Notes under the pieces: generated by a model
What the model was told of the DNA's origin: nothing
What the model saw: the letters and a program-made list of their open reading frames with translations, nothing else
Database searches by the model: none
Source: Halorubrum yunnanense
Lineage (GTDB): Archaea; Halobacteriota; Halobacteria; Halobacteriales; Haloferacaceae
Assembly: GCF_026586675.1 (NCBI RefSeq)
Contig: NZ_JAODIX010000027.1
Location: forward strand, 1-64,000
Direction: 5' to 3'
Length of the DNA stretch: 64,000 nt
Made by a program: the position numbers and the translations under genes
Shown: piece by piece, positions 1-64,000 of the stretch
How the letters are laid out: each line of letters starts with the position of its first letter
Numbering within the stretch: the first letter of the stretch is position 1

Positions 1-54
1 CAAGGCAACGAGGTGTTGAGTCCACGAGTACTAACAGACCGAAGCCACAATCAT
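1..54 (+). rRNA. 23S ribosomal RNA, 3' end (partial)
   Basis: The window opens inside the last tens of bases of a haloarchaeal 23S rRNA. The stretch with GAGTACTAACAGACCGAAGCC is the usual 3' end in this group, and the 5S gene and tRNA-Cys follow on the same strand as in haloarchaeal rrn operons. The exact mature end, placed near base 54, is estimated from family knowledge. Bases 55-207 are the 23S-5S spacer. Confidence 0.85.
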
Positions 55-207
55 ACGGCACTGACACCACACTCGGTTGAGTTCAGGCGGTAACTGGATC
101 GCACGTATACACGGTCGGCTGATCGAGAGATCAGAGCCACCGACACAGGCGTCTCTCGCCGCTCGTGAGAGCGGAGAGAGGTTCGGTTCGAGTCCGAGCG
201 TCGGCGT

Positions 208-330
208 GAAGGCGGCCAGAGCGGTGGGGAAACACCCGTACCCATTCCGAACACGGAAGTTAAGCCCACCAGCGTACCGGGAAGTACTGGAGTGAGCGAT
301 CCTCTGGGAACCGCGGTTCGCCGCCTGCCC
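208..330 (+). rRNA. rrf: 5S ribosomal RNA
   Basis: The sequence has the archaeal 5S pattern. GGCGGCC near the start pairs with CGCCGCC near the end, and the internal block CCCGTACCCATTCCGAACAC and the later GGGAAGTACTGGAGTG are both conserved. The length of about 122 nt and the place between 23S and tRNA-Cys fit. The ends are uncertain by a few bases. Confidence 0.93.
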
Positions 331-526
331 ATTCATACTTTCATCCTCGTAGCCCACTCATAGGAGCGATTGCTCCAGAATAACTCGGCCCACGTTCGTC
401 TCCGCCCGATTCGGCTCGGTTCAGTTCACTCCGAATCGACGGACCGTGTCGTCCACGAACCTGACAGTTTGCGAACACGCATGACGCCCGGAAGCGACGG
501 TTCCCACCAACCGGTGTGCGACCGCT

Positions 527-537
527 AGGCTTAAACG
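527..537 (+). promoter_or_regulatory. TATA-like promoter element of tRNA-Cys
   Basis: AGGCTTAAACG lies about 25-35 bases before the first base of tRNA-Cys, the normal haloarchaeal box A distance. The tRNA may therefore be transcribed on its own as well as from the rRNA operon. This is position and motif only. Confidence 0.5.
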
Positions 538-561
538 CTCGACTGCGGTACGTCTGATAGC

Positions 562-637
562 GCCAAGGTGGCAGAGTCTGGTCAGACGCAGCGGCCTGCA
601 GAGCCGCCCAACGCCGGTTCAAATCCGGCCCTTGGCT
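562..637 (+). tRNA. tRNA-Cys (anticodon GCA)
   Basis: The acceptor strands GCCAAGG and CCTTGGC pair, with U as discriminator base. The anticodon stem GCGGC/GCCGC holds the loop CTGCAGA, giving anticodon GCA. The T arm reads CCGGTTCAAATCCGG. Cys is the usual tRNA downstream of 5S in haloarchaeal rRNA operons. No CCA is encoded. Its last 17 bases recur imperfectly at 2539-2555. Confidence 0.97.
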
Positions 638-785
638 CTCACACGTTACCCTAAAGCCCAAGACGATATTATCTTGGCACGTCCCTCTTTTCCCATCGGA
701 ATATCAGGAATACGACAATCCTACTTGAGTGGGTTGTCCAGCCGGATTCGCTCGTGTTGTCGTATCTTGACTGAGAACGTCACCG

Positions 786-1586
786 TCATCGCCGCTCTTC
801 GAGAGCGTTGAGCGCACGTCGGAACTGCTCCTCGTTGATCCGCGGTTCGGACATCGCCTGTGCTTCGAGTGCGCCTGCGTATTGTTCGAATTCGCCGTCG
901 CTTGGGTCGGCCGCGAGCACGCAGTCGACGTACCCATCGAGCGCAGACTGCAAGGCCTTGGCGTAGTGATCGTATGCGGCGTCGATGCGGCCGTGGTTGT
1001 CGTCGATTCCCTCGAACAGCGCACGGTAGACGGTCACAGCCGCCCGGTAGCGCTCGCGCTCACGGTACTGCTCGGCTGATTCGAAGAAGTGAGAAAAGTC
1101 GATGGCTTCCGTGACGACTGGATAGTCCTCGGTGTGCTGGTCGAACAACTCCTCGATTCTCTCGCGGTACGCTTCGACCGACTTGTGGTCGTCGCCGAAC
1201 CGTGCGAGAAACTGCTCACGCAGGTCCGGGTTTTCGGCAAGTGCATCGCGCACGAACGCGCGTAGGTCGTCGGACGAGACATCTTCGATAACCCTTTCGA
1301 CGTGTTCGCTCTCGTCTTGGGGCGGATTAGCGACGACGTCCAGTAGCACCGCGACGACGTGCTTACACTCGCCCGCTCCTTGGTAAGGACACGTACACCG
1401 CGCATCGACGGTGTTTTCGCCCAGTTCGACGGTCACGTCGTACAGACTCGATCCCCGAACCGCAGCTGTAACCACGTCGCCAAACCGTTCGATTCGCTGA
1501 ATGCGTCCTTCATCCCGGTAGTTCCGTCCGCGCTCGAACACCGCGTCGGTACAGGTCTCCCGGATGTTCACGTTCTCGGGGTCCAT
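786..1586 (-). CDS. SWIM zinc-finger domain protein
   Basis: This is a 266-aa protein with a SWIM zinc finger near the N-terminus: C64-x-C66, then C74-x-H76 in CTCPYQGAGECKH. SWIM domains bind zinc and are thought to bind DNA or protein partners. The rest (about 100-266) is helical and acidic, with spaced Glu/Arg repeats that suggest a tetratricopeptide-like scaffold. No enzymatic motif is visible. The start is the ATG at 1586. It is the first leftward gene beyond the rRNA operon, and a toxin-antitoxin pair lies just upstream of it. The domain call is secure, but the cellular role is unknown. Confidence 0.88.
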   Translation of the reverse strand: MDPENVNIRETCTDAVFERGRNYRDEGRIQRIERFGDVVTAAVRGSSLYDVTVELGENTVDARCTCPYQGAGECKHVVAVLLDVVANPPQDESEHVERVIEDVSSDDLRAFVRDALAENPDLREQFLARFGDDHKSVEAYRERIEELFDQHTEDYPVVTEAIDFSHFFESAEQYRERERYRAAVTVYRALFEGIDDNHGRIDAAYDHYAKALQSALDGYVDCVLAADPSDGEFEQYAGALEAQAMSEPRINEEQFRRALNALEERR

Positions 1587-1629
1587 GGCTGTAGAACGCT
1601 TCTTTAACCCGTTTTACCAGTCTGCAGCC

Positions 1630-2136
1630 CTATTTGTCTAGTAGTTCGGTGACGCTCTCGACGGGGGCGTAGTAGCCGCGTTCGTCCCGCCAGACCTCCA
1701 GCCATTCGTCCGCAGTTTCGCTGTCGATACGCTCGCGTTTGATGCCGAGGACGAGGAGGCCTATCGATCCAGTGACTGGAACATCCAGTTCTGTCGAAAG
1801 ACGGCGTGCTGCGAGGTCATCAGTGGCGATCGTCCCGTCGCGTTCAACGGCTCCCCGCAACGCTTCCGTTTCTCCTGGATCAAGTCGCTCATGGAGGCTC
1901 ACCCTTCCTATTTCGGGTGGAACGTCACTGACTGCCAGTCCGTTGTCGAACGCCTCGACGGCGCTGGTCAGATACTCGTGACCGTGTTTGAATCCCCGTT
2001 CAATCTCGTCACGGACTGCGGGTACTACGATCGGAGCTTCGAGTAGGTGAACGAGAAATTCGACCGAGGTCGTGCTGGCGAAATTACTGATGACAGTTGC
2101 GTCGAGAAAAACCGGTTGCGGGTAGCCGTCCGGCAT
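1630..2136 (-). CDS. PIN-domain toxin (DUF3368/VapC-like)
   Basis: This 168-aa protein has PIN-like nuclease features: an N-terminal hydrophobic strand ending in an acidic residue (VFLDATVISN, Asp near 13), a mid-protein Glu in PGETEALR, and TDDLAARR followed by a Gly-rich GSIGLLVLG segment. That tail pattern is typical of DUF3368-type PIN proteins paired with UPF0175 antitoxins. Such toxins are metal-dependent RNases. The start codon directly abuts the stop of the antitoxin gene, so the two are probably co-transcribed and translationally coupled. RNase activity is inferred from family only. It could be a solitary PIN nuclease, but the partner gene argues against that. Confidence 0.85.
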   Translation of the reverse strand: MPDGYPQPVFLDATVISNFASTTSVEFLVHLLEAPIVVPAVRDEIERGFKHGHEYLTSAVEAFDNGLAVSDVPPEIGRVSLHERLDPGETEALRGAVERDGTIATDDLAARRLSTELDVPVTGSIGLLVLGIKRERIDSETADEWLEVWRDERGYYAPVESVTELLDK

Positions 2137-2358
2137 CTATTCGTCGAGGTCGAGTGCAACGTCGATCTCGCGCTGTAACTGGTCGTCAGTTCGTGGCCCG
2201 TAGAGCGACGTGAAGCCAGCGTCTTCCAGCACTTCTTCGAACTCCCACCGGGACAGTCCGGCCGCTTCGGCAGCACGTCCGAGCGAGAGGTCGCCGAGAA
2301 CGTACCGACCCACCGCGGTCGCAAGTTCGTCGGAGGACTCGCTACTGGAAGAGGCCAT
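2137..2358 (-). CDS. UPF0175 family antitoxin
   Basis: This 73-aa protein matches the UPF0175 pattern: a helical N-terminus, then YVLGDLSLGRAAEAAGLSRW, a short winged-helix-like motif shared with many antitoxins, then an acidic tail with LDLDE. UPF0175 proteins usually precede DUF3368 PIN toxins, as here, with no intergenic base. It should neutralise the toxin and bind the shared promoter. The AT-rich stretch just upstream (about 2359-2400) would hold that promoter. The start ATG is at 2358. Confidence 0.87.
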   Translation of the reverse strand: MASSSSESSDELATAVGRYVLGDLSLGRAAEAAGLSRWEFEEVLEDAGFTSLYGPRTDDQLQREIDVALDLDE

Positions 2359-2538
2359 CGTACGTAGTTATCGGATCCACGGACCTAATAATCTATCGTG
2401 GGACGGGGCACTCATCGACTCACCGGGTTGCCATCCACATAGCAATCTAGGACAAAAGTATTGATTCATCCGCTATCTGGGGCGATCTGACGATAATTCA
2501 CTTGATGTGATGGTTTATTATACTTAAAATACTGCCTT

Positions 2539-2555
2539 AATTCGGGCCCTTGGCT
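2539..2555 (+). repeat. Imperfect copy of the tRNA-Cys 3' end (candidate att site)
   Basis: AATTCGGGCCCTTGGCT matches 15 of 17 bases of the tRNA-Cys 3' end at 621-637, including the last 11 exactly, and has the same orientation. Direct repeats of a tRNA 3' end mark integration by tyrosine recombinases. No integrase gene lies between the two copies, so this would be a remnant or a chance match. Confidence 0.4.
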
Positions 2556-2562
2556 TTGTTTT

Positions 2563-2939
2563 GTTACGGAGAATTGAGGAGAAAGCCTCGCCGTTCACAG
2601 CGGGGATGAATCCGACAAACCCTCCACGAACCACGTTCGGCGTACCGAAAAGATGTTTTAAGTAACCTGAGACGTATTTGATGCCAACCGAGGCGGTCCA
2701 CCCGCCCCACTAATCGGACAATATCGGGATTCCCTCATTTCAAGCGGAAGACACCCTCTTCCGTGCCGAAATAGGGTGTAGGCAGTCAGAAGTACCTCCG
2801 AATCCCATGCCGGGATAGGAGTAACGGCTGGTTGGCACAGCCAGTAGCCGTCATCGAGGCGTCTACAAACCTTCAACATCCCAACCCAGCGGTGCGGTGC
2901 CGTGGGAATCTTCGCCCTTCAGGGCGGAGAGGATGTCAA
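2563..2939 (-). mobile_element. Non-autonomous IS200/IS605-like element, copy A
   Basis: This 377-bp segment is homologous over its whole length to 30554-30934 in the opposite orientation. Read leftward it begins GTTGACATCCTC, passes a small hairpin (2913-2926), and ends with GTCGGATTCATCCCCGC, a second imperfect hairpin and TTCTCCGTAAC. These ends resemble haloarchaeal IS200/IS605 (IS1341-type) elements. It contains no transposase or tnpB reading frame. The interior has conserved blocks such as TACTCCTATCCCGGCATGGG. It looks like a mobilised derivative needing a transposase in trans. Confidence 0.72.
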
Positions 2940-3370
2940 CACCGACGGACCTCACAGGGGCAGGTCCGAACTCGCGTTGAGCCCAATTAGAACGGTCCGG
3001 TCCTCCCCTCGTGCCTCGACGACGACCTTGGCTGGCTTCAGACGCCAGCGAGCGACAGCAACTCTACTTGCCCGCCTGTTCGACTGAACACCTGACGATA
3101 TCGCTCGTGACCTCGTCGAACACGACTGCGATCGGTCCGCTGTCGCGCTCGTCCGCGACCGGCCACCCGCGACGACGGGGAAAGCACTCCAACGACGGTC
3201 GGCGAGCTCGCGCGCCACGCCGCTGGCACCGCGCGGTCGGAGACGCCGTTCTCGGACCCGTCCGCGTCCGTCGTCTGCCGGTATCGTCGGGAGAGAGCAG
3301 TAGCGCGTTCCGGCCGTCCCGGTGGCTCGGCTTAGTAACCGTTATACACCGGGTGACCCATCCTGAAACC
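2940..3370. other. Gene-free stretch, possibly decayed coding DNA
   Basis: No credible gene is seen here. Reading frames on both strands are short or have Arg/Ser-rich compositions typical of shadows. The plus-strand phase near 3088-3260 reads like decayed coding sequence (acidic, ending in a stop-interrupted helix), but nothing can be recognised. The promoter of the gene starting at 3371 should lie near 3335-3350, where TTAGTAACCGTTATACACC contains a TATA-like TTATAC. Confidence 0.45.
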
Positions 3371-4228
3371 ATGCAACGACGCGCTGTGGCCGTGTACGTC
3401 GCGCTCTTCGTGCTGATCGCGGGCGGAGCGGGTGTTCTCACCGCGACAGCCGATAGCCCGGAGATCGGCTTCGAAAACCCCGACTACGTGGTCTCGGACG
3501 GTGAGACGGTCGATATCGAAGGCCAGGAGTACACCGTCCAGATCTCCGAAGTCGAGGAGAGCGGCGGTGGCGGTCACGGCGGCGGTGGCGGCGGGGCCTC
3601 GCTCGTGGCGACGATCGAGCGCGAGGTGACCGTCGAACAGTCCGAGGCCTGGGCGAACGAGTCGACGGTTCAGGTCGGCGAGCAGGAGTGGCGCGTGGAG
3701 ATCACGGGTGAGGACCCGAGCGAGTTCACGCTCGTCGAGGTGCCCGACCGGCAGGCGATCCTCGAAAGCGACTCGCAGGCCGACAACGAGACGGTCGAGC
3801 GTGACGACGGGGAGTACGTCGTCGTCACCGAGGACGGCGAGTCGACGCTCGTCCCGGTCGACGAGTACTTCCCGGCCCCCGAAGAGCAGTCGTACGCCAC
3901 GGGCGACTCCTTCGCGTACGGCGACCAGACTGTGACTGTCGACGAGATCACGGCGGGCCAGGCGGTGCTCGTCTGGGAGGCCACGGAGACGGAGTCGATC
4001 GAGGTCCAGGACGAGGGGATCGTCACGCTCGTCGAGACGGATCTGGTCGCGCACTTCGCGGACTCATCGACCCTCCACCTGTCGAGCGACATTGAGGCGT
4101 ACGAGGCCCAGGTCGCACAGATCGAGCAGTTCGAGCAGTACAACAGCGGATTGGCGCGCGTCTTGGTCCTCACGCTCCTCTCCTCGGTGCTCCTGCTCGG
4201 GGCGGCGTTCATCCCCTCGCGGTACTGA
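3371..4228 (+). CDS. Membrane-anchored extracellular protein, unknown function
   Basis: This 285-aa protein begins with a hydrophobic segment (residues about 6-26, VAVYVALFVLIAGGAGV) and ends with another (about 258-280), followed by a short PSRY tail. The part between is acidic and probably faces the outside. A Gly/His-rich loop with runs of glycine lies at about 62-77. The ATG at 3371 was chosen because it directly precedes the signal-like segment and has a TATA-like box about 25 nt upstream. In-frame sequence before it is Arg/Ser-rich and not protein-like. No known domain was recognised. It stands alone, with unrelated genes on both sides. Confidence 0.8.
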   Translation: MQRRAVAVYVALFVLIAGGAGVLTATADSPEIGFENPDYVVSDGETVDIEGQEYTVQISEVEESGGGGHGGGGGGASLVATIEREVTVEQSEAWANESTVQVGEQEWRVEITGEDPSEFTLVEVPDRQAILESDSQADNETVERDDGEYVVVTEDGESTLVPVDEYFPAPEEQSYATGDSFAYGDQTVTVDEITAGQAVLVWEATETESIEVQDEGIVTLVETDLVAHFADSSTLHLSSDIEAYEAQVAQIEQFEQYNSGLARVLVLTLLSSVLLLGAAFIPSRY

Positions 4229-4349
4229 ACGCCCCCTGCTCTGACTCGGACGCCTCTCGCTGCTCTCGTTCCCTTTCGATCGCCTCTCGTCACCCATAGA
4301 CCGAGACGGCGATCGACACGCTACCTGTGTCGCGCTCGTTGTACGAGAC

Positions 4350-4559
4350 ATGAGTTCGACCCGAGAGAAGGTGCGACAGCTCGCCTCGCACTGGGCCGCG
4401 ATGTTCCTGCTGATGATCGCTGCGCTGTCGCTCGTCGAGCGAGTCGCCGGCGCCCCCGGGCTCCTGCCCTCGCTGGGGCTGGTCGTCGCCGTCGCGACCG
4501 GCTACCCCTACGCCGTCCGGGCGCTCGGCGTCGCTCCACCGATCTGGCGGTGCTCGTGA
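4350..4559 (+). CDS. Small membrane protein, unknown
   Basis: This 69-aa protein has two predicted hydrophobic helices (about residues 14-32 and 38-58) and a basic N-terminus, a common layout for small haloarchaeal inner-membrane proteins. The reading frame has normal codon use, and the alternative frames over it are Arg/Ser-rich shadows. No motif suggests a role. It lies 121 bp after the previous gene and 151 bp before the VOC gene, all on the same strand. Similarity to known families cannot be judged by eye. Confidence 0.6.
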   Translation: MSSTREKVRQLASHWAAMFLLMIAALSLVERVAGAPGLLPSLGLVVAVATGYPYAVRALGVAPPIWRCS

Positions 4560-4678
4560 TCGCCTCGTGCGAGCCGATCGCGCGTCTCTCCGTGACACTC
4601 CCTTCCCCCGACGATCGCGTTCCAGACCGCTTTACGGCGATAACACCGATGTCAGTCGATCACCCGATGGTCACTTTC

Positions 4679-4688
4679 CTTTTTATAC
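4679..4688 (+). promoter_or_regulatory. TATA box of the VOC/hydrolase operon
   Basis: CTTTTTATAC lies about 25 nt before the ATG at 4711. This fits a leaderless transcript that starts at or next to the start codon, and it supports choosing 4711 over the in-frame upstream ATG. Confidence 0.6.
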
Positions 4689-4710
4689 GCACTCGTCTCG
4701 TAGGAACGGT

Positions 4711-5325
4711 ATGAGCGACGAAAGCGCGGCTCCGGTCACGACGGAGCTTCCGGACGCACCGATCCACACCAGCGGCACCGACCACATCACGGTCTGGGGG
4801 AGTAACGAGGCCGACACGATCGCCTTCTACCGCGACCTGCTCGGGATGCCGCTCGTTCTCCGGCAGCCGAACCTCGACGACCCCTCGCAGACCCACCTGT
4901 TCTTCGACACCGGCGACGGCCGCATCCTGACGTTCTTCGTGAGCGACGACCGCCCCTCGGCCCGCGGCCAGCGCGCCGGCACCGGCGCGGTCCACCACCT
5001 CTGTTTCAGCGTCGAGCCCGACGAGTACGAGGATATCATGGCGGCGCTCGAGGAGGCCGGCAAGGGGTACAACGTGTTCGACCGCGGCATCTTCCACTCG
5101 ATTTACACCCAGGACAACAACGGACTCGTCATCGAGCTCTCCGCCGACAAGTACGAGATCCCGGACGACCGCAAGGGGGAGGTGCTCGCGACGGCCCAGC
5201 GCCTCCGCGAGGAGGACGGCGCCGACTTCGCGCAGGACCGCCACATGAAGGGCGCCTTGGAGGAGCTCGGCCTCCCGGTGAAGGAGCACGACCTGCCCGA
5301 CGCGGACGCGGGCGTCGGCGTATGA
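4711..5325 (+). CDS. VOC superfamily protein (glyoxalase / extradiol dioxygenase-like)
   Basis: This 204-aa protein has one vicinal-oxygen-chelate module (about residues 20-145). Candidate metal ligands are His25 (TDHITVWG), His95/96 (VHHLCF) and Glu142 (LVIELSAD), the usual His-His-Glu set of extradiol dioxygenases and glyoxalases. A helical C-terminal extension follows. Its stop overlaps the start of an alpha/beta-hydrolase gene by four bases, so the two are coupled. Bacillus MhqO/MhqD (ring-cleaving dioxygenase plus hydrolase, quinone detoxification) form a similar couplet, but MhqO is larger, with two modules. The substrate here is unknown. The start was chosen from the TATA box spacing. 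Confidence 0.85.
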   Translation: MSDESAAPVTTELPDAPIHTSGTDHITVWGSNEADTIAFYRDLLGMPLVLRQPNLDDPSQTHLFFDTGDGRILTFFVSDDRPSARGQRAGTGAVHHLCFSVEPDEYEDIMAALEEAGKGYNVFDRGIFHSIYTQDNNGLVIELSADKYEIPDDRKGEVLATAQRLREEDGADFAQDRHMKGALEELGLPVKEHDLPDADAGVGV

Positions 5326-6059
5326 GCGGTCGGACGCCCCACGCGGGCGACGACCCTCACGCCGACGAGGGGCTAGTGAGAGCCGGGACGCGCCCCGCCG
5401 AAGCCGACGCCGCGATCGTCCTCGTTCACGGCCGCGGTGCGACCGCCCGAAGCATTGTCGACTTCGGCGAAGAGGTCGCTGGTGACGGGGACGTCGCGGT
5501 GTCGCCGTCGGCTTCGCCGCCGGCTGTCAGAGAGACCGCCGGTCTCTCGCTACTCGCCCCCCAGGCGGCGGCGAACACCTGGTACCCGAACTCCTTTCTC
5601 GCGCCCGTCGCGGACAACGAGCCCGGCCGGAGCTCCGGGCTCCGCGCAGTCCGCCGTGCGGTCGAGACGGCGACGACTGCGGGAGTCCCCACGGAGCGCG
5701 TCCTCGTCGCCGGCTTCTCGCAGAGCGCCTGCCTCGCGAGCGAGTTCGTCGCGCGAAATCCGGCCCGCTACGGCGGGCTCGCGGTCCTGAGCGGCGAGTC
5801 GGTCGAGGTCGACGACTACGTCTCCCACCCCGCGGCCGCCGTCGACGGAGACGCCGCCGAACCGCTCGCCGGGACCCCGGCGTTCCTCGGGTGTAGCGAC
5901 GTCGACCCCCACATCCCGGAGGAGCGCGTCCAAGAGACGACCGCGGTGCTGGAGGCGCTCGGCGCGGACGTCGACGAGCGGATCTATGAGGGGATGGGTC
6001 ACGGGATCAACAAGGACGAGACGGACGCGGTGGCCGCGCTGGTCGCGTCGCTGTCGTAG
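5322..6059 (+). CDS. Alpha/beta hydrolase (phospholipase/carboxylesterase family)
   Basis: This 245-aa protein belongs to the LPL-2/dienelactone-hydrolase group. It has an oxyanion region (VLVHGRGA, residues 34-41), a nucleophile elbow GFSQSA (Ser133), an acid near Asp195 (CSDVDPHIP) and a catalytic His227 (GMGHGI), so the full triad is present in order. It should hydrolyse a small ester. The ATG overlaps the upstream VOC stop (ATGA), implying translational coupling and a shared pathway, possibly downstream cleavage of a ring-opened or lactone product. MhqD in Bacillus is the closest conceptual match. The actual substrate cannot be read from the sequence. Confidence 0.87.
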   Translation: MSGRTPHAGDDPHADEGLVRAGTRPAEADAAIVLVHGRGATARSIVDFGEEVAGDGDVAVSPSASPPAVRETAGLSLLAPQAAANTWYPNSFLAPVADNEPGRSSGLRAVRRAVETATTAGVPTERVLVAGFSQSACLASEFVARNPARYGGLAVLSGESVEVDDYVSHPAAAVDGDAAEPLAGTPAFLGCSDVDPHIPEERVQETTAVLEALGADVDERIYEGMGHGINKDETDAVAALVASLS

Positions 6060-6091
6060 AGGCGCCGCGACCGGGCCGGCGTGTCACTCTC

Positions 6092-9000
6092 TCACGCCAG
6101 CCAGTCGTCGGGCTTGGTGTCGTAGTCGACCTCGTCGGCCTCGATCCGCTCGCGGATCTCCGGGTCGAGGTCGTGTTCGGTCACCTCGCCGCCGTCGTAC
6201 TGGAACCGCACGCCGACCTCCTCGCCCTCCGGCTCCGCCCCGCGACGCTTCGCGCGACGGATCGCCTCGTCGGAGTACTCGACCCGGATCGTCGCGAGGT
6301 TCACGGGGCGGCCCCACAGCTCGAACACGCGTTTGAGCGTCTCCTTCGCCGACGCCTCGTCGATCGCGACTCCGTTGAACCGGTGGCCGAGCAGGAGCTC
6401 GCCGCGGTTCCGGAAGTTGCCGTCGAGCACGACGACCGTCGGCTTCCCGAAGTTCGTGAACTGCAGGAGGAGCTTCCGTCTGACGTCGTCGGCGTCGACG
6501 CTGGCGACCCGGTGCTCCTCGGCCGTCCGGCTGTACTCGTAGGTGAAGTAGTTCCCCTCGCGGACGAACTCGTCGGTGAGGAACGCGTCGATGAACGTGA
6601 CGTCGTTGTGGCTCTCGCGCACCTCTCGCATCCGGTCCCAGCCGGCCGTCCGGTCGACGTCGGCGAGCGCCTCGTCGACGCTCCCGTACCGGTCGACGTC
6701 GAACATGTACCGGGCGCGCTCCGCCAGCGTCTCCCGCGAGACGTTGCGCAGCGCCCCGCGGTGTTCCGGCCGCGAGAGGACGTAGTGGCGCTCCGCGAGC
6801 CCCTCGCGGGTGAGGAGCTTCCAGGGGTAGCGTTCGATGTCGGGGCCGTCGTCGGGGCCGGCCTCGTCGTCGGTCCGCGCCGACAGCGCCCGGTCGACGG
6901 CTTCGGCGTCGACCCGCGGGTCGCCGTCGGCGGCGAGGTCGGCCAGCTCGTCGAGCGTCGCCGGGCCCGCCCCGGCGATCGCGGGGTGGGGCTCCAGCGC
7001 TTCGGCGACCTCGTCGAGGTCGATCCGCGAGTGGAAGTTGTCGGCGGTCACTCCCTCCACGCGCAGCAGCCGGTCGATCACGTCGCGGCGGGCGGCCCGC
7101 AGCTCCACGTGGGTCCACAGCTCGAAGCCGAGCTTATACGGGTTGAGCCCGGGCGAGCCGAGCACCCGCGCCATGTGGTCGGCGTACGTGAGGAACTCGT
7201 CGGGGCCGGCGAACCCCTCGCCGCCCATCATGGTAGACTCCCAGTACGAGTTGTGGTTGATGAATCCCGCACCCGCGTATCGGTGAGTTTCCTCCACGGA
7301 GATGTCGTACACGTCTCCGGTTCCCTCTTCGACGCTTACGACCTCGTCAGTCCATTCCTCGGCTTCGAACCACGCGAGCTCGTCGAGATACTTCTCGAGT
7401 GCTTCGTCCTTGGAGGAGTAGCCGAACCCGATCTCCGTATGGAACCGATCAACGGACTTGCCGGTCAGATGAACGTGGAAACAGCCGTCGGACTGCTTTC
7501 GACGGCGTGAGAGGATCCCGAAGTTCGTCAACAGTAGCTGGACGACCTTCGAGACAGACTCGCTCTTGCTGCTGAGGATTGCCCCTCGGTCCCCGGCGTA
7601 TCCGTCAGCATCGAACAACCCTCTAAGGAATTCGCTCACGACCGGTTTCGGCGATCGAAGGATTGGCTTCGGGACGACTTTGTCGGCGGCACCCGTTCGC
7701 AGATCGAACCACTCCGTGAGCAGCCGAACCAGATTCGCGGAGTAGATGTACGTCCGCCATCGCGACCCGTCTTCGGAGACGGTCGGAGAGACGCCGAACA
7801 GTTCGTCAGCCAATCCGGCGAACTCCTCCGCTTTGGCCTTCGAGCCGGACGTAAACCCGACCTGCTCGGACGCTTCCGAGACGTGTCCGTCTCCGACCAG
7901 TAACCCGAGGAACCGTCCGAGTTTCTCGGACACCTGATCGGGAACGGCGATGATGTCGCTCTTCGCGACGCTCTGATTCTCCCCATCGTACGACGTCAGT
8001 GCTCTCTCGATGGTCTCGGATTTTTCCGCACGGCCCGTCTTACGATAGCGCATAACGGTCCAGATCGAGACGCCCGCCTCGTCGGCCACGTCGTTGAGCG
8101 TGGTGTGTTCCGGATGCTGCCAATCGATACCGACGTAACTCGTCGGCCAGAGACCGTCACCTCCTGATATCTCGATCTCGTCGCCTTTCGAGATATCTCG
8201 TAGCTCGACCCAGGAACCGTCTGGTTTCCGGATCCGGTGGTTGTCGGAGCCGCGTAGTTCGAAGCCCCGTCGGGTCTCGATCGAAACGGTGTCATGATCC
8301 GAAATGACGTTTGAATCGTAGGCGGCTCGCACCCCGTCACCGTCCGATACGGCGGGGAGATCATCGACGACCTCGCGCATCGGCAGGAGTCCCCCTTCGG
8401 TGAAGACGGGGGTTTCGGGCGCGACACAGGCCCACCCCTCGTTCATCACCTTCGTCTGCTTCTGGCCCGCGAAGTAGTACGCCTCCTCCCGGATCGCGTC
8501 GACGACGGTCGTCTCCCACGGCTCGCGGTCGACCGCCTTCCCGCTCTCGGAGTCGTACCGCTTCCCGTGGTCGCGCAGGAACGCGAGCACGTCCGGGCGC
8601 GGCTCCTCCGGCTCGACCCCCTCGCCCCGCGCTTCGAGCCACTCGTCGTCGAACACGTCCCGGCGCACCTCCTCGGAGAGGTCGAGGTCGGCGACCCGCT
8701 CTTCGATCGCCGCCAGCGGGTCCTCGTCGGCGTCGTTCACGTCCTCGGCGACGCCGGGCTCTTCGACCGACCGAGCGGCGTCGACCGGGCTGTGCTGGTC
8801 GATCGTGTCCTCTAACGCCGTCACGGCGTCGATCAGGCGCTCGACCTCGTCGCGGTCGACGTCTGCCCGGTCGGCGATCGCCGCGATTCTGTCGGCGTTG
8901 CGCTCCAGCCGCGCCGCGGCGTTCGGCCCGCCCTCGCCGCGGTCGGCGTACAGCCCGAACCAGCCGTTGTTCGCGAAGAAGTCGGCGTGCGCCTCAACGT

Positions 9001-9331
9001 GGGTGATCACGGCCTTCTGGTCGGCCGCCGAGTTGGACTCCTGGAGGAACGCGTGGCTCGGGTCGTCGTTGTTGACGATCTCGAACGCCTTCCCCAGCCC
9101 GTGGCGGTCCTTCTTGTACTGTCGCTCGTAGTTCATCCCCCACCGCCAGTGCGGGTAGCGACGCTGGAAGCCGCCGTACGCGATCAGCTCGTTCATCTCG
9201 TCGTGGTCGACAACCCAGTACCGGACCGGGTACGGCTCCAGCCCGAGCCGCTCGGCGAGCTCGCGGGCCGCCGCGGCGGGCTCGTCGAGGGACTCCGCCT
9301 CGCGCTTCGCCTCGACGCGCTCGTCTCTCAT
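6092..9331 (-). CDS. SpoVR family protein, interrupted by an intein
   Basis: The 1079-codon frame encodes a SpoVR-family protein (E. coli YcgB, Bacillus SpoVR) split by a 393-residue intein at residues 302-694. After splicing the host would be 686 aa. The N-extein has the family block [13 protein letters not shown] and the His-rich [20 protein letters not shown] region. The intein sits between Ala301 and Ser695, inside the conserved NEGWA/SYWEST motif. The C-extein carries HLR-type blocks and a C-terminal [11 protein letters not shown]. SpoVR function is poorly defined, but it is co-conserved with PrkA and YeaH in starvation and stress responses. The start overlaps the yeaH-like stop by 4 nt, so it is the last gene of a four-gene operon. 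Confidence 0.95.
7250..8428 (-). mobile_element. Intein in SpoVR with LAGLIDADG endonuclease and LacI-like HTH
   Basis: This is a 393-residue in-frame insertion. Block A starts with Cys1 (CVAPETPVF). Block B is GSDNHRI, with its His at 64. LAGLIDADG-type motifs occur at about 171-182 ([10 protein letters not shown]) and 268-277 ([10 protein letters not shown]). Block F is [12 protein letters not shown], and the end is His392-Asn393 followed by extein Ser. All residues needed for class 1 protein splicing are present. Residues 109-146 resemble a LacI N-terminal helix-turn-helix ([18 protein letters not shown]). The target is a highly conserved extein motif, as expected for a homing element. Homing activity is inferred. 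Confidence 0.95.
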
Positions 9332-10707
9332 CGCCGCTCACCTCCTCCGTCGGCCGCCGCCCCGCCGGCGGTCGCGTCGCCGTCGCCCTCGGCCTCGGTA
9401 CTGAGGATCTCGTAGATGGCGTCGGTGACGTCGGCGGGCTCCGACACGCGAGCGACGGCGACGTCGTCGGCGTCGCCGAGCGCGTTCTCGACCTCGTCGG
9501 CGTGGCGCGCGTTCGGCGCGGCGCCGCCGGGCTGCGTCTCCACGTACGCGTGGAGGTTGGCATCGATCGACTCCATCAGCGGGATCACCGAGTCGGTCGT
9601 ATCGCTGCCGGAGTTCTCGGAGTCGCCGGCGGCGAAGACGTAGCGGTTCCACTCATTGTACGGGTACTCCTCTACGATCTCTTCGACCAGTTCGTAGGCG
9701 CTGGAGATCCGGGTGCCGCCGCCCGACTGGATCCCGAAGAACTCCTCGCGGTCGACCTCCCACGCCTCCGCGTCGTGGACGACGTACCGGAACTCAGCGG
9801 CGTCGTACTTCCCCGTCAGGTACCAGTCCATCGGCGTGAACACGCGCTCGACCAGTTCGCGTTTCGTCTCGCGCATCGAGCCGGAGGCGTCGCGCACGTT
9901 GACGACGACGACGTTGCGCTCGCGCTTCTCGATCACCTCCGGGTGGCGGAACCGCTCGTCCTCCCGGCGGAAGGGGACGCTGTCTATCCCCTCCCGGCGG
10001 ATCCGGTGGCTCACCGGCTCACGCTCGACCTCGTCGTCGAGCGCGTCGAAGCTCTCCCAGCGGTCGAGCGCCATCACGGGCTCGCCGCGCTCCTCGGCGA
10101 GCGTCGCCGCGGCGTCGGCGACCCACGCCCGCGAGACGGGTACGCCCTTCCCGCGCGCCCACGCGAACGCCTCGTCTACGTCCGCGCCGGCGACGAACAG
10201 TCCCTCCCGGACGTACTCCCCGTCGAAGTCGGTCGCGAGGTGGCGCTTCAGCCCGCGCTTGAAGAACTCGTCGACGTCGAGGGTGCCGCGCGGACCGGCC
10301 CGCGCGGTGTCGGTGAAGTCGCCCTCCACCTCCTCGACCACCCGCTTCCCCTTCGGCTCGAGGTCGAGCCCGAGCGCCTCGTCGAGCTCTCTCGCGAACT
10401 CCTCAGGGTCCATCTCGTAGTACTCGTGCTCGCCCCCCTCCTCGCCGGGGTCGCCGTCCTCGTCGCCGTCGCCCGGCTCGGGGTCGACCGGCTGACCGGG
10501 TTGCGGCTGGCCGCCCTGCCCCTGCCCGACCCCGCCGGCTTCCCGCTTGTCGTACTCGAACTCGGGGAGGTCGACGATCTTCACCGGAATCTTGACCCGG
10601 TCCGGGCCGGACCCGCCGAGGTCGCCGTGGCTGATGAACTCCGAGAGGTCCCCGCGGCGCTCCTCGCCGACCTCGCGGAAGCGCTCGCGGTCGTCGGTCA
10701 GTCCCAC
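9328..10707 (-). CDS. YeaH/YhbH family protein (DUF444, VWA-like)
   Basis: This 459-aa protein has the DUF444 layout: a Pro/Gly/Asp-rich low-complexity stretch (about 56-95) and then a von Willebrand A-like domain. The metal-site motif is NVRDASGSM (Asp273-x-Ser-x-Ser277), with an [12 protein letters not shown] block and an AAGDSEN block further on. In bacteria YeaH acts with the kinase YeaG/PrkA and with SpoVR/YcgB in sustained nitrogen starvation and stress. Here it overlaps PrkA2 by 10 nt upstream and SpoVR by 4 nt downstream, a strong sign of a single transcript. A partner-scaffold role is inferred. Confidence 0.93.
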
Positions 10708-13163
10708 GAGACGTCACCCCCGTTCTCGCCGCTGCGGTCCCGCCCGCCTCGCCGGGCCCCCTCGTCCTCGTCGGCGGCGAGGTCGGCCCACTCGTCGCGG
10801 GCGTCGCGCATCACGGCGCGGCTGGTCAGCTCGGCCGACGCGGGGCTGTAGCCCCGGTCGACGAGCCGCTCGATCGTCGCCGTCTTCACCCGCGCCGTCT
10901 CGGTGTCGGCCGGCGGATCGGCCCACTCGGCCGGGTCGAGATCGGGGAAGCGACGCTTCACGTCGGCCAGATCGTTCGCGTCGAGTACCTCCCGGAGCTC
11001 GGGGATCTCGCCGAGGTCGACGTCGTCGACGCTGAACTCATCGCCGCGGTTTCGCCACGCGTACCGGGTGAGCGCCCGGATCACGCGCTCCCGGCGGAAC
11101 TCGGCCACCCCTCTCGTCGGGTCGGTCCCGTAGTAGTCGTCCTCGTCGAACCGGCCCAGCGTCTCCGTCTCGAACACCTTCATCACGAGGGCGTCGGGCT
11201 CCTCGGGCCCGCGCTCCGTCTCCACCGGCTCGTCAGCGTCCCAGGCGTAGACGTGTTCGACGTACTCGGCCACCGTCTCCTCCGCGACGGTCGCCTCCGC
11301 GAGGGCGGCGTCGATCACGTCGGCGCGCTGTCGCTCGCGGACGCGCGCCGCCACCGGCGCCCTCCGGCTCTCGAACTCCGCGACTTCCGACCGGGAAAAC
11401 AGCGGCGCCGCCGAGAGCCCCTCGGCCATCGCGTCGAGCACGTCCGTCGGCGTGACGACGCGCTCGACCGGCAACTCGGAATGGCTCCGGTCGCCGTCCG
11501 ACCCCAGCAGGTCGGCGACGACGTCGCGGGTGTACGTCACCGGGATCCCGTTTCGCCCGTCGCCGTCGCCGAAGTCGACGTCGTCGATCGCGATCCGCTC
11601 GTCGTCGCCGTCATCCCGCTCGCGTCTGAGCTCTCCGGTCTCGTACAGCTCCGCCTTTTCGACGAGGCCGAGATCGGCCGGCAGATCCTCCGCGTCGAGC
11701 CGACTGACGACCGCGTACAGCGCCGCCGCCCCGACCGCGTGGGGGGAGAGCTCCCGCTGGGTGACCGTCCCGTCGTCGCCGCGGACGTCGATCGTCAGGC
11801 CCGCGGCGCCGGGCTGGTCGGCCGGGTCGCGCTCGGGATCGGCGTCCGGGTCGTCCCCGGGGCCCTCGCCGCGCTCGTTTGCCTCCCCCTCAGTCTCCGC
11901 CTCGTCGACGCCGTCGACGGTCGGCACGCCGCGGACCCCGCCGACCTCGCGGCGGAGCAGCTCCGACTCCAGCCGCCGGTTCGTCAGGTAGCGGAACTCG
12001 TGGCGGGTGAGCCGTCGCTTCAACGCCTTCAGGGGGTCGGCGCCCTCGCGCTCGGCGTGGCGGTCGAGCTCTGCGTCGAGGTCGGGGTTCGAGATAACGA
12101 TCAGCTGCGTGTCCAGGTCCATCCCGATCCCCTTGTCGAGCTTCACGCGGCGCTCATCGGGGACGTTGAGCAGGCGCCGGAGCAGGTCGGCGTGCTGGCT
12201 CGCGTCCTCGACGACGGTGGCGACGCCGTTGCCCTGCGAGAGCACGCCGTCGTAGCTGAACGCCTGCGGGTTCTTGCGCCCGCGCGAGTCGAGCTCGCGG
12301 AGCATCCCGCCCATCCACGAGCCGACGAGCCGCTCTTTCGGGGTGCCGTCGTCCTCCGCGTGGAGCACGCCGACCCCCTTCCCGACGTCGACGACGTAGC
12401 TCGTCACGCGGAGGTGGTCGCGGTCGGTGATCGCCGAGAACAGGTCCCGACGCCCCTCGTCGCGGTACGCCGACTCCAAGTGGTCGTACGCCTCACGGCT
12501 GAACGGGTCGAGGTCGACGTCGGCCGCGATCGGGTAGGCGTCGTCCTCGACGCTCTCGGCGATCGACTCTCGGACGTCCTCGGGGAACACCGAGAGCGGA
12601 TGCGCCTGCACCGGGCTCCGGTACCACGCGCCGGCGTCGCCGCCGTCGCCGTACGAGAGCGACGCGGCGCCCGCGCCGTCGACCCCGCTCCCCGCGCCCG
12701 TGACGTTCCACTCGACAGTGTAGCGACGCCCGGCCTCGGTCTTCGAGAACTCCCGGAGCCCGTTCACCAGGCACCGCTTGAACTCCGACTTCCCGGTCGC
12801 CGTGGGGCCGTCGATCCAGACGATGGTCTCGTCGTTGCCGCGGCCCGACGCGGCGGCCCGGAGATCGTCGACGAACGCGTTGAGCGCGGCGGTGTTGCCG
12901 AGGACGGCGTGTTCGCCGTCGTTGAACGGGTCGTCGAAGAAGCGGTACCGCTCTAGGCGCTCGCCGCGCTCGCGGACCTCGCGGGTCCCTTCCGACTCGA
13001 TCGCCGCGAGGACGTACCGAGCCCCGGAGGCGGCGGCGACCGGGTTCTCCAACACGCGGTCGACGTACTCGTCGAGGCTCATCGGCGGGTCGTACGCGCC
13101 GCGCAGGGTCTCGTCGGCCGCTCGCACGAAGCGTTCGCCGTCGGATCGGTCGCGATCGTTCAT
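10698..13163 (-). CDS. PrkA-type serine protein kinase, second paralog
   Basis: This 821-aa protein is related to PrkA but more divergent and longer than the first paralog. A P-loop-like GPTATGKS lies at 119-126, followed by an AAA-like core with NPDLDAEL and a C-terminal region of acidic helices. A long acidic insert rich in Asp, Glu, Gly and Pro lies at about 405-445. PrkA proteins combine an AAA-like fold with a distant kinase-like C-terminus. Haloarchaea commonly carry two such genes side by side. It starts one base after the upstream kinase stop. Kinase activity and substrates are not shown by sequence. The two paralogs may act as a hetero-oligomer. Confidence 0.9.
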
Positions 13164-13164
13164 C

Positions 13165-15240
13165 TTAGTTCCCGCCGTCTTCGATCTCCGAGCGGGCGAC
13201 GGCGGCGCCCGCGTACTCCAGCACCTCTGCCGCGCCGTCCTCGGAGTAGCCCCGGTCGACGAGGGCGTCGACCCAGGCGCTGCGCTCCTCGTCGTCGAGG
13301 TCGGTCGCGGAGACCAGCGCGGAGAAGTTGATGTTGTGCTTTTTGTCCTCCCACAGCTTCCGCTCCAAGGCGCGCCTGAGGCGGTCGTTCTCCCGCGGAT
13401 CGAAGCCGCGCCCCTCCCGGGCGCGCCGAGAGACCCAGTTCGACACCTCCTGCCGGAAGTCGTCTTTCCGGTCCGAGGGGACGTCGAGCTGCTCTTCGAC
13501 CGCGCGCATGAACGTCTCGTCGGGCTCCGTCTCGCGGCCGGTGAGTTCGTCGTCGACGGTGGCGTCGTCGATGTACGCCATCACGTGATCCATATACTTC
13601 TCCCCCTGCCGGCGGAGCTCGTCGACGTCGTACGCCAGCGCGTGCCGGACGTCCTCGATGGCGCGCTCGCGGTACTCCTCTCGGACGGTCTCCAGCAGGC
13701 GCTCGTAGCGGTCGAGGTCCTCGGCCGCGATGGAGCCGTGGCCGCCGAGGTTCGCCTCGAAGTGGTCGAAGACGGACAGCGGCGAGAGGTGCCCCCGGTC
13801 GCGGTGGGTCGCGTCCATGATCGCCTCCGCGATCTCGTCGCCGATGAACCGGGCGGAGACGCCGTCCATCCCCTCGCTCACGTCGGCCCGCTCGGCGGCG
13901 TCCTCCCGCAGCTTCCGGCGGTCGATCTCCTCGTCTTCGAGCTCGCCGTTGTACACCTTCGCCTTGTCGAGGAGGCTCACCGTCTCGTCGGTGGGCTCCT
14001 CGAGCCGGGTGAGCACCCCGAAGAGCCCGGCCATCTCCAGGGCGTGCGGCTCGACGTGGACGTTGGGGACGTCGGCGTTGTCGAGCATCTTCTCGTAGAT
14101 ATTCGCCTCGCTACCGTACTCCAGCACGTAGGGGTAGTCGATTCGCTTGGTGCGGTCGTTGAACGCCTCCATCTTCTCGTCGCCGGTCTTCTCGCGATAC
14201 TCCGGCATATTCGTCCGGCCGACGATGACCTGGTCGATGTCGATCCGGGGGTTGTTCTTCGGCTTGATCGTCGACTCCTGGGAGGCGTGGAGGAAGTCGT
14301 AGAGGAACTCCCGCTGGAGTTTCAACAGCTCCTCCCCGGAGAACAGCCCGCGGTTGGCGTTACAGAACGCGCCGGCGTAGTCGAACGCCCGCGGGTCGGA
14401 CTCCCCGTAGACCGCGAGCTTCGCGTAGTTGACGTCGCCGGTGAGCTCCGTCTCGTCCTGGTTCTTCTTGTCTTTCGGCTCGAACGTCTCGATGCACTCC
14501 CGGCGGTTCTCGTCGGCGACGAGCCGGACGACCTCGACGTGCTCGTCGAGTACGCGCCGGAGGTCGTCGTCGTAGTGCGCGAGCAGCTCGTTCAGGTAGA
14601 ACTCCGAGGCCGGGTCCGGGTGCTGGTCGTTCCGGAGGGTGTACGGGGCGTCGAGCCGCTCGTTGAGGTCCTCGATGACCTCCTCGCGCTGCGGGCGCGG
14701 GAGGAGTACGAGCGGGTCCTGGCTCATCGGCGAGCGAACCGCGTCGTCGCCCGGGTCCTGGTCGTCGATCACCGAACAGAGGTCGACCCACCTGAAGGTG
14801 TACATCCGGCCGGCGTCCTCGCGGGTGTACGCCTCGAAGTACCGGCGAGTGAGCCAGTCGAAGTGCGACTTCCCGGAGCCGACGGGGCCCAACAGCAGTT
14901 TGATGCGCTTCTCGGGCCCGAGCCCGCGGGCACCTGACTTCACCTTGTTGACGAACTCGTGGATGGACTCGTGGACCTCGCGGCCGTAGAAGACGTTCTC
15001 GCCGTCGTGGAGGGGATCGTCCGCGGCGAGCGCGTACTCCACCACGCCGCGTTCCTCGTCGTACCGCGTCCCGTAGTGGTCGAACATGTCGGCGACGCGC
15101 TGGTGGGCATTCCGCGCGATGCGCGGCTCCTCGTACAGCGCGTCGAGGTACCAGTCGAACGAGCGGGGTTCCCGGAGGTCGTCCGGGACGTTCGTCCGGT
15201 ACTCCTCGCTGAGCCGTTCGAGCGTGTGTCGTTCTGACAT
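13165..15240 (-). CDS. prkA: PrkA family serine protein kinase, first paralog
   Basis: This 691-aa protein, of normal PrkA length, has a Walker A LLGPVGSGKS (about 116-125). A strongly conserved core follows, with NRGLFSGEELLKLQREF, IVGRTNMPEYREK and a C-terminal ERKLWEDKKHNINFS block. Bacterial PrkA/YeaG is an AAA-like Ser/Thr kinase active in starvation. The ATG at 15240 was chosen because upstream in-frame codons encode an Arg/Pro-rich, non-conserved leader. It is the first gene of the prkA-prkA-yeaH-spoVR operon, transcribed leftward. The operon promoter must lie in 15241-15649, with a TATA-like CATATAG near 15408-15420 as one candidate that would leave a long 5' leader. Confidence 0.95.
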   Translation of the reverse strand: MSERHTLERLSEEYRTNVPDDLREPRSFDWYLDALYEEPRIARNAHQRVADMFDHYGTRYDEERGVVEYALAADDPLHDGENVFYGREVHESIHEFVNKVKSGARGLGPEKRIKLLLGPVGSGKSHFDWLTRRYFEAYTREDAGRMYTFRWVDLCSVIDDQDPGDDAVRSPMSQDPLVLLPRPQREEVIEDLNERLDAPYTLRNDQHPDPASEFYLNELLAHYDDDLRRVLDEHVEVVRLVADENRRECIETFEPKDKKNQDETELTGDVNYAKLAVYGESDPRAFDYAGAFCNANRGLFSGEELLKLQREFLYDFLHASQESTIKPKNNPRIDIDQVIVGRTNMPEYREKTGDEKMEAFNDRTKRIDYPYVLEYGSEANIYEKMLDNADVPNVHVEPHALEMAGLFGVLTRLEEPTDETVSLLDKAKVYNGELEDEEIDRRKLREDAAERADVSEGMDGVSARFIGDEIAEAIMDATHRDRGHLSPLSVFDHFEANLGGHGSIAAEDLDRYERLLETVREEYRERAIEDVRHALAYDVDELRRQGEKYMDHVMAYIDDATVDDELTGRETEPDETFMRAVEEQLDVPSDRKDDFRQEVSNWVSRRAREGRGFDPRENDRLRRALERKLWEDKKHNINFSALVSATDLDDEERSAWVDALVDRGYSEDGAAEVLEYAGAAVARSEIEDGGN

Positions 15241-15649
15241 TGTATCACGTCTCTCGGACGGGCGAACGGTCTCGACCGGACCACGCGTTCGGACGCGCGC
15301 CGAGTGGACGCGCGGCTCTCCGTGCCGGAACGAACGGCTCATCGAGCCGCGAACGCCGCCGTCGTCGAGGGGGACCCGCCGCGGGTCGCCGTTTCGCCCG
15401 TAACCGAGGCTATATGTATGGGAGGGATTCGCACTCATAAGTGTGTCGCCAGTTCACACGCCCCACGCGCTCGCGGACCGCCCCGCGCTCTGCGGTTTTT
15501 GCTCCCGCGAGCCGGCCGCAATCGGCGTGGAACGGCCATCGGGGTATGAGCGCCCGGAGCCACGCCCAGAGCCACGCCCGGAGTCGCGCCCGACTGGAAC
15601 CGTCGCTCCCGGTGCGGGGTCTTTTCCCGGTCGCCGTCCCACTCCGGGT
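15241..15649. other. Divergent intergenic region upstream of the prkA operon
   Basis: This 409-bp gene-free region lies between the leftward prkA operon and the rightward DUF1028 gene. It contains an AT-rich spot (GGCTATATGTATG, 15409-15421) that could serve either direction. It also has three near-identical 12-bp tandem units (15555-15590, GGAGCCACGCC-type). No RNA gene is evident. Confidence 0.5.
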
Positions 15650-16360
15650 GTGACGTTCAGCATCTGCGTTCGCGAGCGGTACACCGACGAGGACGGCGAC
15701 GACCAGGTCCGGTACGGCGTGGCGGTGACCACCCGGCTGCCGGGGGTCGGCACCCTCTGTCCGTTTGCGTCGTCGGACGGCGCGGTGGCCACGCAGTCGC
15801 TCGTCAACGTCGAACTCGGCCGGAAGGGGATCGAGTACCTCGGGGACGGGCTCGCGGTCGACGACGCGCTGGAGGCTCTTTTAAATGCCGACGACGAGAA
15901 GCCCCAGCGCCAACTCCACGGCGTCGACGCCGACGGGACGTTCGCCTTCTCCGGCGACGAGTGCCGCGACTGGTACGGCCACGTGGCCGGCGAGAACTAC
16001 ACCGTCGCCGGCAACCTCCTCACGGGCGAGGACGTGGTCGACGACACCGCGGCCGCCTACGAGTCGGACGCCCACGGCGACGCCCCGCTCGCGGAGCGGC
16101 TGATCGACGCGCTCGCGGCGGGCCACGCCGCGGGCGGCGACAAGCGCGAGGACTTGGAGGTCCAGTCCGCGGCGCTGATCGTGCGGAACACCGAGGAGGA
16201 CGTCGACGACCCGTACTACAGCGATCTCCGCGTCGACGCGAGCGAGACGCCGGTCGTCGACCTCCGGGAGACGTACGAGACGGCGAAGCGCGGCTACGAG
16301 GCGGCCTTAGAGAAGTACGCCGACGAGATGGATGGGGGCGGCGAGACTGACGAGGAGTAA
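15650..16360 (+). CDS. DUF1028 family Ntn-hydrolase-like protein
   Basis: This 236-aa protein starts at a GTG directly followed by TFSICVRE, the usual N-terminus of DUF1028. In this family the first residues form a strand like that of Ntn-hydrolases. Typical later blocks are seen: GVGTLCPFASSDGAVATQSL, then FAFSGDECRDWYGHVAGENYTVAGNLLTG. The C-terminal third is acidic and helical. The catalytic role is unproven. Bacterial relatives sit near peptidase or peptidoglycan genes. The start was chosen from the family N-terminus, and a longer in-frame extension upstream is Pro/Arg-rich and unlikely. The next gene is convergent, 8 bp away. Confidence 0.88.
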   Translation: MTFSICVRERYTDEDGDDQVRYGVAVTTRLPGVGTLCPFASSDGAVATQSLVNVELGRKGIEYLGDGLAVDDALEALLNADDEKPQRQLHGVDADGTFAFSGDECRDWYGHVAGENYTVAGNLLTGEDVVDDTAAAYESDAHGDAPLAERLIDALAAGHAAGGDKREDLEVQSAALIVRNTEEDVDDPYYSDLRVDASETPVVDLRETYETAKRGYEAALEKYADEMDGGGETDEE

Positions 16361-16368
16361 CGCCCCGT

Positions 16369-17214
16369 CTACGGTGACAGCCGCGTCAGGATCGGAAGGT
16401 GGTCCGACGGGTACCGCCCGCGGTCGTCGCGGTCGGTGAGGGTCCCGAACGCCTCGACGTCGAGGTCGGGCGAGACGAGCGCGTGGTCGATCCGGCGCCC
16501 CCCGATCAGCCGCGCGAAGTCGGTGAGGCTCGTCTCCGGGCCGTGCCGGAGGTCGGCGGCCGCGGCGGCGTCGCGGAGCGCGACCCGGTCGCCGTCCGGC
16601 TCCTCGGAGCCCTCTCGGTCCGCCTCCGGGTCGTCGCCGAGGAGGATCCGGTGCGGGTCCGACCCCGGCGTGCAGTTGAGGTCGCCGACGAGCGCGACCG
16701 GGAGGGACACGTCGCGCCCGTCGGCGCCCGTTCCGGTTATCTCCGGGAGTCGCTCGCGGAGCAGCCGGGCGGACCCGCGTCGCGCCTCCGCGCTGACGTG
16801 ATCGAAGTGCGTGTTGACGACGAGGAGCCCGGCCTCGTCGCCGACGGACCGAAGCCGCGCCCACGTCGCGATCCGCGGGTGGGCGGCGTCCCAGCCGGCC
16901 GACTGCCGGTCGGGGGTCTCGGAGAGCCAGAACGTGTCGCTGTCGGCGACCGCCCAGCGGTCGGCTCGGACCCCGATCGGACACCCCTCGCCCTCGCCCC
17001 CGGTCCCTCGCCCCCGCCCGACGAACTCGTAGCCCGGGAGTCGTTCGCGGAGATCCGCGCGCTGCTCGGGAAGCGGCTCCTGAAAGGCGGCGACGCCCGG
17101 GCGGTGGAAGCGGACGAGCCGCCCGATCGCGTCGCGGCGGTCGTGCCAGGCGTCGTGGTGGTCGCCGCGGTTGGCGTAGCGGACGTTGTAGCTCAGCACC
17201 CGAATCGCGGTCAT
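16369..17214 (-). CDS. Endonuclease/exonuclease/phosphatase (EEP) family protein
   Basis: This 281-aa protein has the EEP metal-dependent phosphoesterase fold. Conserved blocks appear in order: VLSYNVRYAN (Asn), FQEPLPEQ (catalytic Glu), VVNTHFDH (His), VGDLNCTPGS (Asp-x-Asn) and YPSDHLPIL (Asp-His at the C-terminus). All five active-site motifs are intact. Members cleave phosphodiesters in nucleic acids or release phosphate from small molecules. No export signal is seen, so it is probably cytoplasmic. A repeat-like intergenic region lies upstream. The substrate is unknown. Confidence 0.9.
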   Translation of the reverse strand: MTAIRVLSYNVRYANRGDHHDAWHDRRDAIGRLVRFHRPGVAAFQEPLPEQRADLRERLPGYEFVGRGRGTGGEGEGCPIGVRADRWAVADSDTFWLSETPDRQSAGWDAAHPRIATWARLRSVGDEAGLLVVNTHFDHVSAEARRGSARLLRERLPEITGTGADGRDVSLPVALVGDLNCTPGSDPHRILLGDDPEADREGSEEPDGDRVALRDAAAAADLRHGPETSLTDFARLIGGRRIDHALVSPDLDVEAFGTLTDRDDRGRYPSDHLPILTRLSP

Positions 17215-17298
17215 TACCGTGAGCGTCGCGGGCGAGGAGATTAAAACACGTGGGGCGATCGCGAGTTCGACGGATGCGATGTTGACTCTCCACTCGCT

Positions 17299-17738
17299 TG
17301 TTTATAAGTTGTCGCCGGTGGCTCTTTGACGAACGTCTCCAAAGCCCCAGCCGCTCGCTTCTAATCGGTTGCTGGTGGATCGACAGTGAACACCTCCAAC
17401 GGGGGAGCCGCCCTCGCGGCTCCCCCTTTGGGTCCCACCCCGCACAGCACCGCCGGAAGACGGTCGCCTCGCTGCGCTCGGCGCTGCGACTTCCGTGATC
17501 CCGCTCGCTCCCACCGGTCGCCCGCGGGACCGCCGCCTTACACCTCCCCAACCTCGTCGCCGGCGCTGCGCACCGGCTGCCAGAGGCGCGAAGCGCCTCG
17601 CTGCCGTGGCCGCCGGTGACGGCCGCGGGCTCCCTCGCCCGATGTTCCTCGCGGCCTCTGGCCGCTCGGAAGCGCACGCCACCGCCCTCGTCTATTTATA
17701 AAAGGGCGCCACGACCGCTCTCGGCATTTATAAATGAA
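17299..17738. repeat. Repeat-like, palindrome-rich intergenic segment
   Basis: This gene-free stretch of about 440 bp is bounded by TTTATAA motifs (17299, 17694, 17729) and ends in the 12-bp palindrome CATTTATAAATG. It contains a large inverted repeat around 17400-17430 (GGGGGAGCCGC / GCGGCTCCCCC) and GAGGCGCGAAGCGCCTC near 17584. Frames across it are Arg/Ala-rich and unconvincing. From memory, segments such as CACCTCCCCAACCTCGTCG recur in Halorubrum genomes, so it may be a dispersed repeat, but only one copy is in this window. Confidence 0.45.
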
Positions 17739-17748
17739 TCCCGCGCGC

Positions 17749-18231
17749 TCACGCCGAGAACTCGTACAGCTCGTCGCCGACGTGGTGGATGGACTCGACG
17801 ACCTTCCCGCTGTCCCCGACCATCTCGTCGCCGTCGACCATCGCGCGGCCGACCGCGAGCACCTTCTCGTGCGTCTCCTCGGCGACCACGACGAGGTCGC
17901 CTTCGCGGATCTCCCGGTCCGCCTCGACGATTCCCGGTCGCATCACGTCGGCGCCGTCGGAGACGAACGAGATGGCGCCCGCGTCGACCGTGACGATCCC
18001 GGTCTCGGGCTCGTAGTCGTTCGCCCCCCGGACGGTGAGGAACGGCTCGTCGTCGTCGACGTAGAAGACGGCCGGCTCGCCGTCGACCAGAACGAGCTCG
18101 TAGTTCGCGTCCACGAACTCGACGAACTCGAACGTGTCGCCGTCGATGTCGACGCCGAGGTGGTCGGCGACCGCCTCGCGGATCGCCGCGATGTCGTCGC
18201 TCCGGAGGTGGTGCCGAGATTTCACTTCCAT
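17749..18231 (-). CDS. PUA domain RNA-binding protein
   Basis: This 160-aa protein has an N-terminal helical/beta domain (1-75) beginning MEVKSRHHLRSDD, then a C-terminal PUA domain (about 80-155). The PUA part shows VTVDAGAISFVSDGADVMRPGI and GDLVVVAEETHEKVLAVGRA, typical of archaeal MCT-1/Tma20-like proteins. Such proteins bind structured RNA and the small ribosomal subunit and take part in initiation or recycling. It is an isolated leftward gene with the divergent ferredoxin gene upstream. The function is a family inference, but the domain is clear. Confidence 0.9.
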   Translation of the reverse strand: MEVKSRHHLRSDDIAAIREAVADHLGVDIDGDTFEFVEFVDANYELVLVDGEPAVFYVDDDEPFLTVRGANDYEPETGIVTVDAGAISFVSDGADVMRPGIVEADREIREGDLVVVAEETHEKVLAVGRAMVDGDEMVGDSGKVVESIHHVGDELYEFSA

Positions 18232-18364
18232 GGGCGTCCAGTCGACCGCTCGGCCGATAAATGGTCCGTTCCGTGACGTGGTGGCGCTCCAATCCCCGCA
18301 CCGCGGCTCTCACGCGGTTGGACCGATCAAAACGGCCTTATGCCACCTCTCCATATCGTCTGGT

Positions 18365-18970
18365 ATGCTCAACCCGCTCATCGCGAACGTCGCGAACACG
18401 CCCGCGATCGTTCTCGGGGCGATCGTGACGCTGCTCGTCGTCTTCGTTAGCAGCCTGAAGGGGACGGGGTGGGAGACCACGACCGACGTCTCGGACGAAC
18501 TGCTCGAACGCCGCGCGTCCGCGGTGCCCGAGACCGAATTCCCCGAGCCCGGAAACCGCGCCGTCGGCGGCGGCGGCGGCGGCGGGGCGATCCCCGCCGG
18601 CGGCGCCGAGGGCGAGGAGGGCGAACTGGAGGACGGCAGCGCCGCCGCGTCCGGCCCCGGCGACGTCCCCGAGGACGAGGTCGAGTACTTCGAGGTCGAG
18701 TTCGTCAAGCAGGGCGAGACGGTCGAGCTCTCGAACGACCAGCCCATCCTCGAACAGGGCGAAGACGAGGGGTGGGACCTCCCGTACGCCTGCCGCCAGG
18801 GCCAGTGCGTCTCCTGTGCCGGTCAGATCACGGACGGTCCCTCCGAGGACTTCGTCGAGCACGACGACCAGCAGATGCTCGAGGAGGGCGAGATCGACGA
18901 CGGCTACACCCTGACCTGCGTGGCGTACCCGCGCGACTCCTTCAGCATCGAGACGGGCGAGGCGCCGTAG
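18365..18970 (+). CDS. Membrane-anchored 2Fe-2S ferredoxin
   Basis: This 201-aa protein has an N-terminal transmembrane helix (about 12-29) and a low-complexity Gly/Ala/Glu linker (about 65-100, including a seven-glycine run). It ends in a plant-type [2Fe-2S] ferredoxin domain. The ligands are Cys143, Cys148 and Cys151 in CRQGQCVSC, with Cys185 in LTCVAYP. It is an electron carrier tethered to the cytoplasmic membrane, and its partner is not indicated by neighbours. The ATG at 18365 was chosen because it opens the membrane segment. TTATGCC about 25 nt upstream is a possible TATA element. The upstream in-frame ORF extension antisense to the PUA gene is a shadow. Confidence 0.93.
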   Translation: MLNPLIANVANTPAIVLGAIVTLLVVFVSSLKGTGWETTTDVSDELLERRASAVPETEFPEPGNRAVGGGGGGGAIPAGGAEGEEGELEDGSAAASGPGDVPEDEVEYFEVEFVKQGETVELSNDQPILEQGEDEGWDLPYACRQGQCVSCAGQITDGPSEDFVEHDDQQMLEEGEIDDGYTLTCVAYPRDSFSIETGEAP

Positions 18971-19091
18971 CTCGTCTCGCGCGTCCCGATCGTCGCACCG
19001 TCCGTCTGTTCCGCTCTTTCGCTTTCCCCATCTCCCCCTTCGCCCCGCCCGCTCGCGACACCCTTTTTCGCGTCTCGCCCGAACAATCGGT

Positions 19092-19415
19092 ATGGCAGTC
19101 ACCACGGCCCTCGGCGGCGCCGCCGTCCTCCTCGTCGCGGCCGCGGCCGCGCTTGTCTACCGCGACGCCGCCCGCGTCGGGGTCGACCTCGGCTCGCCCG
19201 CGCTGTGGGGCGTCCTCCTCGTCGCCACCTCCGGCGTCGCCCTGACTACCGCCCTGCTCGTCCCCGACGCGCCGCTCCCCGGCGTGCTCGTGGTGGCCGC
19301 GCTCGGGCCGCTCCTCTACCTCCTCGAACGCGACGACTCCGTGCACGGCGACGACCCCGCCGACCCGACCCGCCTCCCGAGCGACTCGGAGCGCGCGGAC
19401 GACCGCGACGAGTGA
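19092..19415 (+). CDS. Small integral membrane protein, unknown
   Basis: This 107-aa protein has three predicted hydrophobic helices (about 3-21, 34-54 and 58-76) and a polar acidic tail (80-107, DDSVHGDDPADPTR). Small proteins of this layout are common in haloarchaea and often unnamed. It lies between the ferredoxin and NifU genes on the same strand, separated by about 120 bp on each side, so it is probably transcribed alone. No functional motif is visible. Confidence 0.75.
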   Translation: MAVTTALGGAAVLLVAAAAALVYRDAARVGVDLGSPALWGVLLVATSGVALTTALLVPDAPLPGVLVVAALGPLLYLLERDDSVHGDDPADPTRLPSDSERADDRDE

Positions 19416-19543
19416 CCGGCGCGTAACCGAAACCGGCCCCACCGCTCCGTTCCCGCGGGATCGACGGTGACACAGTTCGTTTCGTTTCTTCAGCCGCCTC
19501 GGAAACCGCAAGCTTCCATAGGCTCGGGTGCCAACAGTCGGCA

Positions 19544-19870
19544 ATGAGCGACGAGAGCCTCGCGGACCGAGTCGAACAGTGGATGGTCGGGCAGATGCCG
19601 ATCATCCAGATGCATGGCGGCACGAGCGTCGTGCGCGAGGCGGACCCTGAGAGCGGCGAGGTCGTCGTCGAACTCGGCGGCACCTGCTCCGGCTGCGGCA
19701 TCTCCAACATCACGGCCGACAACATCCGGCGCGACCTGATCATGGACTTCGACGAGGTCGACAACGTGACGGTGCGGACCGCCTCCTCGGGCGATCAGGG
19801 CGCCTCTACCGTCGAGGGCGGCCGCGGCGGGGAGCTGAAACACGAGACCGAGTCCGCGAACCACTTCTGA
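19544..19870 (+). CDS. NifU C-terminal domain Fe-S scaffold protein
   Basis: This 108-aa protein corresponds to the C-terminal domain of NifU (Nfu type). The cluster-binding pair Cys48-x-x-Cys51 lies in [10 protein letters not shown], preceded by [11 protein letters not shown] and followed by [11 protein letters not shown]. Nfu proteins carry Fe-S clusters from the assembly machinery to target proteins. In haloarchaea a stand-alone Nfu of about this length is usual. The last 25 residues are a non-conserved polar tail. It would be cytoplasmic. Nearby ferredoxins are plausible clients, but nothing in the layout proves that. Confidence 0.94.
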
Positions 19871-19944
19871 GGCGCCGGTTCTGCGGGGAAAATTATCCCC
19901 CACCGACGCTTCCTTTTCTGCTCTCGTCTCCGCGATCCGGCCCG

Positions 19945-20028
19945 CTACAGCGGCGTGAACGGAAGCGACGCCAGCGAATCAGGGCCGTAGTCGAGCGCAT
20001 CGGACTGGCTGATTCCCTCCGGCGTCAT
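19945..20028 (-). CDS. Possible 27-aa ORF coupled to FAU-1
   Basis: This ORF starts at an ATG that overlaps the FAU-1 stop codon by four bases (ATGA), the same junction geometry used between genuine coupled genes in this genome. It encodes 27 residues beginning MTPEGISQSD and ending LPFTPL. There is no known family and no membrane segment. It could be a real microprotein or chance coding. Codon use is too short to judge. Confidence 0.3.
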   Translation of the reverse strand: MTPEGISQSDALDYGPDSLASLPFTPL

Positions 20029-21476
20029 TGGAGCGCCTGTTCCAGCGCGGACGCGACGCTCCGCGCCTTCTCCGCCAGCGGCTCCGGCACGTCGCCGGTC
20101 GCCGTCGCGTCCCGGAGCTCGTCGTCGTCGAGGCGCTCGACCCGACCGTCCGGCCGCTTCACCACGTCGACGTGGAGGTCCACGTAGCGCGCGGCGTCCG
20201 GGAACACTTCGACCGGAGTGCAGACGTTGACGTAGGTGCCCCGGACCGTCCCGTCGCGCCCGCGGTAGGTGGTCGGATACCACCACCGGCCCTCCTTCAG
20301 GCTCGTCTCGGCGACGTCGCCGGCCTCGCGCGGCGTGCCGAGCCCGTCGTAGCTGCCGCCGCCGGTCATCTCGCGCTTGACGGTGACCGACCCGTCGGCG
20401 TCGACCGCGGTCACCTGCCCCTCGCCCAGCGTGATCAGCCGCCCGTCGGGCTTCCCGTGTTCGAGCCGGAGCGCGTCGCCCTCGGCCGGTCCGAACGCGT
20501 CGGCCACGACCCCGAACGGGAACGCGGCGTTCGGGTCGGGCTCGCAGAGCGCCTCCGCGAGGTCGACCCCGGCCGAGGCGTCCGCCGACCCCGCCTTCAC
20601 CCGGTGGTGGCCCGGCATCGTCGCCGTCGCCTCGCGCCGCCGGTCGTCGAGCGCGAACCGGCTCTCCCGGCCGAACCAGACCCAGGCGCCCGCGTTCGGC
20701 GACGCGATCGGGTCGTCGCGAACGAGCGTCGCGTCCTCGAGGACGCCGATCCCGCCGGCCGCGTCGACCGCGTCGTCGAGCCCCTCGGCCGCCGCGACGG
20801 CGCGCTCCAGCCCGGCCGCCAGCGCCTCGGTCCCGGCGTCGACCGCCGGCGGCTTCCAGACCGCCCGCCACCCGTCCGGCGGCTCCAGCCCGAGTAGGTC
20901 GAGCATCCCCGCCAGCTCCCGGCCGGCCTCGTCGTCCCGGACGCCGACCCGGGTGCCCGAACCCGGCTCGAGCGCGACGAGCCCTCCGGCGGCGCGCAGC
21001 GACCCGTCCAGCTCGGGGCGCCGGTCCGTCCACGGCGCCGCGGACGCGTCGACCCGCACCCGGACCGAATCGCCGGTCTCCACGCGGTCGTCGACGCTCC
21101 CGTACGGCAGGTACCCCTCCGCGGTGGCGCCGCCCCCGGTCCGAAGGCGCACCACCGCCCCGCCGCCGAGCGTCTCGGTCACCTCGCCGTCGAGGACGGT
21201 CCCCGGCGGCGTCGGATCGGCCCACGCCAGCGCGTCGAGGCCGACGCCCTGGAGCCGGTCGCGGAGCGGCCCCACCGCCTCGGGATCGCCGCGGATCCCG
21301 ACGCCCTGTCGGTCGCTCGTCGTCTCGATCCGGACGTCCGGGGGCGCGTCACCGAACTCCGCGTCGAAGCGCCGACGGATCGGCGGCGACGCGTCGACGA
21401 CCTCGTGGCCCGCGTCGAGTAGGAGCCGCGTCAGCGTCGTCGCGTAGATGCCGCGGACGCGGACGGTCGCGGTCAC
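20025..21476 (-). CDS. FAU-1-like RNA-binding protein (RNase E/G-type domain plus DUF402)
   Basis: This 483-aa protein has an N-terminal RNase E/G-like region with an S1-like stretch (VRVRGIYATTLTRLL onward, to about 130). A central AU-binding part follows, and then a C-terminal DUF402 domain (from about 330) with EGRWWYPTTYRG and YVDLHVDVVKRPDG. This order matches archaeal AU-1/FAU-1 proteins, which bind AU-rich RNA and have been linked to rRNA maturation. The GTG at 21476 overlaps the stop of the upstream 137-aa gene, showing coupling. Longer in-frame upstream sequence runs antisense-like and was rejected. The RNase role is a family inference. Confidence 0.9.
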   Translation of the reverse strand: MTATVRVRGIYATTLTRLLLDAGHEVVDASPPIRRRFDAEFGDAPPDVRIETTSDRQGVGIRGDPEAVGPLRDRLQGVGLDALAWADPTPPGTVLDGEVTETLGGGAVVRLRTGGGATAEGYLPYGSVDDRVETGDSVRVRVDASAAPWTDRRPELDGSLRAAGGLVALEPGSGTRVGVRDDEAGRELAGMLDLLGLEPPDGWRAVWKPPAVDAGTEALAAGLERAVAAAEGLDDAVDAAGGIGVLEDATLVRDDPIASPNAGAWVWFGRESRFALDDRRREATATMPGHHRVKAGSADASAGVDLAEALCEPDPNAAFPFGVVADAFGPAEGDALRLEHGKPDGRLITLGEGQVTAVDADGSVTVKREMTGGGSYDGLGTPREAGDVAETSLKEGRWWYPTTYRGRDGTVRGTYVNVCTPVEVFPDAARYVDLHVDVVKRPDGRVERLDDDELRDATATGDVPEPLAEKARSVASALEQALQ

Positions 21477-21886
21477 AGCTCTTCCGGGTCGCGCGCGAAG
21501 CGCGCCCGGCCGTGGACCGTCTCCCCGAGCGAGAGCTCCACGAGGACAGGGCGCTCGCCGCCGCCCTTGCTGTCGTCGGCTTCGGCGGCCCGCAACACCC
21601 GGCCGCCCTCGACCGGGACGCCCCACCCGTCGAGCGAGAGGTAGCCGCGGAGGTCGCTCCCGTGGGTGAACAGGTCGATGTCCGCGGTCGGGTGTTCCTG
21701 CGTCTCGGCCGTGCTGTGGGCCAGCTCCATGTCGGAGTAGTAGGGCCCGGAAGAGGCGAAAAAGCCCCGCAGGCGGTCGGCGTCCTCGGCGACCAGCTCG
21801 GCGACGCGGTCGGAGGCGCCCGCGATCGCGTCCGCGTCGAGCCCCGCCTCGCGGAGCGCCCGCTGGGTCCTTCGGTCGAAGTGCAT
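21473..21886 (-). CDS. Conserved haloarchaeal hypothetical protein
   Basis: This 137-aa protein is helical in its first half (HFDRRTQRALREAGLDADAI) and beta-rich in its second half (YLSLDGWGVPVEGGRVLRA, then VLVELSLGETVHGRARF). The middle motif SSGPYYSDMELAHSTAETQEH carries clustered polar and His residues that could bind metal or nucleotide. The gene overlaps the FAU-1 start by four bases, so the two are co-transcribed, suggesting a role near RNA metabolism. No domain name can be assigned with confidence. Confidence 0.8.
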   Translation of the reverse strand: MHFDRRTQRALREAGLDADAIAGASDRVAELVAEDADRLRGFFASSGPYYSDMELAHSTAETQEHPTADIDLFTHGSDLRGYLSLDGWGVPVEGGRVLRAAEADDSKGGGERPVLVELSLGETVHGRARFARDPEEL

Positions 21887-22038
21887 ACCTTCTCTTCGGG
21901 CGCCGCGGTTTCAATTCTACCGGCTCGGGGGCGTCCCGCTCGGGGTGCCCGGTCGGGACGCGGCGACCGACCCGGACGTGGCGACGGATCGGCGCCGTCC
22001 GGCCACGGGTTAAGTCGCCCCGGACCGAACCGAACCGT

Positions 22039-23049
22039 ATGCCATCTCGGTCGGACCCGGTTGAGTCGCGCGCCGACGACGACCGCGACCTCTACGACGT
22101 CGCCACGTGGGAGGAACGCACCTCCCTCGACGGCCTCTCAGTCGCGCTGTACTGGCTCATCACCCGGTCGGCGAAGGGGCTGGTCGTGCTTGCCGCCTTC
22201 CTCGGACTGCTCGCAATCCTCGGGTCGTTCGGCCTCGGCCTCGTCTTCGACCCCGCGGTCGCGATGCTCGTGGGTCTCTCGGCGGTCCCGGCGTTCGGCC
22301 TCGCCGCGTACGTGTACGTCTCCGACGTCACGACCGCGGAGCCGCTCTCGCTGCTCGTGGCGACGTTCCTGCTGTCGATCCTCACGGCGACGTTCGCCGC
22401 GGTGCTCAACGGCCGCCTACAGCCGTTCTTCTCCCCGCTCGGCTTCCCGGGGCTCGTCCTCTTCTTCTTCCTGGTCGTCGGTCCCGTCGAGGAGACGGTG
22501 AAGCTGCTCGCGGTTCGGCTGTACGCGTACACCGACGACCGGTTCGACGCCGTCGTCGACGGCGCGGTGTACGGGGCGATCGCCGGGCTGGGCTTCGCCG
22601 TCATCGAGAACCTCGTGTACATCGCCCGGACCGTCGAAATGTCGGAGCTGACTATCGGGGTCGCCGTCCTCGGCGCGGGCGACGGGATCGCGGCGCTGCG
22701 CGCGCTTGCGGGCCCCGGCCACGTCGTCTACTCGGCGTTCGCGGGCTACTACCTCGGCCTCGCGAAGTTCAACCCCGAGAACCGCGGCCCGATCGTCGTG
22801 AAGGGGCTCGTCATCGCGGCCGCGATCCACGGGCTGTACAACACTCTCGTCGGTCCCGTCACCTCCGTGATCCCGGCGCTCACGCCTCTGCCGCGGCTCG
22901 CGACGCTGTTCCTCTTCGTCGTCCTGTTCCAGGGCGCGTTCGGCTACGTCCTCCTCCGGAAGATCCGGCGCTACCGGGACGCGTTCCTAGAGACGCGGGA
23001 CGCGGTCGACCCGGACGTGAAGCCGGAGCTCACGGAGTTCGAGGACTGA
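22039..23049 (+). CDS. prsW: PrsW family intramembrane metalloprotease
   Basis: This 336-aa membrane protein has eight or so hydrophobic segments. The PrsW signature is visible: Glu151-Glu152-x-x-Lys in GPVEETVKLLAVR, then GAVYGAIAGLGFAVIENLVY (Glu190-Asn191), and later His residues in GPGHVVYSAFAGYYLG and AIHGLYN. These motifs place it in the ABI/CAAX-like membrane protease superfamily. Bacillus PrsW cleaves an anti-sigma factor; the archaeal substrate is unknown. The N-terminal 25 residues are polar and acidic and probably cytoplasmic. It is a stand-alone gene. Confidence 0.92.
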   Translation: MPSRSDPVESRADDDRDLYDVATWEERTSLDGLSVALYWLITRSAKGLVVLAAFLGLLAILGSFGLGLVFDPAVAMLVGLSAVPAFGLAAYVYVSDVTTAEPLSLLVATFLLSILTATFAAVLNGRLQPFFSPLGFPGLVLFFFLVVGPVEETVKLLAVRLYAYTDDRFDAVVDGAVYGAIAGLGFAVIENLVYIARTVEMSELTIGVAVLGAGDGIAALRALAGPGHVVYSAFAGYYLGLAKFNPENRGPIVVKGLVIAAAIHGLYNTLVGPVTSVIPALTPLPRLATLFLFVVLFQGAFGYVLLRKIRRYRDAFLETRDAVDPDVKPELTEFED

Positions 23050-23068
23050 CGGCGACTGCGCGACCCGC

Positions 23069-24049
23069 TCACCCGCTCGGCGACTCCGCGCGCGACCGGT
23101 CGCCCGTGCCCCCGGTGAGCGCGCTCGCGAGCGCCCCCTTCACCACCACCTCGTCGCCGAGATCGGTGAGCCGGACCTCGGGGACGTTGATGAACACCAT
23201 GTCCGCGAGCTTCTCGCGGATCGGGTCGAGCACGAGATCGGGGTTGTTGAGCGCGACCGCGCCCCCCACGCTCACCACGAGCGGGGCGTACGCGTGGATG
23301 ACGTTGGCGACGCCCATGGCGTTCCAGTGGGCGACTTGGTCGATCACGTGGTCGGCGAAGACGTCCTCGCCGGCCGCCCCGAACACGTCGACCGCGGAGA
23401 AGTCCGGGTCCTCGATCGGCAGCGACGTCTCGATCGGGTCCTCCGCGTGGAGCTCGCGGGCGTAGTTCGGGATGTTGTTGCCGGAGCAGTACCCCTCCCA
23501 GTGGCCGTCGAGGCCACACCCGCAGGTCATGAACCCGTGCGGGTCGACGGTCATGTGCCCGACCTCGCCGGCGTTGCCGTCCCACCCCGAGAGCACGTCG
23601 CCGTCGACGGCGACCCCCGCGCCGATCCCCGAGGAGATCGTGAGGTACACCATGTCGTCGGGGTTACGCTCGGAGTGGAACCGCTCGCCGATGACGCCCG
23701 CGATGGTGTCGTTGTGGAGGTAGACCTCGTCGGCGTCGAGGAGCTGCGAGACGGGTCCGACGAGCGGGATCCGCTCCACGGTGTCCGGGAGGTTCGCCGG
23801 TCCCTGCACCACTCCGGCCGCAAGGTCGAGGGGGCCGATCGAGCCGATCCCAGCCGCGGCGACCTCCGTCGGGTCGATCTCGGCGTCGGCACACGCGCCC
23901 CGAACGGCCCCAAGCACGGCTTCGGTCACGGCGATCCCGTTCGGGCCGCGGGGGGTTCCCCGCTCGTCGGAGCCGAGGATCGTCGCCGCGCCGTCGCCGA
24001 CGACCGCCCGGACGTTCGTCGCCCCGAGGTCGACGCCAACGTAATACAT
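23069..24049 (-). CDS. ROK family sugar kinase (glucokinase-like)
   Basis: This 326-aa protein has an N-terminal phosphate-binding loop (VGVDLGATNVRAVVG) and a catalytic Asp in YLHNDTIAGVIGE. SSGIGAGVAVDG follows, and then the ROK zinc site with His and Cys ligands in GHMTVDPHGFMTCGCG and WEGYCSG. The C-terminal half contains the second ATP-binding segment, VVSVGGAVALNN. Members phosphorylate glucose or related hexoses with ATP. A complete zinc site favours a kinase over a ROK repressor, and there is no N-terminal helix-turn-helix. Glucokinase is the best guess. The downstream region is convergent with prsW. Confidence 0.92.
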   Translation of the reverse strand: MYYVGVDLGATNVRAVVGDGAATILGSDERGTPRGPNGIAVTEAVLGAVRGACADAEIDPTEVAAAGIGSIGPLDLAAGVVQGPANLPDTVERIPLVGPVSQLLDADEVYLHNDTIAGVIGERFHSERNPDDMVYLTISSGIGAGVAVDGDVLSGWDGNAGEVGHMTVDPHGFMTCGCGLDGHWEGYCSGNNIPNYARELHAEDPIETSLPIEDPDFSAVDVFGAAGEDVFADHVIDQVAHWNAMGVANVIHAYAPLVVSVGGAVALNNPDLVLDPIREKLADMVFINVPEVRLTDLGDEVVVKGALASALTGGTGDRSRAESPSG

Positions 24050-24199
24050 CGGGTAAAAACGCGGACCGGTGTCACTTAAGCGGGACGCTTCCCGAGGCGG
24101 TTCGCCGCGACCGACGACGGGCGCCCGTCGCGGAGCGACGCCGTCGCCACCGACCGCTCGCTGCGCTCGGTACGCCGGGAGAGTGGGAGCCTCTCTCCC

Positions 24200-24658
24200 C
24201 TAGCTGGCGGTCTCCCGCACGAAGGTCACCGGACACGGCGCCGAGAGGATGACCTCCTGGGCGACACTGCCGAAGACGGCCTTCCCGGTCGGCGACCGCC
24301 CCCGCCCGCCGACTACCACGCGGTCGGCCTCAACGGCCGAGGCCGCCTCGACGACCTCGTCGGCGTGGTCGCCGACCGCCCCGCGGATCGAGTGGGCGAC
24401 GCCGGCGTCGTCGAGCGCCCTCGCGAGCGCCCGCGTCGTCGTGTGTCGCTTGGCGACCGCGTCCGGAGTCGACCCCTCGCTCGTCGGGTCGACCCCCAGC
24501 TTCGAGCGGACCCCGTCGAACTCCTCGTCGGTGAACACGTGGGTCAACACGACCTCCGCGCCCGCGGGCTCGGCGATCGCGATCGTCTCTCTCGCGAGTC
24601 GCTCGGCTCGTTCCTCGCCCTCTGTCCCCACCGCTAACAGCACTGTCTCGATGCTCAT
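24200..24658 (-). CDS. Universal stress protein (UspA family)
   Basis: This 152-aa protein opens with TVLLAVGTEGEERAERL and has the C-terminal nucleotide-binding motif GGRGRSPTGKAVFGSVAQEV, followed by APCPVTFVRE. This is the ATP-binding G-2x-G-9x-G(S/T) pattern of UspA-type proteins. Haloarchaea carry many paralogs that act as dimers in stress responses. The AT-rich upstream stretch (24660-24715) likely holds the promoter. No partner gene is indicated. Confidence 0.94.
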   Translation of the reverse strand: MSIETVLLAVGTEGEERAERLARETIAIAEPAGAEVVLTHVFTDEEFDGVRSKLGVDPTSEGSTPDAVAKRHTTTRALARALDDAGVAHSIRGAVGDHADEVVEAASAVEADRVVVGGRGRSPTGKAVFGSVAQEVILSAPCPVTFVRETAS

Positions 24659-24715
24659 ACCTACCCTTCGCCCCCCGTCTGTTTAACACTGTCGAGATAT
24701 TAACTCAGTTTTGAA

Positions 24716-25534
24716 TTAGCTTTCATGCGATCGATCCTGAGGGTTCTCGCCCGCGTCGGCGCCGGGCTCGGTCGACGTCCCGGTCGGGTGCGGTTCCGAC
24801 TCGTCCGGCGGCTCAACGAACAGGGGATCCCCGGCCGGTCGACCGTAGTCGACGATCCAGTAGCGGCCGCGGTAGGCGCCGACGTTCTCCGGCTTCAGCT
24901 CGTCGAAGTGGAACCGGTCGCGGTGCGGCGCCAGCGCCGCCCGCACGCGGTCGAGCGCTTCGTCCCGGACCGACTCGTCCGGAGGGACGTCCGCGCGCGG
25001 CATAGCGATCCAGCCGCCGTCGGGGTCGCCGGCGAGGACGGGGAGGAACGGGTGCGACTCGACCGCCGACCAGATCCGACGCTCTCGGCGGTTCTGCGGC
25101 CGCCCGTCCCCCATCTCCGCGGAGGGGCCGTACCGCGCGAGCTTGGCGACGAGGGCGTCGCAGTCGGGCGCCTCCGGACCCTCCGCCTCCAACCGCCCGC
25201 CGATCGGCCCGGTGATCTCGACGGCGACGCGGCCCGTCCCGATCCCGACCACCTCGGCCCTCGACTCCGCCGGCAACGCGTCCGGATCCCTCGCCTCGAC
25301 GACCTCGTCCAGCTCCGCGGTCAGCTCGTCGAGCACCTCGCGCTCGCCCGGTGCGAGCTCGCGGAAGTAGGTCCGCGCCTCGCCCGCCGGCCACGACCAC
25401 GTCCGGCCCGCGTACTCCCACTCCGTCTCCTCGACGGCGACGCGCTCGAGGGCGCTCCGGCGGGCCGCCCGCAGGCGACGGGCGGCGCCCGACAGCCGGT
25501 CGGCGACCGTGGCCGGGATCGGGTCCTGACGCAT
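24716..25534 (-). CDS. Kinase-fold-like protein, haloarchaeal hypothetical
   Basis: The family of this 272-aa protein is not recognised, but residues about 214-236 read FHFDELKPENVGAYRGRY and then IVDYG. This closely resembles a protein-kinase catalytic loop (HxDLKPxN) followed by a DYG/DFG-type magnesium motif. Upstream segments (WIAMPRADVPP) could correspond to the hinge. The first 130 residues are helical, with no clear glycine-rich loop, and the catalytic His is replaced. It may be a divergent or inactive kinase of the RIO/aminoglycoside-kinase superfamily. The C-terminal 35 residues are a polar tail. Activity is an open question. Confidence 0.72.
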   Translation of the reverse strand: MRQDPIPATVADRLSGAARRLRAARRSALERVAVEETEWEYAGRTWSWPAGEARTYFRELAPGEREVLDELTAELDEVVEARDPDALPAESRAEVVGIGTGRVAVEITGPIGGRLEAEGPEAPDCDALVAKLARYGPSAEMGDGRPQNRRERRIWSAVESHPFLPVLAGDPDGGWIAMPRADVPPDESVRDEALDRVRAALAPHRDRFHFDELKPENVGAYRGRYWIVDYGRPAGDPLFVEPPDESEPHPTGTSTEPGADAGENPQDRSHES

Positions 25535-25651
25535 TCGGTTCCACTACCCGGCCGGTCGTCAATAGCCTGTCGTCGGTCGAGGGGGGATCGCCACCCGTCA
25601 TCCCCGCTCCCCGCCGAAACCTCCTTGTCGCGCGCCACCCCACTCTCGGCC

Positions 25652-26245
25652 GTGAGCACGCTGTTCGTCAGACACGGGACGACCGAGTGGAACGAGACGG
25701 GGCGGATCCAGGGGTGGGCGCCCGTCGGCCTCTCAGAGCCCGGGCGCGAGGAAGCCCGGCGGGTCGCCGACGCCATCGCCGAGCGCCACGCGGTCGACGC
25801 GGTCGTCGCCTCCGATCTCGTGCGGACAGTGGAGACCGCCGAGCCGATCGCCGCGGCGGCCGGAGTCGACGTGGAGACCGACCCGCGGCTCCGCGAGCGC
25901 GACTTCGGCGTCTTTCAGGGGCTCCCGTCCGGCGACTTCTTCGAGCGCTTCCCCGCGTTCGACCTGCTGGAGAACGGGCGGGCCGCGGCCGAGCGCGCGC
26001 CCGAGAGCGGCGAGAGCTGGCTCGCCGTCCGCGACCGCGTCCTCGACGCCGCCGCCGACCTCCGGGCCCGCGAGGGGACCACCGTCGCCGTCACGCACGT
26101 GAACCCGATCCGGCTCGTCGTCGGCGAGCGTCGCGACCTCTCCGTGGTGCGGTCGCTGACGGAGCTGTCGGCCGACAACTGTTCGGTGACCGAGGTCGAC
26201 GAGAGTGGCGCGGTCGTCCGCGAAAACGCGCGCTCGTATAAATAG
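25652..26245 (+). CDS. Histidine phosphatase family protein (phosphoglycerate mutase-like)
   Basis: This 197-aa protein has the RHG motif at its N-terminus (FVRHGTTEWNETGRIQGW). The second phosphate-pocket Arg and Glu appear in ASDLVRTVETAE and LRERDFGVFQG, and the second catalytic His in VAVTHVNPIR. These are the canonical active-site residues of the branch that includes cofactor-dependent phosphoglycerate mutases and small-molecule phosphatases such as CobC. The GTG start at 25652 directly precedes the first strand. It is divergent from the kinase-like gene, with about 117 bp between. The substrate is unknown. Confidence 0.92.
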   Translation: MSTLFVRHGTTEWNETGRIQGWAPVGLSEPGREEARRVADAIAERHAVDAVVASDLVRTVETAEPIAAAAGVDVETDPRLRERDFGVFQGLPSGDFFERFPAFDLLENGRAAAERAPESGESWLAVRDRVLDAAADLRAREGTTVAVTHVNPIRLVVGERRDLSVVRSLTELSADNCSVTEVDESGAVVRENARSYK

Positions 26246-26266
26246 CGTCGGCCGGCGGCGTCCGGC

Positions 26267-26650
26267 TCAGTAGTCGGGCGCGTCGTCCTCGACCTCCCGT
26301 TTCAGCGAGTCGCGGCGGGACTTCGCGTCGCGCCCGGTCGCCTCGAGGAGGAAGTCGTTTTTCGCGTCGACCGCGTCGGCGGCGGCGTCGGCGTTCCCCT
26401 CGGCGATGACGTCCTCGGCGGGGCGCTCCTCGAAGTGGACCGCGAGCTTGTCCTTCTTGCTCCCGTACTCGGCGGCGCCGGCCACGATCCGCTCGAAGAC
26501 GGGGTTTTCGGGGTCCGCGACGACGTACAGCTCGTGGCCCTGCCACTCTTCCGTGTCGGAGATCTCGCCGAAATACTCCTCGACTGAGCCCTTCAGGTCG
26601 GGCATGCGGTCGTCCAGATGCTCGCCGCGGCGCATCTTGTACTCCTTCAT
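26267..26650 (-). CDS. DUF5611-like haloarchaeal protein
   Basis: This 127-aa protein begins MKEYKMRRGEHLDDR, a start typical of the haloarchaeal DUF5611 group. A mixed alpha/beta middle (HELYVVADPENPVFERIVAG) and a charged helical C-terminus follow. The ATG at 26650 was preferred to the upstream ATG, which adds a non-conserved 14-residue leader. Its function is unknown. It converges with the histidine phosphatase gene 21 bp away. Confidence 0.83.
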   Translation of the reverse strand: MKEYKMRRGEHLDDRMPDLKGSVEEYFGEISDTEEWQGHELYVVADPENPVFERIVAGAAEYGSKKDKLAVHFEERPAEDVIAEGNADAAADAVDAKNDFLLEATGRDAKSRRDSLKREVEDDAPDY

Positions 26651-26728
26651 GCCGCGACCGTTCGATTGGGGAGCGTAAACCAGTTTCGTCACGGGGTCTT
26701 CAGCCGCCTGAGGGCCCCTCGAGACCGA

Positions 26729-27892
26729 TCAGATCGGCCGCTCGGTGACGTAGCCGCGCTTGCACTCGGGGCAGATGTCGCCCGCGCGCATCGAGTTGCC
26801 GTCGGCGTCGCGGCTCATCCCGCACTCGGGGCAGTGGTACTCCGTCGCCGTCTCCGAGGTCGACGTCGACAGGTCGGGGCTCTCGGCGCGGGTGATCCCC
26901 GTCTCCGCGTCGGCCGGCTCCGCCTCCCCCTCCTGCGGCTCGACCGTCCCGTCGACCTCGTCGGCGTCCCGCTCCGGCGCCTCAACGTACTCCGTGTCTT
27001 CGCCTCCCGCGGACGACTCGGCCGCCTCGGGGGTGAGGCCGCCGCCGAAATCGACGTCGCCGGCCCCGCCCTCGCCGACCTCCGCGCTGAACCCCTCGTC
27101 CTCCGCGCGCTGTTCGGGCCACGGGGTCGTCGCCCCCGAGTCGTCCTCCTCGTCGACCTCCGGCCACGCTCCCCGCTCCCGGTCGGCCGCCCCCTCGTCC
27201 TGCTCGCCCTCATCGTCGAGGATCACGCCGTCGTCCGTCTCGGCGTCCTGCCCGTCGGCCCCCGGCGACTCCGCGGACTCGACGTCGGGGTACTCCGCGT
27301 ACTCCTCGCTGCCGCCGAGCGAGTCGCCCCCGTCGTCCGCCCCCGAGTTGAGGAGTTCCGCGCCCTCGTCCTCGCCGCCCTCGGTGCCGTCATCGGCGGC
27401 GCCTACCCCGTCCGCCGCGGCGCCGTCGCCGCCGGCCGCTCCCGCGGGCCCGTCGCTCGCGACCTCGCCTTCGGTCCCCTCGTCGTCCACCCCGTCGGGC
27501 CCGTCGTCGATGATCACGGCGTCGTCGGCACCCGCGTCGGCGGACGCGCCCGTCGCTGACTCGGCGGCTCCCGCCTCCGCGTCCGTCGCCGCGGCGCTCG
27601 TCGGCCCGGCGTCCGAGCCCGCATCGCTCGACGCGCCGCGGTCGCCGCCGCCGACCGCCGGTCCCGTCTCGGCCGGACCGCCTCCCGACGCCTCGGCGCC
27701 CGCGGCGGCCTCGTCGGCCAACTGCGCCATCGTCGTGACCTCGGTGTTCTCGCTCACGACCTGCGTCTCACCACAGCGAGCGCAGGTCTTCACCTCGGTG
27801 ACGGTCGTGACGACCTCGTCCCCGTCCTCCTCGCGCTCCCGCCGTAGTTCGGGCTCGTCGAAGTCGTGCCCGAGCAGACACCTGAGTCCCAT
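26729..27892 (-). CDS. Acidic protein with terminal zinc ribbons (DUF7093-like)
   Basis: This 387-aa protein starts MGLRCLLGHDFDEP and has a zinc-ribbon half near residue 35 (CARCGE) within VTEVKTCARCGETQVV. A very long low-complexity middle of Asp, Glu, Gly, Ala and Ser (about 55-340) follows, and then a C-terminal zinc ribbon with YHCPECGMS and ICPECKRGY. Both ribbons are intact. The layout suggests a flexible acidic linker joining two small metal-binding modules that could bridge proteins or nucleic acid. The ATG at 27892 was chosen over an upstream GTG. The function is unknown. Confidence 0.85.
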   Translation of the reverse strand: MGLRCLLGHDFDEPELRREREEDGDEVVTTVTEVKTCARCGETQVVSENTEVTTMAQLADEAAAGAEASGGGPAETGPAVGGGDRGASSDAGSDAGPTSAAATDAEAGAAESATGASADAGADDAVIIDDGPDGVDDEGTEGEVASDGPAGAAGGDGAAADGVGAADDGTEGGEDEGAELLNSGADDGGDSLGGSEEYAEYPDVESAESPGADGQDAETDDGVILDDEGEQDEGAADRERGAWPEVDEEDDSGATTPWPEQRAEDEGFSAEVGEGGAGDVDFGGGLTPEAAESSAGGEDTEYVEAPERDADEVDGTVEPQEGEAEPADAETGITRAESPDLSTSTSETATEYHCPECGMSRDADGNSMRAGDICPECKRGYVTERPI

Positions 27893-28053
27893 TACGTCCG
27901 TCGTGCGGTGCCGAAGGTAAAAAACGCCCCGTCCGGCGTCCGACGCCTGGCGCACGACCGTTTCGGGGACGACGCGGTCGACCCTCCCGGTTCCGGCCGT
28001 CCCGCGCCGCGGACACAGGCTCTTTGTGGATCGCCGCTGTACCGTTCACCGAC

Positions 28054-28368
28054 ATGCCTACCGTATCCTATCAGGGCGAGGAAATCGAGTGCGAGAAGGG
28101 CGCCGTGTTACGCGACGTACTCGCGGAGGCCGGCCTCTCCGTGTACAACGGCAAGATGAAGCAGCTCAACTGCCGGGGCGCGGGGTCGTGCGGCTCCTGT
28201 GCGGTCCAGGTCGACGGCGAGGTGAGCGAGCCGGGCAAAAAGGAGACGGCCCGCCTCTGGTTCCCGCCGCACCACCCCAGCCACGACGTCCGCCTCGCCT
28301 GTCAGACCAAGGTCGAGGGCGACGTCGAGGTGACGAAGGGGCGCGGGCTCTTCGGGCAACACATCTGA
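28054..28368 (+). CDS. Soluble 2Fe-2S ferredoxin
   Basis: This 104-aa protein has ferredoxin ligands Cys40, Cys46 and Cys49 (NCRGAGSCGSCAVQ) and Cys83 (LACQTKV). Spacing between the first two is five residues rather than the plant-type four, as in a subgroup found in haloarchaea and cyanobacteria. There is no membrane segment, so it is a cytoplasmic electron carrier. The start ATG at 28054 directly precedes the first strand. It is separate from the membrane-anchored ferredoxin at 18365. The redox partner is unknown. Confidence 0.93.
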   Translation: MPTVSYQGEEIECEKGAVLRDVLAEAGLSVYNGKMKQLNCRGAGSCGSCAVQVDGEVSEPGKKETARLWFPPHHPSHDVRLACQTKVEGDVEVTKGRGLFGQHI

Positions 28369-28576
28369 CTCGACCCTCGCGGCCGCTCTTGACTTATAAA
28401 TACGAACACGCCCGGCGCCGCCGCTCGTCGTCCCCGACCGAGTCGATCGGCGGCGACGCTCGGTGTCGTGATAAGAGCCCGCGGCGGACGCGGGTCCGCG
28501 GCGGGCAAAAGTCTCGTTGTCGCGTGTCAGAGTCGCGTTCGGCGTCAGCCGGACCGACCCACCTTATCGGATCGGC

Positions 28577-28771
28577 TTACTGCCGAACGACGTTGGACGC
28601 GCGCGGCCCCTTGGGCGAGGACTCGATGTCGAACTCGAGCTCCTGGCCCTCTTCGAGGTCCGGCCCTTCGACGTCTTCCATGTGGAAGAACACGTCGTCG
28701 TCAGCGTCGTCAGTCTCAATAAATCCGTAGCCGCCAGTGTCGTTGAAGAAATCAACCTTTCCGGTCGCCAT
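28577..28771 (-). CDS. cspA: Cold-shock domain protein
   Basis: This is a 64-aa single cold-shock domain with both RNA-binding motifs: GGYGFIE (RNP1, residues about 13-19) and VFFHMED (RNP2, about 27-33). The family length of 64-70 aa is met. Members bind single-stranded RNA and DNA and act as chaperones. It is strongly conserved and typically highly expressed in haloarchaea. The TATA-like box 28-35 nt upstream supports a leaderless transcript. Confidence 0.97.
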   Translation of the reverse strand: MATGKVDFFNDTGGYGFIETDDADDDVFFHMEDVEGPDLEEGQELEFDIESSPKGPRASNVVRQ

Positions 28772-28798
28772 TGCATTCTAGCAGACGCCCCGTCAGGG

Positions 28799-28806
28799 CA
28801 TAAGGA
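28799..28806 (-). promoter_or_regulatory. TATA-like box of the cold-shock gene
   Basis: The minus strand reads TCCTTATG here, 28-35 nt upstream of the ATG at 28771, which is right for a leaderless haloarchaeal transcript. Confidence 0.5.
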
Positions 28807-28970
28807 TTGCGAGTGTAGAGCTACCACGGGTGTCGGTGGACGGTTCTCGCAGATCCAACCGGCTCTCGAGGCGATCGACGTCCGCGCGTTCGGACTCGAC
28901 CCGGTCCACCGACCGATCCGTCGGTTTCCTCGATCTCGCGACCTCGGTCGCCGCCGCCGAGGCGACGTTT

Positions 28971-29513
28971 ATGTGTGACCGCCGCGATCTCTCCGTCGTG
29001 TTCCGATCGCTGAGGGAGAACGGTCCGGCGCTGCTCGTCCCCGCCGCCTGGTCCGTCGCGGCCGCGACGGTCCTCGGCGTCGTCTCGACGCGCGCGCTGT
29101 TCGTCGCCCACGTCGTCATGAGCGCCCTGCTCGTTGCGTTCGTCGTCGCCTCGTGGCGCGACATGGCGACCGGCGTCCTCCGCGCGTGGAAGCTCGCGAT
29201 CCTCGCGGGCACGCCCGTGACGCTCGCGGGCGTCGCCGGCTTCCTCGCGCTCGGTGACACACTCGGCACCCCCCCGGAGCCCCTCCTCGCGGTCTCGCTG
29301 TACGGCTGGGCGCTCCTCCCCGCGGCCGGGTTCGCGTACACCGGGCGCCGCGTCGAGGCGGGCGTGCGGGTCTACGACGTCGGGGTCGCCTGCTGCGTCG
29401 CCGGCGCGGTCGCGGTGGCGGTCGCACCGTCGGCGGCGTGGACCGCGGTCGGAATCGCCGTCGTCGGCGCCGGACAGACGGCCGGCATCCTCGACGCCAC
29501 GCTGCGGTACTGA
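28971..29513 (+). CDS. Membrane protein with six hydrophobic segments, unknown
   Basis: This 180-aa protein is highly hydrophobic, with about six helices. The first cluster spans about 21-64, and others lie near 78-97, 105-125, 130-150 and 158-175. The start at 28971 (MCDRRDLSVVF) gives a short polar N-terminus and follows AGGCGACGTTTATGT, which holds a TATA-like TTTATG. In-frame sequence before it is Ser/Arg-rich and was not included. No family was recognised. It may belong with the next small zinc-ribbon membrane protein, 73 bp downstream, but nothing beyond proximity shows this. Confidence 0.8.
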   Translation: MCDRRDLSVVFRSLRENGPALLVPAAWSVAAATVLGVVSTRALFVAHVVMSALLVAFVVASWRDMATGVLRAWKLAILAGTPVTLAGVAGFLALGDTLGTPPEPLLAVSLYGWALLPAAGFAYTGRRVEAGVRVYDVGVACCVAGAVAVAVAPSAAWTAVGIAVVGAGQTAGILDATLRY

Positions 29514-29586
29514 GCCGCGTGCGTCTCCTACCCGCGATCCGTGCGATCACCCCACAATACCTAAGCCTCCGACCCGTAGGAGTCGC

Positions 29587-29874
29587 ATGACCGATTTCGG
29601 GACGGTCTACCTCGCCGTCACAGGGGCGCTGCTGTTCGTCGCGCTGGCGCTCGGTTTCCGCGTGCTCCTCGGAGTCGCCCGCGAGGGGCTCGAGCTCCGC
29701 CGGCGCCGGCGGGCCGGAGCGGCGGAGCGGCACGCGAAAGACGAGGCGTCCGGATCGGAACCGCCGGCCGGCTCGGACCCTCCGATCGCGACGTGCCCCG
29801 GGTGCGGGGCGGACAACGAGCCGGGATTCAGCTACTGCCGACGCTGTGCGGCCCCGCTCCGCTCCGATACTTAG
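29587..29874 (+). CDS. Small membrane protein with C-terminal zinc ribbon
   Basis: This 95-aa protein has one transmembrane helix (about 8-28), a basic cytoplasmic stretch (RRRRRAGAAERHAK) and a C-terminal zinc ribbon with CPGCGADN and YCRRCAAPL. This 'zinc-ribbon-on-a-stick' plan is common in archaeal and bacterial membrane proteins of unknown role. Its stop overlaps the convergent DoxX-family gene by four bases, so the two transcripts collide tail to tail. A TATA-like box (ACAATACCTAAG) lies about 20-30 nt upstream of the ATG. Confidence 0.85.
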   Translation: MTDFGTVYLAVTGALLFVALALGFRVLLGVAREGLELRRRRRAGAAERHAKDEASGSEPPAGSDPPIATCPGCGADNEPGFSYCRRCAAPLRSDT

Positions 29875-30353
29875 CTCGCCGTCCCGGCTCTCGTCTCCGT
29901 CTCGGCGTCACTTCCGGAGCCGGACTCCGGAGACGCGTGCCACCACGCCCACAGCACCAGCGCGGCCTGAAACGGCAGCCGCGCCCACGCTGCCGCCCGG
30001 GCGACCCTCGCGAGGCGGTCGGGGACGAGCTCCGTCGCCACGTCGTCGGTCGCCATGTAGACGTTCGCCGGGAAGACGGCGACGAGCAGCGCCACGATCC
30101 CCCACGCCGACGCGCGTCGCGTCCGCTCGAACTGCACCCCGAGGCCGAGGGCGACCTCCGCGATCCCGGAGAGGTAGACGAGGGCCCGCGGCCGGGGGAG
30201 CTCGGGCGGGACCGCCCGGGCGAACGACTCCGGCGCGAGGAAGTGTGTCACGCCCGCGATCGCGTATATCGCGCCCATCAGGCGACGGAGGAATCGCTTC
30301 CGCCGCCCGACCGGGCCGGTCGGACCACTGTCGGGTCTCGTCTCGTCGCTCAT
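29871..30353 (-). CDS. DoxX family membrane protein
   Basis: This 160-aa protein has four hydrophobic helices. The DoxX-type segments are RLMGAIYAIAGVTHFLAPES near the N-terminus and YLSGIAEVALGLGVQF. DoxX family proteins are small quinone- or redox-associated membrane proteins, first linked to terminal oxidases in Acidianus. The family is broad and the role here is unknown. The N-terminal 20 residues are polar. The C-terminal tail is Ser/Thr-rich. It sits at the edge of the mobile-element region, whose first element starts 200 bp upstream. Confidence 0.86.
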   Translation of the reverse strand: MSDETRPDSGPTGPVGRRKRFLRRLMGAIYAIAGVTHFLAPESFARAVPPELPRPRALVYLSGIAEVALGLGVQFERTRRASAWGIVALLVAVFPANVYMATDDVATELVPDRLARVARAAAWARLPFQAALVLWAWWHASPESGSGSDAETETRAGTAS

Positions 30354-30553
30354 CCGCGTGGATAGCGGCGGGTGGCTAATGAGCGTTCTCCCGGCTCCCC
30401 CGAGATGAGCGATCGGCGACCGACGCCGCGACGCTCCGGGCGACCGGCGACGACGGCAACGGCGAACTCGACGCCCGGGCGTTTCGCCTCACTCGCTTTC
30501 GGAACGGACTGCGTCCCGGCCGCGGAGACGGTTCGGCCCTCAGTCGAGCAGCC

Positions 30554-30934
30554 TTGACATCCTCCCCGCGCTGAAGCGCGAGGATTCCCACGGCACTGCA
30601 CCGCTGGGTTGGGATGTTTACGGTTTGTAGCGACCTTAGAAGGCCGCTACTGGCTGTGCCAACCAGCCGTTACTCCTATCCCGGCATGGGATTCAGAGAT
30701 ACTTTTGCTGACTACACTCCGAGTTCCACAACAAAAAGGGGTGCTTTCTGTGTGGAATCGGGGAATCCCGATATTGTCCGATTAAGCGGGCGGGCAGGCC
30801 GCCTCGGCTAACTGGTAGTACAACAATAGATTAGTTAAATCATCCGACCGGGGCGGTGGTCGTGGTTGATGTAGAATACTGTCGGATTCATCCCCGCGCT
30901 AAAGCACGGGGCTTTCTCCTTTATTCTCCGTAAC
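30554..30934 (+). mobile_element. Non-autonomous IS200/IS605-like element, copy B
   Basis: This 381-bp segment is homologous to copy A at 2563-2939 but in the other orientation. It begins TTGACATCCTCCCCG, with a hairpin CGCGC-TGAA-GCGCG at 30567-30580, and ends CCCCGCGCTAAAGCACGGGG plus TTCTCCGTAAC. Shared internal blocks include GGCTGTGCCAACCAGCC and GGAATCCCGATATTGTCCG. No transposase frame is present. It is presumably mobilised in trans by an IS200/IS605 TnpA, none of which lies in this window. Confidence 0.72.
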
Positions 30935-31049
30935 TACGGACCGTCTCGAAAGGGTACGCCGACTCCTTCCGGCCGCACGACCCCGGAAACGGTCTCGACG
31001 TCGTCGAGGAGTTACCGCCCACCCGGAAGGGTTTGAAGCCGAGTTCATG

Positions 31050-31165
31050 GACAAGCCCCATCACTAGAAGTCACAGACTTCTGGTTAGCAGCCAGAACTT
31101 TTCGAGTTCTGGCGACACCCTCAACGAGCGAAGTCAGTAGACTGAGCGAAGGAGGGTGGGGTAGC
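31050..31165. mobile_element. Decayed IS200/IS605 (IS1341-type) end
   Basis: There are three consecutive hairpins: AGAAGTCACAGACTTCT (31066-31082), CCAGAACTTTTCGAGTTCTGG (31092-31112, arms of eight) and a long one ending GAGGGTGGGGTAG (31117-31158). The same order and GGGTAG-type ending recur at 32782-32950. This is typical of a tnpB 3' end and its guide-RNA scaffold. No tnpB frame remains. The 115 bp between copy B and this segment hold nothing recognisable. Confidence 0.5.
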
Positions 31166-31276
31166 TGACGCCGGAAGGCGGCCACGGTCAGTTCGGTTCC
31201 GCGTTGCGACTTCCGTCCTCAAATCGGCTCGGCGTCGTTTTTCCACCCGCTCGCTGTCGCTCGCGGGTTCAGAATA

Positions 31277-31350
31277 TGCCGCCTCCCCGATTTGAACGGG
31301 GGACAGCTCGATCTTCAGTCGAGTGCTCTCCCAGTCTGAGCTAAGGCGGC
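31277..31350 (-). tRNA. tRNA-Phe (anticodon GAA)
   Basis: This is a 74-nt tRNA on the minus strand. The acceptor strands GCCGCCT/AGGCGGC pair, with A as discriminator. The anticodon stem CTCGA/TCGAG holds the loop CTGAAGA, giving anticodon GAA. The T arm is CCCCGTTCAAATCGGGG. A TATA-like stretch lies about 30-45 nt upstream (31380-31395). It marks one edge of the element-rich region. Confidence 0.97.
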
Positions 31351-31573
31351 TCGCACTCGGACCAACGCCGAATCGAGACAAAAGGATTTCGAAAGGCGGC
31401 GGGCGGATCGGACGCGGACCCGCCACCGGCCCGTCGCCGCTTGACCGCGCTTCGCCGCTGGTGACTTGATGTCGGGGCCGCGAGTTTCGGACGTTCTTGC
31501 TGGTGATCTGTGGCTCCGGCAGCGACCGTCTCCACCGAAATAGGGCCGGTTATCCCGCCCGTTAGTCCGCTTG

Positions 31574-32167
31574 ATGTCAGACCACGAGCATCACCACGAA
31601 CGCGTCGACGCCGCCGTCGACGACCGGACCGCTTGGGCCCGTCGTCGCCGCGAGGGGATCCCCACCGACGAGAACCTCCTCGTCGTCGCCTGCATGGACG
31701 AGCGCATCCCGATCGAGGAGGCGCTGGGGATCGAACTCGGCGACGCGCAGGTGTTCCGCAACGCCGGCGGCAAGGTCACCGACGACGTGATCCGGTCGGC
31801 GGCGCTCACGACGAACTTCTTCGACACCGACGAGATCATCGTGATCAACCACACCGACTGCGGGATGATGAGTGCCCCCGACGAGGCGGTCCGCGACGGG
31901 CTCGAAACACAGGTCGGCGATCTCGACGACGCCGACCTCGACCCCTCACTGCCGGCGCTGACCATCGGTGACGTCGACCTCATGGAGTGGATAAAAATGA
32001 CCGGCGATATCGACGAGGCCTGCGCCGCGCAGGTCACCTACCTCCGCGAATCGGCGTTCATCCCGGACGACGTTGCCGTCACCGGCTACGTCTACGAGGT
32101 CGAGTCCGGCGAACTGCGCCGTCCGGGCGAGCGCGTCGCCGAGGCGATCAGCGAACGACGGGACTGA
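31574..32167 (+). CDS. Beta-type carbonic anhydrase
   Basis: This 197-aa protein has the zinc ligands of beta-carbonic anhydrases: Cys and the Asp-Arg dyad in VACMDERIP, then His and Cys in NHTDCGMM. FRNAGGKVTDD, which shapes the active site, lies between. It interconverts CO2 and bicarbonate in the cytoplasm. The length fits short archaeal and bacterial forms. The ATG at 31574 (MSDHEHHHE) was chosen over the preceding TTG. A His-rich N-terminus is a small oddity. The gene has normal haloarchaeal GC although it sits in the accessory region. Confidence 0.93.
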   Translation: MSDHEHHHERVDAAVDDRTAWARRRREGIPTDENLLVVACMDERIPIEEALGIELGDAQVFRNAGGKVTDDVIRSAALTTNFFDTDEIIVINHTDCGMMSAPDEAVRDGLETQVGDLDDADLDPSLPALTIGDVDLMEWIKMTGDIDEACAAQVTYLRESAFIPDDVAVTGYVYEVESGELRRPGERVAEAISERRD

Positions 32168-32243
32168 AAGCGGCGAGCAGCACGCCGGTCGCTCTCTGAA
32201 TCGACTCCGCCTGCTGCTCGCGATGTCGCTCGCAGCAGCAGAA

Positions 32244-32265
32244 TGGGACCGCCCGGATTCGAACC
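32244..32265 (-). repeat. tRNA 3'-end fragment (candidate att remnant)
   Basis: Read on the minus strand, these 22 bases are GGTTCGAATCCGGGCGGTCCCA written as T loop plus acceptor end, the 3' part of a tRNA. The 5' T-stem strand before it (TGAG) does not pair, so this is not a full tRNA. GC falls sharply within 100 bp to the right. Such fragments are left by integration into tRNA genes. The parent tRNA is not in this window. Confidence 0.45.
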
Positions 32266-32456
32266 TCAGTCGCCCCACTCCGTTCCGCTCCCTGCTTCGA
32301 ATCCGCTCACGGTGGCGACGCTCGCGACGTTGCTCGCGCCGCACACGACTCGATCTATAACATTGTGTGACAGTGCTGAACGGCCCCTTGTCGCTGGTGG
32401 CCACTACCATAAAATGTCACAAAAAAGAGGAACCAGCTACACTGGCCAAGACTGTT

Positions 32457-32781
32457 TTAATAGATAGTCTCCTGCAAAATTGATTCGGCTGTCCTTTTTT
32501 TGGGTGGATCGACTCGAAGTGAGAGAGAACTTCCGAACGAATCAGCTGCTACCAGATACCAGTCCTCTGTTTCTGGGTTCTTGAATGAGTAATAATCAGC
32601 ATTCTCACCGTTTGCGTTGAATCGAACGAATCCGTTTTCGTTCCATGCTGGTTCGACACGAATTCGAAATTCGATATCTTCACAATATATCTCCGCTGTT
32701 CTCTCACCGTCACATTCTATACGTTCGTACGCTATCTGTTCTTGTTCCAATTTACGAGTGTGACACTCCGAATCAACGTCC
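32457..32781 (-). pseudogene. 5'-truncated gene of unknown function
   Basis: The last 108 or so codons of a leftward gene survive, with an acidic, AT-richer composition (CDGERTAEIYCEDIEF, then NENGFVRFNANGENADYYSF, ending LQETIY). The frame continues upstream only by reading antisense through a decayed transposon end at 32782-32952, so the native start has been lost. There are no internal Met codons. No family was recognised. The Cys pair flanking a Glu-rich strand is the only visible pattern. Insertion of the IS200/IS605-like element is the likely cause of the truncation. Confidence 0.55.
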
Positions 32782-32952
32782 CCAGAAATCGAAGATTTCT
32801 GGTGTGCGAACGAATCGCACAGCAATTCGTTAACGCCCGTGGAGACTGCGCTCCCTACGGGAACCACTCCGGTTCCTGCAAAGTGCGTCATGAAAGCAGG
32901 AAGCCCCACCCTCAGCGAGCGCATCAGCGCGAGCAGGGTAGGGTAGTTCACT
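32782..32952 (+). mobile_element. Decayed tnpB 3' end / IS200-IS605 right end
   Basis: This segment starts with a perfect hairpin (CCAGAAATC-GAA-GATTTCTGG). It then carries a plus-strand reading stretch (NARGDCAPYGNHSGSCKVR) that resembles the variable C-terminal tails of haloarchaeal TnpB proteins. It closes with a CCCACCCTCAGCGAGCG hairpin and AGGGTAGGGTAG. The tail of TnpB and its overlapping guide-RNA scaffold seem to be all that remains. Confidence 0.55.
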
Positions 32953-32998
32953 GGCCGACGAAGGAACGTTTACTTTCGTTCCGACGCTTACACCTTCC

Positions 32999-33742
32999 AT
33001 GGATTCACTCCCGGATTTGAGTGGACGAACGGCCCTCGTGACCGGTAGTGCGAAACGGGTCGGCCGCGAATTGTTGGTGTCGATCGCCGAGTGCGGCGCG
33101 GACGTCGTCGTGCACTACAACGAAAGCGAAGCGGCGGCGGCCGCCACGGCCGAAGAGGTCCGCGACCGCGGCGGGGTTGCGATGACCGCTCAGGGCGACA
33201 TCACCGATCCGGCGTCCGTAGACGACCTGTTCGAGACGATCGAGTCGGAACTCGGACCGGTGGACATTCTGGTCAACAACGTCGGGGACTTCGACTCGCG
33301 TCACTGGACCGAGATTGAATGGGAGTCGTGGCAGAACGTCATCGAAACGACGTTCTACGGCACCGTACTGTGCTCTCGCCGTGCCGTTCCAGCGATGCGC
33401 GAACAGGAGTGGGGGCGGATCGTCAACATCGGATTCGCCGACAGCGACCGGATGCACGCCCACCCGGTGAACTTCCCGTACTTCGTCGCGAAAACGGGCG
33501 TCCTCATGTTCACGCGCATGCTGGCGACGGATACGCGCGACGACGGCGTCACCGTCAACGCCGTCTCCCCGTTCGCGGTCTCGAACACCGAAGCGGGCGT
33601 CGATGCGTTCCCACGGGGACGTCCCGCGTCGTTCGAGGATGTTGCTGCTCCGCTGCGGTTCTTCTTGAGCGATGCGGCTGACTACATTAGCGGGGAGAAC
33701 GTCGCCGTCGACGGCGGACGGATGCCTGAGTTCGACAGCTGA
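32999..33742 (+). CDS. Short-chain dehydrogenase/reductase (SDR)
   Basis: This 247-aa protein has the classical SDR fold. The Rossmann Gly motif is TGSAKRVGRELL, NNVGDFD serves as the NAG-type motif, and the active-site Tyr-x-x-x-Lys is YFVAK in NFPYFVAKTGVLM. The C-terminal strand reads GENVAVDGGRMP. The usual catalytic Ser region reads NIGFADSDR, with Ser displaced, so substrate handling may differ. It probably uses NADPH, as Lys-Arg follows the Gly motif. A TATA-like GTTTACTTTCG lies about 30 nt upstream. It is flanked by transposon remnants and may have been acquired horizontally. Confidence 0.9.
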   Translation: MDSLPDLSGRTALVTGSAKRVGRELLVSIAECGADVVVHYNESEAAAAATAEEVRDRGGVAMTAQGDITDPASVDDLFETIESELGPVDILVNNVGDFDSRHWTEIEWESWQNVIETTFYGTVLCSRRAVPAMREQEWGRIVNIGFADSDRMHAHPVNFPYFVAKTGVLMFTRMLATDTRDDGVTVNAVSPFAVSNTEAGVDAFPRGRPASFEDVAAPLRFFLSDAADYISGENVAVDGGRMPEFDS

Positions 33743-34173
33743 ATTGATCGGCGTACGCCATAATTGAGACGCCTCGCTGGTGTGACCGACCAAAGACAGA
33801 TGCCAGAAAACACGTCAGCTGACGGCCCGCGAACGATTCCCGTCGATCCGGTGATCCACGTCGAACCGTTTGCTACCCGTCTTTATTCAAGCAGGGAATC
33901 CCGGCCTTCAGGCCGGGAGGGAATGCGACATAGTTCTAACCAACCGCTATTCGACATCTGAACCGGAATCCAACTGGGACGTAGACAACGATGACATCGT
34001 AGAGTACCTCCGCGAGTTAGCCGACGTGGTTGACAACGAGGGGTCAGTAGATGAAGTAGAAGAGGAGTGGGAGGGTAGAGAGGTAGATATCTCGGTATGA
34101 TAGAAAGACAAACGGCTGACCTGCCGTCAAGCAGGTCTACGCTTGCTCGCGTGTCTGAGTTGAGGTGGGAGCG
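33743..34173. other. Fragment-rich intergenic stretch with IS200/IS605 hairpin
   Basis: There is no intact gene here. A short frame beginning MPENTSADGPRTIPVDP at 33800 runs into a hairpin (33893-33924, TCCCGGCC-TTCA-GGCCGGGA), a typical IS200/IS605 end. Beyond it, 33963-34100 encodes a plausible acidic C-terminus (DNDDIVEYLRELADVV, ending REVDISV) with no start of its own. Another small hairpin (ACCTGC-CGTCAA-GCAGGT) lies near 34120. Confidence 0.5.
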
Positions 34174-34356
34174 TTAGCGGCCTTCAACGTCCGTGGCCTC
34201 CTCTAATCGCTCGACGCGTTCGCGCAGCTCTTCGAGGTTGGGAACCTCGGCTCGTGCATCCTCCAGCGGGCGGACGTCGGTGAGTGCGTCGTAGGCTAAG
34301 AACTCGTCGACCACCTTCCCGCCTGCCTGTCCGACCCCGATTAATGCAAGTTTCAT
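34174..34356 (-). pseudogene. Truncated CetZ/FtsZ-like tubulin gene
   Basis: This 60-codon frame begins MKLALIGVGQAGGKVVDEFL, almost exactly the N-terminus of haloarchaeal CetZ tubulin-like proteins (about 360-400 aa), whose GQAGGK segment starts the GTP-binding domain. After about residue 25 the similarity stops. The remaining 35 residues (EVPNLEELRERVERLEEA) form a charged coiled-coil-like helix ending in a stop. The GGGTG(S/T)G tubulin motif is missing, so it cannot bind GTP. An internal deletion or a fusion to an unrelated tail explains it. A translated peptide is possible. Confidence 0.6.
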
Positions 34357-34417
34357 GTGAACACACTACACAAAACTACGCGGGTAGGATAGATAAAGGT
34401 TAGATACCCAAACTATC

Positions 34418-34544
34418 TGCTGTGTTGAATAGCGGTTGTTGAGTGTCGGCTTATCGACACCGATCTCGAGACCATACAGCTCATGAGATGACGAGTCGAT
34501 TCATATCTGCCTTGTCCACCCGATCACCGCTATTCAACAGAGCA
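34418..34544. repeat. Short inverted-repeat element (MITE-like), 127 bp
   Basis: The terminal inverted repeats TGCTGTGTTGAATAGCGGT and, at the far end, the complement of TGCTCTGTTGAATAGCGGT match at 18 of 19 bases. The 89-bp interior is non-coding and has its own small hairpin (GTGTCGGCTTATCGACAC). GGCTCTGTTGAAATCC near 37064 resembles the right terminus. No target duplication is obvious. It looks like a miniature derivative of a DDE-type insertion sequence. Confidence 0.6.
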
Positions 34545-34628
34545 GTCGATACAGCGTCTCAAGCCGTCATTGACGTTCACTAGTCAACGGGACGAGAAAG
34601 AGTCTCGATACAACGCTCGTTGTACGGC

Positions 34629-34796
34629 TTATGCGCTGATCAACGCTTTCAGCTCTGAGAAGAACGTCTCAAAAATGCCAAACAGTCCGTTGAGAAACTC
34701 AATATCGCTAGGATCAAGACTCTCAGCGGCAGCCACTCCGGTGAATAGCAGTAGTACCATGCTTAGGATAAGTACTGACTGAATCTTCTTATTCAT
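34629..34796 (-). CDS. Small secreted peptide precursor, unrecognised
   Basis: This 55-aa precursor begins with a textbook Sec signal (MNKKIQSVLILSMVLLLF) and a likely signal-peptidase site at VAA-A or AAA-E (residues about 22-25). The predicted mature peptide is about 31 residues, starts ESLDPSDIEF and contains NGLFGIFETFFSELKALI, a strongly amphipathic helix with aromatic residues on one face. It has no cysteines. TAATTACTTATTA lies about 25-35 nt upstream as a promoter. The gene is AT-richer than its surroundings and lies between an inverted-repeat element and IS6. A bacteriocin-like (halocin) or membrane-active role is possible, but this is inference. Confidence 0.62.
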   Translation of the reverse strand: MNKKIQSVLILSMVLLLFTGVAAAESLDPSDIEFLNGLFGIFETFFSELKALISA

Positions 34797-34843
34797 ATTT
34801 ATCACATGTGAGCGGAGTAATAAGTAATTATCCCCCAAGCAGC

Positions 34844-35534
34844 GGTCGCGTAAAGTTAGAGGATGAGGCGTTCGACTTCAGAGTGTCTATGACCGAAATC
34901 GAACGCCTCAGCGAGAGTATCGCGTGGATCGACTTGTCATTTGTGAAGCGAGATCGGACGCCGCGCTGGGCGATTGAAGTAGGGATCCGCTGTCATTTAG
35001 CTGGTATGTTACTACGCGAGGTAAGTAACCATCCCGAAAGGCTTGGGATTGATCGGAGTCACGTCGCTATTCACAATTGGGTTCATAAAGCCGATCTACA
35101 GCCGATCTCGACCGTCTCAGAGGATCAACTCGCGGTTGACGAAAAGATGATCCGCCTCCACGGCCAGAAGTTCTGGCTGTACGGCGCGGTTAATCCACAG
35201 ACGAACGAGATCCTCCACGTGAGTCTCTATCCGACCGCATATAAACAGACGACGCGGTGGTTTCTGACCGAGCTACACCGGCGTTACCAGCTGAATAACG
35301 TCGAATTTCTCGTCGATGACGCAGACTATCTCGGATCAGTCCTTGCTGAAGACAGCTATCGATTTCGAGTGATTCGTCATGGAAATCGGAATGCCATCGA
35401 ACGTGTCTTTTGGGAAATAGAACGACGAACGTCTTCGTTTGCGAATAGTTTTAGCAATGTCGCGTTAGAGACAGCTCAAAACTGGCTCGAAGCCCTCGCC
35501 GTCTACCACAATTCACGCCAAAGTTAACGCGACC
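34844..35534 (+). mobile_element. IS6-family insertion sequence
   Basis: This 691-bp element has imperfect terminal inverted repeats: GGTCGCGTAAAGTTA at the left, and at the right the complement of GGTCGCGTTAACTTT. It encodes one transposase. The bases outside the ends (CAAGCAGC and GTGGATTT) are not duplicates of each other, so this copy probably took part in a deletion or cointegrate event. Its right end lies within a tnpB gene whose 5' part is missing. Confidence 0.88.
34889..35527 (+). CDS. IS6-family transposase
   Basis: This 212-aa DDE transposase is of the haloarchaeal IS6 type. The catalytic residues lie in LAVDEKMIR (Asp84), LVDDADYL (Asp143/144) and [12 protein letters not shown] (Glu177). 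Family blocks [11 protein letters not shown] and [12 protein letters not shown] are intact. The reading frame is uninterrupted, so it may be active. The start at 34889 gives the usual N-terminus ([10 protein letters not shown]). It catalyses replicative transposition through cointegrates. An in-frame extension upstream crosses the left terminal repeat and was rejected. Confidence 0.95.
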
Positions 35535-36167
35535 GTGGATTTGGGTGTCAACAACATCGCCGTCGCTTCAACAGGGCGCTTCTGGTCGGCAGACGAGTTC
35601 AATCACTGGCGCAACGAGTACGAGAAACGTCGTGGGTCGCTCCAACAGTGTGGCTCACGTCATGCTCACGAGAACATCGAGAACGTCGGTCGCAAAGAGA
35701 CGGGGCGGTTCGAGATACACCTGCACACGGTGGCAAACGAACTCATCGAGGAGGCCGTCGAACACGACTGCTCGCACATCGTGTTCGAGGAGTTGACCCA
35801 CATTCGGGAGACCATCCCGAAGGCGACGTGGCAACAGCTTTGGGCGTTCCGACGCCTCTACGAGTACGTCGAATACAAGGCTAAAGAGTACGGCGTGGAG
35901 GTCGTACAAGTTGACCCTCGGAACACGTCCAAACAGTGTTCGACGTGTGGGTTTACCCACAGCGACAATCGGACGGGAGGAGTGTTCTGTTGTCAGCACT
36001 GCGGGTACGAGAACCACGCTCATTACAACGCTTCCAAGAACACCGGGTTACAGTATCTCCGTCGTCGGCAAAATGTAGACGATGGAGGCGCACCCGTAGA
36101 TGTGCGCTTGAATCGCGGGACGCTGAACGTGAACGGCGAATATTCGTCTACTGCTCTCAGCAGTTAG
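35535..36167 (+). pseudogene. TnpB (IS1341-type) gene, 5' truncated by IS6
   Basis: About 210 C-terminal codons of a TnpB RNA-guided nuclease remain, beginning exactly at the IS6 boundary with [12 protein letters not shown] (first RuvC Asp). The second acidic residue lies in [10 protein letters not shown] (Glu85). The zinc ribbon CSTCG and CCQHCG is complete. The third RuvC Asp, normally in HADYNA, is His here (HAHYNASKN, residue 163). With the N-terminal RNA- and DNA-binding half gone and a catalytic Asp lost, nuclease activity is not expected. The C-terminal tail GTLNVNGEY is typical of haloarchaeal TnpB. Confidence 0.93.
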
Positions 36168-36262
36168 AACGGAAGTCCACGCGAAAGCCTGGGGGTCGTA
36201 CGGAAATCGCAGATTTCCGTGATGACGAGAGACGAAGTCTCTCGAACCACTTGACCCCGGGG
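36168..36262 (+). mobile_element. Right end of the tnpB element, putative guide-RNA scaffold
   Basis: Downstream of the tnpB stop come CGGAAATCG-CAG-ATTTCCG and GAGAGACGAAGTCTCTC hairpins and then ACCACTTGACCCC. In IS200/IS605 elements the tnpB 3' end and this region produce the guide (omega) RNA. The exact element boundary is not visible. Confidence 0.5.
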
Positions 36263-36266
36263 CAAT

Positions 36267-36983
36267 TTACCAAGGAATCTGTTCCTTGTCTTTCCAGAGT
36301 TTACCCGCTGGACTCCCTCGCGCAAATTGAGAGAGCCAGACCGGCGTTTCGGCTCCTTTCGATGGAGAGCGAGGGGCACGGTCGCCGCCCATATCGGTCT
36401 GAACCCAGCCGGGTGAGACGGCATTCGCGATGAGACCTTGATCACCGTATTCACCATCTAGGTAGGCTGTTAATCCGCCAATACCCACCTTCGAGAGCCG
36501 GTAAGCGGGATATTGACCGTCCATCTGTCCGTCAGTGAACTGTCCAAGCCCCGAAGACATCGAGACAACACGACCGCTGTGGCTGTCCAACAGTAGTGGT
36601 AGCGCTTGCTTCGTCAACAACACCGGGCCACGAAGGTTCACAGCCATTGTCCGGTCGAAGTCCGCACGTTCCATCTCGTGGAGTGGACCCGACCGGGGGA
36701 AGATCCCAGCGTTATTCACCAGGATATCAAGCGACCCCTCCTCCTGTTCGATTGTGTCGACTGCCGATTGGATCTCCTCTTCGGCAGTCACATCCAGTTT
36801 GATCGCATGCTGGTTGGGTGCGGTAACATCAGTTGGATCTCGGGCGCCTGCGTATACGGTCGCGCCTAAGTCGGCGAGCTTGGTAGCGATCTTGGCTCCG
36901 ATTCCGCGGTTTGCCCCAGTCACGAGGGCAACATCGTCTGTCAAATCGGATTTGAGATCCACGTCGGGAGGTGTATCTGCCAT
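36267..36983 (-). CDS. Short-chain dehydrogenase/reductase (carbonyl reductase-like)
   Basis: This 238-aa SDR has the cofactor motif TGANRGIGAKIA, NNAG in LDILVNNAGIFP, the catalytic Ser in VVSMSSGLGQF, and Tyr/Lys in YPAYRLSKVG. The later VSPGWVQTDMGG is complete. The sequence resembles carbonyl reductases that use NADPH. The ATG at 36983 precedes MADTPPDVDLKSDL, and an upstream in-frame ATG adds a short leader. GC is lower than in the core genome, and the gene lies between a tnpB relic and further transposon debris, so acquisition by transfer is plausible. The substrate is unknown. Confidence 0.9.
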   Translation of the reverse strand: MADTPPDVDLKSDLTDDVALVTGANRGIGAKIATKLADLGATVYAGARDPTDVTAPNQHAIKLDVTAEEEIQSAVDTIEQEEGSLDILVNNAGIFPRSGPLHEMERADFDRTMAVNLRGPVLLTKQALPLLLDSHSGRVVSMSSGLGQFTDGQMDGQYPAYRLSKVGIGGLTAYLDGEYGDQGLIANAVSPGWVQTDMGGDRAPRSPSKGAETPVWLSQFARGSPAGKLWKDKEQIPW

Positions 36984-37099
36984 GCCAGCATAGTAGACGG
37001 ATTCCACCGGGATATAACTCACAAGTGGATCTTAGATATGTGTCTTACATACGAATGGCTCTGTTGAAATCCTCTTCTTTAGCTGACTATAGGCGCTAA

Positions 37100-37146
37100 G
37101 CCCCCGTCCTCAAGGAGCGAACGAAGTGAGCGAGTAGGGCGGGGAT
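37100..37146. mobile_element. IS200/IS605 end hairpin, decayed
   Basis: CCCCCGTCCT and AGGGCGGGG form a long hairpin with the loop region GGAGCGAACGAAGTGAGCGAG, like the ends seen at 31117 and 32890. The 37064 region just before it carries GGCTCTGTTGAAA, similar to the inverted repeats at 34418-34544. No reading frame is attached. Confidence 0.45.
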
Positions 37147-37151
37147 ACAGC

Positions 37152-37238
37152 GCCGTCATCGTTTTAGAGGTTCTCAAAAAACACTATCCAGAACTTCATG
37201 AGGAGGTTGAGAATATTGTCTGTGACGATGAAGAATAG
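37152..37238 (+). pseudogene. C-terminal fragment of an unknown gene
   Basis: An open phase of 28 codons reads AVIVLEVLKKHYPELHEEVE and ends VCDDEE-stop. It has plausible protein character (amphipathic helix, acidic end) but no start, because a transposon end precedes it. It is too short to identify. Confidence 0.35.
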
Positions 37239-37242
37239 TGGA

Positions 37243-37313
37243 TGGGGCCGCTGAGAGTCGAACTCAGGTCCACTGCACCCAAGGCAGCGAGGATACCACT
37301 ACCCCACGGCCCC
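37243..37313 (-). tRNA. tRNA-Pro (anticodon UGG)
   Basis: This is a 71-nt tRNA on the minus strand. GGGGCCG pairs with CGGCCCC, with A as discriminator. The anticodon loop CTTGGGT gives UGG, and the T arm is CTGAGTTCGACTCTCAG. It marks the right edge of the element-rich region. Confidence 0.96.
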
Positions 37314-37405
37314 GCGCCTATACGTACCCGCATCGGCCGCTAAAGCGTTTCGTTGCGCGGGCGGGTCGCGTTCGACAGTGTCCCGTTCGCAGCCCTCCCG
37401 ACTCC

Positions 37406-39460
37406 TCACTCCTCGTCGTCACGCAGTTCGAGGTCGGCGACCACCTGGTACGGGTCCGTTCCCTTCCGGACCGCGTCGAGGATGAAGAACGCCTCGTCGG
37501 GCGCGAGGAAGTGCCTCGTGATCCCCCGGCCGAGCGGAGTCGGCTCGAAGCCGTCGACGAACTCCCACTCCAGCAGCTTCCCGACCGCGTGTTTCGTCGG
37601 CACCTCGCCGATCATCCGGTCGTTGAGGCGCTTGGCCCGCTTGCCCGCGACGACGACGTTCGCCAGCGTCTCCTCGACGGCGGCCGCCTCGTCGTAGTGA
37701 GTCGCGACGTCCTCCATCTCGCCTTTTAAAAGGGTAAACGCGACCTCGTCTTCCGTGCGGTCCATGGAGTTGTGGTAGACGCCGTCGGGCTCGACGAGGA
37801 GGTAGACGCGCCCGCGGTCGTGGTAGTCCGGGCGCCCGGCCCGCCCGAGCATCTGGGAGAACTCCTGGACCGAGAGCCACTCGATCCCCATCGCCAGCGA
37901 GTCGAAGATCACCTGCGAGGCGGGGAAGTCGACGCCGGCGGCCAGCGCCGCGGTGGTGACGACCGCCGAGAGGTCCTGGTTCCCGAACTGCCGCTCGACT
38001 TTCTTCCGGCGCTTGTAGTCGAGCCCGGCGTGGTACGGCGCGGAGTCGTACCGGAGCTTCCGGCTGATCTCGTGGCAGCGCCGCCGGGAGTTCGTGAAGA
38101 CGATCGTCTGGCCGCGGTACCCCTTCGAGGATTTCGTGTCGAACTCGCGTTTCACGAGCTTGTCGGCGATCTGCGCCTTCTCGCGACTGTCCGCGAAGGT
38201 GACGTGGCGTTCGATGGGGACCGGGCGCTCCTCGTACTCGATCAGCGTCGCCCGGAGCTTCTCGGCGAGCCACTCCGGGTTCCCGACCGTCGCGGAGAGG
38301 TAGACGAACTGGGTGCCGCCGTACCCCTCGTGGGTCTCCATCCGGTTCTCACTGTAGTACTTCAGCCGGGAGATGAGCCCGTCGAGCCGGTGGCCGCGTT
38401 CGCCCTCCTTCAGCGTGTGGACCTCGTCGATGACGACGGTGCCGACGTCGCCCAGATCCTTCCCGGTCCGGAGCGCGTGGTCGATCCCCTCGTAGGTGCC
38501 GACGATCACGTCGGCGTTCGGATCGAAGCGGTTCCCGTCGTCGTTCACCCGCGAGGAGCCGACCCGGATCGAGACGTTCAGCCGGTCGCCGTAGCGGTCC
38601 TTGAAGTCCTCGTGCTTCTGGTTGGCGAGCGCGACGAGCGGGACCAAGAAGAGCAGCTTCCCCTCCCCTTTCAGCGCGCGGTCGATCCCGGTCAGCTCGC
38701 CGATCAGGGTCTTCCCCGTCGCGGTCGCGCTCACGACCAGCTGGTCGTTGCCATCGAGGAGGCCGTTCCGCACGGAGAGGCTCTGAACGGGCAGCAACTC
38801 CTCGAAGCGGCCCTGGAGGTGCGTCGAGAGGTCCGGGTGGAGATCCAGGTCCTCGGTGCGCACGGGGCTCACGTCGTCGACGTTGGCGGACACCTCGTCG
38901 TACTTGGTGAGGTCGGGGTCGAGTCCGCCCTGCAGGAGGTTGACGATCCGGTCTAAGTCGCCGGACTCGTACAGCAGCTCCTCTAACCGCCCCTCGGCGG
39001 CGCCCGTGAACTCTCCTTTATAAGAGAGCTCCCGCTCCAGCTCCCTGCGGGCGCAGTCGCGGCAGATCAGCTCGTCGTTGTGTTGGATCGCGCTCTCGCT
39101 CGTGATCGGGCCGTACCGGCCGTCGTTTGCGCAGCGCCGGCAGGTCCGGACCGCCGTCGCCTCCAGCTGGTAACCGTCGAGCATCGCCTCCAGCCGCTTC
39201 CGGTTCTCCGGCGACGTCTGCTCGGAGATGCGGATCCGGCCGGCCGCGCGGGCGAGGTCGACGAACTCGTCGGGCTGTCGGGGGTGATCCTCGCCGTCGC
39301 GGATGACGCGGAACTTCCCCGGCCGCGGGCCCGCGGAGGTCTCTTTGAGTTCGAGCCGCCCGCGGAGCACCCGGCTACCGTCCCGGTTCGCGACGACGGT
39401 GTAGTCGCTCCGCGCCTCGTGGAGGAACAGCGTCTCGACCTCGGCCAACTGCTGTGACAC
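37406..39460 (-). CDS. Archaeal DEAD/DEAH-box helicase with zinc ribbon
   Basis: This 684-aa SF2 helicase has motif I SATATGKT (244-251), DEVH as motif II (345-348), the SAT motif LSATVGN and the C-terminal helicase block QMLGRAGRP. A four-cysteine zinc ribbon (Cys107, 110, 133, 136) precedes the helicase core, a layout seen in a haloarchaeal/euryarchaeal group related to Ski2/Hel308. It should unwind or remodel nucleic acid using ATP, probably in repair or RNA turnover. It is 152 bp from the L10e gene, which lies upstream on the same strand. Confidence 0.94.
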   Translation of the reverse strand: MSQQLAEVETLFLHEARSDYTVVANRDGSRVLRGRLELKETSAGPRPGKFRVIRDGEDHPRQPDEFVDLARAAGRIRISEQTSPENRKRLEAMLDGYQLEATAVRTCRRCANDGRYGPITSESAIQHNDELICRDCARRELERELSYKGEFTGAAEGRLEELLYESGDLDRIVNLLQGGLDPDLTKYDEVSANVDDVSPVRTEDLDLHPDLSTHLQGRFEELLPVQSLSVRNGLLDGNDQLVVSATATGKTLIGELTGIDRALKGEGKLLFLVPLVALANQKHEDFKDRYGDRLNVSIRVGSSRVNDDGNRFDPNADVIVGTYEGIDHALRTGKDLGDVGTVVIDEVHTLKEGERGHRLDGLISRLKYYSENRMETHEGYGGTQFVYLSATVGNPEWLAEKLRATLIEYEERPVPIERHVTFADSREKAQIADKLVKREFDTKSSKGYRGQTIVFTNSRRRCHEISRKLRYDSAPYHAGLDYKRRKKVERQFGNQDLSAVVTTAALAAGVDFPASQVIFDSLAMGIEWLSVQEFSQMLGRAGRPDYHDRGRVYLLVEPDGVYHNSMDRTEDEVAFTLLKGEMEDVATHYDEAAAVEETLANVVVAGKRAKRLNDRMIGEVPTKHAVGKLLEWEFVDGFEPTPLGRGITRHFLAPDEAFFILDAVRKGTDPYQVVADLELRDDEE

Positions 39461-39612
39461 TGCTAATCGGTACGCGAGGAAGGTATTTCAGGAGTTCGCC
39501 TCGCCGTGCGGCGGGGTCGCGGTCGTGGGCTCGTCGACAGCGGGGTCGCACCTCCATCTCTGGCCGCACCGCTCGGGGCCGTGAGAACCGCGCCTCGAAA
39601 AGGTCGGCGCGT

Positions 39613-40143
39613 CTACGAGACGAGGAGCTTTTCGCCGCGATCGACCGTGATCCGGCACGGCGGCGAGAGCTTGTTGTACGCGCGGCGGAACGCCTCCTTC
39701 ACGACGGACGCCTGCTCGACGTCGCAGTACGCGGTGAAGACGATGTCGTTCGCGTTGAGCCGCGCGGCCGTCCCGACCGGCTTCCCGAACGCCTGTCGCA
39801 TCCCGTCGGAGACCCGGTCCGCGCCGGCGCCGGTCGCCTGCTTGTTCTCCCGGATGACTTGGTGGGGGAACTTGCGGAGAGTCATCTTGTAGTTGCCCTC
39901 GCCGAGCTCCTTGATGAGGTGGCGGTTCGCGGAGAGCCGGGAGCTCTCGAGCGAGCCGTGGCGGATCTGGAGCTCCTCCTCGACGCGGAGGCTGATCTGG
40001 ACGGGGTAGTCGTCCGGCTCCGCGGAGAGGTCGCCCATGTTGTGCTGGGCGATCTTCGAGCCGGGAATGCCCGTGATGTATTCGCGGCGGGTGTACGACG
40101 GCTTGTCGATCGTCCGATACATAGAGGCGGGTTTGTCAGACAT
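39613..40143 (-). CDS. rpl10e: 50S ribosomal protein L10e (uL16)
   Basis: This 176-aa protein has the full archaeal L10e sequence pattern: [35 protein letters not shown] and [10 protein letters not shown] near the P-site-facing loop. uL16 sits in the large subunit near the peptidyl-transferase centre and 5S rRNA. It is encoded alone, as in other haloarchaea. GGGTTTATCG about 30 nt upstream looks like its TATA box. Function and start are secure. Confidence 0.98.
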
Positions 40144-40251
40144 GGCTACTTGTCCGATGTAGCCCGTGCTGCGGCGATAAACCCTTCGATACCGCGGCGT
40201 CGCCGGCTCGTGATTCGGACGCCCGCAGGTCGGTTCCCGGTCGCCGCCGCC

Positions 40252-41028
40252 TCACTCCTCGGACGTCGGGTCGAGCGCGACGTGGCCGAACCCCCGGTCC
40301 GCGAGCCGCCCTCTCGCCCGGTCGGTGACCGAGGGAGCGACGAGGACCCCGCGGACGACAGGGGTGTCGCCGCCGTCGTCCCCGTCTTCCGCGGCGATCT
40401 CTTCCCGGAGCGCTCGCACGTACCGGGCGAGCTGCCCCACCGCGTCGGGCCCGACGCGCCGGCGCTTCAGCTCGACGACGACCGGGGTCCCGTCGGCGTC
40501 GACGCCGAACACATCCATCGGGCCGGCGCTGGAAGGGCGCTCGGTCTCTTTCGGTTCGAACCCCGGTTCGACGAGTTCGGGGCGCTCTAGAACCCGGGTC
40601 CGGAGGTCCTCCTCGCTTCCGTGGAGGGTGAGGTTGCGCCCGCCCGTCACGGCCATCGCGGAGAGCTGATGGACCCGGTCGAAGCGCACGGTGAGCGTCT
40701 CGTCGGGGTCGCTTCTGGTCGAGCGCACCCGGAGTCGCCCCTCGCGGACCGCGGCGTGGTGTTCCGACCCCGGCGGCTGCCAGTTGACGGGCTGGCGCCC
40801 TTCGTCGGTGTGGACGAGGGCGGCGCCGTCGGGCTTCAACACGAGCAGCCGGTCGCCGGCACCCAGGTCCGAGGCGGCGCGACCCTCGTAGCTGACCGTG
40901 CAGCGCCCGAAGACGCTTATCAGGTCGCCGCGCTCGAAGGCGTCCTCCAGCTCCCAGAGGGCCTCGCGGTGGCTCGGATCGTGGACGCTCGTGACCGTCA
41001 CTGATATGTGTAGGGCGTCGTCGCTCAA
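40252..41028 (-). CDS. nucS: Endonuclease NucS (EndoMS)
   Basis: This 258-aa protein has a beta-rich N-terminal DNA-binding/dimerisation domain (1-125) and a C-terminal RecB-like nuclease. The catalytic set is Asp172 (PMDVFGVD), Glu186 and Lys188 (VVVELKRRR), followed by GPDAVGQLARYV. NucS cuts both strands at mismatches and is the main non-MutS mismatch-repair nuclease in many archaea. The domain order and length (about 250) match. The last residues lack the usual PCNA-binding QxxLxxFF motif; the tail is PTSEE. Confidence 0.95.
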   Translation of the reverse strand: MSDDALHISVTVTSVHDPSHREALWELEDAFERGDLISVFGRCTVSYEGRAASDLGAGDRLLVLKPDGAALVHTDEGRQPVNWQPPGSEHHAAVREGRLRVRSTRSDPDETLTVRFDRVHQLSAMAVTGGRNLTLHGSEEDLRTRVLERPELVEPGFEPKETERPSSAGPMDVFGVDADGTPVVVELKRRRVGPDAVGQLARYVRALREEIAAEDGDDGGDTPVVRGVLVAPSVTDRARGRLADRGFGHVALDPTSEE

Positions 41029-41062
41029 AAAGGGCGCGCGCTCGGAGTCGGTTTCGAGGCGG

Positions 41063-41236
41063 CTACGCCGCGTCCGCCCCGTCCTCCCCCTCGTCGCGTC
41101 GCGAGACCGCGATCCCGGCGACGAAGAGGACTGCCCCCAGCGCGAAGGCGCCGATCCGGAGCGCTGTGTCCGAAACGAGGATTCCGATCAGGACCGATAC
41201 GCCGAATCCGGCGTGAAGCACCGCCGTTGGGTTCAT
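41063..41236 (-). CDS. Small membrane protein, unknown
   Basis: This 57-aa protein has two hydrophobic helices (about 4-22 and 26-44) and a charged cytoplasmic tail (SRRDEGEDGADAA). It lies just upstream of nucS (34 bp) on the same strand and may share its transcript. Small proteins of this type are common next to haloarchaeal nucS, but no function is known. It overlaps only antisense shadows. Confidence 0.7.
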   Translation of the reverse strand: MNPTAVLHAGFGVSVLIGILVSDTALRIGAFALGAVLFVAGIAVSRRDEGEDGADAA

Positions 41237-41310
41237 ACGTTCGATACGGTCGCGTCGCACAAAAGCCGGTCGACCCGACGCGACCGCCCCGTCGGCTCCC
41301 GCCGAGCGGA

Positions 41311-42600
41311 CTACGTCCCGTGCTCCCAGCTGTCCATGTACTCGCGCTGCTCGTCGGTGAGGGTGTCGTACTCGACGCCCTCGGCGGCAAGCTTGATGTC
41401 CGCGACCTCGCGGTCGAGCTCGTCGGGCACGTCGTGGACGCCGGCCGCGTAGCGCTCGCCGTTCTCGACGAGTTCGCGGACGACGACCGCCTGCACGCCG
41501 AAGCTCTGGTCCATCACCTCGACCGGGTGACCGAGGGCGATGGGCGCCGCGAGGTTGACGAGCCGCCCCTCGGCGATCACGTTCAGGACGCGGCCGTCGG
41601 GCATCTCGAACCCCTCGACGCCGTCGCGGACCTCGTATCGGTCCACGGCCAGCTCGTCGAGCTGGTCGAGGTTCACCTCCACGTCGAAGTGGCCGGCGTT
41701 CGCGAGGAGGACGCCGTCCTGCATCTCCTCGAAGTGATCGCGGGTGATCACGTCGCGGTTCCCGGTCGTCGTGACGAACACGTCGCCCTTCTCGGCGGCC
41801 TCGGCCATCGGGAGCACTTCGTACCCCTCCATGTGCGCTTCGAGCGCCTTGCGGGGGTCGACCTCGCAGACGATAACGTTCGCGTTCTGGCCGGAGGCCT
41901 TCTTGGCGACACCCTTTCCGCACTGGCCGTACCCGCCGACGACGACGTTCTTGCCGGCCCACGAGAGGTTCGTCGTCATCGCGATGGTCGCGAGCGACGA
42001 CTCACCGGTGCCGTGGACGTTGTCGAACAGCTGTTTCATCGGCGTGTCGTTCACGGCGAAGACAGGGTAGTGGAGCTCGCCGTCGGCGTCCATCGCGCGC
42101 AGGCGGTCGACGCCCGTGGTCGTCTCCTCGGCACCGCCGACGATGGAGTCGATCAGGTCGGGGTACTCCTCGTGGACGAGCTTCACCATGTCCATCCCGT
42201 CGTCGACGGTGACGGTGGGCTCGTGGGCGATACAGGCGTGCATCGCGTCGTAGTACTCCTCGTCGTCGACGCCCCGGACCGCGTAGGAGGTGATCGACTC
42301 GTGGGTGTCGAGCGCGGCCGACACGTCGTCGTGCGTCGAGAGCGGGTTACACCCGGTGATCGCGACCTCCGCGCCGCCGTCGGCGAGCAGCTCGACGAGG
42401 TTCGCCGTCTTCGCCTCGACGTGCATCGCCATCGCGATTGTCTCGCCGGCGAGCGGCTGCTCGTCAACGAACTCCTCGCGGAGCGCGTTCAAGATTGGCA
42501 TGTGCTGGAGCGCCCAGTCCATCTTCCGGCGCCCCTCCTCACGGGCCGCTTCGAGGTCCGAGAGGTGCTGTGACACCGGCGGATACGCGGTTTCGCTCAT
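41311..42600 (-). CDS. ahcY: Adenosylhomocysteinase
   Basis: This 429-aa SAH hydrolase converts S-adenosyl-L-homocysteine to homocysteine and adenosine. It has an NAD-binding block VVVGGYGQCGKGVA, the substrate-site region SLATIAMTTNL, and GEGRLVNLAAPIALGHP near the C-terminus, where archaeal forms carry INLA. The length matches archaeal members. It removes the product inhibitor of methyltransferases. A deaminase for SAH/MTA lies 2.2 kb upstream on the same strand, which points to a salvage theme. A TATA-like ACTAAACCC (read on the minus strand as GGGTTTAGT) lies about 25 nt upstream. Confidence 0.97.
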   Translation of the reverse strand: MSETAYPPVSQHLSDLEAAREEGRRKMDWALQHMPILNALREEFVDEQPLAGETIAMAMHVEAKTANLVELLADGGAEVAITGCNPLSTHDDVSAALDTHESITSYAVRGVDDEEYYDAMHACIAHEPTVTVDDGMDMVKLVHEEYPDLIDSIVGGAEETTTGVDRLRAMDADGELHYPVFAVNDTPMKQLFDNVHGTGESSLATIAMTTNLSWAGKNVVVGGYGQCGKGVAKKASGQNANVIVCEVDPRKALEAHMEGYEVLPMAEAAEKGDVFVTTTGNRDVITRDHFEEMQDGVLLANAGHFDVEVNLDQLDELAVDRYEVRDGVEGFEMPDGRVLNVIAEGRLVNLAAPIALGHPVEVMDQSFGVQAVVVRELVENGERYAAGVHDVPDELDREVADIKLAAEGVEYDTLTDEQREYMDSWEHGT

Positions 42601-42695
42601 ACTCTACGATTCACTCACGGCGCACTAAACCCTGCCGACACCGGGTCACGTCGCAAAAACGCCGAAAAGGGATCCCGCACCGACGCGGGTCAGCC

Positions 42696-42758
42696 ACCGA
42701 GTCGCCGGCGCGTCAGTTACCGAGTCGCCGGCGCGTCAGTTGCTGCGTCGCGCGTCAG
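42696..42758. repeat. Tandem repeat, 23-bp period
   Basis: ACCGAGTCGCCGGCGCGTCA plus GTT occurs twice in a row (42696-42718, 42719-42741) and then in shortened form (GCTGCGTCGCGCGTCAG). It abuts the stop codon of the secreted repeat protein. It may affect the transcript 3' end or have arisen by slippage. Confidence 0.75.
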
Positions 42759-43811
42759 TCACGCCGGACCGTTGCCGTTCCCGTTACCGGGACCAGACCC
42801 GTCGTCACCGTCGTCCTCCTCCCCGTCGTCTCCGTCGCTCTCGCCACCGTCACCGCCCGGCCCGGCGTCGCTCGGCGGTCCTCGGCCGTCGCCGTCGCTC
42901 GCGTTCGCGGCGTCGCCGCCGTCGCCACCGGCTCCGGCGTGGTCCGGCGGTCCCTGCTCGCCGGCGTTCCCGTTGCCCTGGCCGGCGCGGTCGGGCGCGT
43001 TACCGGGGCCGTCGCTCGCATTCGCCGCGTCGCTTCCGTTACCCGCGTCGTCCGGGCCGCCGGGACCGCCCGCGTGGTCGGGCGCGTTCCCCGGGTTGTT
43101 CTCCGTCACGAAGTCCGAGATGGCGGGGCCGATGGCGCCTTGGTTGGCCTTGATCTTCTGAACGAACTCGCGGACCTGCTGGCCGAACGACCGGTTCGCC
43201 TCCCCTCCCTCCCCGGCGGTCAGGTCGACCGTCGCTGAGACGGAGTCGTTCCCGTACTCGGCGGTCACGTCGACCGTGACGTTCTCCTCGGCCGCGGGGA
43301 GCGTCACCGTGCCGTTCTCGTCGGTCTCGTAGTCGCCCTCGCCGACGTAGGTCGCGTTCTGGCCGTCTGTGGTCGCGGCGTTCACCGAGGCGTTCTCGGC
43401 CGCGGTGCCCTCGTCGGTGACCGCGACGACGGGCTCGCCGTCGGTGTTCGACACGTCGATAGCGAGGTCAACGGGCGCTTCGAGGTCGACCGTCGTCGAC
43501 GCGGCCCGGCTCTCGCTGCTCGCCGTCACGTTCACCGTCACGTCCTCGTCGGGGGCGGGGAGGCCGACGGTACCGTTCGCGTCGGTCTCGTACTCACCTG
43601 TCCCCTCGTACGACGCGTTCTCGTCGACCACGCTCACGTCGACCGTGGCATTCTCGACCGCGGTGCCGTTCTGGGTCACGTTGACCGTCGGCTCCCCGCC
43701 GTCGTCGACGTCGACGCCCACCGTGAGATCTCCGTCGGCGGCCGCGACGCCGGTCATCGCGCCGAGCGCGACGACCGCGACCAGGAGGAGTGCTGTCGTG
43801 CGTCCGTTCAT
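42759..43811 (-). CDS. Secreted repeat protein with low-complexity tail
   Basis: This 350-aa protein has a Sec signal peptide (MNGRTTALLLVAVVALGAM, cleavage near AAA-DG). Two beta-rich repeats of about 80 residues follow, each with a block like GEYETDANGTVGLP or GDYETDENGTVTLP, probably Ig-like or carboxypeptidase-regulatory-like folds. Many N-x-S/T sequons suggest N-glycosylation. A helical piece (FGQQVREFVQKIKANQGAIG) links to a 130-residue tail rich in Gly, Asp, Asn, Ala and Pro, without an anchor. It is likely secreted or loosely cell-associated. The start at 43811 was chosen for the signal peptide, and the promoter is unusually palindromic. Confidence 0.82.
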   Translation of the reverse strand: MNGRTTALLLVAVVALGAMTGVAAADGDLTVGVDVDDGGEPTVNVTQNGTAVENATVDVSVVDENASYEGTGEYETDANGTVGLPAPDEDVTVNVTASSESRAASTTVDLEAPVDLAIDVSNTDGEPVVAVTDEGTAAENASVNAATTDGQNATYVGEGDYETDENGTVTLPAAEENVTVDVTAEYGNDSVSATVDLTAGEGGEANRSFGQQVREFVQKIKANQGAIGPAISDFVTENNPGNAPDHAGGPGGPDDAGNGSDAANASDGPGNAPDRAGQGNGNAGEQGPPDHAGAGGDGGDAANASDGDGRGPPSDAGPGGDGGESDGDDGEEDDGDDGSGPGNGNGNGPA

Positions 43812-43818
43812 GTCCACT

Positions 43819-43890
43819 CGGGTTAACCCGTCCTTACCATATAAAAAGGGCATTCGCTTAACCCGGTTTAATCCGGATTATATCCGGCTT
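43819..43890 (-). promoter_or_regulatory. Palindrome-rich promoter of the secreted repeat protein
   Basis: The minus strand carries a TATA box (CTTTTTATATGG, 43837-43848) 26-37 nt before the ATG. The perfect 12-bp palindrome CGGGTTAACCCG (43819-43830) sits where transcription should start. Upstream, 43861-43888 has clustered related units (ACCCGGTTT, AATCCGGATT, TATCCGG). The arrangement suggests an operator overlapping the start site plus upstream sites. Confidence 0.55.
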
Positions 43891-44047
43891 GACGGCGCTC
43901 TACGGTTCATTTTCCCGTTTCGGGCCGAAACGCGGGTCTACCTTCGAACCGACCGGTAATTCGGGTCGATTCGTCTCGCGCGCGGGTTGGCCCGACGCGC
44001 CTCGCTCCTCGCGAGCGCCGTCTCCCCCCGCTCACGAGCGTCACCCC

Positions 44048-44686
44048 TCACAGCCCTTGCCCCCCGTCGAGCGCGAGCTTCAGGCCGAAGCCGACCAGGA
44101 CGCTCCCGCTCGCGTATCGGACCGCTCGCCGCCCCGCCATCGAGTCCAGCAGGAGGTGCCGGACCCGGTCGGCGAACAGCGCCACGCCGACGAGATACAG
44201 GAGGCTGAGCCCCGCGTACACGACTCCGAGGACCGAAAGCTGGAGGGTGGCGTCCGCGGTCGCGGGGACGAACTGCGGGAAAAAGGCGAGCACGAAGACG
44301 GCCACCTGCGGGTTGGTGACGTTGATCGTAACCGCCCTCCGATACGAGCCGACGACCGAGCGGTCCTCGGTCCCGGCCGACTCGTCGATATCGAACGTCT
44401 CGTCGTCTCTGAGCAGCTGCACGCCGAGGTACACTAGATAGGCGGCGCCGACGTACTTCATGAGGACGTACGCCTCGGCGGTCGTGCGCAGGAGCGCGGA
44501 CAGCCCGACCACCGCGGCGGCCGCGTGCACCAGCACGCCGGTGGCCGTTCCGACCGCCGCGGCGACCCCGGCCGCGCGACCGCCGCCGAGGCTCTGCGCG
44601 ATCGTGTATATCGAATCCGGTCCGGGGGAGACGACGACCGCCATCACCGCCGGGACGAACGCGACCACGACGGGCAGGTCGATCAC
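44048..44686 (-). CDS. LysE family translocator
   Basis: This 212-aa membrane protein has six hydrophobic helices. The LysE/RhtB start VVAFVPAVMAVVVSPGPDSIYTI includes the conserved SPGPD motif, and GGGRAAGVAAAVGTATG follows. The family exports amino acids or related compounds across the cytoplasmic membrane. The substrate is not predictable. The gene stands alone, 84 bp downstream of the deaminase gene and on the same strand. The length is normal for the family. Confidence 0.92.
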   Translation of the reverse strand: MIDLPVVVAFVPAVMAVVVSPGPDSIYTIAQSLGGGRAAGVAAAVGTATGVLVHAAAAVVGLSALLRTTAEAYVLMKYVGAAYLVYLGVQLLRDDETFDIDESAGTEDRSVVGSYRRAVTINVTNPQVAVFVLAFFPQFVPATADATLQLSVLGVVYAGLSLLYLVGVALFADRVRHLLLDSMAGRRAVRYASGSVLVGFGLKLALDGGQGL

Positions 44687-44770
44687 GACCGGCCTGTCGG
44701 TCGGCGATCGATTAACTCTGTCCGTCCCGCCTGGCGCGCGGCTCGTGCCGGCACCTCCCGCCGCACCGCT

Positions 44771-46105
44771 TCACACCCCGCTATCGACGCGCTCGACGAG
44801 GTCGCTCGCGGCGTCCGCCGCGCGCTCTCGGACCGCCTCGGCGTCGAGCGTCAGGACCTCGCGGTCGCGCATGAGCACCCGGCCGTCGCAGACCGTGTGC
44901 CGCACGTCGCTCCCCCGCGCCGCGTACGCGAGGTGCGAGACGGGGTCGTGAACGGGCGTCAGGTGCGGGGCGTCGAGGTCGACGACGGCGAGGTCGGCGG
45001 CCGCGCCCGGCTCGATCCGGCCGCCGGGGAGCCCGAGCGCCTCAGCGCCCGCCGCGGTCGCCATCTCCACGACCGCCTCGGCCGGGACCGCGGCGGCGTC
45101 GCCCGCGGCGAGCTTTCCGAGCATGGCGGCGTCGCGCATCTCGTCGAAGACGTCGAGGTCGTTGTTCGAGGCCGCCCCGTCGGTGCCGAGCGCGACCGTG
45201 ACGCCCGCGTCGCGAAGCCGCTGGACGGGTGCCATCCCGCTGGCGAGCTTCATGTTCGAGGCCGGGCAGTGGACGACCGCGGTCCCCGCGTCTGCGAGCC
45301 GCTCGATCTCCGAGTCGTCGACGTGGACGCCGTGCGCGAAGAAGTCGTCCGGCCCGAGCGCGTCCAGGTCCTCGGCGTACGTGACCGGGCGCTCGCCGCG
45401 CTTGTCGACGATCGGGTCGACCTCCTCGGCCGTCTCGTTCGCGTGGAGGTGGACCGGGACGCCCGCCTCGCGCGCCTCGGCGACCCCCTCGCGGAGGTAC
45501 GCCTCGCCGACCGTCGTCAGCGAGTGCGGCATGAACGCGGTCCGGATCCGCCCGTCTGCGGCCCCCTCGAGGTCGCGGGCGACTGCGAGGCTCTCCTTGA
45601 CGTCCGCGCGGGCGTCCGCGTCGTCCTTGCCGACCGTGACGACGCCGTGGCCGAGCCGCGCGCGCAGGCCGGCGCGGTCGACGACGTCCGCCACGCGGTC
45701 CATCGCGAAGTACATGTCTGCGAACGCGGTCGTCCCCGAGCGAATCATCTCCAGGGCCCCGAGCGCGGCGCCGGCCTCGACGTCGTCGGCCGTCAGCTCG
45801 GCCTCCGCGGGCCAGATGTCCTCCCGGAGCCACGCGTCCAGCTCCTTGTCGTCGGCGTACCCCCGGAGCAGCGTCATCGCGACGTGCGTGTGCGCGTTGA
45901 CGAGCCCCGGGACCACGAGCCCCCCCTCGGCGTCGAGCGTCTCGTCGACGTCGGGGACCGCTTCGGCGGCGGTCGCCTCGTCGCCCGCCGTCTCTTCGCC
46001 CACCGCGAGGATCGTTCCCGCGTCGCGGTCTATCGTCACGTCGGAGCCGGTCACGGAGCCGTCCGGGCGCAGGACCCGCCCGCCGGTCACGCGAAGCGCG
46101 TTCAT
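44771..46105 (-). CDS. 5-methylthioadenosine/S-adenosylhomocysteine deaminase family
   Basis: This 444-aa amidohydrolase has the metal site HTHVAM (VNAHTHVAMTLLRGYADD), then HLHANET, FFAHGVHVDD (His and Asp region) and the late GTDGAASNNDLDVFDEM, with HCPASNMKLASG between. This set is typical of MTA/SAH deaminases (MtaD/DadD). They convert MTA, SAH or 5'-deoxyadenosine to the inosyl compounds. The ATG at 46105 gives a normal N-terminus, and the upstream GTG-like extension was dropped. It is functionally close to ahcY nearby, but not in one operon. Related guanine or 5'-deoxyadenosine specificity cannot be excluded. Confidence 0.9.
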   Translation of the reverse strand: MNALRVTGGRVLRPDGSVTGSDVTIDRDAGTILAVGEETAGDEATAAEAVPDVDETLDAEGGLVVPGLVNAHTHVAMTLLRGYADDKELDAWLREDIWPAEAELTADDVEAGAALGALEMIRSGTTAFADMYFAMDRVADVVDRAGLRARLGHGVVTVGKDDADARADVKESLAVARDLEGAADGRIRTAFMPHSLTTVGEAYLREGVAEAREAGVPVHLHANETAEEVDPIVDKRGERPVTYAEDLDALGPDDFFAHGVHVDDSEIERLADAGTAVVHCPASNMKLASGMAPVQRLRDAGVTVALGTDGAASNNDLDVFDEMRDAAMLGKLAAGDAAAVPAEAVVEMATAAGAEALGLPGGRIEPGAAADLAVVDLDAPHLTPVHDPVSHLAYAARGSDVRHTVCDGRVLMRDREVLTLDAEAVRERAADAASDLVERVDSGV

Positions 46106-46222
46106 ACGGGCCGGTTCCCCCTCCCGGACCAAACCGCTTCGGTTCCGGCGACGGTGGGAGCGTCGTCCGCCGCCCCCGGCTCCCGCGACGGGCTTAGGCC
46201 GCTGCGGCCCTTTCGGTTACGC

Positions 46223-47068
46223 GTGACCGTCGACGTCCACGCGCACACGTCCTACTCCGACGGCTCCGGGATCCCGCTTATGGTCGACGCCGCCGAGGCG
46301 GCGGGGCTCGACGCGGTCGGGTTCGCGGACCACTGCAGCCTGAGCGAGGCGTGGCGCGACGAGCGGCTCCTCTGGAACCGCAACTTCGACCGCACGCACG
46401 GGCGTCGCCGCGAGGCCCTCGCGACCGCCGCCGACCCCGCCGACCTGACGCTCTACGACGCGGTCGAGATGGACTACGAGCCCGAGCTGGAGGGCGCCAT
46501 CCGGGAGTTCCTCGCCGACGCCGGGTTCGATTACGCGGTCGGGAGCGTCCACTACGTCGCCGGCAAGCAGGTGTTCCCGTTCGAGTCGTTCGCGGACGCG
46601 AGCGACGCAGAGCGCCGGGCGTTCGTCGACGACTACTACGACGCCGTCGTCTCGCTCGTCGAGTCGGAGCTGTTCGAAGTGCTCGCGCACGCCGACCTCG
46701 TGGAGAACCACCCCGCGCTCAACGGGCTCACGACCGCCGCCCATCGAGAGCGAGTCGCGGCCGCCTGCGCCGACTCCCGGACGGTCCCGGAGATCAACGC
46801 CGGCCGAGCCGGCGACCGCGGCGAATTCGACCTCTTCCACCCGACCGACCCGTTCGTGGCGGCATTCCGCGACCGCGGCGTCCGGTTCGTCGTCGGGACC
46901 GACTCGCACGACCCCGAGGACTTCGCGGACCGGGTCCCGCGGCTGGAGCGCTACCTCGACGAGACGGGGATCGAGCCGCTCGCGGTCGAGGAGGTCGTCG
47001 GCGGTTCCCCGGGGGATTCTCTGAGTACCCCGGAGACGGGACCGCCGGACCCCTCCGAAGCCCCTTAG
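46223..47068 (+). CDS. PHP domain phosphoesterase (histidinol-phosphatase-like)
   Basis: This 281-aa protein starts GTG-ACC and at once shows the PHP motif VDVHAHTSYSDG. Further metal ligands lie in VGFADHCSLSE, YDAVEMDYEPE, GSVHYV, VLAHADLVE and, at the end, VGTDSHDPEDF. These match the trinuclear metal site of HisK-type histidinol phosphatases and related phosphoesterases. It may perform the histidinol-phosphate step of histidine synthesis, but other his genes are not near. The C-terminal 30 residues are Pro/Ser/Gly-rich. It is divergent from the deaminase, with 117 bp between. Confidence 0.88.
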   Translation: MTVDVHAHTSYSDGSGIPLMVDAAEAAGLDAVGFADHCSLSEAWRDERLLWNRNFDRTHGRRREALATAADPADLTLYDAVEMDYEPELEGAIREFLADAGFDYAVGSVHYVAGKQVFPFESFADASDAERRAFVDDYYDAVVSLVESELFEVLAHADLVENHPALNGLTTAAHRERVAAACADSRTVPEINAGRAGDRGEFDLFHPTDPFVAAFRDRGVRFVVGTDSHDPEDFADRVPRLERYLDETGIEPLAVEEVVGGSPGDSLSTPETGPPDPSEAP

Positions 47069-47091
47069 GCCGCCGCCCCCGCAGTGCGGGT

Positions 47092-47433
47092 ATGGCAACC
47101 GACGCCCAGCAGGCGTGTTTCGAGGCCGGGATCAAGTTCGGCTCGCTGTACCACCAGTTCGCGGGGACGCCCGTCAGCCCGTCGAGCGCGCGGAGCCTGG
47201 AGGCCGCGATGGCGGAGTCGATCGAGAATCAGCCGTTCTGCGAGTCGGTGACCGTCACCGTTCACGACGACCGCGTCGCCGACGCGATCGACCACGAGAA
47301 CGGCTACACCGAGCTCACCGGCTCGCTGATGGACGTGGAGATGCGGATCGAACACGAGGGCGTGACGGTCCGGACGCAGATGACCATGACCGACGGCTAC
47401 CCGCTGATGGAACTCGTCTCGGTCGAGGACTGA
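47092..47433 (+). CDS. mptD: Dihydroneopterin aldolase, archaeal type (MptD)
   Basis: This 113-aa protein matches the archaeal MptD family (former DUF372). The N-terminal FEAGIKFGSLYHQFAGTPV and the downstream DHENGYTELTGSLMDVEMRI are characteristic. MptD cleaves 7,8-dihydroneopterin to 6-hydroxymethyl-dihydropterin in the folate/methanopterin branch. Bacterial FolB is unrelated in sequence. The start ATG lies 23 bp after the PHP gene, so the two are probably co-transcribed. It converges with the GTPase gene 7 bp away. The assignment rests on family recognition. Confidence 0.88.
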   Translation: MATDAQQACFEAGIKFGSLYHQFAGTPVSPSSARSLEAAMAESIENQPFCESVTVTVHDDRVADAIDHENGYTELTGSLMDVEMRIEHEGVTVRTQMTMTDGYPLMELVSVED

Positions 47434-47440
47434 AGCGCGG

Positions 47441-49072
47441 TTACTCTCCCGGAAACGCGTCCCGGATCGTCCCGACGCCCTTGCTCGACCCTTCCCGGAA
47501 GACGAACCGCTGGCCCTCCTCGACGAGGTACGGCCGGAACTTGAACCGCACCCGTGTCCGGCCGGTGTCGCCGGGGAGGAGCCGGCCCCCCTCGGGCGCG
47601 AAGACGGCCGCCTCGGAGACGGTTTCCACGTGGACGACCGGTTCGTACCCCTCTTGGATCCGCGTCGGGTGGTTCAGCACCATCACCTCGGCCTCGAACT
47701 CGCGGACCGGTTCGGGGCCGCTCCCGCGGGGCACCAGGGCCATCCCGCGCTCGACATCCTCCTCGTCGACGCCCTTCAGCGCGATCCCGACGATCCGGCC
47801 GGCGGTCGCCTTGTCGACCCGGTGGTAGTGCATCTCGATCGACCTGACTTCCACCTCACGGAAGGAGCCGTCCGCCATCGGACCGAGCAGGAGCTCGTCG
47901 CCGGCCTCCACGGTGCCGGAGTTGACCGTGCCCGACGCGACCGCGCCGACGCCGGTCACCTTGTAGCTCCGGTCGATGTACATCCGGAACTCCTCGCGCG
48001 CCGGAGTCGCCCGCTTCGGCAGCGTCTCGAACAGCCGGTCGAGCGTTCCGATCCCCTCCTTCGTCACCGCGCTGGTCCGGAGGAGCGGGACGACGCCGTC
48101 CCCGACCTCCGCGACCGCCGCGTCGATCCCGTGTCGGTCGACGAGCAGGGGCGTCTGGCCGGCGTCCCGGAGCACCGATTCGACCTCGCGCTCGGCTTCC
48201 GCGAGCCGCCCGTCGCTCACGGCGTCGGCCTTGGTGATCGCGACGACGGTCGGCAGCTCGGTCGCGAGCAGGATACCGAGGTGCTCGCGGGTCGTCTTCG
48301 TCGGCCCGTCGTCGGCGGCGACGACGAGGAGCCCGTAATCGAGCTTCTGGCCGACGAGCCCGCGGATCGTCGTCCGGAGCCACGGCTCGTGGCCGACGGT
48401 GTCGACGAACGAGACCAGCCGGTCCGCCTCCTCGACGATCCGCGCGCGGTCGGACTTGCGGTGCGGGTTGTCCATCCGAACCGGCTCGTCGCCGCCGTCC
48501 TCGAACCCGTAGACGGCGTACGACAGGTCGGCGGAGAGCCCCCGCTCGACCTCGTGCGGCTGGACGTCGAGGAAGCCGCGCGTGCCCCCCTCCCCGTCAT
48601 CGGCCCGCCCGGTGACGAGGGTGCCGACGAGCGTCGACTTCCCGTGGTCGACGTGGCCCGCCGTCCCGATCACGAGGTGGTCGTCGTCCGTCTCGAACAT
48701 CCCGCCGTCGCGGAGGGTGGCGAGACCGACGAGCCCATCCGAACTGCCGTCGCCCGCGGTGCCGGCGCTCCACGTCTCCGCGTCGGCGATGTGGGCGTCC
48801 GCCTCGTCGGCCAAAAGCGAGAGGACGTCCATCGTCTCGGAGAAGGCGTCGGGCGAGATCCCGGCCAGCCCGCCGTCGTCGGTGACCCCGAGGACGTACG
48901 TCGCCTCGCCGTCCCCGGAGAGCACCCGGTGACGGAGCTGGGCCACGAGCGACTCCATCCGGCCCTCGGCCAAGTGGACCTCGCGGGTCAGCCGCTCTTT
49001 GAACTCGATTTCGCCGCCGTCGCGCTCGCCGCGCTCGATGGCCCGCCGGAGGGCGGACCGGTCAGCGCTCAT
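47441..49072 (-). CDS. GTPBP1-like translational GTPase
   Basis: This 543-aa EF1A-superfamily GTPase has G1 GHVDHGKST (139-147), switch 2 DTVGHE (G3), G4 TKAD in VVAITKADAV, and a C-terminal beta-barrel domain pair with FRMYIDRSYKVTGVGAVASG. The first 130 residues are an extra acidic N-terminal domain typical of GTPBP1/2-type proteins. In archaea such GTPases have been linked to translation and RNA turnover. The ATG at 49072 was chosen because it opens the conserved MSADRSALRRAIERG. The shared end with mptD is convergent. The function is a family inference. Confidence 0.93.
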   Translation of the reverse strand: MSADRSALRRAIERGERDGGEIEFKERLTREVHLAEGRMESLVAQLRHRVLSGDGEATYVLGVTDDGGLAGISPDAFSETMDVLSLLADEADAHIADAETWSAGTAGDGSSDGLVGLATLRDGGMFETDDDHLVIGTAGHVDHGKSTLVGTLVTGRADDGEGGTRGFLDVQPHEVERGLSADLSYAVYGFEDGGDEPVRMDNPHRKSDRARIVEEADRLVSFVDTVGHEPWLRTTIRGLVGQKLDYGLLVVAADDGPTKTTREHLGILLATELPTVVAITKADAVSDGRLAEAEREVESVLRDAGQTPLLVDRHGIDAAVAEVGDGVVPLLRTSAVTKEGIGTLDRLFETLPKRATPAREEFRMYIDRSYKVTGVGAVASGTVNSGTVEAGDELLLGPMADGSFREVEVRSIEMHYHRVDKATAGRIVGIALKGVDEEDVERGMALVPRGSGPEPVREFEAEVMVLNHPTRIQEGYEPVVHVETVSEAAVFAPEGGRLLPGDTGRTRVRFKFRPYLVEEGQRFVFREGSSKGVGTIRDAFPGE

Positions 49073-49174
49073 ATCTGATTGTAGGCGACAGCCGGGCTTA
49101 ACGGTTTTCGTGCGATACGTCCCCACTCCACGCGACCGGTACCGAGCGCTCGGGAGGCCTCCCGAGCGGTCTGT

Positions 49175-50158
49175 TCACTCGGTCAGGTCCACGTACGTCC
49201 GCCGGACCGTCACGGGCGTCACGTCGGCCACGTCGGCCGCCTCCTGCTGCGTGCAGTCGGCGCCCAGCTCGCGGGCCGCGGTGTACAGGCAGGCGGCGGC
49301 GACGCCGACCGGGTTACGGCCGTTCGCGATCCCCTCTCTCACGGCGCGCTCCGCGAGTTCGCCGGCGCGCCGCTCCACGTCGGCCGCACAGTCGAGGTCG
49401 CTCGCGAACCGCGGGAGGTACTCGGCGGGACCCGTCGGGCCGATCGGGAGCCCGAGCTCGCGGTTCATCGCGTCGAAGGCCGCCCGATGCTCGTCCTCCG
49501 TCGCCTTCGCCTCGGCGCAGACCTCCCCGACGGTCCGGGCGACGTCCGCGGTGCGACAGGCGACGTAGACGCAGGCGGCCGCGAAGCCCTCCAGCGACCG
49601 GCCCCGTAGCAGGCTCTCGTCCTGCGCGGAGTCGAACAGCGTGCACGCCGTGTCGCGGACGCTGTCGGGCAGCTCTAGGACGCCGGTCAGGCGCCGGACC
49701 TCGGTGTACGCGTACACCTTGTTGCGGTCGCGCTTGGTCGAGATCTGCGCGCGGTTATGCTGGGTCCGCATCCGGGCGAGCCGCCGCCGCTTGCGGCCCT
49801 TCACCTTCGTCGACCGCCCGATCTCCGTCGAGAGGCCGCGGTCGTGCCGAGAGCGCGTGAGGGGCGCGCCGGTGCGCTTGGGGTTCGCGTCGTCGTCGTC
49901 GAACGAGCGCCACTCCGGGCCGTGGTCGATCCGGTCGGCCTCGACGACGAGCCCGCAGTCGGTACAGACGCGCTCGGCGGAGTCGACGCGGGTCCGGCCG
50001 CCGCACTCGGGGCACTCGTCGACGGCAGTCGATTCGGTCGCGGTCGTCTCCGCGTCTCCGGCCGCCTCCCCCTCGGCGGTCGCGGTCGTCTCCTCGGCGC
50101 GGTCGGTCGTCTCGGTGCGGTGCGAACGGGCGCGGGTCGAGCGTGCCTGGCTCATCAC
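49175..50158 (-). CDS. tfb: Transcription initiation factor B (TFB)
   Basis: This 327-aa TFIIB homolog has a zinc ribbon (Cys49, Cys52, Cys65, Cys68: CPECGG and CTDCG), a B-reader/linker region DHGPEWRSFDDDD, and two cyclin repeats in the core. The C-terminal ADVTPVTVRRTYVDL helix-turn-helix contacts the B-recognition element. It recruits RNA polymerase to TATA promoters with TBP. A long N-terminal Thr/Glu tail (about 10-45) before the ribbon is an oddity but occurs in haloarchaeal paralogs. Haloarchaea have many tfb genes with partly specialised roles. TTTAAGTAAG (50181-50190) is its promoter. Confidence 0.96.
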   Translation of the reverse strand: MMSQARSTRARSHRTETTDRAEETTATAEGEAAGDAETTATESTAVDECPECGGRTRVDSAERVCTDCGLVVEADRIDHGPEWRSFDDDDANPKRTGAPLTRSRHDRGLSTEIGRSTKVKGRKRRRLARMRTQHNRAQISTKRDRNKVYAYTEVRRLTGVLELPDSVRDTACTLFDSAQDESLLRGRSLEGFAAACVYVACRTADVARTVGEVCAEAKATEDEHRAAFDAMNRELGLPIGPTGPAEYLPRFASDLDCAADVERRAGELAERAVREGIANGRNPVGVAAACLYTAARELGADCTQQEAADVADVTPVTVRRTYVDLTE

Positions 50159-50319
50159 ACGTCGAACTCGGGCCCGATGCCTTACTTAAACCCGGGAGAA
50201 TTCGGGGGTGATCGCCCGGATCGACGCGCTCGAACCGACCGGTTACCGGTCGGTGAACCCGGCACTCCCCCCTGCCGCAGTACGGTGGTTTTAACCCTTG
50301 GAGCGAGCCATCTCTCCGC

Positions 50320-50832
50320 ATGACACTGTCGGAGATCGCGGACGGGCTGGAGGTGACCGCGAGCCAGCGCGATCGCGGGGTCGCCGTCGCCGACGACACG
50401 GAGACGCCGCTCGTCGACCGGATCGCGGCGCACGCGGACGACCTGCCGTGTACCCCGGCCGCGACCGCGACGCTGGTCGACGCGTACACGGCCGGCCAGA
50501 GCGTCGGCGACGCCGCCCGCGAGGCCGGGGTGACGCCGATGACGGGCGCGAAGGCGCTGCACCGCTGCGGCGTCGATGGCGTCTGCCCGCTCGCACCGAG
50601 CCGTCGAAGCGTCGTCCGCGACTGGCTCGACGGCCGGATCGCGCGCAGCGAGGCGGTCGCGCTTGCCGGCGGCGACGAGGCCGACTTCGCGTTGGCGACG
50701 TACGTCGAGACCCACGACCCGGTCCCCGCGGTCGCCGACGCGGTCGACGCGCACGTCGCGGGCTCCGCGCCGCTCGGCGACGGCCTCCGCGGCGACGGCG
50801 ACGCGCTCGGGTCGCCCGACGGGCTGCGCTGA
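50320..50832 (+). CDS. Haloarchaeal hypothetical protein with HTH-like segment
   Basis: This 170-aa protein contains a helix-turn-helix-like segment (about 60-80: AYTAGQSVGDAAREAGVTPM) followed by VCPLAPSRRSVVRDWLDG. This suggests DNA binding, perhaps as a regulator. The first 50 residues and the last 40 are acidic and variable. GTTTTAAC about 25-30 nt upstream is a good TATA box, and the gene is divergent from tfb, with 161 bp between. No named family was recognised. A link to tfb regulation is only a positional guess. Confidence 0.75.
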   Translation: MTLSEIADGLEVTASQRDRGVAVADDTETPLVDRIAAHADDLPCTPAATATLVDAYTAGQSVGDAAREAGVTPMTGAKALHRCGVDGVCPLAPSRRSVVRDWLDGRIARSEAVALAGGDEADFALATYVETHDPVPAVADAVDAHVAGSAPLGDGLRGDGDALGSPDGLR

Positions 50833-50866
50833 GCGGCGAGAACTTCTCGTCACTCGTTTTTCCGTC

Positions 50867-51655
50867 TCAGGACCGGAGCCGCTCGACCAGCCCCGGCTCC
50901 TCGAACTCGATCCCGAGCGAGGCGTCGAACGCGCGCTCGTACGCCTCGGCCAGCGCCGCGACGTACTCCCCGGTCCCGGTCGTCGCCTCGGGAGCGCTCC
51001 CCACCACGGGATCGGTCGGCGGGAGCTCGGTGTCCGCCCTCCCCCCGTCGCCGCGCTCCGAGCCGGACTCCCCGGCGCGGTCCACCGCGATCGTCCCGTC
51101 GACGCTTCCGCCGACGTCGGCGACCCGACCGCGGAGCCGCTGGAGCGCGTCGCGGCCGTGCGCGGTCGCGGGGGTCACCGCCTCGACCCGGTCGGCGGCC
51201 GCGACCGCCCCGACCGCCTCGTTCGAGCCGACGGGCGCGGCGTCGACCACCACGGCGTCGTAGGCGGTCGCCGCCTCGCCGATCCGCCGCTCCAGCTTCC
51301 GCGCCGCCTCCGCCGTCTTCGCGCGGGCGGCGCGCTCGAAGGGCGCGCGGGCCGGGACCGCGTCGGCGCGTCCCGGGAGGGCCGCCGTGTCCCCGTCGCC
51401 GTTCCCCTCGCCTTCGACGTCGATCGGGTACGTCGCCGCCGACAGCGACGCGTCGGTCTCGTCGGTGAGCAGCGCCGTGAGGTCGGTGCCGATCCGCCCC
51501 GCGACGTGCTCGGAGAGCCCCTGCGTCGTGAACGCGGCGTCGACCACGGCCACGTCGCGGTCGTCGCGCGCCCCGATCGCGGCCAGTTCGACGGCGGTTC
51601 GCGTCGTCCCCGCCCCGCCGGTCGCCCCGACGAGCGCGAGCGTCGTCGCCTGCAT
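50867..51655 (-). CDS. MinD/ParA-like ATPase with degenerate P-loop
   Basis: This 262-aa protein resembles MinD/ParA/Mrp-family ATPases: LALVGATGGAGTTRTAVELA at the N-terminus, VAVVDAAFTTQG (switch I-like), YDAVVVDAAPVGS (switch II-like) and later AADRVEAVTPAT. The Walker A should read KGGxGK(T/S), but both lysines are absent (GATGGAGTTRT). ATP hydrolysis is therefore doubtful, and it may bind nucleotide weakly or act structurally. A low-complexity insert sits at about 185-215. The C-terminal half shows YVAALAEAYERAFD. It is convergent with the 170-aa gene. The role is unknown. Confidence 0.82.
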   Translation of the reverse strand: MQATTLALVGATGGAGTTRTAVELAAIGARDDRDVAVVDAAFTTQGLSEHVAGRIGTDLTALLTDETDASLSAATYPIDVEGEGNGDGDTAALPGRADAVPARAPFERAARAKTAEAARKLERRIGEAATAYDAVVVDAAPVGSNEAVGAVAAADRVEAVTPATAHGRDALQRLRGRVADVGGSVDGTIAVDRAGESGSERGDGGRADTELPPTDPVVGSAPEATTGTGEYVAALAEAYERAFDASLGIEFEEPGLVERLRS

Positions 51656-51749
51656 GTGCTCGGCTACCCGGAGTGTCGCTGTTAACTCTGTTGCACGCCG
51701 CCGGGCGGGCGATCGGCCGACGCAGGCGAGGGACGCGGCGCCCGACCGC

Positions 51750-52169
51750 TCACTCGGCGATCGCTTCGGCGACCGCGTCCAGCTCGTCGTCGGAGAGGTC
51801 CGGTCGCTCGCCGCCCACCGCGTGGAGCGGCGCGCCGCCGTCGCCCTCGAACCGCGGGATGACGTGGACGTGGACGTGCGGGACCTCTTGGCCGGCCGCC
51901 TCGCCGTCGTTGATCCCGACGTTGGCGCCGTCGGCGCCGACGGTCGACCCGATGTGGGGGACGAGATCGGTCACGACCGCGAACAGCTCGCCCGCGAGGT
52001 CGTCGTCGAGGTCGCCGACGTGTTGGGCGTGTGACTTCGGGATCACGAGCGCGTGCCCCCGGGAGAGCGGGTTGGCGTCGAGGAACGCCAGCACGTCGTC
52101 GGTCTCGCGGACGGTCCGCGCCGGGATATCCCCGGCGACGATCGAACAGAAGATGCAGTCGTCGGACAT
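51750..52169 (-). CDS. HIT family protein
   Basis: This 139-aa protein of the histidine triad family begins CIFCSIVAGDIPARTV and carries HVHVHVIPR (His98, 100, 102) as nucleotide-binding triad, with HALVIPKSHAQH in the middle. Such proteins hydrolyse AMP-lysine, AMP-amide or dinucleoside polyphosphates. The start at 52169 matches the usual MSDDCIFC beginning, and an in-frame ATG nine codons upstream is possible. It lies 73 bp from the RNase Z gene upstream on the same strand. Cytoplasmic. Confidence 0.94.
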   Translation of the reverse strand: MSDDCIFCSIVAGDIPARTVRETDDVLAFLDANPLSRGHALVIPKSHAQHVGDLDDDLAGELFAVVTDLVPHIGSTVGADGANVGINDGEAAGQEVPHVHVHVIPRFEGDGGAPLHAVGGERPDLSDDELDAVAEAIAE

Positions 52170-52242
52170 ACTCGAGAGGTCGTCGGCGCGACTCATCAAG
52201 GTTTCCCGGACCGAGGCCCCCGGCTTCGCGCGCCGCTCCGTC

Positions 52243-53175
52243 CTACTCGCCCGTGTCGGGGAACGGCACCTCGACGAGGTCGCCGTCGTCCGGGAGGAGA
52301 CACTCGCCGTCGAACGCCTCCCTCGCCTCGCGGCGGATCGGCGAGGCGTCCGCGGCGTACCGCGAGGAAACGTGGACCAGCGCCAGTCGCCTCGCGTTCG
52401 CCCGGGCGGCGATCTCCCCCGCCTCGCGGCCGGTCGAGTGGGCCGTGTCGCGGGCGCGGTCGGCCATGTCGTCGGCGAAGGTCGCGTCGTGGACGAGCAG
52501 GTCGGCGCCATCGGCGACCTCGACCGTCCGCTCTCGCGGGCGCGTGTCGGCCGTGTACACCAGCGTTCGCCCGGGCCGCGGCGGTCCCACCACGCGCTCG
52601 GGCTCGACGACCGTCCCGTCGTCGGCCTCGACCGGTTCGCCGTCGTGGAGCCGACCGAACTTCGGGCCGACGGGGACGCCGAGCTCCTCCGCCTTCGGCC
52701 GGTCGAACCGGCCCGGGCGGTCGTCTTCCTCGAGGACGTACCCCTGCGACCGAGTGCGGTGTTCCGTCTCGAACGCGCGGACCTCGTAGCCGTTGGCGTC
52801 GAGCGCGACCTCGCCGGGCGCGACGGGCTCGATCCGGACCTCGAACGCGGGGTCGTGGCCGACCGCGTGCACGAGGTCGCGGAGGTCGCTTTCGGTCCCC
52901 GGCGGGCAGTGGATCGTCAGGGGGTCCGTCCGGTCGTTGAACCCGAGCGTCTGGACCAGCCCCGGGATCCCGAGGACGTGGTCGCCGTGGAGGTGCGAGA
53001 CGAACAGGTGGCTGATCCCGAACCCGGTCCCGAACCGCATCATCCCGCGCTGGGTCCCCTCGCCGCAGTCGAAGAGAAGGCGATCGCCCTCGCGGTTGGC
53101 GAACAGTGCGCTCGGCGCGCGCTCGGTGGTCGGGACGGCGCCGCCCGTCCCGAGGAAGGTGACGCGAAGGGACAT
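52243..53175 (-). CDS. rnz: Ribonuclease Z (tRNA 3'-endonuclease)
   Basis: This 310-aa protein of the metallo-beta-lactamase fold has HLHGDHVLGIPG (61-72, HxHxDH) for two zinc ions, the late VHVSSRYA, and a flexible-arm region (DLRDLVHAVGHDPAF). The length matches short archaeal RNase Z. It cuts pre-tRNA 3' trailers before CCA addition, needed here because the tRNAs do not encode CCA. GTTTATCGCC about 25 nt upstream is the promoter box. Its role is secure. Confidence 0.96.
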   Translation of the reverse strand: MSLRVTFLGTGGAVPTTERAPSALFANREGDRLLFDCGEGTQRGMMRFGTGFGISHLFVSHLHGDHVLGIPGLVQTLGFNDRTDPLTIHCPPGTESDLRDLVHAVGHDPAFEVRIEPVAPGEVALDANGYEVRAFETEHRTRSQGYVLEEDDRPGRFDRPKAEELGVPVGPKFGRLHDGEPVEADDGTVVEPERVVGPPRPGRTLVYTADTRPRERTVEVADGADLLVHDATFADDMADRARDTAHSTGREAGEIAARANARRLALVHVSSRYAADASPIRREAREAFDGECLLPDDGDLVEVPFPDTGE

Positions 53176-53314
53176 ACCAGTCCTGTGGCCGGCGGCGATA
53201 AACTCCTTTCGAGGCGGGCGTCCCCCTCGTCGACCACGTCATCGCGGCCCCGTTGACCCCGGGACTGCCACGCGGCCCCGCCGACCGCGACGCGACCGAG
53301 GCCGAAGCCGACAT

Positions 53315-53668
53315 GTGTCCGCCGCCCCGAACGCGACCGTGTACGACTCGATCGCCGCGCTGGTCGAACAGGAGGGGTGGCGCGCCGAGGGTGACGCCGC
53401 CCGAGTCCACTACGACGGCGGCGGCGACCGGTTCGCGGTGGAGTTCTACGCGGACGCCGAGCGCGTCCTCTACTGGACCGTACCGGCCCCGGCCGGAAGC
53501 GACCCCTCTGCGGCCGCCGACGGCTCGACGCCCCGCGACGACTCGACGGCGACCGCCACGGCCGCCCCGGTTCCCCGCGACGACGTCCCCGACCCCCTCC
53601 GACGTCGCATCCGAGAGGACCTCGCCGCCGCCGGCGCCGATCCCGACCTGGAGCGCCGCGGCGTCTGA
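53315..53668 (+). CDS. Haloarchaeal hypothetical protein
   Basis: This 117-aa protein starts at GTG (VSAAPNATVYDSIAALVEQ). It has a compact alpha/beta N-terminal half (VHYDGGGDRFAVEFYADAER, then VLYWTVPA) and a low-complexity middle rich in Ser, Thr and Asp, ending in a basic-acidic helix (DPLRRRIREDLAAAGADP). No family was recognised, although the YWTVPAP block looks conserved. It is divergent from rnz, with 139 bp between, and is followed by the ABC transporter gene 149 bp downstream. The start is uncertain: an in-frame GTG 24 bp later is also possible. Confidence 0.7.
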   Translation: MSAAPNATVYDSIAALVEQEGWRAEGDAARVHYDGGGDRFAVEFYADAERVLYWTVPAPAGSDPSAAADGSTPRDDSTATATAAPVPRDDVPDPLRRRIREDLAAAGADPDLERRGV

Positions 53669-53817
53669 CCTCGCGTCCGGGCCGCCGTCGCCCCCTCTCA
53701 CTCCGTTTCCCTCTCAGGCCCCGATCGAGCGTTTTGACGCCCGATAGCGGTGATTTACGCCGGTGTCTCTCGACTCGAAGGAAACCCATTTGCCGCCCGA
53801 TACGGTAGGTAACGGTA

Positions 53818-55764
53818 ATGAGTAGCGCCGAGTGGGAGGACGACGACCCCTTCGAGGAACAGCGGGACAAGATCGAAAACCCGATGAAACGGCTGTTCCT
53901 CGCGTACGGTCGCGACTACCTCCCGCAGGTCTCCGTCGGCGTCTTCGCCAGCGTCTTCGCCCGACTCTTAGACCTCCTCCCGCCGCTCATGCTCGGGATC
54001 GCCATCGACGCCGTCTTCTACGAGGACGCCCTGTTCAGCGAGCAGATCCCGCTCGTGGTCCTCCCGGACGCGTGGCTCCCGACGGGACAGACGGCACAGT
54101 TCTGGTTCACCATCGGCGTCATCGGGGCCGCGTTCGGCATCGGGGCCGCGTTCCACTGGATCCGCAACTGGGGGTTCAACGCCTTCGCGCAGAACATCCA
54201 GCACGACGTCCGGACCGACACGTACGACAAGATGCAGCGGCTGAACATGGAGTTCTTCTCCGACAAGCAGACCGGCGAGATGATGTCTATCCTCTCGAAC
54301 GACGTGAACCGGCTCGAGCGGTTCTTGAACGACGGGATGAACTCCCTGTTCCGGCTCTCCGTGATGGTCGTCGGCATCGGCGCGCTGCTGTTCTGGATCA
54401 ACTGGCAGCTCGCCTTGGTCGCGCTCCTCCCGGTCCCGATCATCGGCGGGTTCACCTATCTGTTCATCAAGACGATCCAGCCGAAGTACGCGGAGGTGCG
54501 CTCCTCGGTCGGGAAGATGAACTCCCGGCTCGAGAACAACCTCGGCGGCATCCAGGTGATCAAGTCGTCGAACACCGAGCCGTACGAGTCCGACCGCGTC
54601 GACGGCGTCTCGATGGACTACTTCGACGCCAACTGGGACGCGATCACGACCCGGATCAAGTTCTTCCCGGCGCTCCGCGTGCTCGCGGGTATCGGCTTCG
54701 TGGTCACGTTCGTCATCGGCGGGCTGTGGGTGTTTCAGGACACCCCGCCGGGCCCGTTCACCGGCGAGCTCTCGGTCGGGATGTTCGTCGTCTTCATTCT
54801 CTACACCCAGCGGTTCATCTGGCCGATGGCGCAGTTCGGGCAGATTATCAACATGTACCAGCGCGCCCGCGCCTCCTCCGCCCGGATCTTCGGGTTAATG
54901 GACGAGCCCTCGCGGCTCGCCGAGGACCCGGACGCCGAGGAACTGGTCGTCGGCGACGGCGATGTCGCCTACGACGACGTGAGCTTCGGGTACGACGAGG
55001 AGACTATCGTCGAGGACGTCGACCTCGCGGTCGAGGGCGGCGAGACGCTCGCCTTGGTGGGCCCGACCGGCGCCGGGAAGTCCACGGTGCTCAAGCTGCT
55101 GCTCCGGATGTACGACGTCGACGAGGGGTCCATTCGGATCGACGGGCAGGACGTGCGCGACGTGACCCTCGAGTCGCTCCGCCGGTCGATCGGCTACGTC
55201 GGCCAGTCGTCGTACCTCTTCTACGGCACCGTCCGCGAGAACATCACCTACGGCACCTTCGAGGCGACCGACGAGGAGGTCCGCGAGGCCGCGGAGGCCG
55301 CGGAGGCGCACGACTTCATCGAGAACCTCCCGGACGGCTACGACACGATGGTCGGCGAGCGCGGCGTGAAGCTCTCCGGCGGCCAGCGCCAGCGGGTCAC
55401 CATCGCGCGGGCGGTGCTGAAAGACCCCGACATCCTCGTCTTAGACGAGGCGACCTCCGACGTCGACACCGAGACGGAGATGCTGATCCAGCGCTCGCTC
55501 GACCGGCTCACGACCGACCGGACGACGTTCGCGATCGCCCACCGGCTCTCGACGATCAAGGACGCCGACGCGATCCTCGTGTTGGAGGGCGGCGAGGTCG
55601 TCGAGCGCGGGAGCCACGCGGAGCTGCTCGACGACGGAGGCCTCTACGCCCACCTCTGGGGCGTGCAGGCCGGCGAGATCGACGAACTCCCACAGGAGTT
55701 CATCGACCGCGCCCAGGAGCGCACCGCGCGCCTGATAGCGGACGCCGAGAGCGACGACGACTGA
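53818..55764 (+). CDS. ABC exporter (fused membrane and ATPase domains)
   Basis: This 648-aa half-transporter has an N-terminal membrane domain with six hydrophobic helices (about 35-330) of the ABC type I exporter fold. The nucleotide-binding domain carries Walker A GPTGAGKST (about 416-424), the signature LSGGQRQRVTIARAV, Walker B ILVLDEATSDVD and the H-loop AIAHRLSTIK. It resembles lipid or drug exporters of the MsbA/LmrA type and should act as a homodimer. The N-terminal SSAEWEDDDPFEEQ is acidic and cytoplasmic. The substrate is unknown. Confidence 0.96.
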   Translation: MSSAEWEDDDPFEEQRDKIENPMKRLFLAYGRDYLPQVSVGVFASVFARLLDLLPPLMLGIAIDAVFYEDALFSEQIPLVVLPDAWLPTGQTAQFWFTIGVIGAAFGIGAAFHWIRNWGFNAFAQNIQHDVRTDTYDKMQRLNMEFFSDKQTGEMMSILSNDVNRLERFLNDGMNSLFRLSVMVVGIGALLFWINWQLALVALLPVPIIGGFTYLFIKTIQPKYAEVRSSVGKMNSRLENNLGGIQVIKSSNTEPYESDRVDGVSMDYFDANWDAITTRIKFFPALRVLAGIGFVVTFVIGGLWVFQDTPPGPFTGELSVGMFVVFILYTQRFIWPMAQFGQIINMYQRARASSARIFGLMDEPSRLAEDPDAEELVVGDGDVAYDDVSFGYDEETIVEDVDLAVEGGETLALVGPTGAGKSTVLKLLLRMYDVDEGSIRIDGQDVRDVTLESLRRSIGYVGQSSYLFYGTVRENITYGTFEATDEEVREAAEAAEAHDFIENLPDGYDTMVGERGVKLSGGQRQRVTIARAVLKDPDILVLDEATSDVDTETEMLIQRSLDRLTTDRTTFAIAHRLSTIKDADAILVLEGGEVVERGSHAELLDDGGLYAHLWGVQAGEIDELPQEFIDRAQERTARLIADAESDDD

Positions 55765-55786
55765 GGGACCGAACGGTCAGTCCCGT

Positions 55787-56131
55787 TCACGTCGACAGCC
55801 GGCTCCAGCCGTCCGCGCCGCCGTTCCCGTCTCCCGCTTCGCCCGTCCCTCTTCCGTCTCCCGCGGTCGCCGCCTCCTCTCTCGTCTCTTCGCCCAGCGC
55901 GTCGATGATCGCGTCGCGCACCTGCCGCGGCTCGCCGAACTCCGTCCGCTCGCACCGCTCCAGCGCCGTCTCGAGGCGCTCGCTCTCGACTTCGGTCTCC
56001 AGTTCGAAGCCGCCGTACTGCTCGACCAGCTCCGCGACCGACACCGGGTACCGATGCTCGCGGAGCGCCCGCTTCAGCGGTCCGAACGTCACCCCTCTCG
56101 TTCGATCGTGTCCCTCGTCCTCGTTGCTCAT
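55787..56131 (-). CDS. DUF5789-like haloarchaeal protein
   Basis: This 114-aa protein has a conserved central part (VTFGPLKRALREHRYPVSVAE, then LVEQYGGFELE) like the DUF5789 group, and an Asp/Gly-rich C-terminal tail. Such small acidic proteins are widespread in haloarchaea, with no known function. It converges with the ABC transporter, 22 bp away, and is divergent from the creatininase-family gene. The middle segment is predicted to be a small helical bundle. Confidence 0.75.
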   Translation of the reverse strand: MSNEDEGHDRTRGVTFGPLKRALREHRYPVSVAELVEQYGGFELETEVESERLETALERCERTEFGEPRQVRDAIIDALGEETREEAATAGDGRGTGEAGDGNGGADGWSRLST

Positions 56132-56232
56132 GGGTGGCGTCTCGTCAGGTACCGGAATAGTTCCTCGGATTCCCGACCCTCGTATCGACCGGAGACCGTC
56201 GGCTATACGGCGCGTCCCGCCGAGGGGGCCGT

Positions 56233-56979
56233 ATGCGACTTGCGGACGCCACCTGGACCGACGTGCGCGACGGCGACGTCGACGTCGCGTTCGTCCCCGT
56301 CGGCAGCACCGAACAGCACGGCCCCCACGCGCCCCTCGGAACCGACACGCTCGACGCCGTCGCCGTCGCGGAGGCCGGGGCGGCGGCGTACGAGGCGGAG
56401 CGCGACTCCGCTCCCGAAGTTGCCGTCGCCCCGCCGATACCCGTCGGGGTCGCCGAGGAGCACCGCACCTTCGACGGGACGATGTGGGTCTCGCCCGACG
56501 CCTTTCGCGCGTACGTCCGCGAAGCGGCCGAGTCGCTGCCGAGCCACGGGATCGACCGGGTGGTGTTCGTCAACGGCCACGGCGGCAACGTGGAGGCGCT
56601 CGCGGAGATCGCCCGCCGGTTCTCCCGCGACGGCGGCCACGACGGCTACGCCGTCGCGTTCACCTGGTTCGATGCGGTCGGCGAGCACGCGGGCGACATG
56701 GGTCACGCCGGCCCGCTGGAGACGGCGCTGCTGCGCGCGACGAACCCCGACCTCGTCCGCGAGGACCGCGTCGCGGCCGCGAGCGAGGACGCGGCCGACC
56801 GGTGGGGCGAGTGGATCTCGGGCGTGAACCTCGCGCACGACTCCGACGAGTTCGCGGAGAACGGCGTGGTCGGCGACCCCGCCGACGGCGACGCCGAGCG
56901 CGGCGAGGCGCTCTTGGAGCTCGCGAGCGACGCGCTCGCGGAACTGGCGGCGGCGGTCGTCAAGCGGGAGTCTGTTTAA
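56233..56979 (+). CDS. Creatininase family amidohydrolase
   Basis: This 248-aa protein has the creatininase metal motifs GSTEQHGPHAPLGTDT (Glu, His, His, Asp) and, further on, FVNGHGGNVE (His), plus a late GDMGHAGPLETAL with Asp-His-Glu. The family includes creatininase and the archaeal FAPy deformylase ArfB in deazaflavin/riboflavin synthesis. The archaeal setting makes ArfB a serious candidate, but no biosynthetic genes are nearby. All metal ligands are present, so it should be an active amidase. The start is ATG-CGA at 56233. Confidence 0.9.
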   Translation: MRLADATWTDVRDGDVDVAFVPVGSTEQHGPHAPLGTDTLDAVAVAEAGAAAYEAERDSAPEVAVAPPIPVGVAEEHRTFDGTMWVSPDAFRAYVREAAESLPSHGIDRVVFVNGHGGNVEALAEIARRFSRDGGHDGYAVAFTWFDAVGEHAGDMGHAGPLETALLRATNPDLVREDRVAAASEDAADRWGEWISGVNLAHDSDEFAENGVVGDPADGDAERGEALLELASDALAELAAAVVKRESV

Positions 56980-57061
56980 AAGGCGACCGGCGCCGTCGAG
57001 GTCCTGTCTATCTAGATCCGCATGGCAGCGAACGATGCAGTATTTAAATACGGCACCGTTG

Positions 57062-57271
57062 TCAGCGCGCCGGCGTCGCTTCCTCGGGGACGGCGTAGGG
57101 CTGGCCGCAGCCGTGTATCTCCAACGTACAGTCGGGACAGGCGGTGTGCTTCTCTCGACGGTGCTCGACCGACTGTCGCTGTCGCTGCGGGTCCGCCTCC
57201 AAGCGATCCCGCAGCTTGCCCGGTAATTCGCTGAACTCCACGACGGCGCTCCCGCAGACGGGACAGTCCAT
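57062..57271 (-). CDS. Small zinc-finger protein
   Basis: This 69-aa protein begins MDCPVCGSAVVEF and has a second Cys pair in TACPDCTLEIHGCG, so four cysteines can bind zinc. A basic linker (DPQRQRQSVEHRREKH) joins the two halves. Small single-ribbon proteins such as this are frequent in haloarchaea, usually of unknown role. It sits in a 400-bp interval that otherwise has no gene. It is probably real because the frame is intact and the Cys spacing is regular. Confidence 0.7.
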   Translation of the reverse strand: MDCPVCGSAVVEFSELPGKLRDRLEADPQRQRQSVEHRREKHTACPDCTLEIHGCGQPYAVPEEATPAR

Positions 57272-57381
57272 AGGACGAATCTCTTCCTCTACCAGTAAAG
57301 AGACGTTGGTGCTCTGGCGACCCCCGCGCTCGGCGCGCTGTCCGTGTCAACGCATGACCGACCCGTCGCGCGGGACGCCGA

Positions 57382-57801
57382 CTACTCGTTGTCTTCGTCG
57401 TCCTCGCTCGCTTCTGCCGCGTCCTGCAGGGCGCCGCGGATCGCGGGGATCGTGCCCGTGAGCGAGGCGACCTCCTCGGCCGCGCTCTCGATGTCGCCGA
57501 CGAGCGACTCCAGCTCCTCGATCTCCGCTTTTAAATCGTCGGCGTCCTCGAAGGCGTCGGCGCGCTCGCCGAGCACGTACGCCTTCTTCGCCGACCGGAC
57601 GGAGCCGGTCGCGTCGCCGACGTCGAGGGCAGACTTGAGCCCGTTGAGGGCGCCGAGCACGTTGTCCGCGTCCGTCTCCCACACGTCGTCCGGGTCGGGG
57701 AGTTCGCCCCGGGCGGCCGCGAGGTGCTCTTCGACCTCGGCGCGCGTCTCCTCGGCCGCCTCGCCGAACAGGTCGTCGTCGTCGAACGTGGACTGGGCCA
57801 T
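57382..57801 (-). CDS. DUF5790-like coiled-coil protein
   Basis: This 139-aa acidic protein starts MAQSTFDDDDLFGEAAEE and is helical throughout, with long heptad-like stretches (VWETDADNVLGALNGLKSAL, then LKAEIEELESLVGDIES). The pattern matches the haloarchaeal DUF5790 family. A coiled coil suggests oligomerisation or a scaffold role, but nothing more can be said. An alternative in-frame ATG three codons upstream exists. It lies between the zinc-finger gene and the aldo/keto reductase gene. Confidence 0.83.
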   Translation of the reverse strand: MAQSTFDDDDLFGEAAEETRAEVEEHLAAARGELPDPDDVWETDADNVLGALNGLKSALDVGDATGSVRSAKKAYVLGERADAFEDADDLKAEIEELESLVGDIESAAEEVASLTGTIPAIRGALQDAAEASEDDEDNE

Positions 57802-57953
57802 ACCCGACATGTCGTCCCGACGCCTTTTAAAAACGCGCCCGAAAGCGAAAGTGAAACCGCCGCCGACGGGGCGTCAGGGTCTCGGTTCGATGCGGGACGG
57901 CGTTCAGTTCCGCCCCGGGCGACCGCCCACTCGCCCGGCCGAGGCGACTCCGG

Positions 57954-58760
57954 TCACGCCCCGTTCCACGACGCGTCCTCGAAGTCGACGACGCGCTCGC
58001 TCCGCTCGAGCGCGTCGATCCGCTCGACGTCCTCGGGGTCGAGGTCGAGATCCCGCGCCGCCCAGTTCTCCTCGACGTGGTCGAAGCTCGCGGCCTTCGG
58101 GATCGGCGCGACGCGCTCCTTCGAGAGCAGCCACGCGAGGCTCACCTGCGCCGGGCTGGCGCCGTGTCTCGCGGCGATCTCCCGGAGGACGTCGACGTCG
58201 GCGACCCGGTTGCGCGCGATCGGCGAGTACCCGACCAGGTAGTGGCCGTGTTCGACCGCGAGCTCCCGCAGCTCCGCCTGCTGGAGCAGCGGGTGACACT
58301 CGACCTGGTGGGCGAACACGTCGTGGTCGAGCCGGTCGATCGCGGTTTCGAGCTGGTCGGGCCGGAAGTTCGAGAGCCCGATCCGGTCGACGACGCCCTC
58401 GTCGACGAGGCCGTCGAGCGCGGGCAGCGTCTCCTCCGGGTCGTAGGTGTCGATCGGCCAGTGGACGTACAGCAGGTCGATCGAGTCGACACCGAGCCGG
58501 TCGCGGCTCACCCGCGCCGTCGCGGTCGCGTCGTCGTACGAGAGGTTCTCCGTCGAGAGCTTCGTCGCGACGAACACGTCCTCGCGGTCGACGTCGGCGC
58601 GGTCGATCCCGGTCCCGACCGACGCCTCGTTGTCGTACCCCTGCGCGGTGTCGACGTGGCGGTACCCCGTCTCGACCGCGTGAGCGACCCCGCCGACGCA
58701 CTCCTCGCCGCCCGCCAGCTTGTACGTCCCGTACCCGAGTCGACCGAACGCGTCGGACAT
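57954..58760 (-). CDS. Aldo/keto reductase
   Basis: This 268-aa protein of the AKR fold has the full catalytic tetrad Asp37, Tyr42, Lys67 and His100 (HVDTAQGYDNE, FVATKLST, YVHWPIDTY). The C-terminal cofactor region with PIPKAAS and HVEENWAA suggests NADPH use. It reduces aldehydes or ketones, or oxidises alcohols. The length is on the short side of the family. The start at 58760 was chosen over a longer frame, because upstream codons are Arg-rich and antisense to the siroheme gene. The substrate is unknown. Confidence 0.93.
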   Translation of the reverse strand: MSDAFGRLGYGTYKLAGGEECVGGVAHAVETGYRHVDTAQGYDNEASVGTGIDRADVDREDVFVATKLSTENLSYDDATATARVSRDRLGVDSIDLLYVHWPIDTYDPEETLPALDGLVDEGVVDRIGLSNFRPDQLETAIDRLDHDVFAHQVECHPLLQQAELRELAVEHGHYLVGYSPIARNRVADVDVLREIAARHGASPAQVSLAWLLSKERVAPIPKAASFDHVEENWAARDLDLDPEDVERIDALERSERVVDFEDASWNGA

Positions 58761-58942
58761 ACCAGTTCGGGGGGCGGGAGCCCCCTCAACGTACCGGTCG
58801 GGATCTCGCCCCACCCTCCCGCTCCGGCGCCGACGCCCTCGGCGGCGAGCCCGGTGACGACGCCCTCGACGCGGACGAGCCCGCCGCGTCGCTCGGCGAC
58901 GACTGACCTCCGCGGCCTCCCTCCCCGCCGTCTCGCCTCCCG

Positions 58943-60001
58943 TCAGTCGCCGTCGGCGACGAGGTCCTCGTACCGCGCGCCGGTCTGTTTCAGCGTCTCT
59001 GTCGAGTAGAGCCGCTCGTGGGTGAAGGGGAGGTGGTCGGACGCCAGCTCGTCGATCTTGGCGTCGACCGCCTCGGCTTCGCGCCCGTGGATCATCGTGA
59101 ACAGGTTGTACTCCCACCCCTGGTCGCTCCGGCGCGGCCGGTGGTAACACAGCGTGACGTACGGGAGGCTCCCGACCGCCTCGCCGCGCTCGTCGAGCTC
59201 GTCGTCGGGCACGTCCCAGACCACCATGCAGTTGTTCGTGAACCCGGTGACGACGTGGTTGACGACGCAGCCGATCCGCTTGATGCAGCCGTCCGCGAGC
59301 AGGCGCTCCACCCCCGCGAGGACGCCGTCGAGTGGGGCGTCGATCTCGTCCGCCACGTCGGCGTAGGGGGTCGAAGACAGCGGGAAGCCGTCCTGGATCG
59401 CCAGGAGGAGGTCGGCCTCGAGAGGGGTGAGGTCGCCGCGAGCGTTCTCGGAGATGCGGGTGGCGGAGACCGCCGTGTGGTCCAGTGACTCTCGCGCGAA
59501 CCGATCCGCGTTGACGACGGGGAACTCCAAGTCGATGTAGTAGTCCGTGAGCATCGGGAGCGCCAGTACCTCGCAGCCGGTCCGCTCCTCGATCTCCGCG
59601 AGGATCGCGTCGCGCTTCTCGCGCGAGCCCGCGGTGACGACGAACCACTGGTTCCACTCGTGGTCGCGCCGGTAGTTGTGGTTCACCTGCCGGTAGCCGT
59701 TGATGACCTCGGCGACCTCGTCGAACCGGTCCTCGGGCGCGCGCACCGCAGCGAGGGTCGACGAGCCGATGACAGGCGGGTTGAGCACTGCTCCGAACCG
59801 CCGGAACACGCCGCGCTCCCGGAGGTCGCGGACGCGGTCGAGCACCTCGCCGGCGTCGACGTCGACGCCCGTCTCGGCCGAGACCTCGCGAGCGACCCGC
59901 TCGAACGGGCGCGACTCGACGGGGAAGCCGCTCTGGTACTCGTCGATGAGCGCGGCGTCGACCGCGTCGATGTCGGCCCGCCAGTCGGCGTCCAGACTCA
60001 T
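58943..60001 (-). CDS. ahbAB: Siroheme decarboxylase, AhbA-AhbB fusion
   Basis: This 352-aa protein contains two tandem AsnC/Lrp-like halves. Each begins with a winged-helix segment (IDAVDAALIDEYQSGFPVES and LTPLEADLLLAIQDGFPLSS) and continues with a ferredoxin-like part carrying the Arg/His residues RRFGAVLNP and KRIGCVVNH. Siroheme decarboxylases AhbA and AhbB are usually separate subunits; here they are one polypeptide, as in NirDL-type fusions. The enzyme converts siroheme to didecarboxysiroheme on the alternative heme route of archaea and sulfate reducers. The halves retain YR and YHRPRR motifs. The remaining ahb genes are not in this window. Confidence 0.93.
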   Translation of the reverse strand: MSLDADWRADIDAVDAALIDEYQSGFPVESRPFERVAREVSAETGVDVDAGEVLDRVRDLRERGVFRRFGAVLNPPVIGSSTLAAVRAPEDRFDEVAEVINGYRQVNHNYRRDHEWNQWFVVTAGSREKRDAILAEIEERTGCEVLALPMLTDYYIDLEFPVVNADRFARESLDHTAVSATRISENARGDLTPLEADLLLAIQDGFPLSSTPYADVADEIDAPLDGVLAGVERLLADGCIKRIGCVVNHVVTGFTNNCMVVWDVPDDELDERGEAVGSLPYVTLCYHRPRRSDQGWEYNLFTMIHGREAEAVDAKIDELASDHLPFTHERLYSTETLKQTGARYEDLVADGD

Positions 60002-60088
60002 TGGGTTCGGTTGGGGTCGCGCGTACCTACGGGTTTCGGAGGGAGCCCGCTGTTCCGGTGACGGGCCGGCGGTGCCGGACAGGAAGGG

Positions 60089-60247
60089 TCAGTCGTCAGC
60101 GGGGGTCCGCCCCGACGCCGGCGCGAAGGCCCGGGCGCTCTCCTCCAGCTGCGCCGCAGAGCAGCCGCCGACGGTGGCGGCCTGTTCGAGCGTTAGGGTG
60201 CGAGCGCGATACAGCGTGAGTGCGGTGGCGACGGATTTGGACGTCAT
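60089..60247 (-). CDS. Small haloarchaeal protein (DUF7317-like)
   Basis: This 52-aa protein starts MTSKSVATALTLYRARTLTLEQAATVGGC, a short helical pattern that recurs in haloarchaeal regulators with a helix-turn-helix-like core (LTLEQAATVGGCSAAQLEE). The ATG at 60247 lies 25-35 nt after a TATA-like ACTATATAATCGG, which favours it over the ATG at 60319. It is probably a DNA-binding or antitoxin-like protein, but no partner is adjacent. The short length limits the call. Confidence 0.7.
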   Translation of the reverse strand: MTSKSVATALTLYRARTLTLEQAATVGGCSAAQLEESARAFAPASGRTPADD

Positions 60248-60537
60248 CGTGTACGTCCCTCTAATAGCTGACCGATTATATAGTTCTAACGCTTTTTGCA
60301 CCTTGTCTCGGGGACTCATGAGCAGGTATACTGGCTAATACAAAACTAAAACCGTCTAATAATGCCCGATCGACCTGTTTCAATATGTGAACGACTCGCA
60401 CGGGACTCGCGTGAAACCCCCCCGTCGACGGAGTCCTCGGCTCGCGCGCGCTCGGCCGACGGCGAGTTTGACCGGTCCGTTCCCGCCGCGCGGGAGTCGA
60501 GCGAGGGACTTTTCGTTCGAGAACCCGAACGATGCGT

Positions 60538-61638
60538 ATGGCTCAGGCGACCCAAGAGTTCGGCGAGTGGCCCCTCAAGCGGCTGATGACCGAGGTCTGC
60601 GGCTCCGGCCACAAGTCGGCCGACGACCTGACGCGCGCGCAGGCGACCGAGGCGTTCGAGCGCATCCTCGCGGGCGAGCCGGACCCGACCACGCTCGGGG
60701 CGTTCTGGCTCTCGAACCGCTGGAAGCGGAACACGCCCGAGGAGCTCGGCGCGTACGTCGACGCCATGTGCGAGCGCGTCGAGTACGCGGAACCCGACGT
60801 CGACCCCGTCGACTGCGGCGCCAACTACGACGGGAAGGGGCGCTCCGCGATCCTCGGCGTCGCGGCCGGCGCGGTCGCGGCCGCGGCCGGGACGCCAGTC
60901 GTCGTTCACTCCGGCGACAGGGTCCCCACCCAGAAGCAGGACGCTTATAAACACGTCCTCGACGAGCTGGGCGTCCGCACCGAGCTGACGCCCGCGGACT
61001 CGGCCGACATGGTCGACGAGACCGGCTTCGGCTTCTACTCCCAACCCGAGTTCAACCCCGCGATCGACGACCTGTTCGACCGCCGGGACATGATGGGCGT
61101 CCGGTCGTTCGTCAACACCATCGAGACGCTGGCGAACCCCGCCGGCGCGTCGGTCCACCTCGGTTCCTTCTATCACCTCGCGTTCGCGAAGAAGGTGGTC
61201 GACACGTTCGTCGCGAGCGAGTTCCACGACCTCGATCGCGTCCTCATGTTCCAGGGGATGGAGGGGTACGACGACGTCCGCCCCGGCTACACCAAGGTCG
61301 CCGAGTGGGACGCGGTCGGCGGGAGCGACGGCGAGGAAGCCGGCAGCGGCGGCGCCTCCTTCGACGACTTCGAGATCGAGACCGCCGAGTACGGGATGGA
61401 CCTCGAGGAGGCGGACCTCGCGGTCGACGACGTCGCCGCCGACTCCGCCGAGATCACGGAGGCGGTGCTGGCCGGCGACCGCGACGGCGCCTTCGCCGAC
61501 GCGGTCGCGGTCAACGCCGCGCTCCGGATCTACGCCCGCGAGGACGCCGACTCGATCGAGCAGGGGTTGGAGACCGCCCGCGAGGTCATCGACGACGGCT
61601 CCGCGATGGGTGTTCTCGAGGCGCTCCGCGGGTTCTGA
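60538..61638 (+). CDS. TrpD2-like phosphoribosyltransferase family protein
   Basis: This 366-aa protein is related to anthranilate phosphoribosyltransferase (TrpD). The helical N-terminal domain has DDLTRAQATEAFERILAGEP. The phosphoribosyl-binding loop differs from the GTGGD motif of true TrpD and reads CGANYDGKGRS. Later blocks include VHSGDRVPTQKQDAYKHVL, FYSQPEFNPA and NTIETLANPAGASVHLGSFY. This combination is like the YbiB/TrpD2 group, which binds nucleic acid rather than making tryptophan. A true TrpD role is unlikely. The ATG at 60538 was preferred to an ATG two codons earlier. Confidence 0.88.
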   Translation: MAQATQEFGEWPLKRLMTEVCGSGHKSADDLTRAQATEAFERILAGEPDPTTLGAFWLSNRWKRNTPEELGAYVDAMCERVEYAEPDVDPVDCGANYDGKGRSAILGVAAGAVAAAAGTPVVVHSGDRVPTQKQDAYKHVLDELGVRTELTPADSADMVDETGFGFYSQPEFNPAIDDLFDRRDMMGVRSFVNTIETLANPAGASVHLGSFYHLAFAKKVVDTFVASEFHDLDRVLMFQGMEGYDDVRPGYTKVAEWDAVGGSDGEEAGSGGASFDDFEIETAEYGMDLEEADLAVDDVAADSAEITEAVLAGDRDGAFADAVAVNAALRIYAREDADSIEQGLETAREVIDDGSAMGVLEALRGF

Positions 61639-61794
61639 GGCCCGTACTCGCGGCGACGTCCCCGGCTTTCGAGCGCGTTTCGGGAGGGGTTTTGGGGTAA
61701 GTTGGGAAAGCCCACTTCGGCGCTCGTGACCGACTCCCACACGCACAGAACATCATGATACACCACGCCACCTCACACGGCGGGAGCCCCCGCT

Positions 61795-61944
61795 ATCCCC
61801 ACGTGTGAACACTGCGACGCGCACGTCTCTGACCGGTTCGCCCGCGTGTTCTCTGACGCGCGCGGTCGGACCCACGCGTGCCCGAACTGCTCGGCCAACG
61901 CCGGTATCGGGGAGGTCACAAAACAGCGGGCGCACGACGCCTGA
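61795..61944 (+). pseudogene. DUF7563-like zinc-ribbon gene lacking a start codon
   Basis: The 49-codon frame reads PTCEHCDAHVSDRFARVF, then THACPNCSAN, and ends KQRAHDA. This is a typical haloarchaeal DUF7563 small zinc-ribbon sequence with two Cys pairs. Relatives start ATG-CCx-ACG, but here the codon in that place is ATC (61795), and no ATG, GTG or TTG occurs between the upstream in-frame stop (near 61757) and the ribbon. It is either a broken gene, a non-standard start or a sequencing error. It sits between the TrpD2 and nadE genes. Confidence 0.7.
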
Positions 61945-61989
61945 CGGGGTCTCTTCTCTCCTCGGCTTCGCGGTCCCCGGCAGCGTCGG

Positions 61990-62823
61990 CTACCGCTCCG
62001 GAGCCGGCGGCATCGACCGCTTGTGCGCGCTGCGCTCGTGGAGGTCGACGACGCGGTCGACGGCCTCCGCGGGCACGTCAAGCTCGCGCACCGTCGCCGC
62101 CCGGGAGAGCCCGCCGTCGACGTGGACCGCTACGATCGCGTCGACGGTGTCGTAGTCGAGGCCCATCTCCTCGGCGTCGGTCTGCCCCTCCCACATCCCC
62201 GCGGTCGGCTCCTGCATCACGAGGTCACGCGGCACGCCGACGTGGGCGGCCAGCTGTCGGACCTGCTGTTTGTAGAGGTCCCCGATCGGGTTACAGTCGA
62301 CCGCCTGATCGCCGTACTTGGTGTAGTACCCCGTCATCGCCTCCGCGCGGTTCCCGGTCCCCAGCACCACGCGGTCCTCCGCGTTAGCGACGAAGTAGTT
62401 CAGGACCGCCCGAGTCCGGACGTAGACGTTGCCCGCCGCGGTCCGGTCGTCCGCGGCCCCCGGAAACGCGTCGAAGACGGCCTCCGCGATCGGCTGGATC
62501 TCGACCACGTCGTACTCGATCCCGAGTTCGTCGGCGACGCGCTCCGCGTCGCTCATCACGTCCGGGTCGTTCACTTCGGCGGGCATCGTGATCCCGTGGA
62601 GGCCGTCCTCGCCGAGCGCCTCGACGGCGAGGTGCGCGGTCAGCGTCGAGTCGATCCCGCCCGAGAGGCCGAGGACGGCGCCCTCGGCGCCCGCCTCGTC
62701 CACGATGTCAGCGATGAACGAGACAAGGCGCTCGCGTGTCGCCTCCAACTCTTCCTCCGAGAGCCGGAGGTCGAGCGGCGGGTCGTCCGACAGCAACACC
62801 GACTGCTCCGATGTCTGACTCAT
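61990..62823 (-). CDS. nadE: NAD synthetase (ammonia-dependent)
   Basis: This 277-aa protein has the PP-loop ATP motif GLSGGIDST (52-60), the NAD-synthetase blocks TMPAEVNDPDVMSDAE and YTKYGDQAVDCNPIGDLYK (deamido-NAD binding), and the C-terminal PTAGMWEGQTDAEEMG. There is no glutaminase domain, so ammonia is the nitrogen source, as in other short archaeal NadE. It makes NAD from nicotinate adenine dinucleotide. It is a stand-alone gene with its promoter in the 86-bp gap from the Nudix gene. Function is secure. Confidence 0.97.
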   Translation of the reverse strand: MSQTSEQSVLLSDDPPLDLRLSEEELEATRERLVSFIADIVDEAGAEGAVLGLSGGIDSTLTAHLAVEALGEDGLHGITMPAEVNDPDVMSDAERVADELGIEYDVVEIQPIAEAVFDAFPGAADDRTAAGNVYVRTRAVLNYFVANAEDRVVLGTGNRAEAMTGYYTKYGDQAVDCNPIGDLYKQQVRQLAAHVGVPRDLVMQEPTAGMWEGQTDAEEMGLDYDTVDAIVAVHVDGGLSRAATVRELDVPAEAVDRVVDLHERSAHKRSMPPAPER

Positions 62824-62909
62824 AAACGAAGAGAGGGGCCGAGACGACTAATATCCCCGCTTTTCCCCGACGAACTGGACGTCCGTTTGGTTTCCCCGCG
62901 GTCTCCGGG

Positions 62910-63557
62910 TCACAGTAGCCCCTCCTCTTCGGCCAACAGCAGCCCCTCCAGCGTCGCGTCGTTCGTCGGCGGCTCGCGGGCGACCTCCAGCGCCTCCTCG
63001 ACCGGGACCGTGCGCGGCGAGAGGAACTCGTTGCTGTCGTGGTCGACGTCGACCGGTTCGAGCCCCTCGGCGAACACGTAGCCGCGCGTGTGGCGGAGCA
63101 CGCCCGTCGAGCACCACACCTCTTGGAGCAGCGACGTCGATGAGGGCGCGAAGCCGGTCTCCTCGGCGAGCTCGCGCGCCCCGGCCGCGGCGTACGACTC
63201 GCCGCGCTCGACGATCCCCGCGGGCAGCTCCAGTTGGGTGTTCCGGACGGTGGGACGGTACTGCTCGACGAACAGCACTTGCCCGTCGGCGACCGCGATC
63301 ACGACCGTCGCGGGCGACAGCTCCGCCCAGTAGTACTTCTTCTCCGACCCGTCCGGCTGCTTGACGCGGTCGTATCCCCCGACGAACCAGCCGGGGTCGT
63401 ACTCCACGGCGACCTCCCTGACCGGCCACTCCGGCTCGCCCGGCAGCGAGTGGTTGCGGCCGTCGGAGAAGGCCGGGAGGTCGCGGAGGTCGGCGGCCGG
63501 GGCGTCGTCGCCCTCGCCTAGCTTCTCGCCGTCGGCCGGCTCCTCGCCGTCGCTCAC
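62910..63557 (-). CDS. Nudix hydrolase
   Basis: This 215-aa protein has a complete Nudix box: GIVERGESYAAAGARELAEE followed by TGF, that is G-x5-E-x7-RE-x2-EE-x-G. The surroundings VLFVEQYRPTVRNTQLELPAG and EVWCSTGVLRHTRGYVF are typical of ADP-ribose-type pyrophosphatases. The N-terminal 40 residues are acidic and variable. The GTG start overlaps the stop of the upstream membrane-protein gene by four bases (GTGA). Substrate: probably ADP-ribose or another nucleoside diphosphate sugar, by family only. Confidence 0.92.
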   Translation of the reverse strand: MSDGEEPADGEKLGEGDDAPAADLRDLPAFSDGRNHSLPGEPEWPVREVAVEYDPGWFVGGYDRVKQPDGSEKKYYWAELSPATVVIAVADGQVLFVEQYRPTVRNTQLELPAGIVERGESYAAAGARELAEETGFAPSSTSLLQEVWCSTGVLRHTRGYVFAEGLEPVDVDHDSNEFLSPRTVPVEEALEVAREPPTNDATLEGLLLAEEEGLL

Positions 63558-63937
63558 GGCTGCACCACCTCCACGCGGTAGGCCGTTCCCTCGTACCGCA
63601 CGCGGACCCCATCGCCGGTCGCGGCTCCGGGGGTCTGTCGCGTGAGTGCGTCCACCTCGTCGAAGGGGGTGTGGGTGAACCACTCCTTGATCCCGTACGA
63701 GTCGGCCCGGTACGGGTCGGAGCGCCCGTCGTCGCTGGTGAGCGCGCTCGTCAGAAACGGCCACCGACGGTCGGAGACGTTGCTGACGTCGGCCGCCGTC
63801 TCGTCCGTCTCGATCGGTTCGGCGGTCAGGTAGTAGGGCTCGCCGCTGCCGAGGTAGCTCGGGAGCGCGCCCAGCGCGAGCAGGACGACGACCACCAGGG
63901 CGATGACGACGAGGAGGTTCCGGGTGACCCGGCGCAT
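63554..63937 (-). CDS. Membrane-anchored hypothetical protein
   Basis: This 127-aa protein has an N-terminal transmembrane segment (VTRNLLVVIALVVVVLLALG) followed by an extracytoplasmic domain of about 95 residues (YYLTAEPIETDETAADVSN, then WFTHTPFDEVDALTRQTPG). The N-terminus is basic (MRR), so the tail lies outside the cell. It overlaps the start of the Nudix gene by four bases, so the two share a transcript. No function is known. The promoter region (63938-64000) is cut by the window end. Confidence 0.82.
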   Translation of the reverse strand: MRRVTRNLLVVIALVVVVLLALGALPSYLGSGEPYYLTAEPIETDETAADVSNVSDRRWPFLTSALTSDDGRSDPYRADSYGIKEWFTHTPFDEVDALTRQTPGAATGDGVRVRYEGTAYRVEVVQP

Positions 63938-64000
63938 GGTCGACGTTGTCGCCCCCCGGGAATACCGGTTTCGACCGCGGCGGCCCGGCCGCCCGCGCCG

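Follow-up and report, generated by a model that had tools for sequence, protein, structure and literature searches.

A probable homing intein in haloarchaeal SpoVR and the serine codon that tracks with it

Introduction

A survey of 118 halobacterial genomes described inteins in 13 host genes as 24 alleles (Soucy et al. 2014; PMC4071816), and few of the hosts tabulated there, UDP-glucose dehydrogenase being one, lie outside DNA and nucleotide metabolism. SpoVR is absent from these 13 genes and 24 alleles and the word does not occur in the main text of the survey; the listed alleles represent the same kind of element, in the same group of hosts, as the SpoVR intein described here. For the MCM-d intein of Haloferacales it has been reported that invaded sites always carry Ser directly behind the intein (position +1) and empty sites mostly Pro, that the intein combined with the Pro allele is not viable, that Pro must in the authors' view be co-converted, and that the invasion rate is near-negligible (PMC10643990). 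Because of this precedent the idea of +1 co-conversion is not new. As described there, MCM-d shares with the SpoVR intein that it is a haloarchaeal mobile intein with a homing endonuclease and that filled sites hold +1 Ser and empty sites mostly a non-splicing residue. The SpoVR intein differs in its host, in the residue of its empty sites (Ala, Thr or AGY-encoded Ser) and in having copies in nine families.

The nearest sequence relatives that we found are inteins of haloarchaeal rir1 (B12-dependent ribonucleotide reductase), which a profile of the SpoVR intein matches nearly end to end (L025 with 115 bits, L019 with 111 bits), but their host and site are different and identity is about 28-34%. 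By eye, several of them also carry helix-turn-helix (HTH)-like repeats between Hint-N and the endonuclease, whereas the HTH segment of the SpoVR intein has no significant match to them. The TliVMA and PhoVMA inteins (PDB 7qss, 7qsu, 7qst) share the Hint plus LAGLIDADG architecture but are V-ATPase inteins, and I-DmoI shares the endonuclease fold but is an intron endonuclease; identity in structural alignments with the VMA inteins and I-DmoI is about 15-21%.

Results and discussion

The SpoVR intein was found in a window of 64,000 nucleotides from Halorubrum yunnanense (contig NZ_JAODIX010000027.1, positions 1 to 64,000). Here, spoVR is located downstream of genes for a DUF444 protein and a PrkA-type protein:

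6092..9331, minus strand: SpoVR precursor ORF, 1079 aa, 686 aa after predicted splicing (ORF and Pfam)
8429..9331, minus strand: N-extein, SpoVR residues 1-301, ending ...KVMNEGWA (sequence)
6092..7249, minus strand: C-extein, precursor residues 695-1079, starting SYWEST, with stop (sequence)
9328..10707, minus strand: DUF444 protein, partner gene overlapping the SpoVR start (PF04285, 325 bits)
10698..13163, minus strand: PrkA-type AAA+ protein, partner gene (PF06798, 96 bits; PF08298, 30 bits)

The host, a stress-related protein, belongs to the SpoVR family as indicated by Pfam (PF04293 with 229 bits over the precursor, plus SpoVR_C) and by its PrkA and DUF444 neighbors. We take the DUF444 gene to be of the YeaH/UPF0229 type and the whole set to correspond to PrkA/YeaG-YeaH-SpoVR/YcgB of bacteria. 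A sequence search of the PDB returned no solved relative of SpoVR, and an AlphaFold model of the precursor had a pLDDT of 34.6, too low to be usable.

The initial annotation had placed a 393-residue insertion between Ala301 and Ser695, and this assignment is correct to the base. The insert comprises 393 in-frame codons, C302 to N694 of the precursor, encoded exactly by positions 7250-8428 of the minus strand, and translation of the joined flanks gives a 686-aa SpoVR. The proposed NEGWA/SYWEST site likewise agrees with the extein ends, as the N-extein closes with NEGWA and the C-extein opens with SYWEST. All residues on which the identification as an intein had been based are present in the sequence, namely Cys1, block B His64, two LAGLIDADG motifs, His392-Asn393 and the +1 Ser:

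7250..8428, minus strand: intein, 393 aa, C1 ... H392-N393 (sequence, Pfam, NCBIfam, alignment)
8144..8428, minus strand: Hint-N region, intein residues 1-95, with Cys1 and block B GSDNH including His64; boundary approximate
7979..8116, minus strand: HTH-like segment, intein residues ~105-150, with a LacI-type HTH at 110-128; boundary approximate
7379..7966, minus strand: LAGLIDADG homing endonuclease domain, intein residues ~155-350 (LAGLIDADG_3 in two stretches; model)
7883..7918, minus strand: first LAGLIDADG motif, intein residues 171-182
7601..7633, minus strand: second LAGLIDADG motif, intein residues 266-276
7250..7366, minus strand: C-terminal splicing region, intein residues ~355-393 (TIGR01443 above cut-off; invariant residues)
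7247..7249, minus strand: +1 Ser codon TCG of the C-extein, presumed splicing nucleophile, tracking with the intein

Features of a class-1 intein are seen both in the setting (in-frame insertion in a conserved host with homologs lacking the insert) and in the residues (Cys1, block B Ser61 and His64, terminal His-Asn, Ser +1). When the insert was searched alone, LAGLIDADG_3 was matched with 78 bits in two stretches and intein_Cterm (TIGR01443) with 19.3 bits (cut-off 15.6), while intein_Nterm (TIGR01445) stayed below its cut-off of 24.5 with 19.4 bits. Intein_splicing (PF14890) reached 36.3 bits against a cut-off of 35.8 with the insert alone and 33 bits, below the cut-off, with the whole precursor. 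The best NCBIfam matches were models of intein-bearing or intein-prone proteins, the first being B12-dependent ribonucleotide reductase (PRK08332), and PHROGs gave two weak, uninformative matches. A profile built from the first 97 residues of 31 aligned rows matched other haloarchaeal inteins, with independent E-values (iE) down to 3.8e-13 among the matches listed. Using the SpoVR-intein profile, an RFC-type intein (L018) was matched with 100 bits over positions 1-352, and weaker matches were obtained to inteins of MCM, DNA polymerase II large subunit and UDP-glucose dehydrogenase; host names of profile-matched inteins are our reading of the sequences and not annotation. The HTH-like segment scored 23 bits with Pfam LacI, under the cut-off of 27, and many of its residues are invariant in the 31-row alignment. 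Since it had no significant match among 27 other intein pieces (best iE 0.19), the segment may be a separately acquired DNA-binding part.

In the AlphaFold model of the intein, the endonuclease alone is confident, with pLDDT below 50 across almost the whole of residues 1-164 and across 333-393. Residues ~165-330 adopt an alpha-beta-beta-alpha-beta-beta-alpha fold, and Foldseek matches of the endonuclease model include I-DmoI (TM-score ~0.7 by target length) and the TliVMA, PI-PfuI and PI-SceI inteins. Long matches to VMA inteins have an rmsd of 11-12, so that these matches back the endonuclease more than the Hint part.

The intein alignment contained 31 rows, of which L009 and L010 duplicate L014 and L015, leaving 29 distinct copies; L055 makes 30, and L065, L066 and L191 are fragments. 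C1, S61, H64, D375, H382, N391, H392 and N393 are invariant in all 31 rows (29 distinct). Copies lacking Cys1 or Asn393 had been proposed as a check on the intein assignment and were sought, with both residues kept in 31 of 31 rows. The endonuclease residue Asp275 is invariant as well (31/31), and Asp180 is present in 30 of 31 rows with Gly in one copy. Full-length copies measure 393-397 aa, all retain the endonuclease, and those of the order search are 61-93% identical to the intein of the window. Cys316 (window 7481-7483), located in the endonuclease domain, is also invariant in 31 of 31 copies; it and Cys1 are the only two cysteines of the window's intein. The insertion is not a chance event, as a further 29 distinct full-length copies share its codon and SpoVR is uninterrupted in relatives. 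From its sequence it is almost certainly a full-size mobile intein with Cys1 ... His-Asn ends, that is, a homing element.

Named genomes with this intein include Halorubrum sp. GN11_10-6_MGM, Halonotius roseus and Halovenus salina. Full-length copies with at least 72% identity occur in 6 of 170 genomes of the window's family. A draw of 392 genomes of the order yielded 31 matches at E 1e-20, two of which (G062 and G181, 31% identity) are other inserts. The intein was hence found at the same codon in 29 of 392 genomes from nine families, with 27 full-length copies, a fragment in G258 and a copy in G240 that is divided between two contigs. Of the 392 genomes, 347 have the SpoVR junction region, 28 giving two matches, as expected where an intein splits the query, and 319 giving one; one genome with a single match (G413) is a carrier. 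Whether the site is empty in other haloarchaea had been proposed as a check; 318 of 347 junction-region genomes show a single match and no such intein, with uninterrupted rows spanning the site among the matches listed. In a draw of 246 genomes of the phylum, no copy was found outside the order; at E 1e-15, the genomes beyond it gave just four distant matches with 27-37% identity.

Two carriers deviate from the common picture. G258 holds an intein fragment (L066) with the C-extein junction near a contig end and also an uninterrupted-looking spoVR match, and this double state would reflect a second allele, mixed assembly or contamination. L055 of G413 is filled, its C-extein reads SYHES compared with SYWES and its upstream flank SDDDGGPTTKVM compared with the usual QKMTKVM, pointing to either a divergent SpoVR or assembly trouble. 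A viral or plasmid carrier of the element was sought but not found: a search of viral contigs that detects close relatives returned none, and the six phage records and one Streptomyces plasmid obtained are distant matches only, with less than 30% identity. In the genome of the window, at least four further genes contain inserts with LAGLIDADG (G000 C1:148341-148862, C41:178267-178431, C41:213357-213845 and C73:25451-25999; L001, L003-L006, L008). By sequence reading, their hosts are MCM, PolB (two inserts), DNA polymerase II large subunit and UDP-glucose dehydrogenase, all of which are in the halobacterial intein-host table of PMC4071816.

Pairwise comparisons gave omega values of 0.06-0.17 for the endonuclease (10 of 12 pairs computable) and of 0.04-0.25, the same range, for the splicing regions where computable, which indicates purifying selection. 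In two species (G345 and G400), 0 of 1185 intein bases differ and the exteins have a dS of 0.13, with the identity extending 36 nt upstream and 236 nt downstream of the intein. We read this as recent gene conversion, with a recombined patch of other origin being possible. Based on the invariant splicing residues, the low endonuclease omega and the identical inteins in diverged SpoVR genes, the SpoVR intein looks mobile and active. The purifying selection and the recent transfer tract would be indirect signs that the empty allele is cut site-specifically.

To describe the +1 codon, 28 filled rows were counted, leaving out L055 (SYHES), which was looked at singly. Of 120 empty loci, 117 were counted and three (L096, L133, L142) were dropped because no motif was found. 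A pattern scan over the 392 genomes supplied the 20 empty alleles with TCN and the other 97 were picked by score and hand, so that TCN is over-represented among the 117. All 28 filled rows have TCN-encoded Ser at +1, as do four more filled junctions read singly (L055, L066, L191 and the Halovenus copy L011). The 117 sampled empty alleles hold Ala in 59 cases (half of the sample), Thr in 24, AGY-encoded Ser in 14 and TCN-encoded Ser in 20. The empty TCN cases all belong to family f4, where 20 of the 33 empty alleles sampled and all 9 filled ones carry TCN-Ser; outside f4, none of the 84 empty alleles sampled has it and all 19 filled ones do. The pattern scan placed empty TCN sites in four f4 genera alone (20 of 392 genomes, L097-L116), and 89 of the 97 sampled non-TCN empty sites fit the scan pattern but for the +1 codon. 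Sampled empty Ser alleles outside f4 use AGY in 11 of 11 cases; within the exteins, TCN makes up 67.6% of serine codons.

In the window's genus, filled alleles (3) are distinguished from empty ones (23) by 2 of 685 extein codons, +1 and +6, both directly behind the insertion. Of the 2600 trios that can be formed from these 26 genomes, 2 are set apart at +1, and a single one, the filled trio, at two or more of the codons +1 to +6. In genus g34, the two filled alleles have TCC and the six empty ones GCC or GCT. Ten genera gave a result for this comparison (g55 gave none), and in eight of them +1 separates filled from empty alleles; in the other two, g46 and g80, TCN occurs in empty alleles as well. 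Genera with a single filled allele are little informative since differences there are spread over the whole gene. Codon +6 (window 7232-7234) separates the alleles in g1, g46, g33, g63 and g57, though not over all genera, and may mark an endonuclease target or a short copied tract. It encodes Thr or Met in filled and Ile or Val in empty alleles of g1, and Ala, Thr or Val in filled and Ile or Leu in empty alleles of g46. A wide co-conversion tract was also sought across families via codons separating filled from empty alleles, and was rejected; +1 did so in most genera and +6 did not overall.

Alanine is incapable of acting as a splicing nucleophile. Consequently, an intein inserted into an Ala site without its neighbor codon should not splice. 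We consider it probable from these comparisons that the +1 codon is co-converted with the intein and that the element thereby brings its own +1 residue. SpoVR would be translated as a 1079-aa precursor, in which the Hint halves would carry out an N-S acyl shift at Cys1, transesterification to Ser+1, cyclization of Asn393 and a final acyl shift, releasing the 393-aa intein and the 686-aa SpoVR. The LAGLIDADG endonuclease, perhaps aided by the HTH-like part, would cut uninterrupted spoVR at NEGWA^xYWE, and repair of the break from an intein-bearing allele would copy in the intein along with the adjacent +1 codon. A recipient Ala, Thr or AGY-Ser at +1 would in this way become TCN-Ser, which would allow the element to enter sites unable to splice it as they stand. 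We infer splicing, cutting and the co-conversion behind the +1 pattern from sequence alone.

An alternative account without codon co-conversion is that the intein enters rare alleles already mutated to TCN-Ser at +1. Splicing needs the +1 Ser anyway (Ser, Thr or Cys being the residues that serve), GCN and ACN codons are one base away from TCN so that mutation before insertion also yields TCN, TCN is the most used kind of serine codon in the exteins as given above, and the 20 of 33 sampled empty f4 alleles with TCN-Ser show that permissive empty sites exist there. Further, filled alleles are related, so that 28 of 28 with TCN does not amount to 28 independent events. We nevertheless hold prior mutation to be unlikely in view of the contrast outside f4, where TCN is absent from all 84 sampled empty alleles and present in all 19 filled ones, where sampled empty Ser alleles use AGY throughout, and where the scan of 392 genomes detected no empty TCN although nearly all sampled non-TCN empty sites otherwise fit its pattern. 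An ancient, vertically inherited intein that was lost repeatedly with little transfer would explain why the identity of inteins correlates with that of exteins (Spearman 0.73, 378 pairs) and why the median identities are nearly equal (0.663 for inteins and 0.645 for exteins), and this correlation makes some inheritance, or transfer between relatives, likely besides mobility. As the full explanation, vertical descent is improbable, because carriers are scattered among empty relatives, G345 and G400 share one intein sequence although their exteins have diverged, no TCN scar is seen in the empty relatives sampled outside f4, and the base composition of the insert is low in GC3 (GC 0.599, GC3 0.733) compared with the exteins (GC 0.707, GC3 0.961).

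According to the initial annotation, splicing could make SpoVR maturation conditional; on this view the intein would persist as a switch through which salt, redox or stress governs the formation of mature SpoVR. Condition-dependent splicing has been reported for other inteins (e.g. PMC6195587, PMC7360933 and PMC5790916), SpoVR is part of the PrkA-DUF444-SpoVR set, and the second cysteine is invariant in all 31 copies. We assign such a switch little likelihood, since 318 of 347 junction-region genomes show no such intein, conservation is equally strong in the endonuclease and in the splicing domain, which is what a homing element should show, and presence on the SpoVR tree is scattered about like random labels. 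On this tree (145 tips, 28 filled), 25 changes between filled and empty were counted, compared with a mean of 26.1 (range 21-28) for 500 label shuffles; as the empty alleles are a non-random draw, the count shows scatter and not a rate. Finally, a non-splicing insert or dead intein, with SpoVR staying at 1079 aa or being cleaved, would fit the weak splicing-domain scores against curated models, yet is extremely improbable considering that no catalytic splicing residue varies among the 31 copies, that the other full-length copies of the order search are 61-93% identical to the window's intein and that the splicing regions evolve at the low omega given above. Co-conversion of the +1 codon is therefore the reading that we prefer. 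Its furthest extension, which we put forward tentatively and at somewhat less than even odds, is a mobile unit of 394 codons, the intein plus its own +1 Ser codon, that invades unspliceable spoVR alleles and writes TCN-Ser into them, leaving a lasting change in the mature host, with the TCN-Ser empty alleles of f4 as footprints of lost inteins. These alleles may be such footprints or may reflect local sequence preference.

SpoVR is an intein host for which we found no earlier report, and the element itself is of a standard kind. The +1 pattern, the HTH-like segment and the wide spread were not part of the initial annotation. That annotation considered that the host may be new or seldom noted, which agrees with the searchable literature: an open-access full-text search for SpoVR together with intein returned no paper, absence there not being proof of absence, and a search for intein and PrkA returned only unrelated papers among the matches listed. 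Public databases may well annotate some of these ORFs already.

In conclusion, SpoVR adds one host to the list of haloarchaeal intein hosts. In about 1 in 12 junction-region genomes (29 of 347 in this draw) the insert is probably not part of the mature protein, which calls for caution by annotators. ACN and GCN empty alleles of close relatives provide ready material for a homing assay. The SpoVR intein seems to be another natural case, distributed over nine families, of a splicing nucleophile traveling with its element. If +1 co-conversion is true, a recipient site need not already offer Cys, Ser or Thr, and the rule that it must would be too strict.

Follow-up and report, generated by a model that had tools for sequence, protein, structure and literature searches.

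The window, which is the whole 64,000-nucleotide stretch of DNA analyzed here, contains a low-GC island with transposase debris between the genes for tRNA-Phe (31277-31350) and tRNA-Pro (37243-37313). Repeats of these flanking tRNA genes, which would be the mark of an integrated element, were sought inside the island, and none was convincing. An intact 55-aa open reading frame, MNKKIQSVLILSMVLLLFTGVAAAESLDPSDIEFLNGLFGIFETFFSELKALISA, is located on the minus strand of this island, with its ATG at 34796 and its stop codon ending at 34629, exactly at the position given in the original prediction. That prediction had also placed the gene between an inverted-repeat element and an IS6 element, which agrees with the features found here, and a remnant of an IS5-family transposase was additionally located in between. 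The features of the locus are as follows:

34417 to 34545, no strand assigned: MITE-like element of 129 bp with imperfect terminal inverted repeats of about 29 nt, also present beside the peptide gene in Halorubrum sp. SD626R.
34545 to 34601, plus strand: remnant of an IS5-family transposase, about 20 codons long, just 3′ of the peptide stop codon, recognized by DNA matches within the same genome and by tblastn with the transposase of plasmid pHrrPV6.
34629 to 34796, minus strand: gene of the 55-aa pre-peptide, with a Sec signal in residues 1 to 24 and a predicted mature amphipathic helix in residues 25 to 55.
34797 to 34844, minus strand: upstream stretch with the AT-rich promoter-like box GATAATTACTTATTA, a putative promoter, kept in SD626R up to the insertion sequence boundary.
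34844 to 35539, plus strand: IS6/IS240-type insertion sequence with inverted ends, the coordinates of which are approximate; its match to DDE_Tnp_IS240 (E 4e-5) is just below the Pfam cut-off.

The left end of the IS6/IS240-type element lies about 48 bp 5′ of the peptide ATG, while its transposase frame starts about 93 bp 5′, and the element abuts a truncated IS605 TnpB. The DNA of the IS5 remnant matches three other places in the same genome, each of which contains this transposase. Full-length copies, matching the pHrrPV6 transposase at about 99%, are present on contigs C101 and C105, and the copy on C76 is cut by the contig end. Inspection by eye of the island (31277-37313) also revealed two short-chain-dehydrogenase-like frames (32999-33742 and 36267-37022), and a 60-aa frame on the minus strand (34174-34356) with a CetZ/tubulin-type start, MKLALIGVGQAGGKVVDEFL. 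Residues 13-58 of the latter match two longer frames of the same genome at 73%, and the frame is apparently a remnant, either truncated or chimeric.

Of 3000 dinucleotide shuffles made from the 600-bp region around the gene, 5 contained a comparable small ORF with a Sec-type signal, and a simple signal-plus-tail test picked out no ORF of the 64-kb window other than that of the peptide. The shuffle result makes it unlikely that the frame arose by chance, which the original prediction had named as one way in which it could fail. The gene is present in one copy in its genome, and its GC content is 45% (GC3 52%), while that of the chromosome outside the island is about 65-75%, consistent with the low GC reported earlier. 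When all eight members of the peptide family described below were compared with Pfam, NCBIfam, PHROGs, and PADLOC, there was no match at a meaningful level. The view that this is a genuine secreted small-peptide gene of a haloarchaeon, which is named by no family library, is well supported by these sequence data.

The signal sequence, which ends in FTGVAAA/ES, was read directly. It has an n-region with two lysines, an uncharged hydrophobic core, and an AAA/E cleavage site, and it contains neither a twin arginine nor a lipobox cysteine, which bears out the claim of a clear Sec signal. A Sec-type signal was also identified by eye in all eight members. The mature part consists of 31 residues with a net charge of -5, and its best 18-residue hydrophobic moment, 0.47, was reached by 1.75% of composition shuffles. 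In all seven mature peptides that were compared with shuffles, the amphipathic stretch was the stronger one (p at most 0.02), and the net charges of all mature peptides were between -4 and -7. Acidic character is usual for the proteins of halophiles. The AlphaFold model contained two helices, one in the signal (residues 3-25) and one in the mature part (residues 30-54, mean pLDDT 76). Hence, the hydrophobic moment and the model support the proposed amphipathic mature helix, while its description as aromatic-rich applies mainly to the Halorubrum members, the others being leucine-rich.

The nearest named relative is a 91%-identical homologue in Halorubrum sp. SD626R. The two genomes have in common a 430-bp block of DNA with 93% identity. 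In SD626R this block occupies a different locus, with an ABC exporter on one side and a phosphomannomutase-like frame on the other. The block comprises the inverted-repeat element, the IS5 remnant, the peptide gene, and 48 bp upstream, and it stops where the IS6-type element of the window starts; SD626R does not contain this element at this point. The upstream 48 nt, which differ at five positions between the two genomes, retain in both the AT-rich box GATAATTACTTATTA, located by eye at -36 to -22 relative to the ATG in the window. The promoter-like box of the original prediction was thus found again by eye, and it is consistent with the core promoter of a leaderless or nearly leaderless haloarchaeal gene. 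A 262-aa frame with a phosphomannomutase N-terminal domain and a histidine-kinase-type ATPase domain, which is a fusion or a rearrangement, was also observed (L032:8379-9167). Inverted ends on both sides in SD626R raised the possibility that a single intact insertion element carries the gene as cargo. This idea was not adopted, because inspection by eye revealed no matching target duplications, and the two flanking transposase-like pieces appear to be oppositely oriented.

The comparison with SD626R also bears on whether the gene could be a decaying or neutral passenger, formerly functional and now carried in an insertion-sequence graveyard. Such a history could be suggested by the transposase fragments on both sides of the gene, by the trimming of its upstream region to about 48 bp by the IS6-type element, and by the mainly nonsynonymous changes between the two copies (two synonymous and five nonsynonymous codons, which are too few to show constraint). 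However, all 55 codons are intact in both copies, the promoter-like box was spared and conserved, and the divergence of the coding sequence (7/168) is no higher than that of the flanks (21/260). We consider the passenger explanation distinctly improbable, the least probable of the uses and fates considered here.

A search with the single sequence among 170 genomes of the family also returned G101 and G110, where weak but full-length matches lay in frames 55 and 67 codons long. A profile built from these hits added G100, G099, and G096, which belong to the same genus as G101 (genus g20), and G216 from another family of the order. Beyond these members the scores fell sharply to signal-peptide matches inside long frames, and a match in G162 was left out because it carries a stop codon and has no good signal part. 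The six additional genomes represent one Halorubrum (G110), four species of the second genus, and one species of the second family, and their pre-peptides are 52-58 aa long and have the same build. Among all 146 genomes of the family of G216 only G216 itself reached member level, no member was found in 125 genomes of another family, and 292 genomes drawn from the order yielded the known members and nothing further. The search for homologues in other haloarchaea, proposed with the original prediction, thus found relatives in seven other genomes, and the scarcity across the searched sets shows that the family, with eight genomes known from these searches, is rare and patchy. The view that the gene is viral or plasmid cargo was not supported, as no relative was present in plasmid and phage records or in IMG/VR viral contigs; hits to streptococcal phages (E 6) were regarded as chance.

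The signal sequence partly determined which hits were first selected, and the window peptide could resemble the distant members through its signal only, so that they would not form one family. This explanation is compatible with any function. It agrees with the dominance of signal peptides in the weak hits, with the failure of a mature-only profile to recover the window peptide, and with the mature alignment of the window peptide and G110, which was not above shuffles (p 0.10). On the other hand, a leave-out full-length profile, made from the other six members without the window pair, assigned 31.9 bits (E 1.2e-7) to the window peptide, while signal-only matches obtained 24 bits or less. The mature alignment with G101 was better than shuffles (p 0.001, and 0.02 when the hydrophobic pattern was preserved), and length, charge, and helix placement all agree between the window peptide and the others. 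We regard a resemblance through the signal only as rather unlikely. Among themselves, the mature parts of G110, G216, and the g20 group are for the most part well linked, and the predicted build of a Sec signal followed by an acidic helix within 52-58 aa is shared across the members. These comparisons suggest that the window peptide and the other members likely constitute one family with homologous mature parts.

In the mature part of the g20 peptides, G100 and G099 differ by seven synonymous and two nonsynonymous codons, and G101 and G100 by 13 synonymous and five nonsynonymous codons. Conservation is lower in the signals, which vary more freely (four synonymous and 12 nonsynonymous codons), than in the mature part. 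This codon pattern, which is expected of a functional secreted peptide, indicates purifying selection on the predicted mature helix in g20. A conserved mature region, as looked for in homologues by the original prediction, is present within g20, where the changes are mostly synonymous. The four species of this genus also have a conserved core-promoter block, AAACATCTTT, which lies about 26-35 nt 5′ of the ATG, at the distance where the AT-rich box was located by eye in the window. In G096 the gene lies at a different locus, and its homology to the other g20 loci is limited to the ORF and the AAACATCTTT block, so that the gene seems to travel as a minimal cassette, little more than the ORF and its core promoter in a presumably leaderless-type arrangement. 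The gene is of a mobile, accessory haloarchaeal kind.

The neighbors of the peptide gene vary among the loci. In the window no ABC transporter adjoins it, and no dedicated protease or regulator is linked to it. Between 33.7 and 36.4 kb only transposase pieces, the CetZ-like fragment, and an unassigned 76-aa frame were found and no immunity gene candidate, as the original prediction had also noted. In two of three Halorubrum loci (SD626R and G110) the gene adjoins an accessory ABC exporter, on either side of the same exporter type, and in G099, G100, and G101 it faces an operon of a CARDB protein, an ATPase, and a MacB-type protein 0.3 kb away. Of 52 Halorubrum genomes, 11 contain a close version of the exporter (75-100% identity), and its surroundings differ among them. 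The exporter as a fixed partner was rejected, because ten other exporter neighborhoods hold no family peptide, and the link between the two may therefore be coincidental; links between the peptide gene and its neighbors are suggestive at most. As separate observations, the exporter (L034:2866-4746, L032:5637-7568) is 92-100% identical among nine Halorubrum species, with two copies in SD626R, and is apparently mobile itself. In G112 (L135:3729-6738) it is followed by frames which by eye resemble the CARDB/ATPase/MacB operon of g20. In G216 (L084:7973-8900) a divergent IS6-type transposase frame starts about 100 bp 5′ of the peptide gene, as in the window.

These neighborhoods, together with the heptad-like hydrophobic pattern of the helix, could point to a surface or assembly peptide that forms coiled coils outside the cell, or to a small partner of ABC export. 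The exporter adjacent in two of three Halorubrum loci and the CARDB-ATPase-MacB operon faced in three species are consistent with this explanation, while the ten exporter neighborhoods in the genus without a family peptide, and the window gene without an adjacent transporter, argue against it. The best solved-structure match of the profile, over the helix, was 8qae (E 5.6e-9), a designed antiparallel coiled-coil protein. As a designed protein it is a pattern match and not a relative, so we read the match as a common heptad-like pattern, which makes self-assembly worth testing. On balance, a surface or assembly role appears unlikely. Somewhat less probable still is a secreted pheromone-like signal sensed by a partner encoded elsewhere. 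The small size, the Sec export, the patchy accessory distribution, and a mature part that is conserved within one genus would suit a signal, as would a weak subthreshold match to a pheromone family. However, this match is confined to the signal region and far below the cut-off, and no receptor, kinase, or regulator is conserved beside the gene across the loci examined.

The best explanation of the data as a whole, to which we assign a probability of roughly 0.4, is a mobile gene for a Sec-exported pre-peptide with a membrane- or surface-active helix, perhaps resembling the microhalocins. If expressed, the pre-peptide of about 55 residues would leave the cell through Sec, and signal peptidase would cleave it after AAA to free a peptide of about 30 residues, with a short flexible lead rich in G, S, D, and P and a single acidic amphipathic helix. 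This helix would lie on membranes or cell surfaces, or oligomerize in or on them, and the peptide would act against neighboring haloarchaea in the manner of microhalocins. The microhalocin-like explanation draws on the ORF shuffles, the SD626R homologue, the full-length members in eight genomes, the constraint in g20, the promoter block, the amphipathicity, the AlphaFold helices, and the precedent of haloarchaeal antagonists that are small helical peptides. Against it stand the window and SD626R pair without a purifying signature, the miss by the mature-only profile, the acidic nature of the peptide, and the missing linkage to an immunity gene, dedicated protease, or regulator in the window. 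The action of the helix at membranes or surfaces and its use against neighboring haloarchaea are a more tentative part of this explanation, and the conservation of the mature helix in g20 does not look like an arms race. Our best estimate ranks antagonism as the likeliest use, followed by an assembly or surface role, a signal, and a decaying passenger. The toxin, signal, and surface peptide named as options in the original prediction are all still candidates. A wider proposal, speculative and improbable in its full extent, is an undescribed family of Sec-exported, pro-domain-free acidic-helix peptides moving as ORF-plus-promoter cassettes, which would form a minimal archaeal antagonistic or pore-forming class, perhaps with ABC transporters as immunity or export partners.

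Archaeal genomes are poorly annotated for small secreted peptides, and few halocin genes have been described. The defined mature helix, the natural variants across two haloarchaeal families, and the measurable constraint make this peptide family directly synthesizable and testable. If active, its members would form a class of archaeal antagonists that is simple and genetically encoded, and if inactive, they would still be an unannotated secreted peptide family to be explained.

Among known systems, the phenol-soluble modulins resemble the window peptide in that each is encoded by a small stand-alone gene and forms a short amphipathic helix whose hydrophobic face is broad. They are not known to carry a cleavable Sec signal and leave the cell by a dedicated ABC exporter, in contrast to the Sec signal of the window peptide. 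Known microhalocins carry Tat signals and a HalI immunity part, while no immunity gene is linked to the peptide gene in the window. The microhalocins HalS8 and HalC8 are similar to the window peptide in being haloarchaeal, in having an export signal, and in mature size, with microhalocins reaching down to 3.6 kDa (PMC4609331). However, the known peptide halocins are reported to be released proteolytically from larger precursors (PMC12893001), while the window encodes a 55-residue pre-peptide with a Sec signal, a difference in build by which the two are set apart here. Because it has neither a pro-protein nor a linked immunity gene, the window peptide is not filed as a halocin. HmHapP-N, the N-terminal antagonistic peptide of HFX_0892 from Haloferax mediterranei, is freed from its precursor by an extracellular serine protease (PMC12893001), unlike the window peptide, which has no pro-domain beyond the signal in its 55 aa from ATG to stop. 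Both are haloarchaeal helical peptides, HmHapP-N being secreted and the window peptide predicted to be, and the dependence of activity on the helix is a feature of HmHapP-N, in which helix-breaking prolines abolish activity (PMC12893001).
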